This document shows positions 1-64,000 of a DNA stretch of 64,000 nt, piece by piece. The position numbers and the translations under genes are program-made. The notes below the pieces were generated by a model. That model worked only from the letters and a program-made list of their open reading frames with translations. It did no database searches and was not told where the DNA came from. The stretch's first letter is position 1, and the number at the start of each line of letters is the position of its first letter. This DNA comes from Pantoea vagans (lineage in GTDB: Bacteria; Pseudomonadota; Gammaproteobacteria; Enterobacterales; Enterobacteriaceae), in contig NZ_CP011427.1 in the NCBI RefSeq assembly GCF_001506165.1, forward strand, positions 3,720,001-3,784,000. The letters run 5' to 3'.

Positions 1-558
1 CTGCGGGTGAGCGCGCAGCCAGATACCATTACGCAACGGATACCAGGTCCAGCACGCCACCGCTAATACGGCCAACAGCAGACCGGTGAGATAACGTGAC
101 CAATCAAAGTTCGGCCCCTGCATCTGCAGTTCTGCAGCATTCACGCACGCTAAACCCGCAGCGATAATCAATAAGGCCGGTAAGAGCTTACGCCAGGAAA
201 GTCGTCCCTCAAGATGGCCATAACAGAGATTGGCCGTCACGGTGATCACCACCGGCAGCGTGCCGATGATCATGGTCGATATAGGTGCACCGGTGCGCTG
301 AATCGCACTGGCGAGAAATGCGTAATAGAGCAAATTGCCGATTAGCGACAGTTTGAGCGCTTCCAGCCAGTCTTTGCGCGCCAGCAGGCGCAAACGACGA
401 CGGTCCAGCCACGCCAGCGGCAGCACCACCAGGCCAAACGCCACATAGCGCCCGGCTGACTGTAAGGTTCCTGGATAGTCCGGTATCAGCAGAGGGCCAA
501 CGAAAATCAGCCCCCACATCAGTCCAGCCGCTAAAGCAAATACAATCCCAGCCAACAT
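1..558 (-). CDS. ytfF: EamA/DMT-family inner-membrane transporter, YtfF-like (3' end outside window)
   Basis: The frame opens at an ATG at 558 and runs without a stop to base 1, giving 186 residues of a protein that should be about 320 long. Alternating hydrophobic stretches begin at the N-terminus (MLAGIVFALAAGLMWG), as in drug/metabolite transporters with two EamA repeats; only the first repeat and the start of the second are present. The segment AIQRTGAPISTMIIGTLPVV is what I recall from E. coli YtfF, hence the tentative symbol. The substrate is unknown; relatives export amino acids or metabolites. It lies 72 bases downstream of the AraC-type regulator on the same strand and could be co-transcribed with it or be its target. 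Confidence 0.75.
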   Translation of the reverse strand, partial: MLAGIVFALAAGLMWGLIFVGPLLIPDYPGTLQSAGRYVAFGLVVLPLAWLDRRRLRLLARKDWLEALKLSLIGNLLYYAFLASAIQRTGAPISTMIIGTLPVVITVTANLCYGHLEGRLSWRKLLPALLIIAAGLACVNAAELQMQGPNFDWSRYLTGLLLAVLAVACWTWYPLRNGIWLRAHPQ

Positions 559-630
559 ACGTTCTTCCTTTATCACAGTGCGGCAGCAGTGTGACGCAAA
601 CCGATAATAAAGGCTTGTAGCAGATTGCGG

Positions 631-1461
631 TTAGCGTGAGGGGAAGACTTGCTTTTGAAAACGCCCAGGCGTGATGCCGTAGCGATGGGCGAAGGCTCGC
701 GTGAGATGCGCCTGGTCGGTCAATCCTACCGTCGCTGCCACGGAGGCAGCGCTTTCGCCTTGAGCCAGTCGCTGTTTAGCCTCGAACAAACGAAAAGCCA
801 TCAGCATTTGATGGGGCGTGACATGGAAGTGTTGTTTAAAACTGCGCAGGAAGTGCCAGGGCGACAAGGCAGCCAGCGCAGCAAGCTCCTCCAGGCGTAC
901 CGGCTCCGCCAGGTTTTCTCGCAGATACATTTTCACCACATCGAAACGATGCGCGCCTTCATCAGGTCTGGCTTTGCCTTGATGCGCCAGCGGTCGCAGT
1001 AGTTCCAGCAGTTCCAGTAACAGGCTTTCACGCTCTAGCGCGCTGGTCGCCTGCCACATCTGCGACAGCCGCTGGGAAAAGGGCTGCGCCAGACGCACAT
1101 CCGTGCGCAATGCTTCACTGAACCACCAGTCACGATCGCCGGTCAGCCGATCCATCTCCTGCGGATCGATGTAAATCATGCGATAACGCCATCCTTCTTC
1201 GCAGGCCGATTCCCCCGTGTGTAACTCATCCGGATTCATCATCACCAGCGAGTGTTGCGGTGCCGTGTAATGCGTTCCGCGATAGCGGAAGCGTTGTGCG
1301 CCGGACTCAATGGTGCCAATGCCAAAGGCTTCATGGGTGTGCGGCTCAAAGGCATAGCGGGAGATGTGAGCCTGATACAGTTCAATGCCAGGCAATTCAG
1401 CAAATTGCTGAAATTGTGCCTGGTCGCACTTATCAGGAAAAATTTCGGGAACCACCTTCAC
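631..1461 (-). CDS. AraC-family transcriptional regulator
   Basis: A 276-residue protein from a GTG start at 1461. That start is chosen because GGAGG lies six bases upstream; the same frame stays open to 1683 but the extra 74 residues look non-coding and would swallow most of the divergent promoter region. The N-terminal half is a cupin-like sensing domain (HTHEAFGIG, then PDELHTGE) and the C-terminal 100 residues form the two helix-turn-helix units of AraC proteins (LAALAALSPWHFLRSFKQHF and SVAATVGLTDQAHLTRAF). The family usually activates a nearby gene in response to a small molecule. Candidate targets are the exporter downstream and the divergent cysteine hydrolase. The ligand cannot be deduced. 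Confidence 0.88.
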   Translation of the reverse strand: MKVVPEIFPDKCDQAQFQQFAELPGIELYQAHISRYAFEPHTHEAFGIGTIESGAQRFRYRGTHYTAPQHSLVMMNPDELHTGESACEEGWRYRMIYIDPQEMDRLTGDRDWWFSEALRTDVRLAQPFSQRLSQMWQATSALERESLLLELLELLRPLAHQGKARPDEGAHRFDVVKMYLRENLAEPVRLEELAALAALSPWHFLRSFKQHFHVTPHQMLMAFRLFEAKQRLAQGESAASVAATVGLTDQAHLTRAFAHRYGITPGRFQKQVFPSR

Positions 1462-1587
1462 GCCACACCTCCGGTAAAAACAGCTCAATAAGCATGCGCG
1501 GCTGGGAGGGGAAATGCAAAGCAGTTTTGCTTTACCTGTACACGGATTGATCGCGATACTGGAGCCCTGCATATAAAGGAGGACGTG

Positions 1588-2115
1588 ATGGCAAATCGAG
1601 TGGTTGTGGTGGTGGATATGCAAAACGGCGTGCTGGAAACGCCGCGTTTCGATCGTGAAGGGCGCAGTGTCCGCATCAATCAATTAACGGCTGCAGCCGA
1701 CCAGGTCATTTTTATCCAACACGTTGGGCCAGGCATGGAAGTGGACACCGAGGGCTGGCAGATTATTCCGGATTTACAGCAGCCCGACAATGCGCGCTAT
1801 GTGAACAAAACCGCCTGTGACAGTTTCTGGCAAACCGACTTTGCCGCTGTGCTTGACCAGCATGACATTAAGAGCTTCGTGATTTGCGGCTGCGCCACCG
1901 ATTATTGTGTCGATACCACCATTAAAGTGGGCGCGAGCCTGGGCTATCGCATCACCGTTGCCGCCGATGCCCACACCACCGCTGACCGCACTTACGTGAC
2001 CGCGCAACAGCAAATCAATCAGCACAATGAAGTCTGGGCCGATCTCATCCTGCCTGGCAACCCGGTGCTGGTGCGTGATACCGATGATCTGCTGCGCGAG
2101 TGGCGACCACACTAG
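1588..2115 (+). CDS. Isochorismatase-like cysteine hydrolase
   Basis: A 175-residue soluble protein. ATG at 1588 is preferred to the adjoining GTG at 1585 because AAAGGAGG ends five bases before it. The catalytic triad of the cysteine hydrolase superfamily is visible: Asp in VVDMQNG near residue 10, a Lys around residue 79 (VNKTACDSF) and Cys in GCATDYCVD near residue 113. Members hydrolyse amides such as nicotinamide or carbamoyl compounds, or act on isochorismate; sequence alone does not choose between these. The gene is divergent from the AraC regulator with a 126-base shared promoter region that contains the small dyad AAAGC-N6-GCTTT near 1518-1533. A strong terminator follows. Confidence 0.85.
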   Translation: MANRVVVVVDMQNGVLETPRFDREGRSVRINQLTAAADQVIFIQHVGPGMEVDTEGWQIIPDLQQPDNARYVNKTACDSFWQTDFAAVLDQHDIKSFVICGCATDYCVDTTIKVGASLGYRITVAADAHTTADRTYVTAQQQINQHNEVWADLILPGNPVLVRDTDDLLREWRPH

Positions 2116-2150
2116 TTCTCAATATACGGATTATGATCCTGCGAAAATAA

Positions 2151-2180
2151 AAAAAGGCCATTCATGAAGAATGGCCTTTT
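2151..2180. terminator. Bidirectional intrinsic terminator between the cysteine hydrolase and ssb
   Basis: The arms AAAAGGCCATTC and GAATGGCCTTTT surround a short ATGAA-type loop, with an A-run on the left and a T-run on the right. It lies between the convergent 3' ends of the hydrolase (+) and ssb (-) and can serve both. Confidence 0.88.
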
Positions 2181-2218
2181 CAATTCAACATCAGGTTACC
2201 TGTTTACACAGGGCCCAA

Positions 2219-2770
2219 TCAGAAAGGAATGTCGTCGTCAAAATCCATTGGCGGCTCATTGTTCGCCGGTGCACTCTGCTGCTGCGGACGCTGCTGTGCA
2301 CCGCCGCTGAACTGGTTGCCGCCCTGAGGCTGCTGCTGAGGTTGCTGTGGCTGGCCCCAACCGTTGTTGTTGCCGCCGCCCTGGCCACCCATTGGTGCGC
2401 CACCGGCGTTCGCGCCCTGCTGACGTCCACCCAGCATCTGCATGGTGCCGCCAACGTTGACGACCACTTCAGTGGTGTACTTTTCCTGGCCGCTCTGATC
2501 CTGCCATTTACGGGTACGCAACTGGCCTTCAATGTAAACCTGAGAACCTTTACGCAGGTACTCGCCTGCGACTTCGGCAAGCTTGCCGAACAGCACAACA
2601 CGGTGCCACTCGGTAATCTCTTTGTTTTCACCGGTGGTCTTGTCGCGCCAGCTTTCCGACGTGGCCAGCGTAATGTTGGCTACCGCGCCACCATTTGGCA
2701 TGTAGCGCACTTCCGGATCCTGACCCAGATTCCCGACTAGAATCACTTTGTTTACGCCACGACTGGCCAT
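2219..2770 (-). CDS. ssb: Single-stranded DNA-binding protein
   Basis: A 183-residue SSB, close to the 178 of E. coli. The OB fold occupies roughly residues 1-112 (start [20 protein letters not shown]). A long Gly/Gln/Asn-rich disordered linker follows, and the protein ends in the acidic tip DFDDDIPF that recruits repair and replication proteins. SSB coats single-stranded DNA as a tetramer in replication, recombination and repair. The gene is divergent from uvrA, the standard enterobacterial arrangement, and shares with it an intergenic LexA box. Nothing is missing. Confidence 0.98.
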
Positions 2771-2893
2771 GTTGCTGTCTCCCGATGAGTTGATGCTAAA
2801 AGTCTAAGCCAAAAATTGTATCACGTCACAATGACGGTGCCCACTTCAGAGCAGGCTCCCAATTTTTCTTCGGCACACAGAATAGCAAAAACA

Positions 2894-2909
2894 CTGGATA
2901 TTTATTCAG
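2894..2909. promoter_or_regulatory. LexA (SOS) box in the ssb-uvrA divergent promoter
   Basis: CTGGATATTTATTCAG matches the LexA palindrome CTGT-N8-ACAG apart from the innermost base of each arm, and the flanks extend the dyad to ACTG...CAGT. The ssb-uvrA region of E. coli carries a LexA box at the same place, so SOS induction of uvrA is expected. Confidence 0.85.
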
Positions 2910-2992
2910 TTTATTTTTTGTGCCATAATGATGCGTTTCTGCTGGTCGTGCTGGCAAGGCATGGCGAGTGTTGTTCAATCCGGGAAAGGTGA

Positions 2993-5821
2993 ATGGATAA
3001 GATCGAAGTCCGCGGTGCGCGCACCCATAATTTGAAGAATATCAACCTGATCATCCCTCGCGATAAGCTGATTGTGGTCACCGGTCTGTCGGGTTCCGGG
3101 AAGTCGTCGCTGGCGTTTGATACGCTGTATGCCGAAGGTCAGCGCCGCTATGTTGAATCGCTCTCGGCTTATGCACGTCAGTTTCTTTCATTAATGGAGA
3201 AACCGGACGTTGACCATATTGAAGGTCTTTCGCCCGCCATTTCTATTGAACAGAAATCGACTTCGCACAACCCGCGTTCAACGGTCGGTACCATTACCGA
3301 AATCCATGACTATCTGCGTCTGCTGTTTGCCCGTGTGGGTGAACCGCGTTGCCCCGATCATGATGTGACGCTGGCGGCACAAACCGTGAGCCAGATGGTG
3401 GACCAGGTGTTGGCGCAAGAAGAGGGCCGCCGCCTGATGCTGTTGGCGCCAGTGGTAAAAGATCGCAAAGGCGAGCACACCAAAACGCTGGAAAACCTTG
3501 CGGCTCAGGGTTATATCCGTGCCCGTATCGACGGTGAGGTCTGCGATCTGTCTGATCCACCGAAGCTGGAACTGCAGAAGAAACACACCATTGAAGTCGT
3601 GATTGACCGCTTCCGCGTGCGTGACGATCTGGCGACGCGTCTGGCGGAATCCTTTGAGACCACGCTGGCGCTGAGTGGCGGCACCGCCATTGTGGCGGAT
3701 ATGGACGACAGTAGCGCTGAAGAGATGCTGTTCTCCGCTAACTTTGCCTGCCCGATTTGTGGCTACAGCATGAGTGAACTGGAACCGCGCCTGTTCTCGT
3801 TCAATAACCCAGCCGGTGCGTGCCCAACCTGTGATGGTTTGGGTGTGCAGCAATATTTCGATCCCGATCGTGTGGTGCAAAACGGCGAGCTGTCACTGGC
3901 AGGAGGCGCGATTCGTGGCTGGGACCGCCGCAACTTCTATTACTTCCAGATGCTGCGCTCATTAGCAGAACATCTCGATTTTGATGTCGAAGCCCCGTTT
4001 AACAGCCTGAGCGACAAAGCACGCGAGGTGATTTTATACGGTTCCGGCAAAGAGAATATCGAATTTAAATACATCAACGATCGCGGCGACACCTCAGTGC
4101 GTCGTCATCCGTTTGAAGGTGTGTTGCACAACATGGAGCGCCGCTACAAAGAGACGGAATCCAATGCTGTGCGTGAAGAGCTGGCGAAATTCATCAGCAA
4201 CCGCTCCTGCACCAGCTGCGAAGGCACACGTCTGCGTCGTGAAGCGCGTCATGTGTTTGTCGAGAACACCAACTTGCCGACCATCTCAGAGATGAGCATC
4301 GGTCATGCTACGGACTTCTTCCGTAACCTCAAGCTCAGCGGCCAACGCGCGCAAATCGCTGAGAAAATTTTGAAAGAGATCGGCGATCGCCTGAGTTTCC
4401 TGGTCAACGTCGGTCTGAATTACCTCTCAATGTCACGTTCCGCGGAGACCTTATCCGGTGGTGAGGCACAGCGTATTCGTCTGGCAAGCCAAATCGGTGC
4501 GGGCCTGGTGGGCGTGATGTACGTGCTGGATGAGCCATCGATTGGTCTGCATCAGCGTGATAACGAGCGTCTGCTCGGGACGCTGATTCACCTGCGCGAT
4601 CTGGGTAATACCGTGATTGTGGTTGAGCACGATGAGGATGCGATCCGCGCGGCAGACCATGTAATTGATATCGGCCCTGGCGCGGGCGTCCACGGTGGTC
4701 AAGTGGTGGCCGAAGGTGATGTGAATGCCATTATGGCAAACGAAGCCTCATTGACCGGCCAATATTTGAGTGGCAAACGCGAAATCGCGATTCCCCAACA
4801 ACGCGTGAAGGGTGATCCCGCCAAGGTCCTTAAACTGACCGGCGCACGTGGCAATAACCTGAAAGATGTGACGCTGACGATCCCGGTAGGCCTGTTTACC
4901 TGTATCACTGGCGTGTCGGGCTCGGGTAAATCAACGCTGATCAACGATACCTTGTTTCCGATTGCTCAGCGTCAGCTCAATGGTGCCACTACCACTGAAG
5001 TTGCCCCGTATCGCGAGATTGCTGGTCTGGAGCACTTCGATAAAGTCATCGATATCGATCAGAGCCCAATCGGTCGTACACCGCGCTCTAACCCGGCCAC
5101 CTACACCGGCATTTTCACGCCGGTACGTGAACTGTTTGCCGGCGTGCCAGAAGCGCGTTCACGCGGCTACAATCCGGGTCGTTTCAGTTTTAACGTGCGT
5201 GGCGGACGCTGTGAAGCCTGTCAGGGCGATGGGGTGATCAAAGTCGAGATGCACTTCCTGCCAGACGTTTACGTGCCTTGCGATCAGTGCAAGGGCAAAC
5301 GCTATAACCGTGAAACGCTGGAGATTAAATATAAAGGCAAAGGCATTCACGAAGTGCTGGATATGACCATCGAAGAAGCACGTGAGTTCTTCGATGCGGT
5401 GCCAGCGCTGGCGCGTAAGCTGCAAACGCTGATGGATGTAGGTCTGTCATATATTCGCCTCGGTCAGTCGGCTACCACGCTCTCCGGTGGTGAAGCCCAG
5501 CGCGTGAAGCTGGCGCGTGAGCTGTCGAAGCGCGGCACCGGGCAGACACTTTACATCCTGGATGAACCGACTACCGGTCTGCACTTCGCCGATATCCAAC
5601 AGCTACTGGAAGTGCTGCATCAGTTGCGCGATCAGGGCAATACCATTGTGGTGATTGAGCACAACCTTGATGTGATCAAAACCGCTGACTGGATTGTTGA
5701 TCTCGGTCCTGAAGGCGGCAGTGGCGGCGGGGAAATTCTGGTTTCGGGCACACCTGAAACGGTTGCCGAATGTGAGAAATCCCACACCGCGCGCTTCCTT
5801 AAGCCGATGTTGAAGAAGTAA
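2993..5821 (+). CDS. uvrA: Excinuclease ABC subunit A
   Basis: A 942-residue UvrA, the damage-recognition ATPase of nucleotide excision repair that loads UvrB. Both ABC ATPase halves are intact: Walker [13 protein letters not shown] near residue 31 and [13 protein letters not shown] near residue 640, with two LSGGEAQR signatures. Zinc-binding Cys pairs are present (CPICG and CPTC in the first half; CEAC and CDQC in the second). The start at 2993 follows GGAAAGGTGA. The gene is divergent from ssb and preceded by a LexA box, so it should be damage-inducible. Length and motifs agree with the E. coli protein (940 residues). Confidence 0.98.
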
Positions 5822-5828
5822 TTTTACC

Positions 5829-5898
5829 AGGTGCGCATCAATGCGCACCCTACATTTTGTATACTGTTTATCCGTAGGGTCGCCATTAATGGCGACCG
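5829..5898. repeat. Interspersed palindrome family A, copy 1
   Basis: Arm 1 (GTGCGCATCAATGCGCAC) and arm 2 (GGTCGCCATTAATGGCGACC) are separated by about 30 bases. CCCTAC follows arm 1 and GTAGGG precedes arm 2, which would make a third stem. It sits directly behind uvrA. Four related copies occur in the window. The rest of the 281-base gap to the next gene shows no gene. Confidence 0.85.
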
Positions 5899-6102
5899 CT
5901 GTTTCAGACATTCCTTTCAGCCAGATTCCGCAGCAAAATGCAGAAACAGGCAAGAATCAGACAACTTCAGGCATATACGCTTTCTCCCCCGCTGACTATC
6001 CTTATACCGTTCCTTTTTAGCGCAACCCAACGCGCCTTTATCCCTTCAGCTCACTGAACGGGATCCCGCAATAAACTCACGACACACCCGATTGGAGACA
6101 CC

Positions 6103-7167
6103 ATGAATATTACGCATGCCTATGCCGCACAGGACGCGAAATCTAAACTCGCCCCGTTCGACTATAAGCCGCGCGAGCTGCGCGCTCATGATGTGCAGAT
6201 TGAAGTGTTGTACTGTGGCGTTTGCCACTCCGACCTGCATACTGCGCGCAATGAATGGAAAAACACCATTTTCCCTGTAGTGCCAGGCCATGAAATTGTT
6301 GGACGCGTCACCGCAGTTGGCGCGCACACCCACAAATATAAAGTGGGCGATTTGGTCGGTGTTGGCTGTATGGTTGACTCCTGCCGCAGCTGTCCGAGCT
6401 GCCAGGAAGGACTGGAGCAGTATTGCGAAAATGGTTTTGTTGGCACCTACAATGGTGAAGACCGTGAAACCCGAGCCATCACTTACGGCGGCTACTCCAC
6501 CAGCATGGTCGTTGACGAGAGTTTCGTTCTGCGTGTACCGGAAAACCTCGACCTGGCCGGTGTTGCGCCCCTGCTGTGCGCCGGTATCACCACCTATTCT
6601 CCGCTGCGCCACTGGAATGTAGGCCCAGGGCAGAAAGTCGGTATCGTCGGTCTTGGCGGCCTCGGCCATATGGGTGTGAAACTTGCCCATGCCATGGGCG
6701 CACATGTGGTGCTGTTCACCACCTCTCCATCTAAAATTGAGGATGGCAAACGTCTCGGCGCCGATGAAGTGGTGATTTCAAAAGATGCTGATCAGATGGC
6801 ACAGCATACCAACAGCTTTGATTTCATCCTCAACACCGTTGCTGCTCAGCACGATCTCAACCCGTTTATTGCCCTGCTGAAACGCGATGGCAACATGACA
6901 CTGGTTGGCGCGCCAGAGCACGATCACCCGGCACCACAGGTGTTCAATCTGATCTTCAAACGTCGCAGCATTGCCGGTTCGCTGATTGGTGGCATCGCTG
7001 AAACTCAGGAGATGCTGGATTTCTGCGGTAAGCACGGTATCACTTCAGACATTGAGCTGATCGCCATGAACCAGATTAACGAAGCCTACGAACGTATGCT
7101 GAAAAGCGACGTGAAATACCGCTTCGTGATTGATATCAACACCCTGCGTGAAGAGTCTGCGGCTTAA
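6103..7167 (+). CDS. Zinc-dependent NAD(P) alcohol dehydrogenase, YahK/cinnamyl-alcohol type
   Basis: A 354-residue medium-chain dehydrogenase. Catalytic zinc ligands are Cys41 (GVCHSD), His63 (PGHE) and Cys159. The structural zinc is held by Cys94, Cys97, Cys100 and Cys108. The Rossmann motif GLGGLG starts at residue 183. The overall pattern matches the cinnamyl-alcohol/YahK subfamily, broad NADPH-linked aldehyde reductases; the physiological substrate is not evident. It occupies the place between uvrA and yjbR where E. coli has no gene, so it is probably a lineage-specific insertion. Its stop codon at 7165-7167 directly abuts the stop of convergent yjbR, leaving no room for a terminator between them. 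Confidence 0.92.
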   Translation: MNITHAYAAQDAKSKLAPFDYKPRELRAHDVQIEVLYCGVCHSDLHTARNEWKNTIFPVVPGHEIVGRVTAVGAHTHKYKVGDLVGVGCMVDSCRSCPSCQEGLEQYCENGFVGTYNGEDRETRAITYGGYSTSMVVDESFVLRVPENLDLAGVAPLLCAGITTYSPLRHWNVGPGQKVGIVGLGGLGHMGVKLAHAMGAHVVLFTTSPSKIEDGKRLGADEVVISKDADQMAQHTNSFDFILNTVAAQHDLNPFIALLKRDGNMTLVGAPEHDHPAPQVFNLIFKRRSIAGSLIGGIAETQEMLDFCGKHGITSDIELIAMNQINEAYERMLKSDVKYRFVIDINTLREESAA

Positions 7168-7524
7168 TTAGCGCGAATCTTCATCATGGCTGATGCCCGC
7201 CGCGCGTGTGGCGTCAGCCTGTTGCCAGGAAGCATCCACCAGGTAATAGATCTGCGAATCCTTTAGTGAACCATCCAGCCACAATGTACTCCAGTGCGTC
7301 TTATTGAGGTGCTCGCTCGGAAACACATCGCTGTGCTCCTCTCGTAGTAAATCCGCAAGAGCAGGCGAGGTTTTTAACGACAGCGCCGGACGCCCTTTTG
7401 CATCATGCACCATGGCAAATAGCACACCCTCGCTTTTGATTTGCGTGGCATCCCATTCATTTTTATAGGTTTGCTCCGCGCCCGGTTTGCTCATACAAAA
7501 AGTCAGTAAATCCGAAGTGTTCAT
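7168..7524 (-). CDS. yjbR: MmcQ/YjbR-family protein
   Basis: A 118-residue protein when started at the ATG at 7524, which has GGAG seven bases upstream and matches the E. coli YjbR length; the frame remains open upstream to 7623 but without supporting signals. The family has a CyaY-like fold and is described as a putative DNA-binding protein; its function is unknown. The motif KTHWSTLWLDG lies in the C-terminal half. In E. coli it is also a neighbour of uvrA. It is convergent with the alcohol dehydrogenase, the two stop codons touching. Confidence 0.88.
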   Translation of the reverse strand: MNTSDLLTFCMSKPGAEQTYKNEWDATQIKSEGVLFAMVHDAKGRPALSLKTSPALADLLREEHSDVFPSEHLNKTHWSTLWLDGSLKDSQIYYLVDASWQQADATRAAGISHDEDSR

Positions 7525-7656
7525 GCTGTACTCCCTTTCATCGATGGGCAGATAACTGCGCGGCATTCCGCCTGCCAGAATCATAACGTCATCACACCGT
7601 TTAAGTGTGCAGCATGTCGCCAAAAGGTAAAGGCCAGCTCGGCAGATTAGGGCGAT

Positions 7657-7692
7657 AAAAAAACCGCCAGCCCGAAGGCATGGCGGTTTTTA
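7657..7692 (-). terminator. Intrinsic terminator of tyrB
   Basis: Read on the minus strand, AAACCGCCA and TGGCGGTTT arms enclose an 11-base loop and are followed by a run of T. It lies 20 to 55 bases past the tyrB stop codon. Confidence 0.88.
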
Positions 7693-7710
7693 TCTTGCTG
7701 CGAGGTGTAT

Positions 7711-8904
7711 TTACATCACGGCAGCAAAGGCTTCAGCGACCTGATTCACGTTACGGCTATTAAGGCCGGCAACGCACATACGGCCGCTGGCGATCAGGTA
7801 GACGCCGAACTCATCACGCAGGCGATCAACCTGCTGCGCACTCAGACCGGTGTAGCTGAACATACCGCGCTGCTTCAGCAGGTAATCGAAGTTTTTTCCC
7901 GGCAGCTTGGTGCTCAGCACGTTAACCAGTGCCTGACGCATTTCGATGATACGCAGACGCATCGCTTCCACTTCTGCCAGCCAGTTGTTCAGCAGAGCTT
8001 CGTCGTTCAGCACGCAGGAAACCACCTGAGCACCGAAGTTTGGTGGACTGGAGTAGTTACGACGCACAGTGGCTTTCAGCTGACCCAGCACGCGTGCAGA
8101 CTCTTCTGCGCTTTCGCACACAATCGACAAGCCGCCAACACGTTCGCCGTACAGCGAGAAGATTTTCGAGAACGAGTTGCTGACCAGTGCAGGCAGGCCC
8201 GCAGCGGCAATCGCGCGGATGGCATATGCATCTTGTTCCATACCGGCACCAAAGCCCTGGTAGGCGATATCGAGGAATGGAATCAGCTCCTGCGCCTTCA
8301 ACACTTCAGTGGTCTCATCCCACTGCGCGTCAGTCAAATCTGCGCCCGTCGGGTTGTGGCAGCATGGGTGCAGCAACACGATGGACTGCTTTGGCAGTGT
8401 CTTCAGTTTGGCAATGAAGGCATCGAACTTCACACCGTTGGTTTCCGCGTCGTACCACGGATAGGTGTTCACCTCGAAACCGGCACCGTTGAAGATCGCG
8501 ACGTGGTTTTCCCACGTTGGGTCACTCACCCACACGTTGGAATGCGGGAAATAACGCTTCAGGAAATCTGCCCCCACTTTTAACGCACCAGAACCGCCGA
8601 GCGTCTGAATAGAAGCAATACGTCCCGCTTTCAGCATTGGATGTTCTTTACCAAACAGCAACGGGGCAATGGCGTTACGGTAAGGTCCCAGGCCTTCCAT
8701 CGGCAGATAGAGCGAAGCCTGATGCGGCTGCGCCTGCAGGCGCTCTTCGGCTGCAGCAACGGCCTGTAGCTGAGGAATGATGCCCGCCTCGTTGTAATAG
8801 AGGCCGATGCTCAGATTCACTTTGTTGTCACGCGGATCCTGTTTGAAGGTTTCCATCAGCGACAGAATCGGATCGCCAGCATAAGCATCAACGTTTTGAA
8901 ACAC
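7711..8904 (-). CDS. tyrB: Aromatic-amino-acid aminotransferase
   Basis: With the GTG start at 8904 (GGAG nine bases upstream) the product is 397 residues, the same as E. coli TyrB; an ATG at 8919 lacks a ribosome site. TyrB is a PLP enzyme that makes tyrosine and phenylalanine and contributes to leucine synthesis. The PLP lysine lies in [16 protein letters not shown] near residue 247, and HPCCHNPTG and NYSSPP are standard motifs. It is only 48 bases downstream of yitT on the same strand, so read-through from a yitT promoter is likely. I see no TyrR box (TGTAAA-N6-TTTACA) in that gap. E. coli has alr upstream instead. Confidence 0.96.
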
Positions 8905-8952
8905 GGTGCAGATCTCCATGATTGGTCATAAAAAGTCGGTAAAGAGGCGTCA

Positions 8953-9567
8953 TCAAACCATATAACGGCCAGGACGGTGATTCATTGCGATGATGAGATT
9001 AAGTATCACCGCACCTGCGATAGAGGCCACCAGCATCGGCAGCGACACCACAAACAGTGATGCGAGTACCACGCAGGTATCCACCGCCATTTGCAGTTTG
9101 CCCGCGCGCAGACCGATGCGGTCTTGCAGCCAGAGCGCCAAAATATTGATACCACCCAGGCTGGCTTTGTGACGAAACAACACTATAAACCCAATACCCA
9201 TCACCACGTTACCGAACAATGCCGCATAAAAGGGATTTAGCGCAGAAAAATGAATGAATAACGGATGTAAATGCGTAAACAGCGAAACCAGTCCAACGGC
9301 GCAGAAGGTTTTAATGGTGAATTCCCATCCCATACGGCGCACCGCCAGCCAGTAAAACGGCAGGTTGATCAGGAAAAATGCGCTGCCGAAGGAGAGCGGT
9401 GTCAGATAGCTGATTAAGAAGGCAATGCCTGCGGAGCTGCCCGTCAGCGCGCCCGCCTGTTTCAGCATAATCACGCCAAATGAGACCATTAATGTGCCGA
9501 GCACAATGGCCAGCGCATCTTCAATCAGCGAATGAGGAACTTTGGTAGGTTGAACGACGTTATCCAT
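8953..9567 (-). CDS. YitT-family integral membrane protein
   Basis: A 204-residue hydrophobic protein with about six predicted membrane segments: LAIVLGTLMVSFGVIML near residue 18, FGSAFFLINLPFYWLAV near 60, and further ones near 85, 113, 155 and 178. The glycine-rich GSSAGIAFLISYL and SLGGINILALWLQDR segments are typical of YitT/DUF161 proteins, mostly uncharacterised and suspected to be transporters. It is encoded just downstream of an Lrp-type regulator and upstream of tyrB, which fits a role in amino-acid or related organic-acid movement, but that is inference. A long stem-loop (9611-9650) would lie in its 5' leader. Confidence 0.85.
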   Translation of the reverse strand: MDNVVQPTKVPHSLIEDALAIVLGTLMVSFGVIMLKQAGALTGSSAGIAFLISYLTPLSFGSAFFLINLPFYWLAVRRMGWEFTIKTFCAVGLVSLFTHLHPLFIHFSALNPFYAALFGNVVMGIGFIVLFRHKASLGGINILALWLQDRIGLRAGKLQMAVDTCVVLASLFVVSLPMLVASIAGAVILNLIIAMNHRPGRYMV

Positions 9568-9610
9568 GGATTAATCTCAGTGCAAATGATGCGGTTCAAA
9601 TGCAAAAAAC

Positions 9611-9650
9611 GCACCACATAGGCGACGTCTAGTCGCCACCCATGTGGTGC
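9611..9650 (-). promoter_or_regulatory. Long stem-loop in the yitT leader
   Basis: Outer arms GCACCACAT and ATGTGGTGC and inner arms GGCGAC and GTCGCC form a nearly continuous hairpin with a GTCTA loop, 44 bases ahead of the yitT start. It has no U-tail. It may be a leader structure controlling yitT-tyrB, or another dispersed palindrome. Confidence 0.5.
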
Positions 9651-9688
9651 CAGCGATTATCCAATTGATAACTAAGGCGCTTTTATTG

Positions 9689-9741
9689 CAGATTTTTGTG
9701 CATCAATTAATGAACCAGCAATCAATTCATGCACAAATCTG
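9689..9741. promoter_or_regulatory. Inverted repeat between the Lrp-type gene and yitT, candidate regulator site
   Basis: The left arm CAGATTTTTGTGCAT and the right arm ATGCACAAATCTG are separated by about 25 AT-rich bases. The right arm contains CATGCACAAATC (9728-9739), which recurs in the palindrome upstream of the Lrp-type gene at 10381-10392. It lies about 120-175 bases upstream of yitT. Confidence 0.5.
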
Positions 9742-9796
9742 TTTCTGGTGCGCGTTTTTCGCATTTTTCAGCCAAATATTGCGCCAGATTAGCACA

Positions 9797-10288
9797 TCAT
9801 GCACTTTTTTGGCGCGTTTTGTGCTCAGGGATCATCATCAAACCGTTCTCTTTTAATCGGTTTAAAACTACGGAAGTCTTCACATGCGCCACGCTCTGAT
9901 GCCCCGCCACTAATTGGCTGATCAACGCGCTGAGTGACGCCAGATCGGCGACGGCAACTTTCAGCAGATAATCGGCATCTCCGGTGGTTTTGAAAGCATC
10001 AACAATGGCGGCTTCCTCCTCCACCATGCGATGGAAACTCGCTTCATAATCAGGTGTGTGATTTTTCAAACGCACTTCAATCAAGCCCACCATTCCGAGA
10101 CCCACGGCGTCCGGCGAGAGCCGTGCGTGATAACCCAAAATGAGGTTTGCCTGTTCAAGGTTGATGCGGCGGCGTGAACATTGGGACGCCGAAAGACCGA
10201 CTAAATCACTGAGTTCCTGATTGGTGAGGCGGCCGTTAGATTGTAATAGTGTCAATATCTTAAGGTCGTAATCGTCTACCTGGGTCAT
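9797..10288 (-). CDS. Lrp/AsnC-family transcriptional regulator
   Basis: A 163-residue protein: N-terminal helix-turn-helix (residues 4-60, LTNQELSDLVGLSASQCSRR) and a C-terminal RAM/ACT-like ligand-binding domain (GLIEVRLKNHT to VVLNRLK). These proteins sense amino acids and commonly regulate a neighbouring transporter. It is not Lrp or AsnC itself. Here it is followed on the same strand by yitT and tyrB. A near-perfect palindrome 90 bases upstream shares a 12-mer with an inverted repeat before yitT, which suggests autoregulation and control of yitT. Confidence 0.9.
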   Translation of the reverse strand: MTQVDDYDLKILTLLQSNGRLTNQELSDLVGLSASQCSRRRINLEQANLILGYHARLSPDAVGLGMVGLIEVRLKNHTPDYEASFHRMVEEEAAIVDAFKTTGDADYLLKVAVADLASLSALISQLVAGHQSVAHVKTSVVLNRLKENGLMMIPEHKTRQKSA

Positions 10289-10377
10289 TCTGTTTCCACA
10301 GCGTATTAAGGGGCGCTTTGGTACAGATAACCTGATTAAAGCCGGGGTTGTCCAACACTATTTTCTGATGACGTGAA

Positions 10378-10402
10378 TTGCATGCACAAATCGTGCATGC
10401 AA
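10378..10402. promoter_or_regulatory. Palindrome upstream of the Lrp-type regulator, candidate operator
   Basis: Arms TTGCATGCAC and GTGCATGCAA are perfect complements around AAATC. The site lies between the dnaB stop and the regulator start. There is no U-tail, so it is not an intrinsic terminator. Confidence 0.6.
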
Positions 10403-10416
10403 CGGGCATGAAAGGC

Positions 10417-11823
10417 TTATTCGTCGTCGTAAGAGGGTCCAGCGTAGTTATCAAATCGTGACCACTGACCGTTAAAGGTCAATCGTACGGTGCCGATCGG
10501 CCCGTTTCGCTGTTTACCGAGAATGATCTCCGCGATGCCTTTCAGATCGCTGTTTTCGTGATAAACCTCGTCGCGATAGATGAACATGATCAAGTCGGCA
10601 TCCTGTTCGATCGATCCGGATTCACGCAGATCTGAGTTCACTGGACGTTTGTCCGCTCGCTGCTCCAGAGAGCGGTTGAGCTGCGACAGTGCCACCACCG
10701 GCACATTGAGCTCTTTCGCCAGGGCTTTCAACGAACGCGATATCTCGGCAATCTCCAGCGTACGGTTATCCGACAGCGACGGCACGCGCATCAATTGCAG
10801 GTAGTCGATCATGATCAAGCTCAGACCGCCATTTTCACGGAACACACGGCGTGCGCGTGAGCGGACCTCCGTTGGCGTCAGACCAGAAGAATCATCGATA
10901 TACATGTTCTTCTTCTCCAGCAGGATCCCCATGGTTGCGGAGATACGCGCCCAGTCTTCATCTTCCAACTGACCGGTTCGAATACGGGTCTGATCCACAC
11001 GTGATAGTGAAGCCAGCATACGCATCATCAATTGTTCGCTGGGCATCTCAAGGCTGAAGATTAATACCGGCTTATCTTGCAGCATTGCCGCGTTTTCACA
11101 CAGGTTCATGGCGAAGGTGGTTTTACCCATCGATGGACGCGCGGCAACGATAATCAGATCCGAGCCCTGCAGACCGGCGGTTTTTTTATTCAGGTCCTGA
11201 TAGCCGGTATCGACCCCAGTGACGCCATCGTGCGGCGTCGACACCAGCGCCTCAATACGCGATACCGTGGCTTCCAGAATCTGCTCAATGTTCTGCGGGC
11301 CTTCATCTTTATTCGCGCGCTGCTCGGCGATTTTGAAGACATTGGATTCGGCGAAATCGAGTAGATCTTCGCTGCTGCGGCCTTGAGGATCATAACCCGC
11401 ATCGGCAATTTGATTCGCTACCGAGATCATTTCGCGCACCACCGCACGTTCACGTACGATATCCGCATAAGCACCGATGTTCGCGGCACTTGGGGTGTTT
11501 TTCGCTAACTCTGCCAGATAGGCAAAGCCGCCCGCCATCTCCAGCTCACCCAATGTTTCCAGCGATTCGGATAAGGTGATCAGGTCAATCGGCTGGCCCA
11601 TTTCCAGCAGGCGCTGCATTTCAGAGAAGATCATGCGGTGCGAGCGGTTGAAGAAATCTTCCGCGACGACGCGCTCAGAGACGTTATCCCAGCGCTCGTT
11701 ATCCAGCATCAACCCACCGAGCACCGACTGCTCCGCTTCAATGGAATGCGGCGGCATTTTCACGCCTTCCAGCTGCCGATCGCGGGTTTCGTTGGATTTG
11801 TTGGTGGGTTTATTTCCTGCCAT
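10417..11823 (-). CDS. dnaB: Replicative DNA helicase
   Basis: A 468-residue DnaB from the ATG at 11823 (MAGNKPTNK, as in E. coli); 21 more codons upstream are open but unsupported. DnaB is the hexameric fork helicase loaded by DnaC or its counterpart. The N-terminal primase-interacting domain (PPHSIEAEQSVLGGLMLD) is followed by the RecA-like ATPase with Walker A ARPSMGKTTFAMN near residue 230, the IMIDYLQLM Walker B and the arginine-containing C-terminal motifs. No intein is present, although DnaB is a common intein host. It is divergent from qorA with about 70 bases between the starts. Confidence 0.98.
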   Translation of the reverse strand: MAGNKPTNKSNETRDRQLEGVKMPPHSIEAEQSVLGGLMLDNERWDNVSERVVAEDFFNRSHRMIFSEMQRLLEMGQPIDLITLSESLETLGELEMAGGFAYLAELAKNTPSAANIGAYADIVRERAVVREMISVANQIADAGYDPQGRSSEDLLDFAESNVFKIAEQRANKDEGPQNIEQILEATVSRIEALVSTPHDGVTGVDTGYQDLNKKTAGLQGSDLIIVAARPSMGKTTFAMNLCENAAMLQDKPVLIFSLEMPSEQLMMRMLASLSRVDQTRIRTGQLEDEDWARISATMGILLEKKNMYIDDSSGLTPTEVRSRARRVFRENGGLSLIMIDYLQLMRVPSLSDNRTLEIAEISRSLKALAKELNVPVVALSQLNRSLEQRADKRPVNSDLRESGSIEQDADLIMFIYRDEVYHENSDLKGIAEIILGKQRNGPIGTVRLTFNGQWSRFDNYAGPSYDDE

Positions 11824-11896
11824 AGTGAATGCATTACCGATCGTGAAAGGGACGCGCAAGTATACCGTCCCAGGATGAACAATCACAGGAGTCAGA

Positions 11897-12880
11897 ATGG
11901 CAAAGCGTATTCAGTTCAACCAACACGGTGGCCCGGAGGTGTTGCAATGGGTCGATTTTGAGCTGGCCGATCCCAGCGAGCATGAAGTTCAGGTCGAGAA
12001 TAAGGCGATTGGCATCAACTACATAGACACCTATGTACGCAGCGGACTCTATCCGGTGGGCGCGTTTCCCTCTGGCCTTGGCACCGAAGCGGCGGGCGTG
12101 GTCAAACGCGTGGGCTCTGCCGTGACACGTTTTAAGCCCGGCGACCGGGTGGTGTATTGCCAGGCCACGCTGGGGGCCTATAGCGAGCTGCATAATGTGG
12201 CGGAAGATCGCCTGGTGATCTTGCCAGACAGCATCAGCTTCGAGCAGGGCGCCGCCTCATTTCTCAAGGGGCTAACCGTGCAGTATCTGCTGCGCCAGAC
12301 CTATAAAGTGAAAGCGGACGAGATCTTTCTGTTCCACGCGGCGGCCGGTGGGGTGGGTTTGATTGCCTGCCAGTGGGCGAAAGCGCTGGGTGCGCATTTG
12401 ATTGGCACCGTCGGGTCGGCTGAAAAAGCGAAAATTGCCAAAGATGCCGGCGCATGGGCCACGATTAACTACCGTGAGGAGAATATTGCCCAACGCGTCA
12501 GCGAATTGACCAACGGCGAGAAAGTGGGCGTGGTGTATGACTCCGTCGGGAAAGATACCTGGGAACCGTCGCTCGATAGCCTGCGCCGTCATGGCTTGAT
12601 GGTGAGTTTTGGTAATGCGTCAGGGCCGGTAACCGGTGTCGATCTCGGCATTCTGAACAAGAAGGGATCGCTGTTTGTCACGCGCCCTTCGCTGTTTGGA
12701 TACATCACTAACCGTCAGGAGCTCGACAGCGCCAGCAATGAACTCTTCTCACTGATTGCCAGCCGCGCCATTCAGTTGAAAGTGCCAGAAGAGCAGAAGT
12801 TTGCCTTGAGCGATGCGGTACGTGCGCATCAGGTGCTGGAAAGCCGCGCCACACAGGGCTCAAGTTTACTGATCCCCTAA
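11897..12880 (+). CDS. qorA: NADPH:quinone oxidoreductase
   Basis: A 327-residue zeta-crystallin-like reductase without zinc ligands. The nucleotide-binding motif HAAAGGVGLIACQWAK begins near residue 146. It reduces quinones using NADPH. The start at 11897 follows ACAGGAGTCAG. The gene is divergent from dnaB and is followed by a strong terminator, the same arrangement as in E. coli. Confidence 0.94.
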   Translation: MAKRIQFNQHGGPEVLQWVDFELADPSEHEVQVENKAIGINYIDTYVRSGLYPVGAFPSGLGTEAAGVVKRVGSAVTRFKPGDRVVYCQATLGAYSELHNVAEDRLVILPDSISFEQGAASFLKGLTVQYLLRQTYKVKADEIFLFHAAAGGVGLIACQWAKALGAHLIGTVGSAEKAKIAKDAGAWATINYREENIAQRVSELTNGEKVGVVYDSVGKDTWEPSLDSLRRHGLMVSFGNASGPVTGVDLGILNKKGSLFVTRPSLFGYITNRQELDSASNELFSLIASRAIQLKVPEEQKFALSDAVRAHQVLESRATQGSSLLIP

Positions 12881-12886
12881 AAGTTA

Positions 12887-12913
12887 AGGGCTTCCCGAAG
12901 GAAGCCCTTTTTT
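12887..12913 (+). terminator. Intrinsic terminator of qorA
   Basis: AAGGGCTTCC and GGAAGCCCTT flank a CGAA-type loop and are followed by seven or more T, immediately after the qorA stop. Confidence 0.93.
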
Positions 12914-13064
12914 TCTTTCTTTTTATAGTTCGCGCTGGTGTAGGGTCAGCGGCGATGAATTCGTTTGAATTACTTTACGCATCCTGACAGAAAACATAAG
13001 TAAAAAATATGTTTAAATGCAGATTCGTACTAAGCAATTATTCACTCTGTGATCGCCCCCGCAT

Positions 13065-13331
13065 TTAGCGCCAGCCATTCCTGTCTAAGTGACTGATTTT
13101 TCTTTTCAGTCTGTTCAATTTAGCTTCACCACTTGGTGTGGTAAATGCGCGGTAAAGCCAGACGGTGACCACTGCCAGCACCAACCATGGCAACAACTTG
13201 ATAACAAGTGCAAACAATCCGCCCAGGAACATAACGACGGTGGCGACGATCAATGCCGCAATGACACCCAGCAATGAGACGCCGGTCAACAGCAGCATCA
13301 GAAAAAAGCCGATAACAAATAAAATTTCCAC
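13065..13331 (-). CDS. pspG: Phage-shock protein G
   Basis: An 88-residue membrane protein with a GTG start at 13331 preceded by AGGAGA. Two or three hydrophobic segments (EILFVIGFFLMLLLTG; LIVATVVMFLGGLFALVI; LPWLVLAVVTVWLY) are followed by a basic tail, matching E. coli PspG, an effector of the phage-shock membrane-stress response. A sigma54 -24/-12 element lies 36-51 bases upstream, as expected for a PspF-controlled gene. Its place between qorA and dusA is conserved. The C-terminus is a little longer than I recall for E. coli. Confidence 0.93.
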   Translation of the reverse strand: MEILFVIGFFLMLLLTGVSLLGVIAALIVATVVMFLGGLFALVIKLLPWLVLAVVTVWLYRAFTTPSGEAKLNRLKRKISHLDRNGWR

Positions 13332-13366
13332 GAAGGCTCTCCTGTGTAAGTAACACAGTGTGCATT

Positions 13367-13382
13367 ACAAGATGCGTGCCAA
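13367..13382 (-). promoter_or_regulatory. Sigma54 promoter of pspG
   Basis: On the minus strand, TTGGCACGCATCTTGT matches the -24 (TGGCAC) and -12 (TTGC) elements, with ten bases between GG and the -12 G. Only the last C of TTGC differs. The family biology (PspF and sigma54) supports it. Confidence 0.85.
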
Positions 13383-13517
13383 ATTAGAAATTTAGGTAAT
13401 GTGTTGAAAATCAAGGAAAAGATTGAGGGTTAAGCTAAATGCAGTGATGAGATTCACTAAGTTGTGGCGTGATAAAAACCACATCTTAACAGCTTAATGA
13501 TTCCTGATAATCTTCAA

Positions 13518-13541
13518 GGGCGGCCTGAAGGCCGCCCCTAC
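13518..13541. repeat. Interspersed palindrome family C, copy 1
   Basis: GGGCGGCCTGAAGGCCGCCC, followed by CTAC, lies just past dusA and upstream of pspG. A second copy lies at 22417-22439 between plsB and ubiA. Without a T-run it may be a dispersed repeat rather than a terminator. Confidence 0.7.
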
Positions 13542-13560
13542 GACGTCAGATAACGTGAGA

Positions 13561-14556
13561 TCACGCTTCTTGTGGAATTCTATCTGCCACTAAGGCTAGT
13601 GCCGCTTCCAGCACACGAACATCCGCACCCGGTTTATGCGCATTTTCACTTAAATGACGACGCCACTGACGTGCACCCGGAATGCCCTGGAACAGACCCA
13701 GCATATGACGAGTGACGTGACCAAGATAGGTTCCCTTGCTGAGTTCTGCTTCGATATAAGGATACATCGAACGCACCACGGCAACCGGATCCACCAGCGC
13801 ACTGTCGCGACCAAACAGCTCACGATCCACCTGCGCCAGAATGCCGGGGTTTTGATAGGCTTCGCGGCCCATCATCACGCCATCCATATGCTGCAAATGC
13901 GCTTTTGCTTCTTCCAGGGTTTTAATGCCGCCATTGATGGCCATGGTCAGCCCGGGGAAATCACGCTTCAGTTGGTAAACGCGTGGATAGTCGAGCGGTG
14001 GGATTTCACGGTTCTCTTTCGGGCTCAAACCCGAAAGCCAGGCTTTGCGGGCATGAATAATAAAGGTGTCACAATTTCCCTTATCCGCCACGGTGCCAAC
14101 GAAATCACACAGGAATTCATAACTGTCTTGCTCATCAATACCGATGCGCGTTTTGACCGTCACCGGAATGCTCACCACATCACGCATGGCCTTAATGCAA
14201 TCAGCGACCAATGCCGCATCAGCCATCAGGCAAGCACCAAAACGGCCGTTCTGGACGCGATCGGAAGGGCAACCGACGTTGAGATTGATCTCATCGTAAC
14301 CCCGTTCCTCCGCGAGTTTTGCGCACTGCGCCAATGCTGCAGGATCGCTGCCACCTAACTGCAACGCGAGCGGATGTTCCTCTTCACTGTAAGCGAGATA
14401 ATCACCTTTGCCGTGAATGATAGCGCCCGTGGTCACCATTTCGGTGTACAGCAGTGTATCGCCGCTTAACTTGCGGTGAAAATAACGACAGTGGCGGTCG
14501 GTCCAGTCCAGCATCGGGGCGATGGAAAAACGTTGCGAAGAGAAAGTATCGGTCAT
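13561..14556 (-). CDS. dusA: tRNA-dihydrouridine synthase A
   Basis: A 331-residue flavoprotein that reduces U20 (and U20a) in the D-loop of tRNA. The N-terminal [38 protein letters not shown] with the catalytic Cys, and [19 protein letters not shown] are diagnostic of DusA. The ATG at 14556 is chosen over a TTG at 14568; neither has a strong ribosome site. It sits between pspG and zur as in E. coli, except that a TraF-like gene has been placed between dusA and zur. Confidence 0.96.
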
Positions 14557-14616
14557 GAAGCGCAGCAAATCCGGAGTGAGTTAAGTGATGACAATCTGCG
14601 CAATGATACCACAGTA

Positions 14617-14645
14617 ATAACGGGCGACACAGCCGCCCGTTATTA
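14617..14645. terminator. Stem-loop between the TraF-like gene and dusA
   Basis: AATAACGGGCG and CGCCCGTTATT-type arms surround ACACAGC. On the minus strand it lies immediately after the TraF-like stop and ends in a TTATT tract, so it probably terminates that gene and keeps dusA independent. Confidence 0.7.
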
Positions 14646-14651
14646 CGGGTT

Positions 14652-15902
14652 TTAGAAGTTAAATCCGAGCTGCAACATGCCGCCCCAGGTATTGTCATCA
14701 CCCACCGAACCGGCGAGATCCAGATGAACCGTGTTGTTAAACGGTGACACACCCAGACCGGCAGTAAAGACGTTAGTGTCGTTGGATTTCATATCCGCAC
14801 GATAACCCGCACGTAAGGCCAACCACTCCAGCACGCGATATTCAGCACCCACGCCCGCATACTGGCTGCTCTCTTCAGACTTAAAGCGTTTGGTTTCAGT
14901 CAGATCAACATCACCAGCCAGCGTGAACGCACCGTAATTCCATGCCACGCCCGACGTGACCAACGGACGGATTTGGTAGGTATCGCGATAGCCTTCCACC
15001 GTTTTCGTATCAATATCACGTGAAATCAGGTTCTGACCGGTGACACCCACTGTCCAGTGGTCGCCAAAATCGGTTGCGACACCGGCATCAATGTTGAAGC
15101 CAGTGTCAGAGCTGCGGTACTGACTGTTGTTGATGTTACTTTTATCGAAGTTATAAATACTGGCGGTGTAGTTGTACAACCAGGTTTTCTGCAATTTCGG
15201 GGTAACGCCTACTGAAACCGGATGACCGGCAACGTTGAACTCATGGGCCAGCGCAACGCCGTAGTCGGTGACTAATGCTGCCAAACCGTTACCGCTGGAC
15301 GTTAATTTATCCTGGTCGCCTGGCAAAGGAATCACCGTGCCGTCTGCGACACCGCGCAGATAAGTGATATCACTCTGGGAAACATTGGCCTGCACATGTG
15401 CTGTACCGTAGGCTTTGGTGATAAATGCAAAGGGCAGCGTTTCATTTGGCACGGTAACCGCAAAGGCTACACCCGCAGTGCCATGGGCTTTATCACCCTT
15501 TAAACCTTCCAGCTGATTAGCCATATCCCCGGCGGCAGCCTTGAGTTCTGGATAGCCTCGCAGATAATCGGCAAACGTCAGATTATCAATCACGTCTTTG
15601 TAGCGATCGACGCTGTCGCTGATGTCATCGACTTTGTTAATTAATTTATCGGCGTCCGTAACCTGAACACCCGCCGAAGGGAAAATAATGCTGACGTTAT
15701 CTTCAGGTTTGGCTTTGGTCATCAATGCCGGGTTGGCCAGCACCGCCGAACTCCAGGTGGATGAGGCGACGCCCGTCCCCCCCATCGCATCGTTGCGTGC
15801 GTCATACCATGTACCCGCTGCCAGAGCTGAAGAAGAAAGAAATACCGCATTCAAACCAATAAGATAAGCAACTTTTTTGTGCCTGAATATTGTCTTCACC
15901 AT
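14652..15902 (-). CDS. TraF_2-family outer-membrane beta-barrel protein
   Basis: A 416-residue protein from the ATG at 15902. A signal peptide is clear: basic KTIFRHKK, then a hydrophobic stretch ending ALAAG. The mature protein starts TWYDARNDAMGGTGVASS, ends in the aromatic GMLQLGFNF typical of outer-membrane barrels, and contains many alternating strands; repeated GVGAEYRVLEWLALRAGYR-type motifs are like those of the plasmid TraF (PF13729) family. No conjugation genes are nearby, so a role in mating is unlikely; a porin- or FadL-like role is possible. It is divergent from zur. Its function is unknown. Confidence 0.75.
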   Translation of the reverse strand: MVKTIFRHKKVAYLIGLNAVFLSSSALAAGTWYDARNDAMGGTGVASSTWSSAVLANPALMTKAKPEDNVSIIFPSAGVQVTDADKLINKVDDISDSVDRYKDVIDNLTFADYLRGYPELKAAAGDMANQLEGLKGDKAHGTAGVAFAVTVPNETLPFAFITKAYGTAHVQANVSQSDITYLRGVADGTVIPLPGDQDKLTSSGNGLAALVTDYGVALAHEFNVAGHPVSVGVTPKLQKTWLYNYTASIYNFDKSNINNSQYRSSDTGFNIDAGVATDFGDHWTVGVTGQNLISRDIDTKTVEGYRDTYQIRPLVTSGVAWNYGAFTLAGDVDLTETKRFKSEESSQYAGVGAEYRVLEWLALRAGYRADMKSNDTNVFTAGLGVSPFNNTVHLDLAGSVGDDNTWGGMLQLGFNF

Positions 15903-16312
15903 GAGCCTGCCATCACCTTTGAAATGTCGCTGAATCACTCAGAAACGAAACAGTTTAGTTAGCCGCTATTCTGAACCCTGGCTAACGCATCATTGCTGTG
16001 AATTAAAAGGAAATAGCACTGCTATTCACAGAATTGGCTGCGCAGACACCATTCTGCTGTTTTGTTATGCAGAAAAATGAACAATACGTAAATTGATACC
16101 AGAAATTACTTAAGACCTTTTGAACCTTAGACGCTAACCCGGTGAGTTGCAAAGCAAAATCAGGACGGTTTTTATGCTATCTGGCTGATCTAATAGAGAG
16201 TATGAAATTGCTGGAATGGATAAGAGTTGCAGAATGGGAAAGTTAATTCATTGATTATCGTGGGTTTTCTTAGACAACATAAGAACAAAAAGCAATCACA
16301 GCAGGGTAAAAG
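15903..16312. other. Non-coding gap between the TraF-like gene and the Zur site
   Basis: About 410 bases with no supportable gene. It contains the nested palindrome AATAGCACTGCTATT (16012-16026) inside CTGTGAAT/ATTCACAG arms (15996-16031), a plausible regulator site for the divergent TraF-like gene. The remainder is AT-rich promoter-like sequence. Confidence 0.6.
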
Positions 16313-16335
16313 TTTGTGTGATAAAATAACATCGC
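16313..16335 (+). promoter_or_regulatory. Candidate Zur operator overlapping the zur promoter
   Basis: The core GTGTGATAAAATAACAT resembles the Zur palindrome (TGTTATA facing TATAACA), the right half being exact. TAAAAT inside it is a reasonable -10. It ends 20 bases before the zur start and suggests negative autoregulation. It is inferred from pattern only. Confidence 0.55.
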
Positions 16336-16355
16336 CTGCAACCTGGAGAATGTTT

Positions 16356-16877
16356 ATGTCAAACCTCACGCCCGCACAACTGCTGACTCAAGCAGAATCA
16401 CTTTGCCTTGATCGCGGCGTGCGCCTGACCACTCAACGCGCTGAAGTGCTGCGTCTGATGGCCGAGCAAAATGGTTCGATCAGTGCCTATGACCTGTTGG
16501 ATCAACTGCGCATCAGTGAACCGCAGGCTAAACCGCCAACGATTTACCGTGCACTGGATTTCCTGTTAGAACAAGGGTTTATTCACCGCGTTGAATCTAA
16601 CAACAGCTACGTGGTGTGCCATCATTTTGATGAACCAGCCCATACCTCAGTCATGCTGGTGTGTGACGGCTGTGCGGCTGTCAGTGAGAAACATGCTCAT
16701 GGGGTGGAAAAAATTATCGCAGGCTTGGCCGATCAGGCAGGTTTTTCACTGCGTCATACCGTCATTGAAGCGCATGGGTTGTGTGAAAATTGTGCAGAAG
16801 TCGCCGCGTGTAAGCACCATGACAGCTGCGATCATGACCATGAAATTGAGAGTAAAAAGAAGGTAAGAAAAGGGTAG
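16356..16877 (+). CDS. zur: Zinc uptake regulator, Fur family
   Basis: A 173-residue Fur-family repressor from the ATG at 16356 (GGAG eight bases upstream); the frame is open further upstream but the E. coli protein starts here. Winged-helix DNA-binding residues 1-85 (RLTTQRAEVLRLM; KPPTIYRALDFLLEQGF) precede the dimerisation domain. Cys residues of LVCDGC and LCENCAEVAACKHHDSC form zinc sites. With zinc it represses the znu uptake system. The C-terminus is His/Asp-rich. In the window zntA provides the export side of zinc control. Confidence 0.96.
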   Translation: MSNLTPAQLLTQAESLCLDRGVRLTTQRAEVLRLMAEQNGSISAYDLLDQLRISEPQAKPPTIYRALDFLLEQGFIHRVESNNSYVVCHHFDEPAHTSVMLVCDGCAAVSEKHAHGVEKIIAGLADQAGFSLRHTVIEAHGLCENCAEVAACKHHDSCDHDHEIESKKKVRKG

Positions 16878-16945
16878 TTGGCACTTCCTTGTGCCGTGCC
16901 GACGGGTGATCGGCGGGGTAGGAGCATCATCCTTAAAGCGGCTGC

Positions 16946-17158
16946 TTACCAACGGTAGTCTTTATTATGACTTTCCCAGTCTTTGACTTCCGTTTCGGCT
17001 TGCTCTTTCGCATAGCCATAACGTTCCTGAATTTTGCCGACAAGCTGATCGCGTTTACCTTCAATGACAGTCATATCGTCATCCGTCAGCTTGCCCCATT
17101 TCTCTTTCATCTTCCCTTTGAACTGCTTCCAGTTACCGCTCGCTTCGTCTTTGTTCAT
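16946..17158 (-). CDS. yjbJ: CsbD-family stress protein YjbJ
   Basis: A 70-residue highly charged soluble protein from the second of two adjacent ATGs (17158), with GGAGG six bases upstream. NKDEASGNWKQFKGKMKEKW and DDDMTVIEGKRDQLVGKIQ are diagnostic of YjbJ. It is an abundant stationary-phase/osmotic-stress protein of unknown mechanism. It lies between zur and dinF as in E. coli and is convergent with zur. Confidence 0.94.
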   Translation of the reverse strand: MNKDEASGNWKQFKGKMKEKWGKLTDDDMTVIEGKRDQLVGKIQERYGYAKEQAETEVKDWESHNKDYRW

Positions 17159-17318
17159 CATAATCCTCCACGTCATCCTGAGTGAGATAAGATGATCCCC
17201 TACAAAAGCAAGGAAACATCTACACAACGCGCTACTCATTTGCGCCGTTTGAGATAATTATAGTACCCGGCGTGGATTGCGCAAAAAAATACAGAATAAT
17301 CTGTAGGTTACGCTTCGC

Positions 17319-18644
17319 TTATCCGGCATTGAACCAGGTGTCACGCTGCCAGTGACGACGCCACACCCACCACAGCGTTACGCCTCGCAACGTAAGAAAC
17401 ACCGTTACCGCCAGCCATAAGCCATGGTTTCCCAACCAGGGGAGTGATAGCAGAGCAACGCCATAACCCACCGCTGCCATCACCATGCTGTTGCGCATTT
17501 CGCGTCCGCGCGTGGCACCAATAAACATGCCATCCAGCAGATAGCACCATACGCCGACCAATGGCAGAATCACCTGCCAGACTAAATAGCGATCGGCCAT
17601 TTCACGCAGTGTCTCCAGCGAAGTGAGCAGCGCCACGATATATGGACCGGTAAAGGCGTATATCAGGGCAAACATTAACGCGACAATCCCCGCCTGACGG
17701 CAGGCTGCATGCCAGATAAGTAATAATCGGCTGCGATCTTTTGCCCCGACAGCCTCCCCTGAGCATGCTTCGACCGCATAGGCAAAGCCATCCAGCGCGT
17801 AGGCGGTAAAGGTGAGGAACATCAGCAATACCGCGTTGACTGCCACCACGTCTGGCCCGATGCGCGCGCCCAACAGAGTGAGAGAGGCAAAGCAAATCTG
17901 CACCATCAGCGAACGCAGCATAATGTCGCGATTGAGCCGGAACAGGCGCGCAGCATCACCGCGCCAGCTTTGCTTGAGCAGCGTAAAATGGATACCGCGC
18001 AGCCTGAGCACGCGCGCTACCATCCATAAACCGACTCCCAGCGTCACATATTCTGCCAATGCGGTTGCCGCCGCAGCCCCCGCCACGCCCCAGTGCAGTT
18101 TCAGTACGAAGAGTAAATCGAGCAGAATATTGACCAGGTTCCCAACGATCAGCAGCACCATGGGCGCCCTGGCATACTGCACGCCTAGCAGCCAGCCAAG
18201 AATCACCAGATTGGCCAGTGTGGCCGGCGCGCTCAGCCAGCGAATTTCGATAAATATTTGCGCCTGCTGCTGCACTTCTGGGCTACCGCCCATCAACGTT
18301 GCCGCGAGAGTGCTCGCAGGCGTTCGCAGCAGCGCAAACGACAAGCCTGCAACCAAAGCAATCAATAAGGGTTGTATCAACGCGCGCGCCAGTGCGGTTT
18401 TATCATTGGCACCAAAGGCCTGGGCCGTCAGCCCGGTGGTGCTCATGCGCAGGAATAGCAGCAGCATAAAGATGAAGCTGGTCGCTGTAGTACCGACAGC
18501 CACGCCGCCCAGATAAATAGGACTATCGAGATGACCAATCACCGCCGTATCAACCACGCCGAGCAGCGGGACAGTAATATTGGAGAGGATCATCGGCAGC
18601 GCCAGCCGCCAGAGTGCTTTATCTGAAGAGGAAAACAGCCGCAT
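17319..18644 (-). CDS. dinF: MATE-family efflux protein DinF
   Basis: A 441-residue inner-membrane protein with about 12 hydrophobic segments in two homologous halves, as in MATE (multidrug and toxin extrusion) transporters. The N-terminal LALPMILSNITVPLLGVVDTAVIG and the central LRSLMVQICFASLTLLGARIG are typical of DinF. It follows lexA by 124 bases on the same strand and is part of the SOS-regulated lexA-dinF unit in E. coli; no LexA box of its own is visible, so induction probably comes from the lexA promoter. Confidence 0.94.
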   Translation of the reverse strand: MRLFSSSDKALWRLALPMILSNITVPLLGVVDTAVIGHLDSPIYLGGVAVGTTATSFIFMLLLFLRMSTTGLTAQAFGANDKTALARALIQPLLIALVAGLSFALLRTPASTLAATLMGGSPEVQQQAQIFIEIRWLSAPATLANLVILGWLLGVQYARAPMVLLIVGNLVNILLDLLFVLKLHWGVAGAAAATALAEYVTLGVGLWMVARVLRLRGIHFTLLKQSWRGDAARLFRLNRDIMLRSLMVQICFASLTLLGARIGPDVVAVNAVLLMFLTFTAYALDGFAYAVEACSGEAVGAKDRSRLLLIWHAACRQAGIVALMFALIYAFTGPYIVALLTSLETLREMADRYLVWQVILPLVGVWCYLLDGMFIGATRGREMRNSMVMAAVGYGVALLSLPWLGNHGLWLAVTVFLTLRGVTLWWVWRRHWQRDTWFNAG

Positions 18645-18768
18645 CCGCCCGTTCCGTTGTTGCGAAGATCAGCCTGATTCCTCACGCTGAACCAAAAAAG
18701 TCCGACGCAAAGAATCAGTACTTCATACTGCGATAAGCGCTACCGCAGCGGGGGAGTTCAAAAAGAGA

Positions 18769-19383
18769 TTAGAGCCATTCACCGTTACGCACGATGCCCA
18801 CAGCCAGACCTTCAACGGTCAGAGACTGTTCACGCGTATCGACCACGATCGGCTGGAAATCGGTATTTTCGGGCAGCAGATGTACAATAGCGCCCTGCTT
18901 TTTCCAGCGTTTTACGGTGACTTCATCATCAATACGCGCCACCACGACCTGGCCATTACGCACTTCCTGAGTCTTATGCACCGCGAGCAGGTCGCCATCC
19001 ATAATCCCGATATCTTTCATCGACATTCCACTTACGCGTAACAGGAAATCAGCGTTAGGTTTGAACAGATTAGCATCAACCTGGTAGTGAGCTTCGATGT
19101 GTTCCTGCGCGAGCAGCGGCTCACCGGCGGCTACGCGGCCAATCAGCGGTAAACCTTCGCTGACTTCTTCTTCCATCAGCAGACGAATACCGCGTGAAGC
19201 ACCCGAAACAATTTCGATAACACCTTTACGCGCCAGCGCTTTCAGATGCTCTTCAGCAGCATTGGGCGAGCGAAATCCCAGTTGCGAAGCAATTTCCGCA
19301 CGCGTTGGCGGCATGCCCGTCTGGTTAATATGGTCGCGAATCAGATCATAGACCTGTTGCTGCCTTGCTGTTAACGCTTTCAT
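18769..19383 (-). CDS. lexA: LexA repressor
   Basis: A 204-residue SOS repressor. The winged helix-turn-helix covers residues 1-70 ([27 protein letters not shown]). The self-cleavage bond is Ala86-Gly87 in RVAAGEP and the catalytic pair is Ser121 and Lys158, each two positions later than in E. coli. It represses DNA-damage genes, cleaving itself when RecA filaments form. Two LexA boxes in front of the gene show autoregulation. dinF follows on the same strand. Confidence 0.98.
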
Positions 19384-19391
19384 CCCGCCCC

Positions 19392-19426
19392 CTGGTTGTT
19401 TATACAGTCGCTGTGAGTATATACAG
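19392..19426 (-). promoter_or_regulatory. Two LexA boxes in the lexA promoter
   Basis: On the minus strand CTGTATATACTCACAG (19411-19426) and CTGTATAAACAACCAG (19392-19407) are spaced by three bases, the same tandem layout as E. coli lexA. The first matches CTGT-N8-ACAG except one position-neutral stretch; the second has CCAG for ACAG. Confidence 0.95.
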
Positions 19427-19488
19427 GTATTGGCGAAATGAAAACCAAAACAGCGGCGAATTAGCGCAGCGCGGTGAATCTGGAATGG

Positions 19489-19857
19489 CTATCGCAAATG
19501 GGACCAGAGCAGTGTGATCCAGACAAACAGGGCCAGCAAGATAGCCAGTAATACCGCCGCTGAACCCATATCTTTTGCGCGTCCTGCCAGCGGATGCCGC
19601 TCTTCGCCGATGCGATCCACCACCGCTTCGATGGCGCTGTTAATTATTTCAATAATGATCACCAGCACCACTGAGCCAATCATCAGCACACGAGAAATGA
19701 CATCGATATCCAGCCAGCAGGCCACGATAACGGCGATCACTGCGGCGATCGCTTCCTGACGAAATGCCGCTTCATTCTGCCAGGCAGCGCGTAACCCCTG
19801 CCAGGAATAACCGGCTGCATTCACTATTCTTTGAAAACCGGTGACATTATTTGCCAT
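19489..19857 (-). CDS. dgkA: Diacylglycerol kinase
   Basis: A 122-residue integral membrane kinase, the same length as in E. coli, from the ATG at 19857; the longer open frame to 19935 would overlap the plsB promoter region. DgkA phosphorylates diacylglycerol released by MDO synthesis to phosphatidate. Conserved EAAFRQE near residue 28 and EIINSAIEAVVDR near residue 69 form the active site, with three hydrophobic helices. It is divergent from plsB, coupling two steps of phospholipid metabolism. Confidence 0.96.
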   Translation of the reverse strand: MANNVTGFQRIVNAAGYSWQGLRAAWQNEAAFRQEAIAAVIAVIVACWLDIDVISRVLMIGSVVLVIIIEIINSAIEAVVDRIGEERHPLAGRAKDMGSAAVLLAILLALFVWITLLWSHLR

Positions 19858-19984
19858 GCTGGTGGAACCCTTGATTGATTTTGACGTCAATTTCTCGGCA
19901 GCCTGAGGTGGTGTCACCACAGATCTTCGCTGCACTTTCTGGTATGCTTGCCGCGCTTTGCTAACAAGAGGCTTTAAGTTGTCT

Positions 19985-22408
19985 ATGTCAGGTTGGCGTA
20001 AACTTTATTACAAATTATTGAATTTACCACTCTCTATTTTGGTAAAAGGTAAGGTCATTCCGACCGATCCTGTCTCCGAACATGGGATCGATCCGACACG
20101 TCCGGTGATGTACGTTTTGCCTTATGATTCAAAGGCAGACTTACTGACACTGCGGGCGCAATGTCTGAAACATGATCTGCCGGATCCCCTGGCCCCCTTA
20201 GAGATCGATGGTACTCTACTGCCGCGCCACGTGTTTATTCACGATGGTCCGCGCGTTATCCCCTATTTCGTGGCCAATCCAGAATCCGTGAAGCTGTTTC
20301 ACGATTACCTCGATTTGCACCGCAGTAACCCTGATCTCGACGTTCAAATGTTGCCGGTTTCGGTGATGTTTGGTCGCGCACCAGGACGCGAAATCCAGGG
20401 TGAAGCCACGCCACATCTGCGCATGATGAATGGTATAGAGAAGTTCTTCGCCATTCTGTGGCACGGCCGTGACAGTTTTGTGCGCTTCTCGCCGACCGTT
20501 TCCCTGCGCCAGATGGCGACGGAACACGGTACCGATAAGTCTATTGCACAGAAACTGGCGCGCGTGGCCCGCATTCACTTTGCGCGTCAACGCCTGGCGG
20601 CGGTGGGCCCGCGCTTGCCCGCACGTCAGGATCTGTTCAACAAACTGCTGCAATCCAAAGCGATTGAGAAAGCAGTGGAAGACGAAGCGCGCAGCAAAAA
20701 GATCTCCCATGAGAAAGCCCAGCAGAACGCCATCGAGATGATGGAAGAAGTGGCTGCGAACTTCTCCTATGAAGCCATTCGCGTCACCGATCGTGTAATG
20801 GGCTGGCTGTGGAGTCGTCTCTATCAGGGTATCAATGTCAATGGTGGCGAACGTGTGCGTCAGCTGGCGCAAGACGGCCATGAGATTGTCTATGTGCCCT
20901 GCCACCGTAGCCACATGGACTACCTGCTGCTCTCTTATGTGCTGTATCACCAGGGCCTGGTGCCCCCGCACATTGCAGCCGGTATTAACCTGAATTTCTG
21001 GCCTGCGGGTCCGATTTTCCGTCGTCTTGGCGCTTTCTTCATTCGCCGTACCTTCAAAGGCAACAAGCTCTACTCCACGGTGTTCCGCGAATATCTGGGC
21101 GAACTGTTCAGCCGCGGATATTCGGTTGAGTATTTCGTGGAAGGTGGGCGTTCACGCACCGGTCGCTTACTCGATCCTAAAACCGGCACGCTGTCGATGA
21201 CCTTGCAGGCCATGCTGCGCGGTGGTAGCCGCCCTATCACGTTTGTGCCGATCTACATCGGTTATGAACACGTGATGGAGGTGGGCACTTACGCGAAAGA
21301 GCTGCGCGGTGCGGCTAAGGAAAAAGAGAGCTTCCTGCAGATGGTGCGCGGCTTGCGTAAATTGCGCAATCTTGGTCAGGGCTATGTCAACTTCGGCGAA
21401 CCTTTGCCGCTGATGAACTACCTGAACAAAAACGTGCCGGAATGGCGTGATGCAATCGATCCGATTGAGCCACTGCGTCCAGCCTGGATGACACCCACCG
21501 TGAATGATATCGCGGCGCGTTTAATGGTGCGCATCAATGAAGCCGGAGCCGCTAATGCCATGAACCTGTGTGTCACGGCACTGCTGGCATCGCGTCAGCG
21601 CTCGCTCACCCGCGAACAGTTGATCGAACAGCTCGAGTGCTATACCCAGCTGCTGCGTAATGTGCCGTATTCGCCGGAAGCAACGGTCCCGGACATGAGC
21701 GCCGAAGCGCTGCTTGACCATGCCATGGGCATGAACAAGTTTGAGACCGAAAAGGACAGCATCGGCGACATCATTATCCTGCCGCGCGAACAAGCGGTGT
21801 TGATGACCTACTATCGCAACAACATCCACCACATGCTGGTGATGCCGTCGCTGATTGCCGCCATCGTGCAGCAGCATCGTGAAGTCGATGAAGCGGAACT
21901 GCTGCGTCAGGTTAGCCTGGTCTATCCGATGCTGAAGAGTGAACTGTTCCTGCGCTGGGATAACGCCGAGCTGCCTGCGTTGTTGAACGCACTCAGTGCT
22001 GAGATGGCGCGACAAGGGCTGATTACTTTGCAGGAAGGTCAGCTGCGCATGAACCCTGCGCGTCATCGTTCACTGCAGTTGCTGGCAGCCGGTATCCGCG
22101 AAACCTTACAACGTTTTGCTATTACCTTTGCCATTCTGAGTGCCAAGCCAACGATTAACCGCGGTACGCTGGAGAAAGAGAGCCGTACTTTGGCTCAACG
22201 TCTATCGGTGTTGCACGGCATTAACGCACCGGAGTTCTTCGATAAAGCGGTCTTCACGACCTTAGTGCTGTCACTGCGTGACGAAGGGTACATCAGTGAT
22301 TCGGGTGATGCCGATGCAGAGCGTACTCATATCATGTGGCAGATGCTGGCAGAGCTGGTTACCAGCGATGTACGTTTGACCATTGAAAGCGCGGTTACTC
22401 ACGAATAG
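19985..22408 (+). CDS. plsB: Glycerol-3-phosphate O-acyltransferase
   Basis: An 807-residue membrane acyltransferase, the E. coli length, from ATG 19985 ([18 protein letters not shown]). A TTG at 19979 is better spaced from AAGAGG (seven bases) and might be used, adding two residues. PlsB transfers acyl groups from acyl-ACP or acyl-CoA to glycerol-3-phosphate. The HX4D catalytic motif is CHRSHMD near residue 305 and EGGRSRTGR follows near residue 385. It is divergent from dgkA; an extended -10 (TGGTATGCT, 19940-19948) is a possible promoter. Confidence 0.97.
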
Positions 22409-22416
22409 TGATTCTC

Positions 22417-22439
22417 GGGCGGCCTCCAAGGCCGCCCCT
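22417..22439. repeat. Interspersed palindrome family C, copy 2
   Basis: GGGCGGCC and GGCCGCCC arms around TCCAA lie between the convergent 3' ends of plsB and ubiA. The repeat is like that at 13518-13541. It could also help to terminate transcription, but no T-run is seen. Confidence 0.65.
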
Positions 22440-22443
22440 GCAA

Positions 22444-23328
22444 TCAAAACAGGTCAATAAACGGCTGGGTATTCAGCAACACCCCGATAAACATCACCAA
22501 ACCCACATAGTTGTTATTCAGGAACGCCTGGAAGCAGGGATCGCGCTCGCGCTGGGCAATCAGCTTTTGCTGATGCACAAATAAAGCACCCGCCAGCAAC
22601 AATGACCAGTAAAACGCGCCATTCAGACTCAGCATCCAACCCACCAGCGCCATCAGGCCCAGCGTCGCCAGCTGCAACAAGCCAATGATCAGCTTGTCGT
22701 ATCGCCCAAACAGAATCGCCGTGGATTTCACGCCAATCTTCAGGTCATCATCACGATCGACCATCGCGTATTGGGTGTCATAGGCCACTGTCCAGCAGAT
22801 GTTCGCAAAGAATACCAGCCAACAAACAAGTGGTAAGGACTCACTAACTGCCGCCCATCCCATCGGAATTGCCCAGCCAAAGGCTGCGCCCAAAACCACC
22901 TGCGGCAAATGGGTAAAGCGCTTCATAAACGGGTAAACCCACGCCAGCGCCAGGCCGCCAAATGACAGCAGAATCGTCATGCGATTCATGGTCAGTACCA
23001 GCGCAAACGCCAACAGACCGAGCAACACGAACAGTATCTTGGCCTCTTTCTCCGTCACCGCGCCACTCGCCAGCGGCCTCGAAGCCGTGCGTTTAACGTA
23101 GCCGTCAACTTTGCGATCCGCGTAGTCATTAATGACACATCCCGCAGCACGCATGACAAACACACCCAGCACAAACACCACCAGCACAGACAACGGCGGC
23201 ACGGCCATGCCTGACAGCCACAGTGCCCACATCGTTGGCCACATCAGCAGCAGGGTGCCAATCGGCTTATCAATGCGCATCAGGCGGCGATAGGCCTGCC
23301 ATTTGGTCATGGTTAAGGTTTTTTCCAC
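22444..23328 (-). CDS. ubiA: 4-hydroxybenzoate octaprenyltransferase
   Basis: A 294-residue polytopic membrane prenyltransferase of ubiquinone synthesis. The two Asp-rich Mg-diphosphate motifs are intact: NDYADRKVD near residue 67 and [12 protein letters not shown] near residue 184. The GTG start at 23328 gives the family N-terminus ([24 protein letters not shown] in outline); ATG 23310 is an alternative. ubiC lies only a few bases upstream on the same strand, so the two pathway enzymes form an operon. Confidence 0.96.
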
Positions 23329-23334
23329 AGTCCT

Positions 23335-23853
23335 TTATCCTTGATCCAGCGCGCGATACAGCGGCGACGCCGGTAAAAACAGTTCAGTTAACATCAGCGG
23401 CTTGCCCGACAAACGCAGGCGAGAACGGCGTCCCCATAAATCCTCGACCTGACCGGGATCGATAAAATCACGGCTAAGGGTTGAGGAAGCAAACAAATAG
23501 CGACCCAGCGGACGGGTGCCGAGATTTTGCAGCATCAGCTCGGGGCCATTCAGCGTGCTTTCAGGCACCACCGTACGGCCAATTAACCAAGGCTCACCAT
23601 CACCGCAGAGCACGATCTCACGCAGCCAAAATCGTTCGTCGGCAGGCAGGAACTTCGCTTCTTGCGCCATTTCGTCGGCACGGATAAAGCTTTCGCGGAT
23701 CAGTTCAACCGTGACTTTCTGGCAATGTTGCTCGAAACGACGCGTCATCGAGTCTTCTTCCAGCAACCAGCCAAGTAATGGGGGCGAGAGTAAGGGGGAA
23801 GAGGCTGGCAGCCAGTGCAGTGCGCGTAACTGGCGCAGCGCTTGATGCGACAT
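23335..23853 (-). CDS. ubiC: Chorismate pyruvate-lyase
   Basis: A 172-residue enzyme that removes pyruvate from chorismate to give 4-hydroxybenzoate, the first committed step to ubiquinone and the substrate of Ubi[23 protein letters not shown] and the C-terminal [21 protein letters not shown] are the conserved core with the active-site Arg and Glu. It starts at ATG 23853 after GGAG. It is the first gene of the ubiCA operon. Confidence 0.95.
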
Positions 23854-23941
23854 CAGGACATCTCCGGAAAAAAAGTTGCCCTAGTTTAGCGCAGAGAAAC
23901 CGACGTGGCACTGTTGGTTGTGCCACGTCAGGAAGAAGATG

Positions 23942-24352
23942 TTATTCGCGCTTTAAGCGATTGCTGTTCGCCAGCCACAACGTGATCACCAGAATCAGAA
24001 TCGCCGCCGAATAATAGAGCGTATCGAACGGATTTTTATGGTCAACGATGATCAGGCGGATAATCGCGGTGATACCGATATAAATAAAATAACGCAGCGG
24101 GAAGTGATAGCCCGACTGAAAATACTTCACGATCAGCGCGATAAATTCGAAATAGAGAAAGTAGATGACGATCCCTTCAATCAGCAGGTAAGAAGAGGCC
24201 TGCTCACCGGTGCTGAACAGTACCGTGGCTAAATGAATCGTCTCTTTCCCCAAAAACACCACGAGGATGATGGCCAGAATCACCAGGCCAATATTCAGAA
24301 CCCACTGCAATACCGAAGCAATAAGCTGCCCCGGTGCTGATTTTGTTGTCAT
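23942..24352 (-). CDS. psiE: Phosphate-starvation-inducible membrane protein PsiE
   Basis: A 136-residue inner-membrane protein, equal to E. coli PsiE, from ATG 24352 with AAGG eight bases upstream. There are four membrane segments ([71 protein letters not shown]). PsiE is induced by phosphate starvation in E. coli; its function is unknown. A perfect CRP site lies about 50-65 bases upstream, agreeing with the reported cAMP-CRP control of psiE. No Pho box is obvious directly in front of it. Confidence 0.93.
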
Positions 24353-24400
24353 TTTTTGCGCCTTATCGTACGAGAACTCTCTGGCGCTATCATGCTGTAG

Positions 24401-24416
24401 TGTGATCGAAATCACA
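24401..24416. promoter_or_regulatory. CRP site upstream of psiE
   Basis: TGTGATCGAAATCACA is an exact TGTGA-N6-TCACA palindrome, between the UTRA-regulator stop and psiE. Confidence 0.85.
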
Positions 24417-24421
24417 ATATG

Positions 24422-25120
24422 CTACACATCAACATCCACACAGAGCGCGTCGTAGCGCCAGTACTCACAATCGCAATCGATCACCCTGCGCTGCCGATCG
24501 CGGTTGATGCGGGTGATCAGCAAACCTGGCGTCCCACTGGCCACATTCAGCGCGGGTGCGGCTCTTGCGGGTAGCGGTCCGGGAAGAATGGTGAAACGCG
24601 CGCCACCGTAACGAATGCCGTAACGCTGATCGTAAAGGTCTGTGAGGGAACGCGTGAGGTCTTCATCTAATAGACCGGGGAAAAATGCCGGGTTGAGGTA
24701 GTGCTCAACATACAACACCGCACGGCCATCAATGCGTCTCAAGCGGCGGATGCGGTAAACCTTGTCACCCTCCAGCAGATTTAAATGCCGCGCGATAGCC
24801 AGCTGTGCAGGCACTTCCCGCGCTTCAATCACTTCGGTGGTCGCCACCCGTCCCTGCTCAGCGGCCATCGCATGAAAATGGCTGTGATGAGCCGGGTTAT
24901 AGACCAGCCGCGGGGGCGCCAGAAACCAACCGCGACGCAGTTCGCGATAAATAATCCCCTGCACTTCCAGCAAGCCAAGCGCTTCACGCAGCGTAATGCG
25001 CGTGGTGGAGTAGTGTTCGCTCAGGTTCCGCTCTGCTGGCAGGCGTCCGCTGGCAAATTCACCGTTTTCAATGCGTTCGCACAATGCTGCGGCAATCACG
25101 TCCGCCGTTTTCGACGACAT
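24422..25120 (-). CDS. GntR-family (HutC/UTRA) regulator of the adjacent transport locus
   Basis: A 232-residue regulator: winged helix-turn-helix (residues 5-70, GRLPAERNLSEHYSTTRITLREALGLLE) and a UTRA ligand-binding domain (about 90-230, VIEAREVPAQLAIARHL; LYVEHYLNPAFFP). Phosphonate regulators such as PhnF and PhnR are of this type, but so are sugar and histidine regulators. It is divergent from the ABC/hydrolase operon at 25345. Its own promoter holds a palindrome AGTGCAGATATTGCACT right next to a three-repeat Pho box, indicating autorepression plus PhoB activation. The likely effector is the imported phosphorus compound; this is inference. Confidence 0.85.
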   Translation of the reverse strand: MSSKTADVIAAALCERIENGEFASGRLPAERNLSEHYSTTRITLREALGLLEVQGIIYRELRRGWFLAPPRLVYNPAHHSHFHAMAAEQGRVATTEVIEAREVPAQLAIARHLNLLEGDKVYRIRRLRRIDGRAVLYVEHYLNPAFFPGLLDEDLTRSLTDLYDQRYGIRYGGARFTILPGPLPARAAPALNVASGTPGLLITRINRDRQRRVIDCDCEYWRYDALCVDVDV

Positions 25121-25136
25121 TTTACAGCCTCTTATT

Positions 25137-25153
25137 AGTGCAATATCTGCACT
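25137..25153 (-). promoter_or_regulatory. Candidate autoregulatory operator of the UTRA regulator
   Basis: AGTGCAGATATTGCACT has perfect six-base arms around five bases. It overlaps the probable -10 (GATATT) and lies 16 bases upstream of the regulator start. Confidence 0.55.
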
Positions 25154-25182
25154 ATGACAGTTCGATGACTACAATATGACAA
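25154..25182 (-). promoter_or_regulatory. Three-repeat Pho box upstream of the UTRA regulator
   Basis: On the minus strand TTGTCAT, TAGTCAT and CTGTCAT are spaced by exactly four bases each (11-base period), matching the PhoB repeat CTGTCAT at 6, 5 and 7 of 7 positions. The last repeat is six bases ahead of the candidate -10. Confidence 0.75.
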
Positions 25183-25250
25183 GCATATCCCACGCTTTAG
25201 CGCGCCGTATCCGCATGTGGAGCTACGTGCCACACCACATTTCACCACCA

Positions 25251-25269
25251 TGGTCATAAAACCTTCATC
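25251..25269 (+). promoter_or_regulatory. Pho-box-like site upstream of the binding-protein gene
   Basis: TGGTCATAAAACCTTCATC matches 14 of 19 positions of the two-repeat PhoB consensus, with the seven-base repeats four bases apart. It is about 75 bases before the start codon. Confidence 0.5.
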
Positions 25270-25282
25270 TGATCGGGCTAAA

Positions 25283-25299
25283 TTGGCTCGGTTCTTGCT
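25283..25299 (+). promoter_or_regulatory. Sigma54-like -24/-12 element upstream of the binding-protein gene
   Basis: TTGGCTCGGTTCTTGCT has the invariant GG and GC exactly ten bases apart and differs from the sigma54 consensus at one conserved position. The distance to the start codon (45 bases) is suitable. No enhancer-binding protein gene is nearby, so it remains a candidate. Confidence 0.45.
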
Positions 25300-25344
25300 G
25301 GACTAGACCAAGACGTCCCACAACTTACACCCGGAGCCACTGAG

Positions 25345-26406
25345 ATGAAAGCGTTTATCTCCTCTGTAGTAGCCAGTGCCGTACTGCTTGCGCTGCCCGC
25401 CGCGCACGCCGCCGATAACGACCTTGCCGCGCTGGAAAAAGCCGCGCGTGCTGAAGGACAAGTCAATAGCGTGGGTATGCCAGATAGCTGGGCAAACTGG
25501 AAAGACACATGGAATGACATCAGCAGCAAATATGGCCTGAAGCACAGCGACACTGATATGTCGTCTGCGCAGGAGTTGGCGAAATTTGATGCAGAGAAAG
25601 AGAACGCCAGCGCCGATATCGGTGATGTGGGCGCGGCCTTTGGCCCTATCGCGGTCACCAAAGGTTTGGCACAGCCTTATAAACCTACGCACTGGGATCA
25701 GATCCCGAGCTGGGCGAAAGACAGCGAAGGCAACTGGATGCTGGCTTACACCGGCACCATCGCTTTCCTGATCGACAAGCAGCAGGTGAAAGATGCACCG
25801 CACAGCTGGGCCGATCTGAAGAAAGGTAAGTATGTGGTTACTATCGGTGACGTCGGCGTGGCTGCTCAGGCGGCTAACGGCGTACTGGCCGCTAACTATG
25901 CGATGGGCGGTGATGAGAAGAACCTGAAACCGGCGCTGAATTTCTTCGGTGAGCTGGCAAAAGAAGGCCGTTTGGGCGTGACCGATCCGGTGATTGCCAA
26001 CATTGAGAAAGGCGAGATTCAGGTTGCCGTGGTATGGGACTTTAACGGTCTGAACTACCGCGATCAGATTGACAAAAATCGCTACGAAGTGGTGATCCCA
26101 TCTGATGGTTCGGTGATTTCCGGCTATACCACCATCATCAACAAATACGCCAAACACCCGAACGCCGCCAAGCTGACGCGTGAATATATCCTGTCCGATG
26201 AAGGTCAGATTAACCTGGCAAAAGGCTATGCACGTCCGATTCGTGCCGAGCATTTAACCCTGCCAGCCGATGTGCAGGCCAAACTGCTGCCGCAGTCTGA
26301 GTATAAAAATGCCCGTCCGATCAAAGACCAGGCTGCATGGGATAAGACCTCCAAAATGCTGCCGCGTCTGTGGCAAGAGAACGTCATCATTAATATGAAG
26401 CAGTAA
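25345..26406 (+). CDS. ABC importer periplasmic binding protein, putative organophosphorus or phosphonate ligand
   Basis: A 353-residue protein with a Sec signal peptide (cleavage after AAHA, near residue 22) and the two-lobe type II fold of the Fe3+/putrescine/2-aminoethylphosphonate binding proteins (FLIDKQQV, WDFNGLNYRD, SGYTTIINKYAKHPNAAKL). It is the first gene of a five-gene operon with two permeases and an ATPase. The ligand is not identifiable from motifs; Pho-box signals and the hydrolase next door favour a phosphorus compound. ATG 25345 follows CGGAG. A palindromic repeat fills the 110-base gap before the next gene and may stabilise this part of the mRNA. Confidence 0.82.
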   Translation: MKAFISSVVASAVLLALPAAHAADNDLAALEKAARAEGQVNSVGMPDSWANWKDTWNDISSKYGLKHSDTDMSSAQELAKFDAEKENASADIGDVGAAFGPIAVTKGLAQPYKPTHWDQIPSWAKDSEGNWMLAYTGTIAFLIDKQQVKDAPHSWADLKKGKYVVTIGDVGVAAQAANGVLAANYAMGGDEKNLKPALNFFGELAKEGRLGVTDPVIANIEKGEIQVAVVWDFNGLNYRDQIDKNRYEVVIPSDGSVISGYTTIINKYAKHPNAAKLTREYILSDEGQINLAKGYARPIRAEHLTLPADVQAKLLPQSEYKNARPIKDQAAWDKTSKMLPRLWQENVIINMKQ

Positions 26407-26418
26407 TTTTGCACACGC

Positions 26419-26479
26419 CGTAGCGGCGCGATTTATCGCGCATATCGTTAATCAATGCGCAATGAATTGCGCCGCTACG
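26419..26479. repeat. Interspersed palindrome family B, copy 1
   Basis: Outer arms GTAGCGGCG and CGCCGCTAC enclose two hairpins, GCGCGATTTATCGCGC and GCGCAATGAATTGCGC, a three-way-junction shape. It lies inside the operon between the binding-protein and hydrolase genes. Further copies lie at 45812-45867 and 62531-62595. Confidence 0.85.
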
Positions 26480-26516
26480 CATAGTGCCGGCAATTTGAAT
26501 GATGTAAGGAACGGGA

Positions 26517-27326
26517 ATGAAAACAATCCTGGTGGTACTGGATGGGCTGAGCAATCAGGTGGCGCAGCATGCGATGGGCTATCTGTTCGCGGAATGCAAA
26601 CAGGGTAACGGCCAATATTACACCTTAACCTGCGAGCTGCCTTCGCTGTCGCGCCCGCTGTATGAATGCATACTTACCGGGATTCCGCCGGTGCAGAGCG
26701 GGATTATTCATAACGGCGTTAACCGCTTAAGTAACCAGCGCAGCATCTTCCACTATGCACGTGCAGCCGGATTAACCACGGCCGCAGCGGCGTATCACTG
26801 GGTGAGTGAGCTTTACAATCAATCTCCGTTTAATGCCGCGCGCGATCGCCACACCCTCGCGCCTGAACTGCCGATTCAGTACGGCCATTTCTACTGGGAC
26901 GACGGTTATCCCGACTCCCACCTGTTTGAAGATGCCGAGAGTTTGCGTCTTAATCACGATCCCGACTTTTTACTGATTCACCCGATGAATATTGACGATG
27001 CCGGCCATAAGCACAGCCTGTCATCGCCGCAATATCGCAACCGCGCACGCATGGCTGATGGTTACTTATCGCAATGGATGCCGGGCTGGCTGGCTGCGGG
27101 CTATCAGGTGATTGTCACCGCCGATCACGGCATGAACGATGACCGATCGCATGGCGGGATTCTACCGGAAGAGACGCAGGTGCCGCTGTTTGTGTTCGGC
27201 GCAGGCTTCTCACGCCAGCCCGACCTTGAACCGCAGCAGACCGAATTGTGCGGTATCGTCTGCTCTTTGCTTGGCGTCCCACACGATAAACCGGTATGCC
27301 GTGGCCTGCTGGCGGAGCCGCAATAA
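26517..27326 (+). CDS. Compact alkaline-phosphatase-superfamily phosphohydrolase
   Basis: A 269-residue enzyme without a signal peptide, so cytoplasmic. Nucleotide-pyrophosphatase/phosphodiesterase-type motifs are visible: metal Asp9 (VVLDGLS), nucleophile Ser45 in LPSLSRPLYECILTG, metal residues in NIDDAGHKHS near 160 and TADHGMNDDRSHGG near 202-214. It is shorter than phosphonoacetate hydrolase or typical NPPs (about 400 residues) and so lacks some cap insertions. Embedded between binding protein and permeases, it probably cleaves the imported compound. The first permease starts within its stop codon (TAATG). The substrate could be a phosphodiester, phosphomonoester or phosphonate. Confidence 0.82.
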   Translation: MKTILVVLDGLSNQVAQHAMGYLFAECKQGNGQYYTLTCELPSLSRPLYECILTGIPPVQSGIIHNGVNRLSNQRSIFHYARAAGLTTAAAAYHWVSELYNQSPFNAARDRHTLAPELPIQYGHFYWDDGYPDSHLFEDAESLRLNHDPDFLLIHPMNIDDAGHKHSLSSPQYRNRARMADGYLSQWMPGWLAAGYQVIVTADHGMNDDRSHGGILPEETQVPLFVFGAGFSRQPDLEPQQTELCGIVCSLLGVPHDKPVCRGLLAEPQ

Positions 27327-28174
27327 TGAAGGGCAAAACCCTCGCCTCGCTGTTGCTCATCCCGTTCGCCATTTTCTGGGTCGCCTTCCAGCTCGCGCCG
27401 TTGTTATGGATTGCCATCAACAGCTTCTGGAGCGACATGAATGAGCGCTGGGGTATTGATAACTATAGCGATATCCTCACCTCGCCGTTTTATCTGCAGG
27501 CGTTTCGCCTGTCACTCGACATCTCCATATGGTCGAGCATTTACGGCCTGCTGATTTCACTGATTGCCGGGTATTCGCTGCATCAACTGGGCGAAGGCCG
27601 TTTTCAACGCTTCCTGACGTCATTCACCAACATGACCAGTAACTTCGCCGGCGTACCGCTGGCCTTTGCCTTCGTCATTTTGCTGGGGATAAACGGCTGC
27701 CTGACGCTGCTGCTGCGCCATTACGGCATGCTGGAGGGGTTTAAACTGTTTTCCCGTGACGGCATGGTGCTGGTGTATACCTGGTTCCAGATCCCACTCG
27801 GCATTCTGCTGCTCTATCCCGCTTTTGATGGATTGCGCAAAGACTGGGAAGAGTCGGCTGCGTTGCTCGGTGCCAGCCGCTGGCGCTACTGGTGGCATAT
27901 CGGTTTACCGATTCTGTTCCCGGCACTACTGGGTACTTTCGTCATTCTGCTGGCCAACGCGCTGGGTGCCTACGCCACCATTTATGCGTTGACCACCGGC
28001 AACTTTAACGTAGTACCGGTCCGTATTGCCGCGCTGGTGTCAGGTGATATCTCACTCGACCCAAATACCGGCGGGGCGCTGGCAATGCTACTGGTGCTGA
28101 TCATGGCGCTGATTACCGTGGTGCAGCAGTATCTGGTGCGCCGCAGTTATCTCAACGCGAAATCACAGGAGTAG
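27326..28174 (+). CDS. ABC importer permease 1
   Basis: A 282-residue inner-membrane protein from the ATG overlapping the hydrolase stop; an upstream in-frame ATG at 27296 would add ten residues. Six hydrophobic segments are seen, and the EAA loop that contacts the ATPase is EESAALLGASRWRYWWHIGLPIL near residue 185. It belongs to the BPD_transp_1 family and pairs with the second permease. It resembles permeases of spermidine/phosphonate-type systems. Confidence 0.86.
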   Translation: MKGKTLASLLLIPFAIFWVAFQLAPLLWIAINSFWSDMNERWGIDNYSDILTSPFYLQAFRLSLDISIWSSIYGLLISLIAGYSLHQLGEGRFQRFLTSFTNMTSNFAGVPLAFAFVILLGINGCLTLLLRHYGMLEGFKLFSRDGMVLVYTWFQIPLGILLLYPAFDGLRKDWEESAALLGASRWRYWWHIGLPILFPALLGTFVILLANALGAYATIYALTTGNFNVVPVRIAALVSGDISLDPNTGGALAMLLVLIMALITVVQQYLVRRSYLNAKSQE

Positions 28175-28177
28175 AAC

Positions 28178-28963
28178 GTGTCTCGCGCGGAAAAAATTTA
28201 CCATCGCCTGATTATCTGGCTACTGCTGATCATCCTGGCCGCGCCGCTGCTGGCGACGCTGCTGTATGGCATCTCCACGGACTGGAGCGACACCATTCTG
28301 CCGCAGGGCTTTACCCTGAAGTGGCTAACGGCGCTGTGGAGCGATCCCCGTTTCCTGACGGCACTCGGCCATTCGCTGCTGATTTGCTTCGGCGCTTTGC
28401 TGTTCTCCTTAGTGCTGGTGCTGCCTGCGATGTTTGTAATCGCTTACTATTATCCAAGACTGGATGCGGTGATGAACGTGCTGATTCTGATGCCGTTTGC
28501 CGTGCCGCCGGTGGTGTCGTCAGTAGGTTTACTGCAGCTTTATTCATCGTCGCCGTTAATGATCACTGGCACGCCGTGGATTCTGATTGGCTGCTACTTC
28601 ACCATTGCCCTGCCATTTATCTATCGCGCTATCGCCAACAACATGCAGGCCATCAACCTAAAAGAGCTGATTGATGCCTCACACCTGCTGGGTGCCAGCA
28701 CCTGGCAGGCCGCCCTGTTTGTGGTGCTGCCTAACCTGCGCAAAGGGGTGTTCATTGCCGTGTTGCTGTCGTTCTCTTTCCTGATAGGTGAGTTTGTATT
28801 CGCTAACCTGCTGGTCGGCACCCGCTATGAAACCTTGCAGGTTTATCTCTATAACATGCGCAATGGCAGCGGCCACTTCACCAGTGCCTTAGTGATCTCC
28901 TATTTTGCTGTCGTCCTGCTGGTCACCTGGCTGGCGAATGCCCTCAATCCTGAACGAGGCTGA
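28178..28963 (+). CDS. ABC importer permease 2
   Basis: A 261-residue membrane protein with a GTG start at 28178 preceded by AGGAG. About six hydrophobic segments are present and the EAA loop is LIDASHLLGASTWQAALFVVLP near residue 167. It forms the heterodimeric channel with permease 1. The gap to permease 1 is three bases and to the ATPase two, so translation is coupled. Confidence 0.86.
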   Translation: MSRAEKIYHRLIIWLLLIILAAPLLATLLYGISTDWSDTILPQGFTLKWLTALWSDPRFLTALGHSLLICFGALLFSLVLVLPAMFVIAYYYPRLDAVMNVLILMPFAVPPVVSSVGLLQLYSSSPLMITGTPWILIGCYFTIALPFIYRAIANNMQAINLKELIDASHLLGASTWQAALFVVLPNLRKGVFIAVLLSFSFLIGEFVFANLLVGTRYETLQVYLYNMRNGSGHFTSALVISYFAVVLLVTWLANALNPERG

Positions 28964-28965
28964 CC

Positions 28966-29958
28966 ATGAGTTATCTGAACGTCACCCAGCTGAACAAAAG
29001 CTACGGCCCTACCAGCATCTTTGAAAATATCGATTTCAGCGCCGAGGAAGGCGAGTTTGTGACCCTGCTCGGCCCCAGCGGCTGCGGCAAATCCACGTTG
29101 CTGCGCTGCATCGCCGGGTTAACCGATGTGGATAGCGGGAAAATTCTGTTACAGGGTCAGGATATCGTGCCGTTGCCGCCGCAGAAGCGCACCATCGGTA
29201 TGGTGTTCCAGAGCTACGCGCTGTTCCCCAATATGACAGTCGAGAAGAACGTGGCATTCGGCCTGAAAATGCAAAAGCTGGGCAGCAGCGATATCCAAAA
29301 GCGTGTGATGGAAGCGCTGGCGCTGGTGGAACTCACCGATTTCGCCCGCCGCTATCCCCATCAACTTTCCGGTGGTCAATGCCAGCGCGTGGCCCTTGCG
29401 CGTTCGCTGGTGACGCGCCCGCGCCTGCTGTTGCTGGACGAACCGCTTTCCGCCCTTGATGCCCGTATTCGCCGCCATCTGCGCGAACAGATTCGCCATA
29501 TTCAGCAGGAGCTGAAGCTCACCACCATTTTCGTCACCCACGATCAGGAAGAAGCGCTGACGCTGTCGGACCGTATCGTGTTGATGAACCGTGGCAAAAT
29601 CGTGCAAAACGGCAATGCTGAAGCGCTCTACACTCAGCCTGCCGACCTGTTTGCCGCCGGTTTTATTGGCAACTACAACCTGCTGAGTGCTGAACAGGCG
29701 ACACAACTCACCGGACAGACCTTTAGCGGCCAGGTGGCGATTCGCCCTGAATCGATCCGCTTGAGTGCACCGCAGGAGGGGATTCCAGCCACCATCATCA
29801 GCCACAGTCTGCTGGGTAACGTGATCCGCTATCGTGTTTTAGCGAACAATGTCGAGTTATCGGTCGATGTGCTGAACCGCAGCGTGGCAGATTTGCACCC
29901 TGCTGGCATGCAAATTGGTCTACAGTTAGAGATGTCGACGTTGCGCCAGGTCGCTTAA
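28966..29958 (+). CDS. ABC importer ATP-binding protein
   Basis: A 330-residue ATPase: Walker [10 protein letters not shown] near residue 36, Q-loop FQSYALFP, signature LSGGQCQRVALARSL near residue 136, Walker B LLLLDEPLSALD and the switch HDQEEAL. The C-terminal 90 residues are a TOBE-like regulatory region. Its class is that of PotA/PhnT/FbpC-like importers. It closes the operon; no U-tailed terminator is evident behind it. Confidence 0.88.
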   Translation: MSYLNVTQLNKSYGPTSIFENIDFSAEEGEFVTLLGPSGCGKSTLLRCIAGLTDVDSGKILLQGQDIVPLPPQKRTIGMVFQSYALFPNMTVEKNVAFGLKMQKLGSSDIQKRVMEALALVELTDFARRYPHQLSGGQCQRVALARSLVTRPRLLLLDEPLSALDARIRRHLREQIRHIQQELKLTTIFVTHDQEEALTLSDRIVLMNRGKIVQNGNAEALYTQPADLFAAGFIGNYNLLSAEQATQLTGQTFSGQVAIRPESIRLSAPQEGIPATIISHSLLGNVIRYRVLANNVELSVDVLNRSVADLHPAGMQIGLQLEMSTLRQVA

Positions 29959-30012
29959 ATTTAACGAAAAATTGGCAACGCAACGCGGCAGAAATTTGTC
30001 CCGGTTGCGCTC

Positions 30013-30050
30013 ACCGTCAGGCGGCTAACCGCATGATTACAGCCTGACGG
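30013..30050 (+). repeat. Inverted repeat just upstream of yjbB
   Basis: CCGTCAGGC and GCCTGACGG are perfect nine-base arms 20 bases apart. The right arm ends three bases before the yjbB ribosome site. It might be a leader structure for yjbB or the end of the ABC operon. Confidence 0.55.
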
Positions 30051-30067
30051 AAGAGGAGCCAGCCAAC

Positions 30068-31693
30068 GTGTTAACCCTACTCAATCTCTTGTCTGCTGTG
30101 GCCCTGCTGGTGTGGGGCACGCACATTGTGCGTACCGGCATCATGCGTGTTTACGGTGCCGATTTACGGCGCGTGCTCAGTCGCAGCGTGGAAAGGAAGC
30201 CGATGGCGTTCCTCGCGGGCATTGGCGTTACCGCGCTGGTACAAAGCAGTAACGCCACCACCTTACTCGTCACCTCGTTTGTGGCGCAGAATCTGGTGAG
30301 TCTCACCCCCGCGCTGGTGGTGGTGCTCGGCGCGGATGTTGGTACCGCCATTATGGCGCGCATACTGACCTTCGATCTCTCCTGGCTCTCCCCGCTGTTT
30401 ATCTTCTTTGGCGTGGTGTTTTTCCTCAGTCGTAAGCAGACGCGTGCCGGACAAATGGGCCGAGCAGCGATTGGCCTGGGGCTGATTTTGCTGGCGCTGC
30501 AACTGATTGTCGCCGCTGCCAAGCCCATTACCCAAGCGGCTGGCGTACAGGTGCTGTTCTCCACGCTGACCGGCGACATCATGCTGGATGCACTGATCGG
30601 TGCGGTGTTTGCCATCATCAGTTATTCCAGCCTCGCTGCAGTCCTGATTACCGCGACACTCACGGCGGCAGGCGTGATCTCTTTTAAAGTCGCACTCTGT
30701 CTGGTGATCGGGGCTAACCTCGGCAGCGGCTTACTGGCGATGATCAATGCCAGTGGCTCAAATGCCGCAGGCAAGCGTGTCGCGCTCGGCAGCCTACTGT
30801 TTAAGTTGATTGGCAGCCTGGCGATTCTGCCGTTGGTGAATTACGTTGCCGATGTGCTGGATAAACTGCCGGTGAACGATGAAGAGTTGGTGATCTTCTT
30901 CCACGTCTTCTACAACCTGATTCGCTGTCTGATGATGGTGCCCTTTGCCGAACCGATGGCGCGACTGTGCCGACGGATGATCGCAGACGACCCAGACAAT
31001 GAGACCCATTTAAAACCGAAACACCTCGACAGCAGCGCCCTGGATACCCCCGCGCTGGCGCTGGCTAATGCCTCACGCGAAACGCTGCGTATTGGTGATG
31101 TGGTGGAACAGATGATGGAATCGTTCAATAAGGTGGTACACGGCGAATTGCGTGAAGAGCGCGCCGTGCGGCGACTGGATGATGATGTCGATGTGCTGTA
31201 TACCGCGATCAAACTTTATCTGGCGCGCATGCCAAAAGAGGACCTCGCCGAGGAAGACTCCCGCCGCTGGGCAGAAATCATTGAGATGGCGTTAAACCTT
31301 GAACAGGCAGGCGATATCATTGAACGCATGTGTGCGGACGTGGCAGATAAATCTCTGCACGCCCGCCGCGCTTTCTCGACGGAAGGTCTGGAAGAGCTGA
31401 ACACTTTACAAGAGCAGGTGGTGAATAACCTTCGCCTCAGCTTGTCGGTATTTTTGTCCAAGGACATCACCAGCGCGAAGCGTCTGCGTCGCTCCAAGCA
31501 CCGTTTTCGCATTCTGATTCGCCGCTTCTCACATGCGCACGTTGAGCGCTTGCATCAACAGAACGTGCAGAGCATTGAAACCAGTTCGCTGCATCTGGGG
31601 TTATTAGGGGATATGAAGCGCCTGAATTCGCTGTTCTGCGCGGTGGCGTATACGGTGCTGGACCAGCCGGATGATGAGCGGGAAGAGGATTGA
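30068..31693 (+). CDS. yjbB: Na+/phosphate cotransporter-family protein YjbB
   Basis: A 541-residue protein with a GTG start at 30068 behind GAGGAG. The N-terminal two-thirds hold two PNaS repeats (VQSSNATTLLVTSF near residue 58; ISYSSLAAVLITATLTAAG near residue 183) and about nine membrane segments; the C-terminal 200 residues are a PhoU-like helical domain (VVEQMMESF to MKRLNSLFCAVAYTVL). In E. coli YjbB is associated with phosphate export. Here it follows the phosphorus-linked ABC operon on the same strand but is separated from it by 109 bases with an inverted repeat. Confidence 0.92.
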   Translation: MLTLLNLLSAVALLVWGTHIVRTGIMRVYGADLRRVLSRSVERKPMAFLAGIGVTALVQSSNATTLLVTSFVAQNLVSLTPALVVVLGADVGTAIMARILTFDLSWLSPLFIFFGVVFFLSRKQTRAGQMGRAAIGLGLILLALQLIVAAAKPITQAAGVQVLFSTLTGDIMLDALIGAVFAIISYSSLAAVLITATLTAAGVISFKVALCLVIGANLGSGLLAMINASGSNAAGKRVALGSLLFKLIGSLAILPLVNYVADVLDKLPVNDEELVIFFHVFYNLIRCLMMVPFAEPMARLCRRMIADDPDNETHLKPKHLDSSALDTPALALANASRETLRIGDVVEQMMESFNKVVHGELREERAVRRLDDDVDVLYTAIKLYLARMPKEDLAEEDSRRWAEIIEMALNLEQAGDIIERMCADVADKSLHARRAFSTEGLEELNTLQEQVVNNLRLSLSVFLSKDITSAKRLRRSKHRFRILIRRFSHAHVERLHQQNVQSIETSSLHLGLLGDMKRLNSLFCAVAYTVLDQPDDEREED

Positions 31694-31723
31694 AAGGGCG
31701 CACCGCCAGGTACGATGCCTGGC

Positions 31724-31778
31724 TGGTCGCCATAAATGGCGACCCTGGGGTTTTGTAGGGTGCGCATTAATGCGCACC
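31724..31778. repeat. Interspersed palindrome family A, copy 2 (inverted)
   Basis: GGTCGCCATAAATGGCGACC and GGTGCGCATTAATGCGCACC lie in reversed order relative to copy 1, between the convergent ends of yjbB and gntU. Confidence 0.85.
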
Positions 31779-31786
31779 TGGATAAA

Positions 31787-33127
31787 TTACGACAACAAGC
31801 TAAACGCGATCATCCCGACAATCGCACCGGTGGTGCCAAGGATGGTTTCCATCAGCGTCCAGGTCTTCAGCGTTTCACCTTCGGTTGCCCCGGTAAAGCG
31901 GCCAAACAGCCAGAACCCGGCATCGTTCACGTGGCTGATAATGATTGAACCGCCGCCGATACAGATCGACAGTGCCGCCAGCTGCGCGCCGCTGTAGTGC
32001 AGCGGCTCAATCACCGGCATCACTAAACCAACCGTGGTTAAACAGGCAACGGTTGCTGACCCCTGAATCACACGGATTGCGCCAGAAAGAATAAAGCACG
32101 CCAGCGCAATCGGCATCCCGGCACCGGTCAGCGCGTGGCCCAATACCGGGCCCACGCCAGAATCCACCAGCACCTGCTTAAACACGCCGCCTGCACCGAT
32201 CACCAGCAGAATAATCCCCGCCGGTTGCAGTGCGCTGCCGCACACTTGCATCACCTTCTCTTTATCCATGCCCTGACGATAGGCCAGGCCATAAATCGCC
32301 ACCAGGCACGCCAGCAGGATGGCGGTGAAAGGATGGCCGATAAACTCCAGCCACTCATACAAGCGTGAATCCGGCGTGGTAAAGCGCGCACCAATGGTTT
32401 TCAGGCCGACCAACAGCAACGGGAACAGAATCAGTGCCAGACTGAAGCCAAACGACGGCAACTTGCCCTCTTCCACTTCTGGTTGATGATCTTCGGGCGG
32501 CGCACTGAAGCTGACATGGCGGGCAATGAAGTTACCGAACAGCGGCCCCGCGATCAGCATGCCCGGAATCGCCGCACACAGACCGAGCAGTATCATCCAG
32601 CCAAAATCCGCGTGCATCTGTGAAGCCAGCAGCATCGGCGCAGGTCCTGGCAGGAGAAAAGCCGCCGAGGCCGCTACCCCGGCAAACAGCGGAATCACCA
32701 GCTTGACCAGATTGCCTTGAGTACGCCGAGCCACCGCAAAAGCGATGCTAATCAGCAACACCACCGCCACCTCAAAGAACAGCGGCAGCGCACAGATCAA
32801 TCCGGCGATCCCCATCGCGTAGTGCGCGCGGTTTTCACCAAAGGCTTTCAGCATACGGATAGCAATCTGATCGACCGCGCCGGTTTCATGCAGGATTTTG
32901 CCAAACATCGCGCCCAGCGCCACCACAATGGCGAGAAACCCGAGCGTTCCCCCCATGCCTTTTTGCATGGTGTCGGCAATTTTATCCAGCGGCATGCCAG
33001 AGAACAGACCGGCACCAATCGAGACTAACATCAGGGCGACAAAGGCGTGCATACGCGCTTTCATCACCAAAAACAGCAGCAGCAGGACAGAGCCTGCTGC
33101 GGTTAACACCAGCGTTGCGGTACTCAT
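31787..33127 (-). CDS. gntU: Low-affinity gluconate transporter
   Basis: A 446-residue GntP-family permease, equal to E. coli GntU, from ATG 33127 (a GTG one codon earlier is possible). It has about 12-14 membrane segments; MHAFVALMLVSIGAGLFSGMPL and GGGSIIISHVNDAGFWLFG are family landmarks. It imports gluconate with protons. It is the second gene of gntKU, overlapping or touching the gntK stop, and is under GntR. Confidence 0.95.
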   Translation of the reverse strand: MSTATLVLTAAGSVLLLLFLVMKARMHAFVALMLVSIGAGLFSGMPLDKIADTMQKGMGGTLGFLAIVVALGAMFGKILHETGAVDQIAIRMLKAFGENRAHYAMGIAGLICALPLFFEVAVVLLISIAFAVARRTQGNLVKLVIPLFAGVAASAAFLLPGPAPMLLASQMHADFGWMILLGLCAAIPGMLIAGPLFGNFIARHVSFSAPPEDHQPEVEEGKLPSFGFSLALILFPLLLVGLKTIGARFTTPDSRLYEWLEFIGHPFTAILLACLVAIYGLAYRQGMDKEKVMQVCGSALQPAGIILLVIGAGGVFKQVLVDSGVGPVLGHALTGAGMPIALACFILSGAIRVIQGSATVACLTTVGLVMPVIEPLHYSGAQLAALSICIGGGSIIISHVNDAGFWLFGRFTGATEGETLKTWTLMETILGTTGAIVGMIAFSLLS

Positions 33128-33129
33128 CA

Positions 33130-33666
33130 CTAACCCTTGTTGATTGCTTCCTCAATGGTCGCAACCGTGGCCGCAACGACTTCATCCAGTGAATGATTAA
33201 TATCAACCACCAGTACATCGGGCTCGTCGGCCCCAGGTTCTTGCAAGGTTTCAAACTGCGTGACCAGCATCTGCGGCTTAAAGAAGTGACCTTTACGCGC
33301 TTTCAAACGGGATTCAATCGTCTCAAAATCACCTTTCAGATAGATGAATTTCAGATTCTGATTGCCCTGACGCAGGATGTCGCGATAGGACTTTTTCAGC
33401 GCCGAGCAAACAATGATGGAAATGGCCTGGGTGCGCTGCATGGCGAACGCGGCATCATTCAGTGCCTGCAACCACGGCTGACGATCGTTATCGTCCAGTG
33501 GATGACCGTCGGCCATTTTCATGATGTTGCTGCGCGGATGGAGGAAATCTCCATCAAGGAAGGCGGTGCTCAGCTGATGAGAAACCTGGTTAGCGACAGC
33601 AGACTTTCCGCTGCCGGAAACGCCCATCAGGATAAAGACGTGGTGCGATGGAGATGGCGTAGTCAT
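33130..33666 (-). CDS. gntK: Gluconokinase
   Basis: A 178-residue kinase from ATG 33666 (GGAG nine bases upstream). P-loop [11 protein letters not shown] is near residue 15, and DGDFLHPRSNIMKMADGHPLDD is the gluconate/Mg region. It makes 6-phosphogluconate for the Entner-Doudoroff and pentose phosphate pathways. A GntR operator lies 30 bases upstream and gntU follows. Confidence 0.95.
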   Translation of the reverse strand: MTTPSPSHHVFILMGVSGSGKSAVANQVSHQLSTAFLDGDFLHPRSNIMKMADGHPLDDNDRQPWLQALNDAAFAMQRTQAISIIVCSALKKSYRDILRQGNQNLKFIYLKGDFETIESRLKARKGHFFKPQMLVTQFETLQEPGADEPDVLVVDINHSLDEVVAATVATIEEAINKG

Positions 33667-33695
33667 TGTTTTGCGCTCCGGCAGTTGCCCTGCCA

Positions 33696-33711
33696 ATGTT
33701 ACCGATAACAA
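33696..33711. promoter_or_regulatory. GntR operator upstream of gntKU
   Basis: ATGTTACCGATAACAA matches the GntR palindrome ATGTTA-N4-TAACAT in 11 of the 12 arm positions. It is close to the gntK promoter, and gntR is the adjacent gene. Confidence 0.8.
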
Positions 33712-33806
33712 ATTTGATTATCATTGTCGGAGCCCACTGCAGGACTGGCAACCCTTGTTAGGCGGAAAAGCACGAAAGTGTGAACTGACTCAAATAATCG
33801 CCAAAA

Positions 33807-34802
33807 TCAGATGCTGCCACCTTCAGCAATTTCAAACCCAACATCCAGTGGCTCAGTCACGCTGGTATCACCGCCAATCCGCGCCAGCAGCATCGCTGCT
33901 GATTCACGCCCCATACGCTCACGCGGCGTCAACACCGTGGCAAGCCGCGGCGTGACCACTTGCGTAATATCGTGGCCGTGGAAACCGGCAATCGCCATCT
34001 GCTCAGGCACGCGTAATCCCTGGCGCTGGCACTCAAACATCGCACCCACGGCCAGGTCATCATTGGTACAGAACAGACTGTCGGTTTTGGGATGGCGCTT
34101 CTGCGCTTCACGCAGCAACTGTGCACCGGCGCTAAATGAAGAGGCATCTTCCATCATCACACTGTGCGGGGTTAATCCCGCTTCACGCATCGCTTGCTCG
34201 TAACCCTGCTGTTTTTGCAGGGTACGTTCATCAAGACGAGCACCGAGGTAAACGGTGTGAGAATGGCCTTTTTTCAGGATAGCATGCGTCATCTGACGCG
34301 CGGCTTCGACGTTATCAAAACCCACCGCCATATCGAGGCATGGCGTGACGCAATCCATCATTTCAATCACCGGGATGCCCGCCACTTCCAGCATGCGCAG
34401 CGTGCCTGGTGTGTGGGTGCGCTCAGTGAGGATCACGCCATCAATATTCCAACCCAGCAGTGAACGTAGCTGTAGCTCTTCTTTCTGTGGGTTATAGCCG
34501 AAGTGCGCCACCAGCGTTTGATAACCGGCTTCATCGGTGACGGTTTCGATACCGCGTAGTACGTCGGCGAAAACCTGGTTGGTAAGTGAAGGCAGTAACA
34601 CACCAATCGCCCGGCTGGTAGCGTTAGAGAGCATATCGGGGGCGCGGTTAGGGATGTAACCCAGCTCATCAAGCGCCACGGCGATCTTATCGCGCAGTGC
34701 CGCAGAGACCTGATCGGGGTTACGCAGGTAGCGGCTGACAGTCATTTTTGTGATGCCGACGCGATCGGCAACGTCCTGTAATACCGGTCTTTTCTTCTTC
34801 AT
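33807..34802 (-). CDS. gntR: LacI-family gluconate-utilisation repressor
   Basis: A 331-residue LacI-type repressor: N-terminal helix-turn-helix (PVLQDVADRVGITKMTVSRYLRNPDQVS), hinge and periplasmic-binding-protein-like gluconate domain (RAIGVLLPSLTNQVF onward). It represses gntKU and related genes in the absence of gluconate. It is upstream of gntK on the same strand with a 140-base gap holding the operator. Confidence 0.95.
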   Translation of the reverse strand: MKKKRPVLQDVADRVGITKMTVSRYLRNPDQVSAALRDKIAVALDELGYIPNRAPDMLSNATSRAIGVLLPSLTNQVFADVLRGIETVTDEAGYQTLVAHFGYNPQKEELQLRSLLGWNIDGVILTERTHTPGTLRMLEVAGIPVIEMMDCVTPCLDMAVGFDNVEAARQMTHAILKKGHSHTVYLGARLDERTLQKQQGYEQAMREAGLTPHSVMMEDASSFSAGAQLLREAQKRHPKTDSLFCTNDDLAVGAMFECQRQGLRVPEQMAIAGFHGHDITQVVTPRLATVLTPRERMGRESAAMLLARIGGDTSVTEPLDVGFEIAEGGSI

Positions 34803-34891
34803 CGTATGCGCCTGAGGTCAGAGATACGATGAGTCTATCATTTTTTTGTCATTTTCAGGCTGTGCGGAAAATCGTAGATTCCCGCACAACC

Positions 34892-34947
34892 CGGTGCACA
34901 TCAATGCGCACGCCACCAAAACGTAGGGTCGCCATTTATGGCGACCG
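34892..34947. repeat. Interspersed palindrome family A, copy 3
   Basis: A slightly degenerate first arm (GGTGCACATCAATGCGCACG) is followed by GTAGGG and an intact second arm GGTCGCCATTTATGGCGACC, between the gntR start and the yhhW stop. Confidence 0.8.
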
Positions 34948-34969
34948 AACAGGTTTCACTGGCAAGCTC

Positions 34970-35665
34970 TTACACCGGCGGCAAATCAAACAGCAGAATC
35001 TCGGCATCGCTGTCGGCTGTCAGCGTCAGCGCGCTTTCATCCCAGATCGCCAACGCATCGCTGGTGCCGACTTGCTCGCCATTCACGCTCACCAGACCTT
35101 TCACCACCTGAATCCATACGCGGCGGCCGACTTCGATAGCCACATCATCCGTTTCACCTTCAGCAAATACCCAGCGCGATAAGGTCATATCCTGGAACAC
35201 TTTCAGTGAACCTTCACGCTCATCCGGTGACAGCACAAACTGACGGCCTTTGACATCAGCAAAGCGGCGCTGCGCATAGCGTGGCTCGATCCCTTTGCGC
35301 TCTGGAATGATCCAGATCTGATACAGATGCAGCGGATCGCTGGCGCTGGCGTTATATTCCGAGTGACGCACGCCGGTGCCCGCACTCATGATCTGGAACT
35401 CACCTGCCGGGATCTGCTCTTTGTTGCCCATGCTGTCCTGATGCTCAACCGTACCGGAAAGCACATAGGTTAGAATTTCCATGTCTTTATGCGGATGAGT
35501 ACCAAAACCCTGACCGCCATCAATCACATCTTCATTGATAACGCGCAGGGCGGAGAAGCCCATAAAGTTGGCATCGTAATAATCCGCGAAGGAAAAAGTG
35601 TGCCAGCTATCCAGCCAACCGTGATTGGCGTGACCGCGTTCTTCAGCTTTGCGTACGTAGATCAT
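34970..35665 (-). CDS. yhhW: Pirin-family quercetin 2,3-dioxygenase YhhW
   Basis: A 231-residue bicupin protein, the E. coli length, from ATG 35665 with GAGGAG eight bases before. The metal ligands His57, His59, His101 and Glu103 (FGTHPHKDME; GVRHSEYN) are all present. E. coli YhhW cleaves quercetin in vitro; its physiological role is unclear. The E. coli neighbourhood (gntR-yhhW-ryhB) is kept. Confidence 0.94.
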   Translation of the reverse strand: MIYVRKAEERGHANHGWLDSWHTFSFADYYDANFMGFSALRVINEDVIDGGQGFGTHPHKDMEILTYVLSGTVEHQDSMGNKEQIPAGEFQIMSAGTGVRHSEYNASASDPLHLYQIWIIPERKGIEPRYAQRRFADVKGRQFVLSPDEREGSLKVFQDMTLSRWVFAEGETDDVAIEVGRRVWIQVVKGLVSVNGEQVGTSDALAIWDESALTLTADSDAEILLFDLPPV

Positions 35666-36061
35666 GTTCAATTCTCCTCAATGTTTTTTACAGTGTGGAC
35701 CTGAGGTGAATCTATTGATAGCTGAAAAACTTCACGCCTCTGTTCAAATAATATGAAAATGATTTGTGCACCCTGCAGGCGAATAATCCGGTACGAAAAT
35801 GAGTGATATGCTGTCAAAAAATTAACTTATATCGACTTCAGAACAAAATTCATGCAAGTCATGCTTTAAGTCACATTATTAGCGATAAAAAGACTTATAA
35901 AATCTTTAAATAACATATTAATTCTTAATAAATATTAATACTTAACAATAATATAAATTAAATACTCGATTTTAACGTCATGATTACTCGGTTTTATCGT
36001 CTTTGCGTTTTTTATCCTTTCATTATCATGCACGACTTTAAGAATAAAAAAGGATAGGATC
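35666..36061. other. AT-rich promoter region upstream of the AbgT-family gene
   Basis: About 396 bases without a gene. The part from about 35870 to 35970 is strikingly AT-rich with repeated TTAATA/ATATTAA steps, the kind of sequence bound by H-NS. A ribosome site (AAGGATAGGA) precedes the ATG at 36062. Confidence 0.6.
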
Positions 36062-37633
36062 ATGACGGATCAAGTCAATACAACGCCACCACGTCCCATT
36101 GAGCGATTCTTAAATGCTGTTGAATGGCTCGGCAATTTACTCCCTCACCCCATCACCTTATTTGCCCTGTTTTCACTGATCATCGTTGTCACATCGGCGA
36201 TTGCGGCCTCCTTAGGCGTGAGCGTACTTGATCCCCGGCCAGCAGGTGCGGCAGGGCGCACTGCAGATGGCATGATTCATGTGGTCAGCCTGATGAACGC
36301 TGAGGGCCTGCAACGTATCGTGAGCAATCTGGTGACCAATTTCACTGGCTTTGCTCCTTTGGGCACGGTACTGGTCGCGCTGCTGGGCGTCGGCATTGCC
36401 GAGCAATCAGGCCTGCTGTCAGCCGCAATGCGCACTTTGGTGTTCAACGCGCCGAAAAAGCTGATCACGTTCACGGTGGTGTTCGCGGGTATCGTCTCTA
36501 ACACTGCTGCTGAGCTTGGCTACGTGGTGCTGATCCCCTTGGCAGCGATGATTTTCCACTCACTGGGACGACATCCGCTGGCCGGGCTGGCAGCCGCTTT
36601 CGCCGGGGTTTCCGGAGGCTACAGTGCAAACTTATTGCTGGGTACCATTGATCCACTGCTGTCAGGAATTACCCAAAGCGCCGCGCAAATTATCGACCCC
36701 ACTTACAGCGTTGGGCCAGAGGTCAACTGGTACTTTATGTTCGCCAGCACCTTCTTCATCTCAATATTAGGCACCTGGATCACCAACAGCATTGTCGAGC
36801 CCAAGTTGGGGCAATATCAGGATAGCGAAGGTGACGCCGTACGCGGTGAGATGGGTGAACTCTCTTCCGCTGAACGCCGCGCACTGAAAGGCGCAGGCTG
36901 GACCGTCTTAGGGGTTACGCTGATACTGGCGCTGACGGTTATACCGGGTTATGGCGTATTATTGAACCCTAAAACGGGTACGCTGGCGGGCTCGCCTTTC
37001 CTCAAAGGCATTGTGGTATTTATCTTCGTGTTCTTCGCCATTCCCGGTTACGTCTACGGCCGCATGATGGGAAATATGCGCAGCGACCGAGATGTGATCA
37101 ATGCCATGTCCACCAGCATGAGCAGCATGGGCATGTATATCGTGCTGGTATTTTTTGCCGCCCAGTTTGTCGCCTTCTTTAACTGGAGCAACTTCGGCAC
37201 CGTGGTGGCGGTGAAAGGCGCCAACCTGCTCTCTTCGCTGGATATGAGCGCACCGTTGCTGTTTGTGTGCTTCATTATGATATGCGGTTTCATCAACCTG
37301 ATGATTGGCTCCGCCTCTGCGCAGTGGGCAGTCACCGCGCCGATCTTTGTTCCGATGTTAATGCTGGTCGGTTTCGCACCGGAAGTGATCCAGGCGGCTT
37401 ATCGCATTGGTGATTCCGTCACCAATTTGATCACACCAATGATGAGCTATTTCGGCTTAATTATGGCCGTGGCGGCGCGCTATCGTCGTAATATGGGCAT
37501 CGGCACCTTAGTGGCCATGATGCTGCCCTATTCCGTGGTGTTTATGATTGGCTGGACGTTGCTGTTCGTGGTGTGGGTATTTGTGTTCAATCTCCCGGTC
37601 GGGCCGGGGGCGGCAACCTGGTACACCATTTAA
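36062..37633 (+). CDS. AbgT-family transporter
   Basis: A 523-residue inner-membrane protein. Around a dozen hydrophobic segments and the motifs PHPITLFALFSL, NTAAELGYVVLIPLAAMIFHSLGRHPLAGLAAAFAGVSGGYSANLL in outline, and SASAQWAVTAPIFVPMLMLVG are typical of the AbgT family, whose members import p-aminobenzoyl-glutamate (AbgT) or export sulfonamides (MtrF, YdaH). Which it does here cannot be told. It takes the place of yhhX of E. coli, next to ryhB, behind an AT-rich upstream region that suggests acquisition. It is convergent with ryhB. Confidence 0.9.
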   Translation: MTDQVNTTPPRPIERFLNAVEWLGNLLPHPITLFALFSLIIVVTSAIAASLGVSVLDPRPAGAAGRTADGMIHVVSLMNAEGLQRIVSNLVTNFTGFAPLGTVLVALLGVGIAEQSGLLSAAMRTLVFNAPKKLITFTVVFAGIVSNTAAELGYVVLIPLAAMIFHSLGRHPLAGLAAAFAGVSGGYSANLLLGTIDPLLSGITQSAAQIIDPTYSVGPEVNWYFMFASTFFISILGTWITNSIVEPKLGQYQDSEGDAVRGEMGELSSAERRALKGAGWTVLGVTLILALTVIPGYGVLLNPKTGTLAGSPFLKGIVVFIFVFFAIPGYVYGRMMGNMRSDRDVINAMSTSMSSMGMYIVLVFFAAQFVAFFNWSNFGTVVAVKGANLLSSLDMSAPLLFVCFIMICGFINLMIGSASAQWAVTAPIFVPMLMLVGFAPEVIQAAYRIGDSVTNLITPMMSYFGLIMAVAARYRRNMGIGTLVAMMLPYSVVFMIGWTLLFVVWVFVFNLPVGPGAATWYTI

Positions 37634-37639
37634 GAGGCA

Positions 37640-37735
37640 AAAAAAAAGCCAGCACCCGAGCTGGCTAAGAAACACTGGAAGCAATGTGAGCAATGTCGTG
37701 CTTACCCGGTTGTCAGGAGACGTCCCCGAGTCCGC
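37640..37735 (-). ncRNA. ryhB: Small regulatory RNA RyhB
   Basis: About 96 bases on the minus strand. The stretch AAGCACGACATTGCTCACAT and its continuation TTGCTTCCAGT is the target-pairing core of E. coli RyhB, followed by a terminator stem AGCCAGC/GCTGGCT and a long T-run. The 5' end is set by analogy just after the Fur box, at the G of GCGG; the first 45 bases differ from E. coli. RyhB with Hfq represses non-essential iron-protein mRNAs when iron is short. It lies next to yhhY as in E. coli, although yhhX is replaced. Confidence 0.92.
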
Positions 37736-37737
37736 AT

Positions 37738-37756
37738 GACAATAATAATCATTATC
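37738..37756 (-). promoter_or_regulatory. Fur box of ryhB
   Basis: On the minus strand GATAATGATTATTATTGTC matches 16 of 19 positions of the Fur consensus and overlaps the -10 (TATTAT). Fur-Fe2+ should repress RyhB. Confidence 0.9.
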
Positions 37757-37861
37757 ATTCGCGTCTGTAAACCCTTTTTGCGATTTATTTTTGATTGACG
37801 CGTTGCGAGAATTCCTTGATGTTAAAGGGGATTTTATTCACTTTGCACAAGGAGTCGCCTT

Positions 37862-38353
37862 ATGAGTCAAGTCACTGTTCGTCATGCCACCCCCGAAGAT
37901 GCTGCGGCCTTAACCCGCCTTTATAGCCAGCCAGAGACCCAGGCTGGCACACTGCATCTTCCTTATCAGTCACCTGTGCTGTGGCAGGAGCGCCTAAATG
38001 ATCTGCGCCCTGGTCAGCACCGCCTGGTGGCCTGCATTGATGAACAAGTGGTAGGGCAACTCACGCTGGATGGGATCACCGTGGCGCGTCGTCGACACGT
38101 GGCATCGATTGGCATGGGTGTTGATCCGGCTTTTCACCGTCGTGGCGTGGGCTCCGCGCTGATGGCGGCGATGATTGACCTGTGCGACAACTGGCTGCAG
38201 GTAACGCGTATTGAGTTAACGGTGTTTGCCGATAACCACAAAGCGATTGGCTTGTATCAGAAGTTTGGCTTCGAGATTGAAGGCACCGCGAAGCGTTTTG
38301 CCATACGCGATGGCGAAATGATTGATACGCATTACATGGCACGATTGAAATAA
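37862..38353 (+). CDS. yhhY: GNAT-family L-amino acid N-acetyltransferase AaaT/YhhY
   Basis: A 163-residue Gcn5-type acetyltransferase. The acetyl-CoA motif is VDPAFHRRGVGSALM near residue 90 and VFADNHKAIGLYQKFGFEIEG lies in the C-terminal half. It matches E. coli YhhY, reported to acetylate phenylalanine and methionine. It starts 126 bases from the ryhB promoter, the same adjacency as E. coli. A dispersed palindrome separates it from convergent ggt. Confidence 0.9.
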   Translation: MSQVTVRHATPEDAAALTRLYSQPETQAGTLHLPYQSPVLWQERLNDLRPGQHRLVACIDEQVVGQLTLDGITVARRRHVASIGMGVDPAFHRRGVGSALMAAMIDLCDNWLQVTRIELTVFADNHKAIGLYQKFGFEIEGTAKRFAIRDGEMIDTHYMARLK

Positions 38354-38357
38354 ATCC

Positions 38358-38409
38358 AGGTGCGCATCAATGCGCACCCTATAAAAGGGTCGCCATTAGT
38401 GGCGACCCC
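38358..38409. repeat. Interspersed palindrome family A, copy 4
   Basis: GGTGCGCATCAATGCGCACC, a short CTATAAAA linker and GGTCGCCATTAGTGGCGACC, between the convergent 3' ends of yhhY and ggt. Confidence 0.85.
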
Positions 38410-38415
38410 ACTTTT

Positions 38416-40167
38416 CTAATACCCCGCACTCAAATCATCCACCGAACGCGGATCGGATGCGCCATAACGCATACCATCCGGCCCGATCATAATGCTCTGT
38501 GTGCTACCCATCGCCGGCAGGACTTTTACATGCTGACCTTTGGCCTCCAGCAAGCGCAGCGTATCCGGGCTGAAGCCTTTCTCCACGCGGAGCTGATCTG
38601 GCAACCACTGATGATGGAAGCGCGGCGCGTTAGTGGCTTCCGCTACGTTCATACCGAAATCGATGCTGTTCACCACCATTTGCAGCACGGTGGTAATAAT
38701 TCGGCTACCGCCTGGGCTGCCGGTCACCAGCCAGGTTTTCCCGTCTTTCGCCACAATCGTCGGTGACATCGATGACAGCGGACGCTTGGCCGGTTGCACC
38801 GCATTGGCCTCACCGCCCACTAAGCCATACACGTTTGGCGTACCCGGTTTGGCGGAGAAATCATCCATTTCGTTGTTCATCAGGATGCCGCTCTGCCCGG
38901 CAACAATGCCGCTACCGAAGTAGGTATTCAGCGTATAAGTCACCGCTACCGCATTGCCATCTTTATCCACCACCGAGAAGTGCGTGGTTTGGTTGCTTTC
39001 GTAAGGTTCCAGTTTACCCGGTTTGATTTCACTGGAAGGACGCGCTTTGTTGACGTCGATCTGCTGCGCCAGGGTTTTGGCGTAGGCTTTGCTGGTCAAC
39101 GCCTGCTGCGGCACTTTGACAAAATCAGGGTCACCCAAATACTCCGAGCGATCGGCATAGGCGTATTTCTCCGCTTCCGCCATCACCTGCATCGCATCGG
39201 CGCTGCCAAAGCCCCACTTCGCCAGATCGAAGTTTTCCAGGATATTGAGGATCTGCACGATATGAATACCGCCCGATGATGGCGGTGGCATGGAGAACAC
39301 CTCATAGCCGCGATAGGTGCCACTCACGGGTTTGCGCTCCACCGCGCGATAGGCGGCCAGATCCGGCTTACCGATCAAACCACCGTGCTGCGCCATTTCG
39401 CCCGCGATCTCATCGGCGATTTTGCCTTTGTAGAAGGCATCTGGCCCCTGCTGAGCGATCAGTTGCAGGCTGTGCGCGAGGTTCTTCTGCACCAGACGAT
39501 CGCCTTTCTGATAAGGCTGACCATCCGCTTTGTAGAAGATCGCACGGCTGTTGTCGTGGTTGATAAGAGTCTCTTTACCGTAGGTCGCCAGGTCATCAGC
39601 CAGCGCATCGTTGACGATAATGCCGTCACGCGCCAGCTTGATTGCCGGAGCCAGCAGTTTGCTCAATGGCAAGGTGCCATATTTCTGTGCGGCGAGCGCA
39701 AATCCCGCCACGGTGCCCGGCGTGCCAGAGGCTAAGTGCGAAGTCAGCGATAACTTCGGATCGGCGTTGCCCTGTTTATCGAGGAACATATCGCGCGAGG
39801 CACGGGCCGGAGCCATTTCACGGAAGTCGATGGCGGTCGTGCGGCCAGATGCGGTACGCAGCATCATAAATCCGCCGCCGCCCAGGTTGCCGGCCTGTGG
39901 ATGCGTCACGGCCAGCGCAAATCCAACCGCTACCGCCGCATCCACGGCGTTACCGCCCTGCTTAAGAATATCGACGCCCACTTCCGTTGCTATCGCATCC
40001 ACGGACGCCACCATGCCGTGCTTCGCCTTCACCGGGTGGAAGGTATCGCTATCTACGCCATAGGAGACCGGCGGAGCGCTGGCAGGCGCGGCCTGTGCGC
40101 CCTGCACCACGGTAAAACTCATGAGTAACGCCCAGCCAATCTGGCGCATGCTGCCCTGTTTTCTCAT
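38416..40167 (-). CDS. ggt: Gamma-glutamyltranspeptidase
   Basis: A 583-residue periplasmic enzyme with a signal peptide (MRQIGWALLMSFTVVQGAQA). It is synthesised as a proenzyme and cuts itself before Thr394 in ESNQTTHFSVV; the mature small subunit begins there. GNAVDAAVAVGFALAVTHP and SPGGSRIITTVLQ are family signatures. It transfers gamma-glutamyl groups from glutathione. It is divergent from yhhA; a perfect 14-base palindrome lies 50 bases upstream. Confidence 0.96.
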   Translation of the reverse strand: MRKQGSMRQIGWALLMSFTVVQGAQAAPASAPPVSYGVDSDTFHPVKAKHGMVASVDAIATEVGVDILKQGGNAVDAAVAVGFALAVTHPQAGNLGGGGFMMLRTASGRTTAIDFREMAPARASRDMFLDKQGNADPKLSLTSHLASGTPGTVAGFALAAQKYGTLPLSKLLAPAIKLARDGIIVNDALADDLATYGKETLINHDNSRAIFYKADGQPYQKGDRLVQKNLAHSLQLIAQQGPDAFYKGKIADEIAGEMAQHGGLIGKPDLAAYRAVERKPVSGTYRGYEVFSMPPPSSGGIHIVQILNILENFDLAKWGFGSADAMQVMAEAEKYAYADRSEYLGDPDFVKVPQQALTSKAYAKTLAQQIDVNKARPSSEIKPGKLEPYESNQTTHFSVVDKDGNAVAVTYTLNTYFGSGIVAGQSGILMNNEMDDFSAKPGTPNVYGLVGGEANAVQPAKRPLSSMSPTIVAKDGKTWLVTGSPGGSRIITTVLQMVVNSIDFGMNVAEATNAPRFHHQWLPDQLRVEKGFSPDTLRLLEAKGQHVKVLPAMGSTQSIMIGPDGMRYGASDPRSVDDLSAGY

Positions 40168-40216
40168 CCTGCTATCATCCTTTTCAGTTGTTTACATTTG
40201 TTATGAACTGATGCAA

Positions 40217-40230
40217 GTGTTTGCAAACAC
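40217..40230. promoter_or_regulatory. Perfect palindrome in the ggt-yhhA divergent region
   Basis: GTGTTTGCAAACAC reads the same on both strands and lies 50 bases upstream of ggt. It may be an operator for an unidentified regulator. Confidence 0.4.
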
Positions 40231-40353
40231 GATAGAAAACTGTAGCAGTAAGCCAAATTCGGTGCACTCCTGGTGATGGACTTTGTGACATCGCATAAAC
40301 TTATAGATGCAGCCACTCCCTCACACAGCAGGCTGCATTAATGGAGGAATACC

Positions 40354-40629
40354 ATGAAAAAATGGCTAATTGTGATTGCCGCGTTGCTGCCACTGAGTGG
40401 CATGGCGAATATGCTGAATAACACCAGCGAGCCCTACAAACCCGGCTACAACCCGAGCCAGCAACGGATGCAGACGCAAATGCAGGTCCAGCAGCAGCAA
40501 CAGCAGCAAAAATTGCGTCAGGATCAGCAACAGCAAAATCAGGAATTGCAGCGCAAAATGCAGGAACGGCGGGACAGTGCCCAGCAGCGCGTGATTCAGC
40601 AGCAGCCGGGCCAGCAGAGCGGGAATTAA
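40354..40629 (+). CDS. yhhA: Glutamine-rich periplasmic protein YhhA (DUF2756)
   Basis: A 91-residue protein with a signal peptide ([17 protein letters not shown]) and a mature part that is almost one-third glutamine ([20 protein letters not shown] in outline), likely helical or coiled. The function is unknown. ATG 40354 follows GGAGGA. It is between ggt and ugpQ as in E. coli, and its stop codon overlaps that of convergent ugpQ by two bases. Confidence 0.88.
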
Positions 40630-41369
40630 CGGAAGTCCGGGCCGATAATGTCGATGCGATCGGTGCAGATGGCGTCGACACCCCAGTTTAACAGCTCGCG
40701 CGCTCGCGCGGGCTGATTCACGGTGTACACCAGAATGTGTAATCCGGCGACTTTCAGCTGCGCGGTGCGCTCAGCATCCAACAATTTGTGATTCAGATGG
40801 ATGGAAACACAGCCCAGCGCCGACGTCAGCGTCAACCAGTCATCGTGCCATTCATCCAACAGCAATCCGCGAGGCAGTTCAGGTACCGCCTGCTTGGCCG
40901 CTTCCAGTGCGTCATAAGAGAAGGAAGACAACAGCGGTGCCGTTTGCCCCTGCCAGAGTTCGCGGGCAGCTAGCGCCACATCACGTCCGGTTTCCTGCTC
41001 TTTGCCCGTGGTGGGTTTGATCTCGATGTTCGCCATCATCTGATGCTGACGGCAGCGTTCCGCCACGTCACGCAACAGTGCCAGGGGTTCGCCCTCATAC
41101 TCGCGGCTGTACCAGCTCCCCGCATCGAGCTGCGACAACTTACTCCATGACAGATCGCCTGCTACTCCCCAGCCGTTGCTGGTGCGGTCCAGCGTGTCGT
41201 CATGCAGCAGGAATACCTGCTTATCCTCTGACAGCTTGGCATCAAACTCGATCATGGTATGACCGTACTGCGCGCCGACATCAATCGCCGCAAGGGTATT
41301 TTCCGGGGCCAGTTTACCGCCGCCGCGATGGGCGACAATCTGTGGGTAGGGCCAGTTTTCTGCACTCAT
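40626..41369 (-). CDS. ugpQ: Cytoplasmic glycerophosphodiester phosphodiesterase
   Basis: A 247-residue GDPD-fold enzyme, E. coli length, whose ATG overlaps the ugpC stop (ATGA). [18 protein letters not shown] and [24 protein letters not shown] carry the His, Glu and Asp active-site residues. It hydrolyses imported glycerophosphodiesters to glycerol-3-phosphate. It is the last gene of ugpBAECQ. Confidence 0.95.
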
Positions 41370-42439
41370 TCCAGACGCTTTCCATGGGTAGAATCGAAGA
41401 AGTGTAACGCATCTGGCGGCAGATGTAGCCACAAGGAGCTGCCCGATGCCGGACGCTCGCTGTGTGGCAAACGCACCACCAGTCGCGTATTGCCAATGCG
41501 ACCGTGTGCGAGGTTATCCGCACCTAACATCTCCAGTGTATCCACCACCAGCGGGATTCCCCCAGCGGCTTGCGAGCTGAGCACCAGATGTTCAGGACGA
41601 ATACCCAGCGTCAGCGGGCGGTTTGCCCATTTGGCTTTGCTTTCGCCCAGCGGCAAACTGTTGAGCGCATCCAGTGTAAAGCGGGTGCCATCACTGTTGA
41701 TCTGGCCTGGCAGCAGGTTCATCGCTGGCGCACCAATGAAGGAAGCGACAAACTGGCTGGCGGGGCGTTCATACACTTCTACTGGCGTGCCGACTTGCTC
41801 CACAACGCCTTTGTTCATCACCATGACGCGCTGTGCCAGCGTCATCGCTTCCACCTGATCGTGCGTCACGTAAAGGCTGGTGGTTTTCAGACGACGATGC
41901 AGCTGTTGCAGCTCAAGGCGCATTTGTACACGGAGGCGCGCATCAAGGTTCGACAGCGGTTCATCAAACAGGAATACCGCCGGTTCACGCACGATGGCGC
42001 GGCCCATCGCCACACGCTGACGCTGGCCACCAGAAAGCTCACGTGGACGACGCGCCAGCAGGTGATCCAGCTCCAGACTGCGTGCCGCTTCCATCACACG
42101 CTGATCAATTTGCTCTTTGCCCATGCCGCGAATTTTCAGGCCATACGCCATGTTTTCGCCCACCGTCATATGCGGATAGAGCGCGTAGTTCTGGAACACC
42201 ATGGCAATACCACGATCTTTCGGTTCCATGTTGGTCACGCGTTTGTCGTCGATATAGATATCGCCCGAGGTCACACGTTCCAGGCCTGCCACCATACGCA
42301 GCAGCGTTGATTTGCCGCAGCCGGAAGGGCCGACCATCACCATAAATTCGCCATCGTTGATGGTGATGTTGAGTGGCTGGATGATCTGATTTTTGCCGTC
42401 ATACGATTTGGTGACGGTCTGAAGGGTTACGCCTGCCAT
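41366..42439 (-). CDS. ugpC: Glycerol-3-phosphate importer ATPase
   Basis: A 357-residue ABC ATPase: Walker [10 protein letters not shown] near residue 37, [15 protein letters not shown] near residue 135, [21 protein letters not shown] and a C-terminal TOBE/regulatory domain. It drives UgpAE and belongs to the MalK-like group. The start follows directly after the ugpE stop (TAAATG). Confidence 0.96.
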
Positions 42440-43285
42440 TTATTTATCACTCTCCACCAGGCCACGTACAAAGGCACGTTGCATCACGAGTACCACCACC
42501 ACCGGTGGGATCAAGGTTAATAACATTGCCGCCATCACTTCATTCCACTGCGTAGGGCCGCCGCTGGTGTTGATCATACTTTTCACCCCGGCCACTGCGG
42601 TGCTGAGTGAAGGGTCGTTGATGATCAACAGCGGCCACAGATACTGGTTCCAGCCATAGATAAAGGTGATCACGAACAGGGCGGCGAGATTGGTTTTGGA
42701 CAGCGGTAACACGATGTCCCAGAAGAAACGCATCGGGCTGGCGCCATCAATACGTGCCGCCTCAATCAGTTCGTCCGGCAGTGACATAAAGAACTGGCGG
42801 AACAGGAAGGTGGCGGTGGCAGAGGCCATCAACGGCAGCGTTAAGCCACTGTAGCTGTCGAGCATGTGCAGGTTTGAAATCACTTCTACCGTGGGGAAGA
42901 TACGCACTTCAACCGGCAACATCAGCGTGATGAAAATCAACCAGAAGAACAGCGTGCGCAGCGGAAAGCGAAACCACACCAGCGCGAACGCGGAGAGCAT
43001 CGACACCGCAATTTTGCCCACGGTGATGCCAAGCGCCATGATCAGGCTGTTCATCATCATCATGCCAAATGCCGGACCACTGCCGTTAACCCCTTGAGTC
43101 CAGATGCGTGAGATGTTGTCCCACAGGTGCGTACCCGGCACCAGCGTCATCGGCACCTGATACACCGCTTCGTTATCCAGCGTTGCCGCCACAATCGCCA
43201 CGTACAGCGGGAAGAGAATGGTCAGCACGCCGAGCACCAGCAAGGTATGGCTGAAGATATCCAGCCCGCGTCGATTTTCAATCAT
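42440..43285 (-). CDS. ugpE: Glycerol-3-phosphate importer permease UgpE
   Basis: A 281-residue permease with six membrane segments and EAA loop [23 protein letters not shown] near residue 175. It pairs with UgpA. Its ATG overlaps the ugpA stop. Confidence 0.95.
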
Positions 43286-44169
43286 TGGTATTGCACCTTA
43301 CGCTCGACAAAGCGGAATTGCAGGATGGTCAGGCCAATCACCAGCAGCATCAGCACCACCGACTGGGCGGCAGAGGATGAGAGATCCAACCCGGTAAAGC
43401 CTTCACGGTAGATTTTGTAAATCAGCGTGGTGGTGGCCTGCACCGGACCACCGCCCGTGGCGGCATCGATCACCGGGAAGGTATCGAAGAAGGCATACAC
43501 CAGGTTAACCACCAGCAGGAAGAAACTCACTGGCGTAATCAGCGGCAGTGACAGGTTGAAGAAACGGCGCACCGGTCCGGCGCCGTCAATCGCCGCCGCT
43601 TCCACCAGCGATTTTGGAATCGACTGCAGCGCGGCGAAGAAGAACAGGAAGTTGTAGCTCATCTGCTGCCAGATAGAGGCCAACACGATCAGGAACATCG
43701 CCTGACCACTGTTTTGCGCGTAGTTCCAGTTGTAGCCAATCTGGTTCAACAGGTGGCTGAACAGGCCAAGGCCGGGATTGAACAGGAACATCCACAGTAC
43801 GGCCGCCACCACGGGCGCAACGGCGTAAGGCAGCAGCAATAAGGTTTGATACAGCTTTTTCAGACGCACCACGTAATCAACCAGCGCCGCCAGCAGCAGC
43901 GAGAAGGTCATGCCGCACACCGTGACCAGTGCGCTGAACTCAATGGTGGTCCAGAAAGAGTCGAGATAATAGCTGTCATTAAACAAGCGCTTGAAGTTGT
44001 CCAGACCGACAAAGGTGCTGGATATGCCAAAGGGATCGATGCTTTGCAACGAATACCACAGTGCTTCCCCGGCAGGCCACAGGAAGAAAATGGCGGTGAT
44101 CACCAGCTGCGGTGCGACCAGCAAATAGGGCAGAAAACGGGAGCGAAAAACGGGGCGTGATGAGGACAT
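43282..44169 (-). CDS. ugpA: Glycerol-3-phosphate importer permease UgpA
   Basis: A 295-residue permease with six membrane segments and EAA loop [24 protein letters not shown] near residue 195. It pairs with UgpE. A GC-rich stem-loop (44192-44218) lies between ugpB and this gene. Confidence 0.95.
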
Positions 44170-44191
44170 AACAGACTCGCCAAAGAGAAAT

Positions 44192-44218
44192 CGGGGCTGA
44201 CGCCACGCGCCAGCCCCG
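44192..44218 (-). repeat. Stem-loop between ugpB and ugpA
   Basis: CGGGGCTG and CAGCCCCG arms around 11 bases, directly after the ugpB stop, without a long U-tail. It may stabilise the ugpB mRNA or partly attenuate transcription into ugpA. Confidence 0.6.
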
Positions 44219-44229
44219 AGACAACGGAA

Positions 44230-45546
44230 TTACTTCACTTGCTGTTCAAAACGACGCAGCAGTTCATTTCCGCGCTTCACTGCGTTATCCAGTGCAGCTT
44301 GTGGTGCCTGTTTACCCGTCCACACGCCTTCCAGTTCCTCGTCCACGATGGTACGAATCTGTGGCATGTTGCCCAGACGCATGCCTTTGGTGAACGGCAG
44401 TGGATCTTTGTTCAGCATCTGACGCGTGGCAATGTCTGCACCTGGGTTCTTGTCGTAGAAGCCCTGCTGTTTGGTCAGCTCATACGCTGCAGTGGTGATC
44501 GGCAGATAACCGGTCTTTTGGTGCCATTCCGCTGCGATCTCTGGCTGTGCCAGGAACTTCATGAACTCTGCTACACCTTTGTAGGTGTTGGCATCTTTGC
44601 CTTTCATCACCCACAGGCTCGCGCCGCCGATAATGGCGTTCTGCGGTGCGTCTGGCACGGTTGAGTCGTATGGCATCATGCCTACGCCGAAGTTGAACTT
44701 GGCGTAGTGTTTGATATCCGCCAGAGAACCTGAAGAGGCGGTGGTGATACCGCAATCGCCGTTATAGAACTTGGCTGTAGACTCATCTTTACGGCCGAAG
44801 TAGGTGAAATCACCCTTCTTGTTCATGTCTTCAAGCATTTGGATGTGACGCACCTGCACCGGCTTGTTGAACTCCAGCACCGCATCGGTACCGTCGAAGC
44901 CGTTGTTCTTGGTGGCAACCGGCAGTGCATGCCAGGCGCTGAAGTTTTCGATTTGAATCCAGCCCTGCCAGCCACTGGCGTAGCCACAGGTCATGCCGGC
45001 TTTACGCAGGGCATCGGCATCTTTCGCCAGTTCCTGCCAGGTTTTCGGTGGCTGGTCTGGGTTCAGGCCTGCTTTCTTGAAGGCGTCTTTGTTGTAGTAC
45101 AGCACTGGGGTAGAGCTGTTAAAGGGCTGAGAGATCAACTGGCCTTTGCTGTCGCTGTAGTAACCCGCAACGGCTGGCACGAACTGTTTTGGATCCATCT
45201 GCACGCCCGCGTCTTTGAACACGTCATGCACCGGAACGATGGCTTTAGACGCCATCATGGTTGCCGTACCCACTTCGTAAACCTGCAGAATAGCCGGGGC
45301 TTTACCGGTACGCACAGCAGCGATACCCGCTGCCAGGCTCTGCTCATAGTTACCTTTGTAAGTCGGTACGATTTTGTATTCTGGGTGAGCCTGGTTAAAA
45401 CGTTGTGCCAGAGAATCGACTTCTTTGCCTAACTCGCCTTCCATTGAGTGCCAGAAAGGAATGTCTGTAGCAGCCAGCGCATTACCGCTGAGCGCCAGAC
45501 CGAGCAACACACTCATCAGGCGGGGACGAAGCGTAAAAGCGGACAT
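44230..45546 (-). CDS. ugpB: Glycerol-3-phosphate periplasmic binding protein
   Basis: A 438-residue binding protein, equal to E. coli UgpB, from ATG 45546 behind AGGA; the longer open frame starts in the promoter. A signal peptide ends at ALAAT. Mature residues [25 protein letters not shown] start a type I/II two-lobe fold. It binds glycerol-3-phosphate and glycerophosphodiesters. It heads ugpBAECQ behind four PhoB repeats. Confidence 0.96.
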
Positions 45547-45622
45547 AAGTTTTTTCCTGTGCTTGTTAGGTACGCGCGATATCACGCATTTTTTTGTTCG
45601 CGAAGTAACATGACACGAGGAA

Positions 45623-45662
45623 ATGACGGAAAAATAACAGGATTATGACGGGAATGTGACGA
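45623..45662 (-). promoter_or_regulatory. Four-repeat Pho box of the ugp operon
   Basis: On the minus strand TCGTCAC, CCGTCAT, CTGTTAT and CCGTCAT follow each other with four-base spacers (11-base period). The E. coli ugp operon is PhoB-controlled, which supports the assignment. Confidence 0.85.
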
Positions 45663-45811
45663 GGTAAAAGCGCATAAGAAAGTTTTAAGTGGCACGAATT
45701 ATCTCAAATTCGTGCACTGTGTTCGGACCGTCGGCGTTACATTCAAACCGCACCTTCAATCAGACCGCCGGCGGCACAGTCAGATTGCGGGCGGACAGCG
45801 CGCACATTATT

Positions 45812-45867
45812 GTAGCGGCGCGATTCATCGCGCGTTTGCAGGAAGCGCAATGAATTGCGCCGCTACG
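45812..45867. repeat. Interspersed palindrome family B, copy 2
   Basis: GTAGCGGCG and CGCCGCTAC enclose hairpins GCGCGATTCATCGCGC and GCGCAATGAATTGCGC. It lies 25 bases past the livF stop. Confidence 0.85.
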
Positions 45868-45891
45868 GATCTATGCAGCCATGATAGTATT

Positions 45892-46605
45892 TCAGGCACC
45901 CAGGTAAGCGCTACGGACGGCTTCGTTGGACAACAACGCTTCTCCGCTGTCTTCCAGCACTACATGGCCGTTTTCCAGTACGTAGCCACGATCGGCCAAC
46001 TTCAGTGCCTGGTTGGCGTTTTGCTCCACCAGAAAGATGGTCATGCCCTCTTTACGCAGTTGCTCAATAGTGTCGAAAATCTGCTGAATGATAATCGGCG
46101 CTAAGCCCAAAGAAGGTTCATCTAGCAAAAGTAAACGCGGCTGGCTCATCAACGCGCGGCCAATGGCCAGCATCTGTTGCTCACCACCGGACATGGTGCC
46201 CGCACGCTGCACTTTACGCTCTGCCAACCGGGGGAACAGTTGGTAAACGCGTTCAATGCGCTCCTGATACTGCTGACGCGTGGCAAAAAAACCGCCCATC
46301 GCCAGGTTCTCTTCCACTGTCATACGCGAAAACACGCGGCGGCCTTCTGGCACAATCGCAATCGCTTCACGCATGATTTTGGCGGTTTGCCAGTCAGTAA
46401 TCTCTTTACCATCAAACACCACGGTGCCGCTGGTGGCGCGTGGCTCACCGCACAGCGTGCCGAGCAGCGTGGTTTTACCCGCACCGTTAGCACCAATCAG
46501 GGTGACAATTTCCCCCTGATTGATGTGCAGATTAATGTTATGCAGCGCCTGAATCGGGCCGTAATGGGCACTGACACCCTGCAAAGTTAAAATTGGGTTT
46601 GCCAT
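45892..46605 (-). CDS. livF: Branched-chain amino acid importer ATPase LivF
   Basis: A 237-residue ABC ATPase from ATG 46605 (E. coli length). Walker A GANGAGKTTLLG, signature MSGGEQQMLAIGRALM and LLLDEPSLGLAP are present. It works with LivG, LivH and LivM to import leucine, isoleucine and valine. It is the last gene of the liv operon, one base after the livG stop. Confidence 0.96.
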   Translation of the reverse strand: MANPILTLQGVSAHYGPIQALHNINLHINQGEIVTLIGANGAGKTTLLGTLCGEPRATSGTVVFDGKEITDWQTAKIMREAIAIVPEGRRVFSRMTVEENLAMGGFFATRQQYQERIERVYQLFPRLAERKVQRAGTMSGGEQQMLAIGRALMSQPRLLLLDEPSLGLAPIIIQQIFDTIEQLRKEGMTIFLVEQNANQALKLADRGYVLENGHVVLEDSGEALLSNEAVRSAYLGA

Positions 46606-46606
46606 A

Positions 46607-47374
46607 TTACGCCTCACCTAAATAAGCACGGATAACATCCGGATTGTTGCGCACTTCTTCCGGCGTGCCGTTAGCCAGCGGTGTGCCCTGATTGACCACA
46701 TAAATGCGGTCAGAAATTCCCATTACCAGCTTCATATCATGTTCAATCAACAGCACCGAGACCTTGTGCTCGCCACGCAGTTCGGCAATCAGTTCATCCA
46801 GCTCATGCGTTTCACGTGGGTTAAGTCCTGCAGCCGGTTCATCCAGCATCAGGATTTCAGGACGTGTCACCATGCAGCGCGCAATCTCCAGACGGCGCTG
46901 TTGACCGTAAGCGAGATTACCCGCCTGGCGGTTAGCCAGATCCAGTAAACCAATGCGCTCCAGCCAGGTCGCGGCACGATCCAGGGCTTCACTTTCGCCA
47001 CGGCGAAACGCTGGCGTCTTGAACAGACCGGAGAATACGCCGCTTTTCAGATGCTGATGCTGCGCCACCAGCAGGTTTTCGATCACCGTCATTTCACGGA
47101 ACAGACGCACGTGCTGAAAAGTACGCACGATGCCCATGCGCGCAATCTTCTGGCCCGGCAGGCCCTGTAATGGCTGGTCGCGCAGTTTGATGGTGCCGCC
47201 GGTCGGCTTGTAAAAACCGGTCAGGCAGTTAAACACCGTGGTTTTACCGGCACCGTTTGGGCCAATCAGTGACACGATTTCCTGAGGGTGCAGTTCCAGC
47301 GCCACATTGTTGACGGCCAACAGGCCGCCAAAGCGCATCATCAAGCCTTCAACGGCTAATAAAGGCTGACTCAT
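46607..47374 (-). CDS. livG: Branched-chain amino acid importer ATPase LivG
   Basis: A 255-residue ABC ATPase with Walker [13 protein letters not shown], signature [15 protein letters not shown] and Walker [15 protein letters not shown]. The start overlaps the livM stop (ATGA). Confidence 0.96.
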
Positions 47375-48638
47375 GCCTGCTCTCCTTGTTTACTGCTTTT
47401 TAACTTCAGGTGTGGACGCTTCATCGGCAACAAGCCTTGCGGACGCCAGATCATCATCAGCACCATCAAACCACCGAGCACCAGCATGCTGTACTCGTTC
47501 AAATCACGCATCAGCTCGCGTGATACCACCAGCAGCACCGCCGCAAGGATTACCGCAAACTGAGAGCCCATGCCGCCCAATACCACAATCGCCAGTACAA
47601 AGGCCGATTCAACAAAGGTGAAAGACTCCGGACTGACAAAGCCCTGACGCGCGGCGAACAGCGTACCGGCAAAACCAGCGAACACCGCGCTGATGGTGAA
47701 TGCCGTCAGCTTGATACGCGTTGGGCTGAGGCCCAGCGAGCGACAGGCAATTTCATCTTCACGCAGTGCTTCCCAGGCACGACCCAGCGGCATACGCAGT
47801 AAGCGGTTAATCACAAACAGCGTCACCACCACCAGCAGCAGCGCCACCAGATAGAGGAAAATCACACGATGGTTGGGATCGTATTGCAGCCCTGTCAGCT
47901 CATGGAAGGTGGTCCAGCCGCCTTCACTGACGCGACGACCAAATTCAATGCCAAACAGGCTGGGCTTGGGAATCTGCGCGATACCGTTTGGCCCGCCAGT
48001 GAGCGAGGTGCTGTTCAGCAGCAGAATACGGACGATCTCGCCGAAACCGAGCGTCACAATCGCCAGATAGTCCCCGCGCAGGCGCAGCACCGGGAAGCCC
48101 AGCATCAGACCAAAGGCACCCGCCACTATTCCTGCCAGCGGCAGGCTTTCCCAAAAACCGAAACCGTAATAGTGATTCAGCAAGGCAAAGGTGTAGGCAC
48201 CGATGGCGTAAAAGCCGCCGTAACCCAGCACCAGCAAACCGGAAAGCCCGACCACCACGTTGAGGCCCAAACCGAGCATCACGTAGATCAGCGTCAGCGT
48301 GGCGATATCCACACTGCCGCGTGAGACGAGGAACGGCCAAATCACCGCTGCGGCAATGATCAACGCCATCAGCCCTTTTTGTTTGGCGTTGGAGCCATCA
48401 AAACTGGGTAAAACAAAGCCTTTGCCGCTGCGTTTAAACTTGCCCTGCAACAGTGGACGCAATAACTGAAAGACAAACACCACCGCACAACCGATGAAAA
48501 TCCAGTTCCAGCGCGCGGCGCCAGCGTTGGCCACCACCAGTTTGGTGCCATCCAGATCGAGGCGAACTCCCATAAAGAAGGTGGCGAGCACTAACAACAT
48601 CACCGTGGAGATAACGGCGTTAACCAGACCGAGGCGCT

Positions 48639-48642
<4 letters not shown>
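47371..48642 (-). CDS. livM: Branched-chain amino acid importer permease LivM
   Basis: A 423-residue permease with about ten membrane segments; [27 protein letters not shown] in outline is characteristic of LivM. It pairs with LivH. The start overlaps the livH stop. Confidence 0.96.
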
Positions 48643-49565
<923 letters not shown>

Positions 49566-49590
49566 AGTGAGGACCTGCATGTGGACTAAA

Positions 49591-49697
49591 AATCCCCTCT
49601 CCTTTTGGGAGAGGGTTAGGGTGAGGGAGATACGCGGGAGCCATCAAAACCGTGCGCGCTGTCCCTCTCCCAGCCCTCTCCGGTAAAAGAGAGGGCC
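49591..49697. repeat. Inverted pair of CCCTCTCC palindromes between the liv binding-protein gene and livH
   Basis: CCCTCTCCTTTTGGGAGAGGG with TTAGGGTGAGGG is followed, about 50 bases later, by CCCTCTCCCAGCCCTCTCC and GAGAGGG. The two halves are inverted copies. Elements of this look are common in Gammaproteobacteria. No gene is present. Confidence 0.8.
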
Positions 49698-49717
49698 AAT
49701 CTGTTTAAGGTTGGTAA

Positions 49718-50845
49718 TTACTTAACGGCGGTAGAAGAACCGTCTTTGTGCCATTTGAAGACACCAAATTCAAAGCCCTTCAGGTCACCTTTCTGATCCC
49801 AGTTCAGGTTACCCATCACGGTTGGAACCGCAGCGCCCTCTTTCAGGTTTTTAGCAATCGCATCTGGCTCGTCGCTCTTGCTGCGTTCGATACCAGCCAC
49901 AAGTGACTGAATGGCGGCATAGGTGGTCCAGACGAACGGACCGGTTGGATCTTTGCGGTTAGATGCAGTGTTGGCTTTGATCGCCTCAACAATCGCCTTG
50001 TTCTCTGGCAACTGGTCATAACGCTTCGGCAAGGTGACATACAGGCCTTCAGAGGCATCACCCGCGATGTTAGACAGTGATGCGTTGCCCACACCTTCTG
50101 GCCCCATAAAGCCCGCGTTCAGACCTGCTGATTTCGCCTGGCGCAGAATCTGTCCCAGCTCTGGGTAGTAGCCGCCGTAGTAAACGAAATCGACGTTCTC
50201 TTTCTTCAGACGCGCAATCAGCGTAGAGAAATCTTTGTCACCGGCGGTGATACCTTCAAACAACACCACGTTGCCGCCTTTGGCTTTCAGGGTTTTCTGC
50301 ACCGATTCCGCCAGACCCTGACCGTACTGCTGCTTGTCGTGCACCACAGCGATACGTTTTGGTTTGATTTCATTCAGGATGTAAGTCGCTGCGGTTGGCC
50401 CCTGATCCGAATCCAGACCAGTGGTGCGCAGTACGTCAGCATAGCCACGCGCCGTCAGCTCAGGAGCGGTGGCGGCTGGGGTGATCATCAGAATGCCTTC
50501 ATCATTGTAGATGTCAGAAGCAGGCTGAGTCGAAGAAGAGCAAAGGTGGCCGATAACGTATTTGATGCCGTCGTTAACCACTTTGTTGGCCACTGCAACC
50601 GCTTGTTTCGGGTCACAGGCATCGTCATATTCCACGCCAACCAGTTTGTCACCATTAACACCGCCTTTGGCGTTAATGTCCTTGATCGCCTGCGCTGCAC
50701 CGGTGAACTGCATGTCACCGTACTGGGCAACCGGGCCGGTTGCTGCGCCAACGATGGCAATTTTGATGTCTTTAGCCAGTGCCGCGTGGCTCAACGCCAG
50801 CGCAACGCAACCCGCCAGTAATGCGCGTCCTTTACTCATTTTCAT
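49718..50845 (-). CDS. livJ: Branched-chain amino acid binding protein (LivJ/LivK type)
   Basis: A 375-residue periplasmic protein with a signal peptide ending [52 protein letters not shown] and [14 protein letters not shown] are shared by LivJ and LivK. The N-terminus ([19 protein letters not shown]) resembles LivJ while KDINAKGG and [11 protein letters not shown] resemble LivK. It lies next to livH (the livK position), and the separate livJ that E. coli has between rpoH and panM is absent. One binding protein therefore probably serves leucine, isoleucine and valine. Confidence 0.9.
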
Positions 50846-51250
50846 GCGTACTTCCCCATCTGTTGTGTCGTGTGTCTGTTGTGATTGGTTTATTTTCTGC
50901 CAGTCAAAGAGGAAAACTGATTTTAGAATAATGAGTTAGCGCTCTTTTCTGGCATTTATTGGTAATAAGGCTTTATTTTTCAGGTTATTAAACAGGAACT
51001 TTCTTCTGTAAATCAACTGACATATTTAGAATTAGTCGCGTTGAACAGCAGAATCATCTGGTTGTTATGGCCGGTTTTTAGCCAGCTACCCAGCGTGTTA
51101 TGCTGGCTTTTTCAACGATCATTGATTGCTTACTCCACAATCCTGGCAAACAGGCTGGCATTTGACCTATTTTCATCGCAAAAAAGTGACAGCACGCTGA
51201 CTGTCTAAATTCGCTACACTATGGCCTTTCTGCCAGTACAGGTAAGGGTA
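50846..51250. other. Long divergent region between the liv operon and panM
   Basis: 405 bases with no protein gene. The liv side has several -10-like AT-rich blocks, suggesting a long leader. On the plus strand there is an unassigned terminator at 51080-51112. Confidence 0.65.
51080..51112 (+). terminator. Orphan intrinsic terminator, possible small-RNA 3' end
   Basis: AGCCAGC and GCTGGCT enclose 15 bases and are followed by five T on the plus strand. No plus-strand gene lies upstream: the previous gene is the oppositely oriented liv binding protein. It could end a small RNA or a panM leader transcript. Confidence 0.55.
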
Positions 51251-51637
51251 ATGAAGCTCACTATTCAGCGGATCACCGCACTGACGCCACAGGATCGGTT
51301 GGATTTAGCTAAAGTCTGGCCGCAGATCGATATTGCGCAACTGGAAGCCGCATTAAGCGAGACGCAGCGTTTGTACGCCGCCCGCTTTAACGATCGCCTG
51401 CTAGCGGCGTTACAGTTGGAGATGCGTGGGACGCAGGGGAAGATTTCGCAGCTGAATGTGCGTGAAGTCACACGCCGTCGTGGCGTGGGGCAATATCTGC
51501 TGGAAGACACTATCGCGCAGAACAGCGAAGTCGCGAATTGGTGGATTGCCAATGATGGCGAGAGCGATCAGGAGATCCGCGCTGCGTTTATGCAGGCCTG
51601 TGGTTTTCGTGCGCAAGTGGACGGTTGGGTGCGTTAA
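51251..51637 (+). CDS. panM: PanD maturation factor PanM/PanZ
   Basis: A 128-residue GNAT-fold protein from ATG 51251 (AAGG upstream; ten more codons upstream are open). NVREVTRRRGVGQYLL is the acetyl-CoA-binding motif. PanM triggers self-cleavage of PanD to make the pyruvoyl cofactor for beta-alanine and coenzyme A synthesis, in a CoA-dependent way. It is next to the liv operon as in E. coli (yhhK). Confidence 0.92.
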   Translation: MKLTIQRITALTPQDRLDLAKVWPQIDIAQLEAALSETQRLYAARFNDRLLAALQLEMRGTQGKISQLNVREVTRRRGVGQYLLEDTIAQNSEVANWWIANDGESDQEIRAAFMQACGFRAQVDGWVR

Positions 51638-51639
51638 CC

Positions 51640-51699
51640 TGGTGCGCATTAATGCGCATCCTACGGGGGATGAGTGTAGGGTCGCCATTTATGGCGACT
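51640..51699. repeat. Interspersed palindrome family A, copy 5
   Basis: GGTGCGCATTAATGCGCATC, then GTAGGG and GGTCGCCATTTATGGCGACT, between the panM and rpoH 3' ends. Confidence 0.82.
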
Positions 51700-51705
51700 G
51701 TCGAG

Positions 51706-51738
51706 CAAAAAAAAGGGCGACCCGCTGGTCGCCCCGTT
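51706..51738 (-). terminator. Intrinsic terminator of rpoH
   Basis: On the minus strand GGGCGACC and GGTCGCCC arms with a short loop are followed by a run of eight T. Confidence 0.9.
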
Positions 51739-51754
51739 TTGCACCTGACGCTTA

Positions 51755-52612
51755 TCAGGCTTCAATCGCCATACGCAGTTTCTTCATGGCGTTCTTTTCC
51801 AACTGACGTACGCGCTCAGCAGAGACGCCGTATTGATCGGCCAGTTCCTGCAGCGTGGTTTTGTTCTCTTCATCCAGCCAACGGGCACGGATGATGTGCT
51901 GGCTACGCTCATCAAGGCTCAGCATCGCATCGCTCAGTTTATCTGCGGCATGTGCATCCCAGTTGTCCTCTTCAATGCCATCAGCAAAGTCAGAGGTTTT
52001 ATCCTGCAGATACAGCACCGGAGCCATCGGCTTGCCTTCGCCTGCTTCGTCATCTGAAGACATATCGAAGGTCATATCCTGCGCGGCCATACGAGATTCC
52101 ATCTCGAGCACGTCTTTACTGCTCACGCCAAGCTCGCGCGCGACCATTTCCACTTCGTCTTGGTTAAACCAGCCCAGACGCTGCTTGCTTTTACGCAAGT
52201 TAAAGAACAGCTTACGCTGTGCTTTCGTAGTCGCGACTTTCACGATACGCCAGTTACGCAGTACGTATTCGTGAATTTCTGCTTTAATCCAGTGCACGGC
52301 AAACGACACCAGGCGCACGCCCACTTCAGGATTGAAGCGACGCACCGCCTTCATCAGGCCGATGTTACCTTCCTGAATCAGGTCAGCCTGTGGCAGGCCG
52401 TAACCGGAGTAGTTACGAGCAATATGAACAACAAAGCGCAGGTGAGACAGGATCAGCGTCTTAGCTGCATCCAGATCGCCCTGGTAATGCAGTTTCTCCG
52501 CTAATGCCTTCTCCTCTTCTGCCGTTAATACCGGCCAGTTATTGGCAGCCCGGACGTATGATTCCAGGTTACCCAGAGGCGCAATCGCTAAAGTTTGCAT
52601 TTCTTTGGTCAT
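51755..52612 (-). CDS. rpoH: RNA polymerase heat-shock sigma factor (sigma32)
   Basis: A 285-residue sigma factor. Region 2 contains [38 protein letters not shown], the RpoH box is [17 protein letters not shown] near residue 133, and region 4 ends in [16 protein letters not shown]. It directs chaperone and protease genes. In E. coli its translation is thermosensed by mRNA folding in the 5' coding part and its level by DnaK/FtsH; the sequence is consistent. The promoter region holds a sigmaE-like promoter and a DnaA box. Confidence 0.98.
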
Positions 52613-52659
52613 TCAAACCCTCACAAATTCAATGGACTTGCTGCACAGTTCCTTGCGCA

Positions 52660-52681
52660 GACGTTACATTATGTCAACGTC
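52660..52681. promoter_or_regulatory. 22-base dyad in the rpoH leader
   Basis: GACGTTACAT and ATGTCAACGTC-type arms form an almost perfect palindrome, 50-70 bases upstream of the rpoH start. It may be an operator or a leader hairpin. Confidence 0.4.
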
Positions 52682-52710
52682 GCGAAAAAACCAAAAGCAA
52701 TCTGTGCTAC

Positions 52711-52737
52711 TTGGACGACAAAGTTATCCACAAGTTC
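52711..52737 (-). promoter_or_regulatory. SigmaE-like promoter with DnaA box for rpoH
   Basis: On the minus strand GAACTT (-35) is 16 bases from TCCAA (-10, weak). TTATCCACA (52724-52732, plus) is a perfect DnaA box overlapping the -35. E. coli rpoH P3 has the same GAACTTGTGGATAA stretch. Confidence 0.7.
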
Positions 52738-52851
52738 AATATTAGCAGTGAATATTTTACACACAGATGACGGCGGAAGAAACAGGAAGAGTCCTCTGCT
52801 CCCAGATCGTCGGCAGCAGAGGAAGAGTATATCAAAAAACGTTGCTGTTGG

Positions 52852-53838
52852 TTACTGCGGCGTAAATCGGCGTAAATGTTGTACAGTCGCTAACCACGCG
52901 GCAATCCAGCCGATAATGGCGGCGATCAGCAGCAGCAGCAGTCCTTCGTCCCAGGAAAAACCTTCCAAAACAAAGGTGGTGCCGAACACCGAGGCGACCT
53001 GCGCCACCACGGACTGCAAGCGCAATACCAATACCTCGGAGAGGATCAGTGACAACACCGCGCCACTGAAACCGAGCAGCGCACCGCCATACAAGAACGG
53101 ACGAAGAATAAAGCCGTCGGTGGCACCGATCAGTTTTTGCACGTTGATGGTATCGCGGCGGGCGAAAATGCTGAGTCGCACACTGTTGCCGATCACCAGG
53201 AACACCGCGACCACCATCAGCAAGCCAATCATCGAGGCGATTTGCCCCACCAGCCCGGTTAAAGCGGCTAAGCGAGCAAACCAGCTGTCATCCATACGCA
53301 CTTCATCAACGCCCTGCACTTTCGCGACTCGATCGCGCAGATTGGCCATGGTGTCTGAATTCTGGAAATTGAGCTTCGGCGTGATAATGGCGACAGCAGG
53401 CAGCGGATTCTGCTCCAGCATGTCCATTGAGCCGCCAAAGCCGGACCAGTTACGGAACTCATTCAGCGCTTCTTCACGCGTCAGATAATTGACATTATCC
53501 ACGCCATCTAACTTTTTCAGTTCAGCGGTGACATTCTCGGCGGCGCTATCGTCCAGCGCTTTGTCGAGATACACGGTAAGCTGCGGCGCGGGATACCATT
53601 GCGTGGCCGCCTGGCTGACGTTTTTCCACACCATGTAGCAGACGCTCGGCAGCGTTAGCGAGATGGCGATCACCATCACCGTCAGCAGCGTGGCCAGCGG
53701 CTGGCGATACATATCCGATAACGTACCGCGCCACGCATAACGCCACTGCTCCTGCCAGCCACCTTTTAACGCCTTGCTTTTCGAAGGTTGCTTCGTCGCT
53801 TTTGGCGCTGCTGGGCGCTTATTGCGTTTATTGACCAT
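52852..53838 (-). CDS. ftsX: Cell-division protein FtsX
   Basis: A 328-residue inner-membrane protein (E. coli about 352). A basic Lys-rich N-terminus precedes TM1 ([21 protein letters not shown]), a large periplasmic loop of about 120 residues that activates EnvC, and three C-terminal TM segments. With FtsE it forms a type VII ABC complex controlling septal murein hydrolysis. The start overlaps the ftsE end by 11 bases. Confidence 0.96.
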
Positions 53839-54496
53839 CGTGGCCTCCGTGCAGACGTCCCTGATTCAGCGTCATCAGGCGGTAATTCCGCCGTGCAATC
53901 AGCCCGGTGTCATGCGTTGCCATCAGCACCGTGACACCTACGCGGTTAAACTCTTCAAACAGTCGCAGAATGTCTTCTGACAGCGCATTGTCGAGGTTAC
54001 CGGTCGGTTCATCCGCCAGCAAAACCGCCGGCTTATTCACCACCGCACGCGCAATGCCAACACGTTGCTGTTCACCGCCTGAGAGCTGGATCGGATAACT
54101 TTTCGCTTTGTCGAGCAGGCCAACTTTATCCAGCGCCGCCGACACGCGACGACGAATGTCCTCACCGCTGGCACCGGAGATAATCAGCGGGATAGCCACG
54201 TTGTCATAGACCGAACGATCCATCAGCAAGTGGTGATCCTGGAAAATCATACCGATCTGACGTCGCAGGAAAGGCACTTCACTGTGACGCAGACGCGAAA
54301 TATCGTGGCCGCTAAACCAGATCTGCCCGGCGCTCGGGCGCTCAATGCCACAAATCAGCTTCAGTAAGGTACTTTTCCCCGCGCCGGAATGGCCGGTCAG
54401 GAACGCCATTTCACCGGGACGCAGATGAAAATCCACCCCCTGCAGCGCCTGACGTCCTCCCAGGTAAGCCTTACTGACCTCTTCAAAGCGAATCAT
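53828..54496 (-). CDS. ftsE: Cell-division ATP-binding protein FtsE
   Basis: A 222-residue ABC ATPase, E. coli length, from ATG 54496. An ATG at 54505 overlapping the ftsY stop has a too-close ribosome site. Walker [40 protein letters not shown] and the THD switch are intact. Middle gene of ftsYEX. Confidence 0.96.
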
Positions 54497-54501
54497 CCCA
54501 A

Positions 54502-56097
54502 TCATTCCTCTCGGGCAAACAGTGCCTCAATAAAGTCCTCGGCCTTGAACGGCCGTAAATCCTCGATGCCTTCCCCGACACCGATATAGCGAATCGGAAT
54601 ACCGAACTGATCGGCAACCGAGAAGATCACGCCACCTTTCGCGGTGCCGTCAAGCTTGGTCAGGGTAATGCCGGTTAAGCCCACCGCTTCATGGAACAGT
54701 TTGGCCTGGCTTACCGCATTTTGCCCGGTGCTGGCGTCGAGGGTCAGCATCACTTCGTGTGGCGCATCCTCATCCAACTTCTTCATCACGCGGGTGATTT
54801 TCTTCAGTTCTTCCATCAGGTGCGCTTTGTTCTGCAAGCGACCTGCGGTATCGGCGATCAGCACATCCACCTGACGTGATTTAGCGGCCTGAATGGCATC
54901 AAAAATCACCGAGGCGGAGTCCGCGCCCGTGTGCTGTGCCACTACCGGAATGTTGTTACGCTGACCCCACACCTGCAACTGCTCAACAGCAGCTGCACGG
55001 AAGGTATCACCTGCCGCCAGCATCACTGATTTGCCTTGCGCCTGGTACTGACGCGCCAGCTTACCAATGGTGGTGGTTTTACCTACGCCATTAACGCCGA
55101 CCATCAGGATAACAAACGGCGTTTTGCCACTGACATCCAGCGGCTCGTCAACTTTTTCCAGAATGCCGGCCATTTCGGCTTTCAGCAGGCCGTACAAGGC
55201 TTCTGCATCGCGCAGCTGCTTACGATTCGCCTGCTGCGTCAAATTGGCGATGATGCGGCGCGTCGTTTCCACACCGACATCAGCGATCAACAGCTGTTCT
55301 TCCAGCTCTTCAAACAGGTCGTCATCGATTTTTTTGCCACGGAACAGACCGATAAACCCAGAGCCCAGGTTTTCACGGGTTTTCACCAGACTGCGTTTCA
55401 GGCGGGCAAAGAAGCCTTCTTTGGTTGGGCGCTCTTGCTCCTGCGTGACAATCGGCGCCGCGGCCAGCGGCAGATCGCTGACGGTATCCTGCGCTTCGGC
55501 TTCCGCATCTTCGGCATAGGTTTCCGCTAATGCCAGTGCTTCCAGCTCCTCGTCGCTTAACGCGTCGTCTTCTGGCTCAACCGTTGCTTCGATAACGGGC
55601 TGTTGCGGCTCAATCACCGGCTCAACCGGCGCTTCGATAACAGGCTGTTGCGGTTCAATCACCGGCTCAACCGGCGCTTCGATAACATGCTGTTGCGGTT
55701 CAATCACCGGCTCAACGGGTGCTTCGATAACAGGCTGTTGCGGTTCAATCACAGGCTCAACGGGTGCTTCAACAATCAGCGTTTCGGCCTGCGGTTCTTC
55801 TTCGACAGGCACAACGTCGGGTTGCACTTCCGCTTCAGGCAGCACCGCTTCTTCAATCGCGACAACCGGCTCGGCAACAGGCTCTTCCACTGGCGCCTGC
55901 TGCGCTTCGGCAACCTGCTCAGTGACGGCAACCGTCTCCTCGGCCTGCGCTTCGGCGCTTGCTAATGCGCTCTCTTCAGCGATGGGCTCATGCGCGACAT
56001 CGGTCGATTGCTGCTGCTCTTCCGCAGGCTGTTGCGTCTCTTCTTCTTTGCCAAAGCCTAGCCAGGAAAAAAAGCCGCGTTTTTTCTCTTTTGCCAT
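54502..56097 (-). CDS. ftsY: Signal-recognition-particle receptor FtsY with a tandem-repeat A domain
   Basis: A 531-residue receptor GTPase for co-translational membrane targeting. The C-terminal NG domain is complete: GVNGVGKTTTIGKLA near residue 337, DTAGRLQNKAHLMEEL near residue 420 and TKLDGTAKGG near residue 491. The N-terminal acidic A domain contains four copies of a 15-residue unit APVEPVIEPQQPVIE (residues 111-170; one copy has H for P). The N-terminal basic KEKKRGFFSWLGFG binds lipid. It heads ftsYEX and is divergent from rsmD. Confidence 0.97.
   Translation of the reverse strand: MAKEKKRGFFSWLGFGKEEETQQPAEEQQQSTDVAHEPIAEESALASAEAQAEETVAVTEQVAEAQQAPVEEPVAEPVVAIEEAVLPEAEVQPDVVPVEEEPQAETLIVEAPVEPVIEPQQPVIEAPVEPVIEPQQHVIEAPVEPVIEPQQPVIEAPVEPVIEPQQPVIEATVEPEDDALSDEELEALALAETYAEDAEAEAQDTVSDLPLAAAPIVTQEQERPTKEGFFARLKRSLVKTRENLGSGFIGLFRGKKIDDDLFEELEEQLLIADVGVETTRRIIANLTQQANRKQLRDAEALYGLLKAEMAGILEKVDEPLDVSGKTPFVILMVGVNGVGKTTTIGKLARQYQAQGKSVMLAAGDTFRAAAVEQLQVWGQRNNIPVVAQHTGADSASVIFDAIQAAKSRQVDVLIADTAGRLQNKAHLMEELKKITRVMKKLDEDAPHEVMLTLDASTGQNAVSQAKLFHEAVGLTGITLTKLDGTAKGGVIFSVADQFGIPIRYIGVGEGIEDLRPFKAEDFIEALFAREE
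55588..55767. repeat. Four 45-base tandem repeats inside ftsY
   Basis: Four head-to-tail copies with only a few base differences encode the 15-residue unit in the A domain. Near-identity suggests recent expansion by slippage or unequal exchange. Confidence 0.9.
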
Positions 56098-56327
56098 TGT
56101 GTAACCACACTCCTCGATGGCTTATTCCCGGTTGCACGCTGTTCCCAGGGGATAAAAAATTCAATTATTGACGCACGAGCCGCGTAAAAATCAGGCAATT
56201 ACGCGCGCCATATCAACTCAGTAGTCTAACACTTTCCAGCCAGCGCACCACAGCACCCTTTTTTACGTTTCTTCTCCTTGCTGCGCCCGTTAAACTACGC
56301 AACAAATTATGACGAGTTGTGAGCGAA

Positions 56328-56927
56328 ATGAGTAAATCACCCCGCAGCAGTGGCGCTGCTGGCCAAATCCGCATCATCGGCGGGCAGTGGCGCGGTCGCA
56401 AATTACCGGTGCCTGACAGCGCTGGCTTACGCCCGACCACCGATCGCGTACGCGAAACCCTGTTCAACTGGCTGGCCCCCGATATTCAGGAAGCACGCTG
56501 CCTCGACTGCTTCGCCGGTAGCGGCGCGCTCGGACTGGAAGCGCTGTCACGCTATGCCGCCTCTGCCACGCTGCTTGAAATGGAACGAGCGGTGGCGCAA
56601 CAGCTGTCGCAGAACCTGCAAACACTGCGTGCAACTCAAGGTACTGTGGTGCAGACCAACACTTTGCAGTGGCTAAATCAGCCGGGCGAGCCGTTTGATG
56701 TGGTGTTTGTGGACCCGCCGTTCCGTAAAGGACTATTGCTGGAAACATTGACGCTGCTTGAAAAAAACGGCTGGCTGGCAGAGAACGCGCTAATTTACGT
56801 AGAGAGTGAAGTCGAGCATGGCACGCCGGTGGCACCCGCCAACTGGGATTTATACCGCGAGAAGATTGCCGGACAGGTCGCCTATCGCCTTTATCAACGC
56901 CAACAGGAGACGCACGATGTGGCTTAA
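56328..56927 (+). CDS. rsmD: 16S rRNA (guanine966-N2)-methyltransferase
   Basis: A 199-residue methyltransferase from ATG 56328 (GTG 56319 is an alternative). IRIIGGQWRGRKLPV, SAM-binding LDCFAGSGALGLEALSRYA near residue 58 and catalytic VFVDPPFRKG near residue 125 are clear. It methylates G966 of 16S rRNA. It overlaps yhhL and is divergent from ftsY. Confidence 0.96.
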   Translation: MSKSPRSSGAAGQIRIIGGQWRGRKLPVPDSAGLRPTTDRVRETLFNWLAPDIQEARCLDCFAGSGALGLEALSRYAASATLLEMERAVAQQLSQNLQTLRATQGTVVQTNTLQWLNQPGEPFDVVFVDPPFRKGLLLETLTLLEKNGWLAENALIYVESEVEHGTPVAPANWDLYREKIAGQVAYRLYQRQQETHDVA

Positions 56928-57186
56928 TCTGGGACGTTTACTGATGATTTGCGTCTGGGCTTTTTTACTGTTGAATCTGGTGCACCCTTTCCCGACGCCG
57001 CTGCGTTACTTTGTCCATGTTGCCTTGTTCTTCATGGTGATTATGCATGGCTTGCAGCTGGTATTACTGCGCGCGACCCAGCCTAAAGAAGCACCGAAGC
57101 TCAGTGGCGCAACGCAGGCGAAGATTTTCTTTTTCGGCGTGTTTGAACTGCTGGCGTGGCAGAAGAAGCATTATCCAAAGATGTAG
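56917..57186 (+). CDS. yhhL: DUF1145 membrane protein YhhL
   Basis: An 89-residue protein, E. coli length, from ATG 56917 inside the rsmD end (AGGAG seven bases before). Two or three hydrophobic segments (LLMICVWAFLLLNLVHPFP; YFVHVALFFMVIMHGLQLVLL; IFFFGVFELLAW). Its function is unknown. Confidence 0.92.
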   Translation: MWLNLGRLLMICVWAFLLLNLVHPFPTPLRYFVHVALFFMVIMHGLQLVLLRATQPKEAPKLSGATQAKIFFFGVFELLAWQKKHYPKM

Positions 57187-57189
57187 AGA

Positions 57190-57217
57190 AATCGGCCGCC
57201 ATCGCGGCCGATTTTAT
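57190..57217. terminator. Terminator between yhhL and yhhM
   Basis: AATCGGCCGC and GCGGCCGATT arms around a CATC loop are followed by TTTATT on the plus strand; convergent genes share it. Confidence 0.8.
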
Positions 57218-57570
57218 TGCGCGGGGGTAAAGCTGACAAAGCGACTGCCCTTCATCTTCAACTCCCCCTTCGCACCCTTATCGATTTGATGATAATCGTT
57301 GGCGCTGACCACCACTTTGATGTCACTTGCACCATTCAGCGGATGAAACAGGGCTTCATACTTCATGTCTTCAGCCACAATCTCTTCACGCTGGCGTGAA
57401 CGGCGATTGGGCGACGGATACTCACGTTTGGTTTTGACTTCCACGCTGAGAGAACGAACCGGGGAAGCGTCATTGACCGCAGTTTCACGGCGTTGCTTGA
57501 TAAACTGACGGGTCGCCAAAACGGCAATAATCGCCAGAACGATAAAAAAGAGTAGCGGTGGTTTGCTCAT
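57214..57570 (-). CDS. yhhM: DUF2500 membrane-anchored protein YhhM
   Basis: A 118-residue protein from ATG 57570 with one N-terminal TM segment (PLLFFIVLAIIAVLATRQFI) and a basic, probably periplasmic or cytoplasmic, beta-rich domain. Conserved next to yhhL and yhhN in E. coli. Function unknown. Confidence 0.9.
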   Translation of the reverse strand: MSKPPLLFFIVLAIIAVLATRQFIKQRRETAVNDASPVRSLSVEVKTKREYPSPNRRSRQREEIVAEDMKYEALFHPLNGASDIKVVVSANDYHQIDKGAKGELKMKGSRFVSFTPAQ

Positions 57571-57732
57571 GTTTTCTCTCGTGCTTTGCGTTGATAATAG
57601 AACAAATAAAGACGACAAAGCATACAACCAGAGTTGACCGATTGTCACATTCGCCGCCGGTAACTTACACTGGGATCGCGATTTTGGGAAAATTCAATAC
57701 TCTGAGCTGCGTGTTCAGAAAAGGGAGAAAAC

Positions 57733-58362
57733 ATGCTTTGGTCTTTTCTTGCCGTACTTTTTTCCGGTTGGCTCTACGTTGATGCTTCGTACCGTGGCCC
57801 GCAATGGCAGCGCTGGCTGTTCAAACCCGTCACCTTACTGCTGTTGGTGGCTTGGGCCTGGCAGGCACCAACGCTCAACACCACCGACTATTTGATCCTC
57901 GCTGGGCTGGTTGCCACATTGGTTGGCGATGCGCTGACGTTATTGCCACGTCAGCAAATGCTCTATGCGCTGGGCGCATTCTTCCTGTCACACCTGCTGT
58001 ATACCATCAGCTTTGCCGCCCACATGACCATGAGCTTCTTCTGGCCGATCCCGGTGACCCTGCTGGTGATAGGTGCCGTGGTGATGGGCATCATCTGGTC
58101 AAAACTCGAAGATTTGCGTTGGCCGATCTGTACGCTGATTGGCATGACGCTGGTGATGAACTGGATGGCAGCGGAAAACTACTTCTTCCGCCCGACTGAC
58201 TTCAGCTTTTCGCTGCTAGTGGGTGCAGGACTATTGCTGTTGGCCAATATTGTCTGGTTTATCAGTCATTATCGCCGCCGTTTCAGTGCTGATAGCGCCA
58301 TTGTGGCCGCCTGCTACTTTGCCGGTCACTTTATGATTGTGCGCTCACTGTGGCTCTACTGA
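57733..58362 (+). CDS. yhhN: Lysoplasmalogenase YhhN family
   Basis: A 209-residue membrane protein with about eight hydrophobic segments; [16 protein letters not shown] near residue 57 holds the conserved Asp of the YhhN/TMEM86 family, whose animal members are lysoplasmalogenases. The bacterial substrate is unclear. It lies between yhhM and zntA as in E. coli. Confidence 0.92.
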
Positions 58363-58383
58363 AGAAATAATGACCTTTAACGC

Positions 58384-58415
58384 TTGACTCTGGAGTGGAC
58401 TCCAAAGTGTAGCAT
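58384..58415 (+). promoter_or_regulatory. ZntR-controlled promoter of zntA
   Basis: TTGACT (-35, 58384-58389) and TAGCAT (-10, 58410-58415) are separated by 20 bases, the overlong spacer of MerR-family promoters. The dyad ACTCTGGAGT/ACTCCAAAGT fills the spacer as in E. coli zntA. Confidence 0.9.
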
Positions 58416-58457
58416 TCAGGTTGCGGGCAGTGGCCCGCACCTGATACCGGAGGTCAC

Positions 58458-60734
58458 ATGCACGCACATACTCATTCTTGCCGCTGTGGGAAATCCCATA
58501 GCAAGCCTCAACCGCTGTGCGCCATTCGCAGCGCATCGCCCACCACGCTGAAAATCTCTGCCGCCCTGCCCGCCACACCGGAAAATGGTTGCGGCTGCTG
58601 CGACAACGACAGCGCCAGCCCTGGCGGTGAAAGCGACGCCGAAAGCGACAGGCCCGGCTCCTCTTCCCATCAGTTCCGCTGGCAAATCGCCGGCATGGAT
58701 TGCCCCAGCTGTGCGCGCAAAATTGAAAGCGCGGTACAACAGATCCCGCAGGTCAGCGCAGCCCGCGTTATTTTCGCCAGTGAAAAACTGGTCGTGGGTG
58801 CCGACCAGGATATTCGCTCAGCCGTAGAGCAAGCCGTGAAAAATGTCGGCTTTACGCTCACTTCAAACGATCCGCAAGCGCAGACCGCTGCACCTAACCG
58901 CTGGCGCGAAAATGCTGCCCTCGTCGTGCTGGCGCTGCTGATGCTGGCCAGTTGGCTGCTCAGCCAGATTTCACCGCTATGGGGCGATCGCCTGTTCGTG
59001 GTGACCACGCTGATTGGCCTGGCACCGATTGCCCGCAGCGCCTGGAAACTGCTGCGCGGTGGCTCGCCCTTTAGCATCGAAACCCTGATGACCCTCGCTG
59101 CCGCCGGTGCACTGTTGATCGGCGCCCACGCTGAAGCGGCCATGGTGCTGATGCTGTTCCAACTGGGTGAACGTCTGGAATCTTATGCCGCCACCCGTGC
59201 GCGTCGGGGCGTAACCGCCTTGATGGCCCTGCGCCCTGCTACCGCCACCCGTGTGAATGGCGCGCAGCGTGAGCAGGTGGCGCTGGAAGACTTACACCCC
59301 GGCGACAAGATTGAAGTCGCCGCTGGTGGGCGTTTACCGGCCGATGCTGAGCTACTGAACCTCAGCGCCAGCTTTGACGAAAGCGCGCTAACTGGTGAAT
59401 CTGTGCCAGTTGTGCGCCAGCCTGGTGAAACGGTGATGGCTGGTGCCACCAGCGTAGATCGTCTGGTGACCCTGAAAGTCATCTCCCAGCCGGGCCAAAG
59501 TGCCATTGACCGCATTCTGCAACTGATTGAAGAGGCCGAAACCCATCGCGCCCCGGTTGAACGCTTTATCGATCGCTTCAGCCGCATTTATACCCCCGCC
59601 ATTATGCTGCTGGCACTCATGGTGATGCTTTTGCCGCCATTGGTGGCGGGTGCTGCATGGCTGCCGTGGATTTATAAAGGTTTGACGTTGCTACTGATTG
59701 GCTGCCCCTGTGCCCTGGTGATTTCAACACCGGCGGCGATCACCTCTGGTTTAGCCGCCGCGGCACGACAGGGTGCGCTGATTAAGGGCGGTGCGGCACT
59801 GGAGCGACTGAGCCGCATCCAGACCATGGCCTTCGATAAAACCGGCACCTTAACTGCAGGCAAACCCCAGGTCACACAGATAGATGTCTTCGGCACACAG
59901 CAAGAGAACGCGCTGCTCAGCCTGGCGGCTGCCGTTGAACAAGGCTCCAGCCATCCTTTGGCGCTGGCGATTGTGCGTGAAGCCGTACGTCGCCAACTGG
60001 CGTTACCGCAAGCACAACATCAACAAGCATTGGCCGGAAGCGGTATCCGCGCCCGGGTTGATGGAGTGAGTTATCAGCTTCTGGCCCCGCGCGATGTCAA
60101 TGTTCTCACTGACGATCAGCAACAACTGATTGCGCAACGAGAAGCGCAAGGCCAGACGGTGGTGGTGCTGTTGCAAGAACAGACAGTGCTCGGCGCATTG
60201 GCCTTGCAGGATCAACTGCGAGAAGAGGCGATGACGGCAGTGTCGCAGTTGAAAGCGTTAGGTATCAAAAGCCTGATGCTGACCGGCGATAACCCGCGAG
60301 CCGCGGCGGCGATTGCGGCTGAACTCAGCATCGATTATCGCGCTGGGCTGCTGCCCGCCGATAAAGTCGAGGCGGTACGCAAGTTAGGTGAAGCGCAGTC
60401 ATTGGCGATGGTCGGCGATGGCATTAACGACGCACCCGCGATGAAAGCGGCAACGTTGGGCATCGCGATGGGCAGCGGCACCGATGTGGCACTGGAAGCC
60501 GCCGATGCCGCCTTAACACAAAACCGTCTGACGTTGTTACCGCGCACGGTATTACTGGCACGCCGCACGCGCGCCATTATTCGTCAGAACATTGCGATTG
60601 CGCTCGGCTTGAAGGGGATTTTCCTGATCACCACACTGCTCGGCTTCACCGGTTTGTGGTTAGCGGTGCTGGCAGACTCCGGCGCCACGGCGTTAGTCAC
60701 GGCTAACGCACTGCGGCTGCTGCGTCAGCGTTAA
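58458..60734 (+). CDS. zntA: Zn2+/Cd2+/Pb2+-exporting P-type ATPase
   Basis: A 758-residue P1B-ATPase (E. coli 732). The N-terminal tail is longer and Cys/His-rich (Cys8, Cys10, Cys21, Cys45, Cys47, Cys48), followed by the heavy-metal domain GMDCPSC (Cys82, Cys85). CPC in [10 protein letters not shown], phosphorylation DKTGTLT, TGES, SSHPLA and GDGINDAPA are all intact. It exports zinc and related ions when ZntR is activated. Its stop overlaps that of convergent tusA by two bases. Confidence 0.97.
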
Positions 60735-60979
60735 GCCTGGCCTTTCTGAATCAGATACTGGTACGGCAGCGTTTCCGTTTGCTGTGCCAGCAACTGGTGT
60801 TCCATAAAGCGGCAAAATCCCGGTATATCGCGTGTGGTAGCGGGATCGTCAGCGATGATCAGCAGGGTTTCACCCGCCTGCATGGTGCGTACGGTTTTGC
60901 GCACCATCATCACCGGCTCAGGGCAGCGTAACCCCAAAGCATCAAGCGTGTGGTCCGGCGCAGAAAAGGGATCGCTCAT
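60731..60979 (-). CDS. tusA: Sulfur carrier protein TusA
   Basis: An 82-residue protein from ATG 60979; [20 protein letters not shown] contains the conserved sulfur-carrying Cys19. It passes sulfur from IscS to TusBCD for 2-thiouridine in tRNA. Convergent with zntA. Confidence 0.95.
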
Positions 60980-61169
60980 GATTCTCTGTCTTTGTTCGTG
61001 GTGGGCGCTCATTCTAGCGCGCTCAATCTCCAGCGCAAGGCGATAACGATTGCGTTAAAATTAACCATTGCTTAAATTGCGCAACGCGCTAAGATGCCGC
61101 CGTTTTCATTTTATGGCTGTACAGCTCGGCTCTATGGGTTCCCTCACCCCTACATTAAAAAGGCTCACA

Positions 61170-61835
61170 ATGATTGATATTTCTGCACGTCAGCGCATGC
61201 ATGCGCTGTTTTGGCTATCGCTATTCCATCTGCTGGTGATCACCTCCAGTAACTACCTGGTACAGCTGCCGGTCTCGATTTTCGGCTTCCACACCACCTG
61301 GGGCGCGTTTAGCTTTCCGTTTATTTTCCTCGCTACCGACCTCACCGTGCGCATTTTTGGCGCGCCTTTAGCCCGTCGCATTATTCTGGCGGTGATGATC
61401 CCGGCACTGTTTATCTCCTATGTGGTCTCCTGTGTGTTTTATCAGGGAGAATGGCAGGGTTGGGCTTCACTGGAACAGGTGAACCTGTTTGTCGCCCGTA
61501 TCGCCAGCGCCAGCTTTATGGCTTATGCGCTGGGTCAGATTCTGGATGTCCACGTTTTTAACCGTTTGCGTCGTTTACCCCAGTGGTGGATCGCCCCGGC
61601 AGCCGCCATGTTCCTCGGTAATATCAGCGATACGCTGGCCTTCTTCTTCATCGCTTTTTATAAGAGTCCAGACCCGTTTATGGCAGCCCACTGGGTGGAG
61701 ATTGCCATGGTGGATTACAGCTTCAAAGTGCTGATCTGCATGATTTTCTTCCTGCCCGCGTACGGTGTACTGCTTAACAGCATGTTGAAACGCCTGGCTG
61801 AACGTTCTGCACAGCGCCAGATGAATTTCGGCTAA
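61170..61835 (+). CDS. yhhQ: Queuosine-precursor transporter YhhQ
   Basis: A 221-residue membrane protein, E. coli length, from ATG 61170 (AAGG upstream). Six or seven TM segments; HTTWGAFSFPFIFLATDLTVRIFGAPLARRII in outline and GNISDTLAFFFIAF identify the VUT/ECF-like family. In E. coli it imports preQ0/preQ1. Confidence 0.95.
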   Translation: MIDISARQRMHALFWLSLFHLLVITSSNYLVQLPVSIFGFHTTWGAFSFPFIFLATDLTVRIFGAPLARRIILAVMIPALFISYVVSCVFYQGEWQGWASLEQVNLFVARIASASFMAYALGQILDVHVFNRLRRLPQWWIAPAAAMFLGNISDTLAFFFIAFYKSPDPFMAAHWVEIAMVDYSFKVLICMIFFLPAYGVLLNSMLKRLAERSAQRQMNFG

Positions 61836-61960
61836 TTGCACATAGACGAAACGCCGCAGCGCGCTAAGATTTCCTGACAGTACGGCGGTTGCTTTTAACC
61901 GCCGATTCCGTTTTTATAGCGGATGGAAAGCACCAGACTGGAATCAATAAAGGGAAAAGA

Positions 61961-62518
61961 ATGCGTAATTTAGTGAAATATGCGGGTATTGGTCTGTTGG
62001 TGTTGGGTCTCGCGGCCTGTGACCAGAAGAAAGATGATGCGGCAGCAGGCAGTAACGGTGCCAGCGCCAGTCAGTCCGCTCAGACCGTCAACCTGATGGA
62101 CGGCAAGCTAAGCTTCAATCTGCCTGCGGGCATGTCTGATAAGAGCGGCAAACTCGGCTCGGAATCCACTAATATGCACGTTTACGCCGATGAAACCGGC
62201 CAGCGCGCGATTATCGTGATTGCCGGCGATCCCACCAACGAAGCGCTGGATGCACTCTCTCAGCGCCTGGAGCAGCAGCAACGCAATCGCGACCCGCAGC
62301 TGCAAGTGGTGTCTAACAAAGCCATTACGCTGAAAGACCAGCCAGCTCAGCAGTTGGATACGGTGATTTCTGCCAACAATCAGACCTCATGGTCTTCCGT
62401 GATTCTGGCAAAAGTGGATGGCAAACTGCTGACCCTGCAGATCACCCTGCCAGCAGACAATCAGCAGCAGGCGCAGAGCGATGCTGATGCCATTGTGAAA
62501 AGCATCACATTGAAATAG
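61961..62518 (+). CDS. dcrB: DcrB lipoprotein
   Basis: A 185-residue lipoprotein, E. coli length, from ATG 61961 behind AAAGGGA. The lipobox LAAC places the lipidated Cys at residue 20. In E. coli it is needed for phage C1/C6 adsorption and membrane integrity. A palindromic repeat follows. Confidence 0.94.
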   Translation: MRNLVKYAGIGLLVLGLAACDQKKDDAAAGSNGASASQSAQTVNLMDGKLSFNLPAGMSDKSGKLGSESTNMHVYADETGQRAIIVIAGDPTNEALDALSQRLEQQQRNRDPQLQVVSNKAITLKDQPAQQLDTVISANNQTSWSSVILAKVDGKLLTLQITLPADNQQQAQSDADAIVKSITLK

Positions 62519-62530
62519 AGCACGCATCAA

Positions 62531-62595
62531 CCGTAGCGGCGCGATTTATCGCGCGTATTCTTACAAAGGGACGCGCAATGAATTGCGCCGCTACA
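62531..62595. repeat. Interspersed palindrome family B, copy 3
   Basis: GTAGCGGCG and CGCCGCTAC enclose GCGCGATTTATCGCGC and GCGCAATGAATTGCGC, between the convergent 3' ends of dcrB and glgP. Confidence 0.88.
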
Positions 62596-62606
62596 GAATG
62601 TGCTCC

Positions 62607-64000
62607 TTACAACCTCACCGGCGAAATATGCCAAATCTCATCAGCGTATTCCTGAATCGTTCTGTCCGCTGAGAAGTACCCCATATTAGCGATGTTCAAC
62701 GCCGCACACCGCTGCCACTCATCTGGCTGACGATAAAGCTTGTCCACCTTATCCTGAGTATCCACATAGCTGCGGTAATCGGCCAACAATTGATAGTGGT
62801 CACCGAAGTTCACCAGCGCATCAAACAGATTGCGATAGCGCCCTAAATCCCCAGGACTGAACACGCCGCTGGCGATTTGTGTCAGTGCCTGATGCAGTTC
62901 GGCATCTTCCTCGTAGTACTTACGCGGGTTGTAGCCATCCTGACGCAGTTTCTCAACCTGCGGCGTGGTGTTGCCAAAGATAAAGATATTCTCCGCACCC
63001 ACGTGCTCGCGCATCTCGACGTTAGCACCATCCAGCGTACCAATGGTTAATGCGCCATTGAGCGCGAACTTCATATTACTGGTGCCGGAAGCTTCCGTAC
63101 CTGCCGTGGAGATCTGTTCAGAGAGATCCGCCGCCGGAATAATGATCTGCGCCAGGCTCACGCTGTAATTGGGAATAAACACCACTTTCAGCTTGTTCTT
63201 TACCTGAGGATCGTTGTTGATCACATTGGCGACATCGTTGATCAGATGAATGATGTGCTTCGCTACGTAATAGGCGGAAGCCGCTTTGCCGGCAAAGATA
63301 TTGACGCGTGGCACCCAGTCTGCGGTGGGATCGGCCTTGATACGGTTGTAACGAGTGATAACGTGCAACACGTTAAGCAGTTGACGTTTGTATTCGTGAA
63401 TACGTTTGATCTGCACGTCAAACAAAGCGTGCGGATCCAGCACAATATCCATGTTCTTCGCTACCCAATCCGCTAACCGCTTTTTGTTGGCGAACTTGGC
63501 ATCACTAATCTGCTCAATAAATGCCGGGTAATCAACGTGCGGGGTCAGTTCGCTGAGTTGGCTGAGATCGGTACGCCAGTTGCGACCGATGGTGTCATCC
63601 AGCACCTCCGACAGCGCCGGGTTAGCCAAGGCCAGCCAGCGTCGTGGCGTTACACCGTTGGTTTTATTGCAGAAACGCCCGGGGAACAGGCGCGCAAAAT
63701 CGGCAAACAGTGACTGCACCATCAGATTGGAGTGCAACTCTGACACGCCATTCACTTTGTGGCTCACCACCACCGCCAGCCAGGCCATGCGGATCTTACG
63801 GCCGTTGTTCTCATCAATAATCGAGATACGCGCCATCAGATCCCAGTCATCCGGGTAATACTCCTGGATGGTTTTCAGGAAGTAGTCATTGATTTCAAAC
63901 ACGATGCTAAGGTGACGCGGCAGAATCTTGCCAAACATATCCACCGGCCAGGTTTCCAGCGCTTCACTCATTAGCGTGTGGTTGGTGTAGGAGAACACCT
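62607..64000 (-). CDS. glgP: Glycogen phosphorylase, C-terminal half (5' end outside window)
   Basis: 464 residues of a phosphorylase that should be about 815 long; the frame is open to the window edge. [25 protein letters not shown] is followed by [22 protein letters not shown] with the PLP-binding Lys. The C-terminus [14 protein letters not shown] fits GlgP rather than MalP. It releases glucose-1-phosphate from glycogen. In E. coli the glg operon adjoins gntU; here glgP adjoins dcrB. Confidence 0.93.

Follow-up and report, generated by a model that had tools for sequence, protein, structure and literature searches.

In our study, the window, i.e., the whole stretch of 64,000 nucleotides of Pantoea vagans DNA that was analysed, was found to contain a divergent regulator gene and a five-gene operon. 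The regulator gene (24422–25120, minus strand) encodes a GntR/HutC (UTRA) transcriptional regulator related to PhnR (PF07702 and PF00392). The operon, on the plus strand, starts with the gene for a periplasmic substrate-binding protein of the SBP_bac_6 family (25345–26406; PF13343, 102.8 bits), which contained an N-terminal signal sequence as judged by eye. It is followed by the gene for a 269-residue minimal NPP-type hydrolase of the alkaline-phosphatase superfamily (26517–27326; PF01663), predicted to be a cytosolic phosphodiesterase, and by those for two ABC permeases of the BPD_transp_1 type (27326–28174 and 28178–28963; both PF00528) and an ABC ATPase with a TOBE_2 domain (28966–29958; PF08402). 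For the first permease, an alternative in-frame start upstream, at 27296, is possible. The regulator is flanked by psiE, encoding a phosphate-starvation-inducible membrane protein (23942–24415, minus strand; NF002764, 244.1 bits against an equivalog cut-off of 207), and the operon by a co-directional gene for a YjbB-like Na/Pi cotransporter (30068–31693, plus strand; TIGR00704, 388.4 bits against 210.1). Profile searches confirmed at these coordinates all six genes that the first-pass annotation had named, and both of its flanks were upheld. No match to Rfam was found at gathering thresholds between positions 22000 and 34000.

The first-pass annotation had also pointed to a three-repeat Pho box. 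Such a site is present at 25154–25182 and matches 18 of 21 consensus positions, against a best score of 17 in 60 simulated windows, but it lies on the minus strand and faces the regulator, not the operon. A three-repeat site scoring at least 16 was found in 18 of the 44 loci examined, namely 17 close relatives and one Pseudomonas-type locus. It was ruled out as the operon promoter because it points toward the regulator and is conserved mainly among close relatives. The Pho-box-like site of the operon promoter is instead a two-repeat site, TGGTCATAAAACCTTCAT, at 25251–25268 on the plus strand; alone it reaches no more than 10 of 14, and what makes it convincing is its conservation at a fixed place. 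A two-repeat site of at least 10/14 lies 47–49 bp ahead of a palindrome in 70 of 76 upstream regions, and anywhere within 150 bp in 75 of 76, compared with 190 of 3800 shuffles. It was retained in all three loci without a regulator and in three of the five loci with a lone hydrolase. Through this site, the operon shares with the Pho regulon a Pho box upstream. The presumed -10 element, TAAATT (25279–25284, plus strand), was assigned from its spacing, 10 bp past the Pho box, and TAnATT was found in 15 of the 16 rows of the alignment (A3), the exception being L043.

The palindrome, TGGACTAGACCA, at 25299–25310, was intact (10/10) in 62 of the 76 upstream regions and scored 9/10 in 11, whereas in the three loci without the regulator it had decayed to scores of 8, 7, and 7. 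One half-site is imperfect in the window copy. The consensus HutC operator is given as GTMTAKAC (PMC4494728). The regulator contained the GntR helix-turn-helix and UTRA domains, and the palindrome is of the GT-N4-AC type and stands beside the divergent gene; by conservation and by the HutC consensus, the UTRA regulator is predicted to be the repressor of the operon and the palindrome to be its operator. The occurrence of the palindrome only once in the genome was dropped as evidence, since a reversed control was likewise found once. A further inverted repeat, AGTGCA-N5-TGCACT, was found near the start of the regulator gene (25137–25153) in the sequence and in alignment A3.

The hydrolase exceeded the PF01663 cut-off and contained the fold, metal ligands and nucleophile of the NPP-type alkaline-phosphatase superfamily. 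Its D9, S45, N66, D160, H164, D203, H204, and H212 residues were invariant. In the fold search its closest matches were NPP/ENPP enzymes, including ENPP6 and ENPP7, and the fold, the metal ligands and the nucleophile position are common to it and to these enzymes (Xac NPP, ENPP6/7). However, it is 269 residues long against at least 373 in the NPP/ENPP chains matched, it appears by eye to be devoid of a secretion signal, and a serine stands at its nucleophile position where NPP/ENPP enzymes contain a threonine. R109, conserved in at least 90%, presumably corresponds by its spacing to the phosphate-binding Lys/Arg of PafA/PhnA; it would suit a monoester or a phosphonate as substrate, and counts against the explanation we prefer below. 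The ADHGM-HGG motif is reminiscent of the PIG-type ethanolamine-phosphate transferases, which were absent among the fold matches listed.

The nearest solved binding protein was 5t1p of C. jejuni (E = 1.2e-159; 229 of 331 residues identical, 69%). The two proteins fell in one clade (support 95/94), and the window protein is an orthologue of the binding protein of the C. jejuni Cj0727-type system; 5t1p itself is presumably Cj0727, of cj0727–cj0733/0734, an operon which we take to include AlkP and HAD genes. The title of that entry calls it a putative solute-binding protein; no characterised system with a non-phosphorus ligand was found above 60% identity. Our literature searches found no paper naming 5t1p and no report of ligand, activity or expression for this clade, and in the open-access literature no paper assigning a substrate to the operon. 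Cj0728–Cj0734 are reported to be under phosphate regulation (PMC1892558), and cj0727–cj0732 had no assigned function as of 2020 (PMC7176700). The Campylobacter operon is likely the counterpart of the window operon, although it belongs to another phylum and its regulators, PhosSR, are unlike that of the window locus. Among the best 50 fold matches, the nearest solved binding proteins carry small anions, metals, sugar phosphates, opines, and amines; 4r6y was level with the citrate-binding MctA (29.7), followed by the hexose-phosphate-binding AfuA (28.4), an observation that counts against the explanation we prefer below.

The gene set proved not to be peculiar to this locus. All five genes were present in 75 of the 80 loci fetched, and the likely C. 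jejuni counterpart was described in print as under phosphate control as early as 2006–2007 (PMC1892558). The operon is common to Pantoea, Erwinia, Dickeya, Serratia, Rahnella, Vibrio, and Pseudomonas, and in Campylobacter the binding protein was found; its relatives thus include many bacteria associated with plants or the gut. Among the fetched loci, the neighbouring gene is psiE in Pantoea-type genomes and metH in several others, and a HAD-IB phosphatase forms a seventh gene of the cluster in many relatives. To call the hydrolase the importer's own was too strict: the importer is missing from some Pantoea and Erwinia that retain the hydrolase, and in one lineage (G583) the importer occurs with the HAD gene, no NPP-type hydrolase being found in the genome. 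In two lone-hydrolase loci (L029 and L050) a transporter swap was ruled out, as the reading frames show that the importer is gone; in L031, L034, and L051 the pattern is known from the BLAST picture only. In L050 and L051 a stretch remains that, by eye, looks like the 3' part of the gene for the binding protein. A cluster in L128 that surrounds a 59% homologue contained a TPP enzyme and unplaced proteins and no importer, and gave no clue to the substrate.

A complete ugpBAECQ operon, absent from the first-pass annotation, was also found in the window (40626–45585, minus strand). All five genes pass curated cut-offs, its three-repeat Pho box (45623–45651) is as good as that at 25154–25182, and its UgpQ is the sole PF03009 match of the genome. 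UgpBAECQ resembles what is predicted for the window operon in being Pho-linked and in encoding a cytosolic phosphodiesterase together with the importer, but UgpB is of a different binding-protein family and UgpQ is a GDPD, whereas the window operon has SBP_bac_6 and the NPP fold of PF01663. A paralogue in the same genome likewise pairs an SBP_bac_6 importer with a dedicated phosphodiesterase gene downstream, in this case for a calcineurin-like enzyme of the GpdQ type, and has a LacI regulator and a binding protein 32% identical to that of the operon described here. Related importers adjoin GDPD- and GpdQ-type diesterases, some sister importers having a UgpQ-type GDPD gene beside them, and a YjbB homologue lies near 3 of 42. 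The sister importers are only about 33–42% identical to the window importer and their substrates may therefore differ.

At the level of sequence, we could establish the gene set, the invariant NPP-type residues and a conserved promoter that contains a Pho-box-like site with an adjacent HutC-type palindrome. Whether the ABC importer and the pared-down NPP-fold hydrolase form one phosphate-starvation system for a small phosphodiester whose head group is likely an amino alcohol, we judge to be evenly balanced. Import and hydrolysis of an organophosphorus compound, as first proposed, remains likely, with the Pho link resting on the promoter; as to its substrate, given as a phosphodiester or phosphonate, the phosphodiester is the more likely. 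The diester, whose head group is likely to resemble ethanolamine or choline, would be taken up by the importer; cytosolic cleavage by the hydrolase, using Ser45 and two metals, would then give usable phosphorus. PhoB would turn the promoter on under phosphate scarcity, and the UTRA regulator would occupy the palindrome and be released from it by the substrate or a product. The HAD-IB phosphatase would complete the breakdown in many relatives, and the YjbB-like cotransporter is a possible exit for surplus phosphate. In 12 of the 42 sister loci none of the searched-for enzymes was present, and no curated cut-off was reached by any of the GS-like, ALDH, Fe-ADH, and permease genes examined; the amino alcohol is therefore something that we infer. 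The G583 lineage would not be expected under a strict diester model, and the loss of the importer with retention of the hydrolase in other lineages also counts against our explanation, as does the complete ugpBAECQ operon.

PhnSTUV-PhnR-PhnWX of Salmonella (2-AEP) is alike in transporter superfamily, UTRA regulator and Pho control, whereas the window operon has the PF01663 hydrolase. A phosphonate system in which a PhnA-like hydrolase breaks the C-P bond of a 2-AEP-related compound would fit the regulator, nearest to PhnR (TIGR03337, 257.5 bits against 296.75), the ATPase, nearest to PhnT2 (TIGR03265, 385.4 of 457.7), the 4r6y fold match and the sequence relationship of the hydrolase to PhnA. 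Every curated Phn cut-off tested was however missed, for PhnS (40.0 of 395.3; PRK15046, 55.4 of 310), for PhnT (303.4 of 499.15), for PhnV, the best curated relative of the second permease (TIGR03255, 87.8 of 358.7), and widely for PhnA (TIGR02335, 22.6 of 407.55). PhnSTUV and PhnA were ruled out as assignments, and the distinction from them drawn in the first-pass annotation stands. The likeness to PhnR predicts little, because a regulator from Salmonella with 45.1% identity to PhnR sits among fructose-asparagine genes (PMC5351497), and no C-P enzyme was recognised by eye beside the sister importers; we regard this reading as improbable.

Slightly less improbable, although still unlikely, is an AfuA-like importer of a phosphomonoester, with the NPP-fold enzyme and the HAD phosphatase as alternative or successive phosphomonoesterases; the NPP/ENPP folds of the hydrolase and the diesterases beside related importers argue against it. 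The system may also simply duplicate Ugp, handling glycerophosphoethanolamine or -choline with the NPP replacing UgpQ, a special case within our explanation to which about half of its weight is given. The UgpQ-type GDPD beside some sister importers and the ENPP6 and ENPP7 folds favour it, but Ugp itself is encoded at a distance of 11 kb, has a three-repeat Pho box of its own and, being complete in the same window, already serves the glycerophosphodiesters. The NPP fold, since NPPs act on nucleotides, would also suit a scavenger of nucleotides or cyclic nucleotides. This is very improbable, as no named nucleotide binder was found among the best 50 fold matches of the binding protein and nucleoside-related neighbours were noticed near one sister locus only (L166).

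The small-phosphodiester system would tentatively belong, with somewhat less than even confidence, to an import-then-cut class, in which SBP_bac_6 importers repeatedly gained cytosolic phosphodiesterases of unrelated folds (NPP, GDPD, GpdQ, and PHP), with the HAD phosphatase and the YjbB exporter as further modules. The window enzyme would be a minimal cytosolic NPP, and the substrate a common head-group diester unassigned in the Campylobacter, Vibrio, Pseudomonas, and Pantoea relatives. The comparative pattern narrows the substrate to a short list with head-group phosphodiesters first, and yields a concrete candidate operator and promoter together with a small enzyme and a binding protein. 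If true, plant-associated, marine, and gut bacteria would possess a route to organic phosphorus parallel to Ugp and C-P lyase.

The gene calls of the first-pass annotation were borne out by the ORF listing and by the Pfam and NCBIfam models. The operon was found to contain an SBP_bac_6 binding protein (25345-26406), a PF01663 hydrolase of 269 residues (26517-27326), two permeases and an ABC ATPase (ending at 29958), with a divergent GntR/UTRA regulator (24422-25120, minus strand); PsiE was encoded before the locus and a YjbB-like Na/Pi cotransporter after it. Between the ATPase gene and yjbB, a perfect 9-bp inverted repeat, CCGTCAGGC/GCCTGACGG, was present at 30014-30050 with no T run; its halves were found close together in one of the five relatives checked (L008). 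The same annotation had set the locus apart from the known Phn systems, and the profile search agreed, as all curated Phn models scored below their cut-offs: PhnS (40.0, cut-off 395.3), PhnT2 (385.4, cut-off 457.7), PhnV (87.8, cut-off 358.7), PhnR (257.5, cut-off 296.75) and PhnA (22.6, cut-off 407.55). A PhnR-like regulator does not necessarily indicate phosphonates, according to the available part of PMC5351497.

A three-repeat Pho-box-like site, as claimed earlier, was present at 25154-25182, matching 18 of the 21 positions of a consensus that we take to be that of the Pho box (maximum in 60 simulated windows, 17), but its orientation had to be revised to the minus strand, toward the regulator. 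Three-repeat sites scoring at least 16 were found in 18 of the 44 loci examined, namely 17 close relatives and the Pseudomonas-type locus L071. Upstream of the binding protein gene, a two-repeat Pho-box-like site (25251-25268) was located 10 bases before TAAATT, and the window copy scored only 10 of 14. We compared 76 upstream regions, comprising 75 fetched loci with the binding protein and the window; a two-repeat site of at least 10/14 was found at a fixed place, 47-49 bp before a palindrome, in 70 of them, the six others being L037, L046, L047, L048, L052 and L024, where a site scoring 11 was present 5 bp away. A score of at least 10 anywhere within 150 bp was found in 75 of the 76 regions vs. 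190 of 3800 shuffles; the loci are mutually related, hence no p-value is given for the Pho-box or palindrome counts.

The palindrome, TGGACTAGACCA (25299-25310), the predicted operator, follows TAAATT upstream of the binding protein gene. It scored 10/10 in 62 of the 76 regions (1 of 3800 shuffles) and 9 in 11 regions (9 of 3800 shuffles). The three regions below 9 (L022, L040 and L044) were exactly the three loci without a regulator gene, and these kept the Pho box (12, 12 and 13 of 14); L014 is cut by the contig end, with the start of the regulator gene visible. The palindrome agrees with GTMTAKAC, the consensus given for HutC in the available part of PMC4494728, with one half-site imperfect in the window. 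It was found once in the genome, as was the reversed control. Among five hydrolase-only loci, L029, L031 and L034 retained a Pho-box-like site together with the bases that follow, but had no palindrome, and L050 and L051 contained neither. A distinct inverted repeat, AGTGCA-N5-TGCACT (25137-25153), was present just before the regulator start; its GTGC..GCAC halves recurred in the aligned upstream regions of Erwinia, Dickeya and Tatumella.

Searching with the hydrolase gave 502 confirmed loci; among the best 80 of these, the binding protein adjoined the hydrolase in 75. The hydrolase was present in 48 of 60 genomes of the genus. Among 274 evenly drawn class genomes it was rare: besides the window's genome, there was one match of 59% and there were four of 30-33%, and ten other genomes had weak matches to larger proteins. 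The binding protein was found at 62% identity or more in 26 of 398 phylum genomes. A distant hydrolase relative ended an oligopeptide/nickel-type ABC importer operon in L129 (3189-9221) and L132. In 25 of the 80 loci, the ATPase gene was followed by a HAD-IB phosphatase gene, within 116 bp in 24 of them; the TIGR01490 cut-off was passed in 5/5 tested. The carriers were Rahnella, Ewingella, Rouxiella, Brenneria, Citrobacter JGM124, two unplaced Enterobacterales, the Pseudomonas-type loci and one of five Serratia loci. This gene likewise followed the ATPase in all five fetched order-mates (L133-L137). No such gene was found in the remaining four Serratia loci, nor in those fetched from Pantoea, Erwinia, Dickeya, Tatumella and Mangrovibacter.

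In the tree, the C. jejuni protein 5t1p, presumably Cj0727, was placed within the window's clade (support 95/94), followed by a sister clade at 100/99, with the GpdQ-linked pair outside under a midpoint root. The P. aeruginosa copy is presumably PA3249-PA3254, as the synteny of L064 suggests. Cj0728-Cj0734 are described as phosphate-regulated in the available part of PMC1892558, crediting Wosten 2006. The operon was given no substrate in the available parts of PMC8316502, PMC10574752, PMC9311074, PMC3197622, PMC4415409, PMC4899797, PMC8041468 and PMC11202532.

Among the sister importers, whose binding proteins are ~33-42% identical, a GS-like gene was found nearby in 8 of 19 loci of the first set. 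The second set of 42 loci contained all 12 genomes with matches among 120 of one family, including L165 and L166, which had first raised the idea under test, and 30 of the 57 genomes with matches among 101 of another. The neighbours were a GS-like gene (18/42), a UgpQ-type GDPD, a HAD-IB gene and a YjbB homologue (3/42 each), and a PHP-type protein and an ethanolamine-permease-like gene (2/42 each); 12 loci had none of the enzymes searched for, and L220 had only a weak ALDH. The GDPD of L165 passed the UgpQ model (393.9, cut-off 264). The PHP pairing is weak, because the L170 protein passed the CehA/McbA domain model alone (86.5 vs. 80) and was below the Pfam PHP cut-off. Curated cut-offs were missed by every GS-like, Fe-ADH, ALDH and permease gene tested, the nearest approach being that of L146 to the ethanolamine permease model (367.3 of 381.75), and their pathway is therefore inferred. 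Co-directional permease, GS-like, ALDH and Fe-ADH genes accompany an SBP_bac_6 importer in L164 (2205-12134), L163, L167 and others, a possible route by which an imported amino alcohol would be gamma-glutamylated. A single permease/ATPase set is preceded in L145 (7687-10208) by a tandem pair of genes for binding proteins (67% and 72% to the sister clade).

A paralogous importer of the same genome (C1:959289-964856; binding protein 32% identical) has a LacI regulator and ends with a calcineurin-like phosphodiesterase gene, with best PDB matches 2zo9, 2dxl and 3d03, which we take to be GpdQ. Of 148 genomes searched, five possess a GpdQ-like gene, and in every one it adjoins an ABC-importer ATPase; two of these have the ATPase on the opposite side, with an identity of only 47-49%.

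A diester substrate is favoured mainly because several unrelated diesterases adjoin related importers, and the amine/alcohol genes near the sister importers suggest the head group; both arguments are guilt by association. A complete ugpBAECQ operon (40626-45585, minus strand) lies 11 kb downstream, all five proteins passing curated cut-offs; it has its own Pho-box-like site of three repeats (45623-45651, 18/21), and its UgpQ is the sole GDPD-family match in the genome. Within these 64 kb, it is the second importer that is Pho-linked and accompanied by a cytosolic phosphodiesterase. Its presence counts against a glycerophosphodiester role, as a second system for these compounds is possible but not needed; therefore, we give the phosphodiester class about an even chance, and any single compound less than that. 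The hydrolase and the importer are partners, yet separable, because one genome (G583) contained the importer and the HAD gene with no hydrolase match, and another (G439) contained the hydrolase but, in a search at E 1e-20, only a binding-protein relative of 32%. This separability argues against a tight one-substrate machine.
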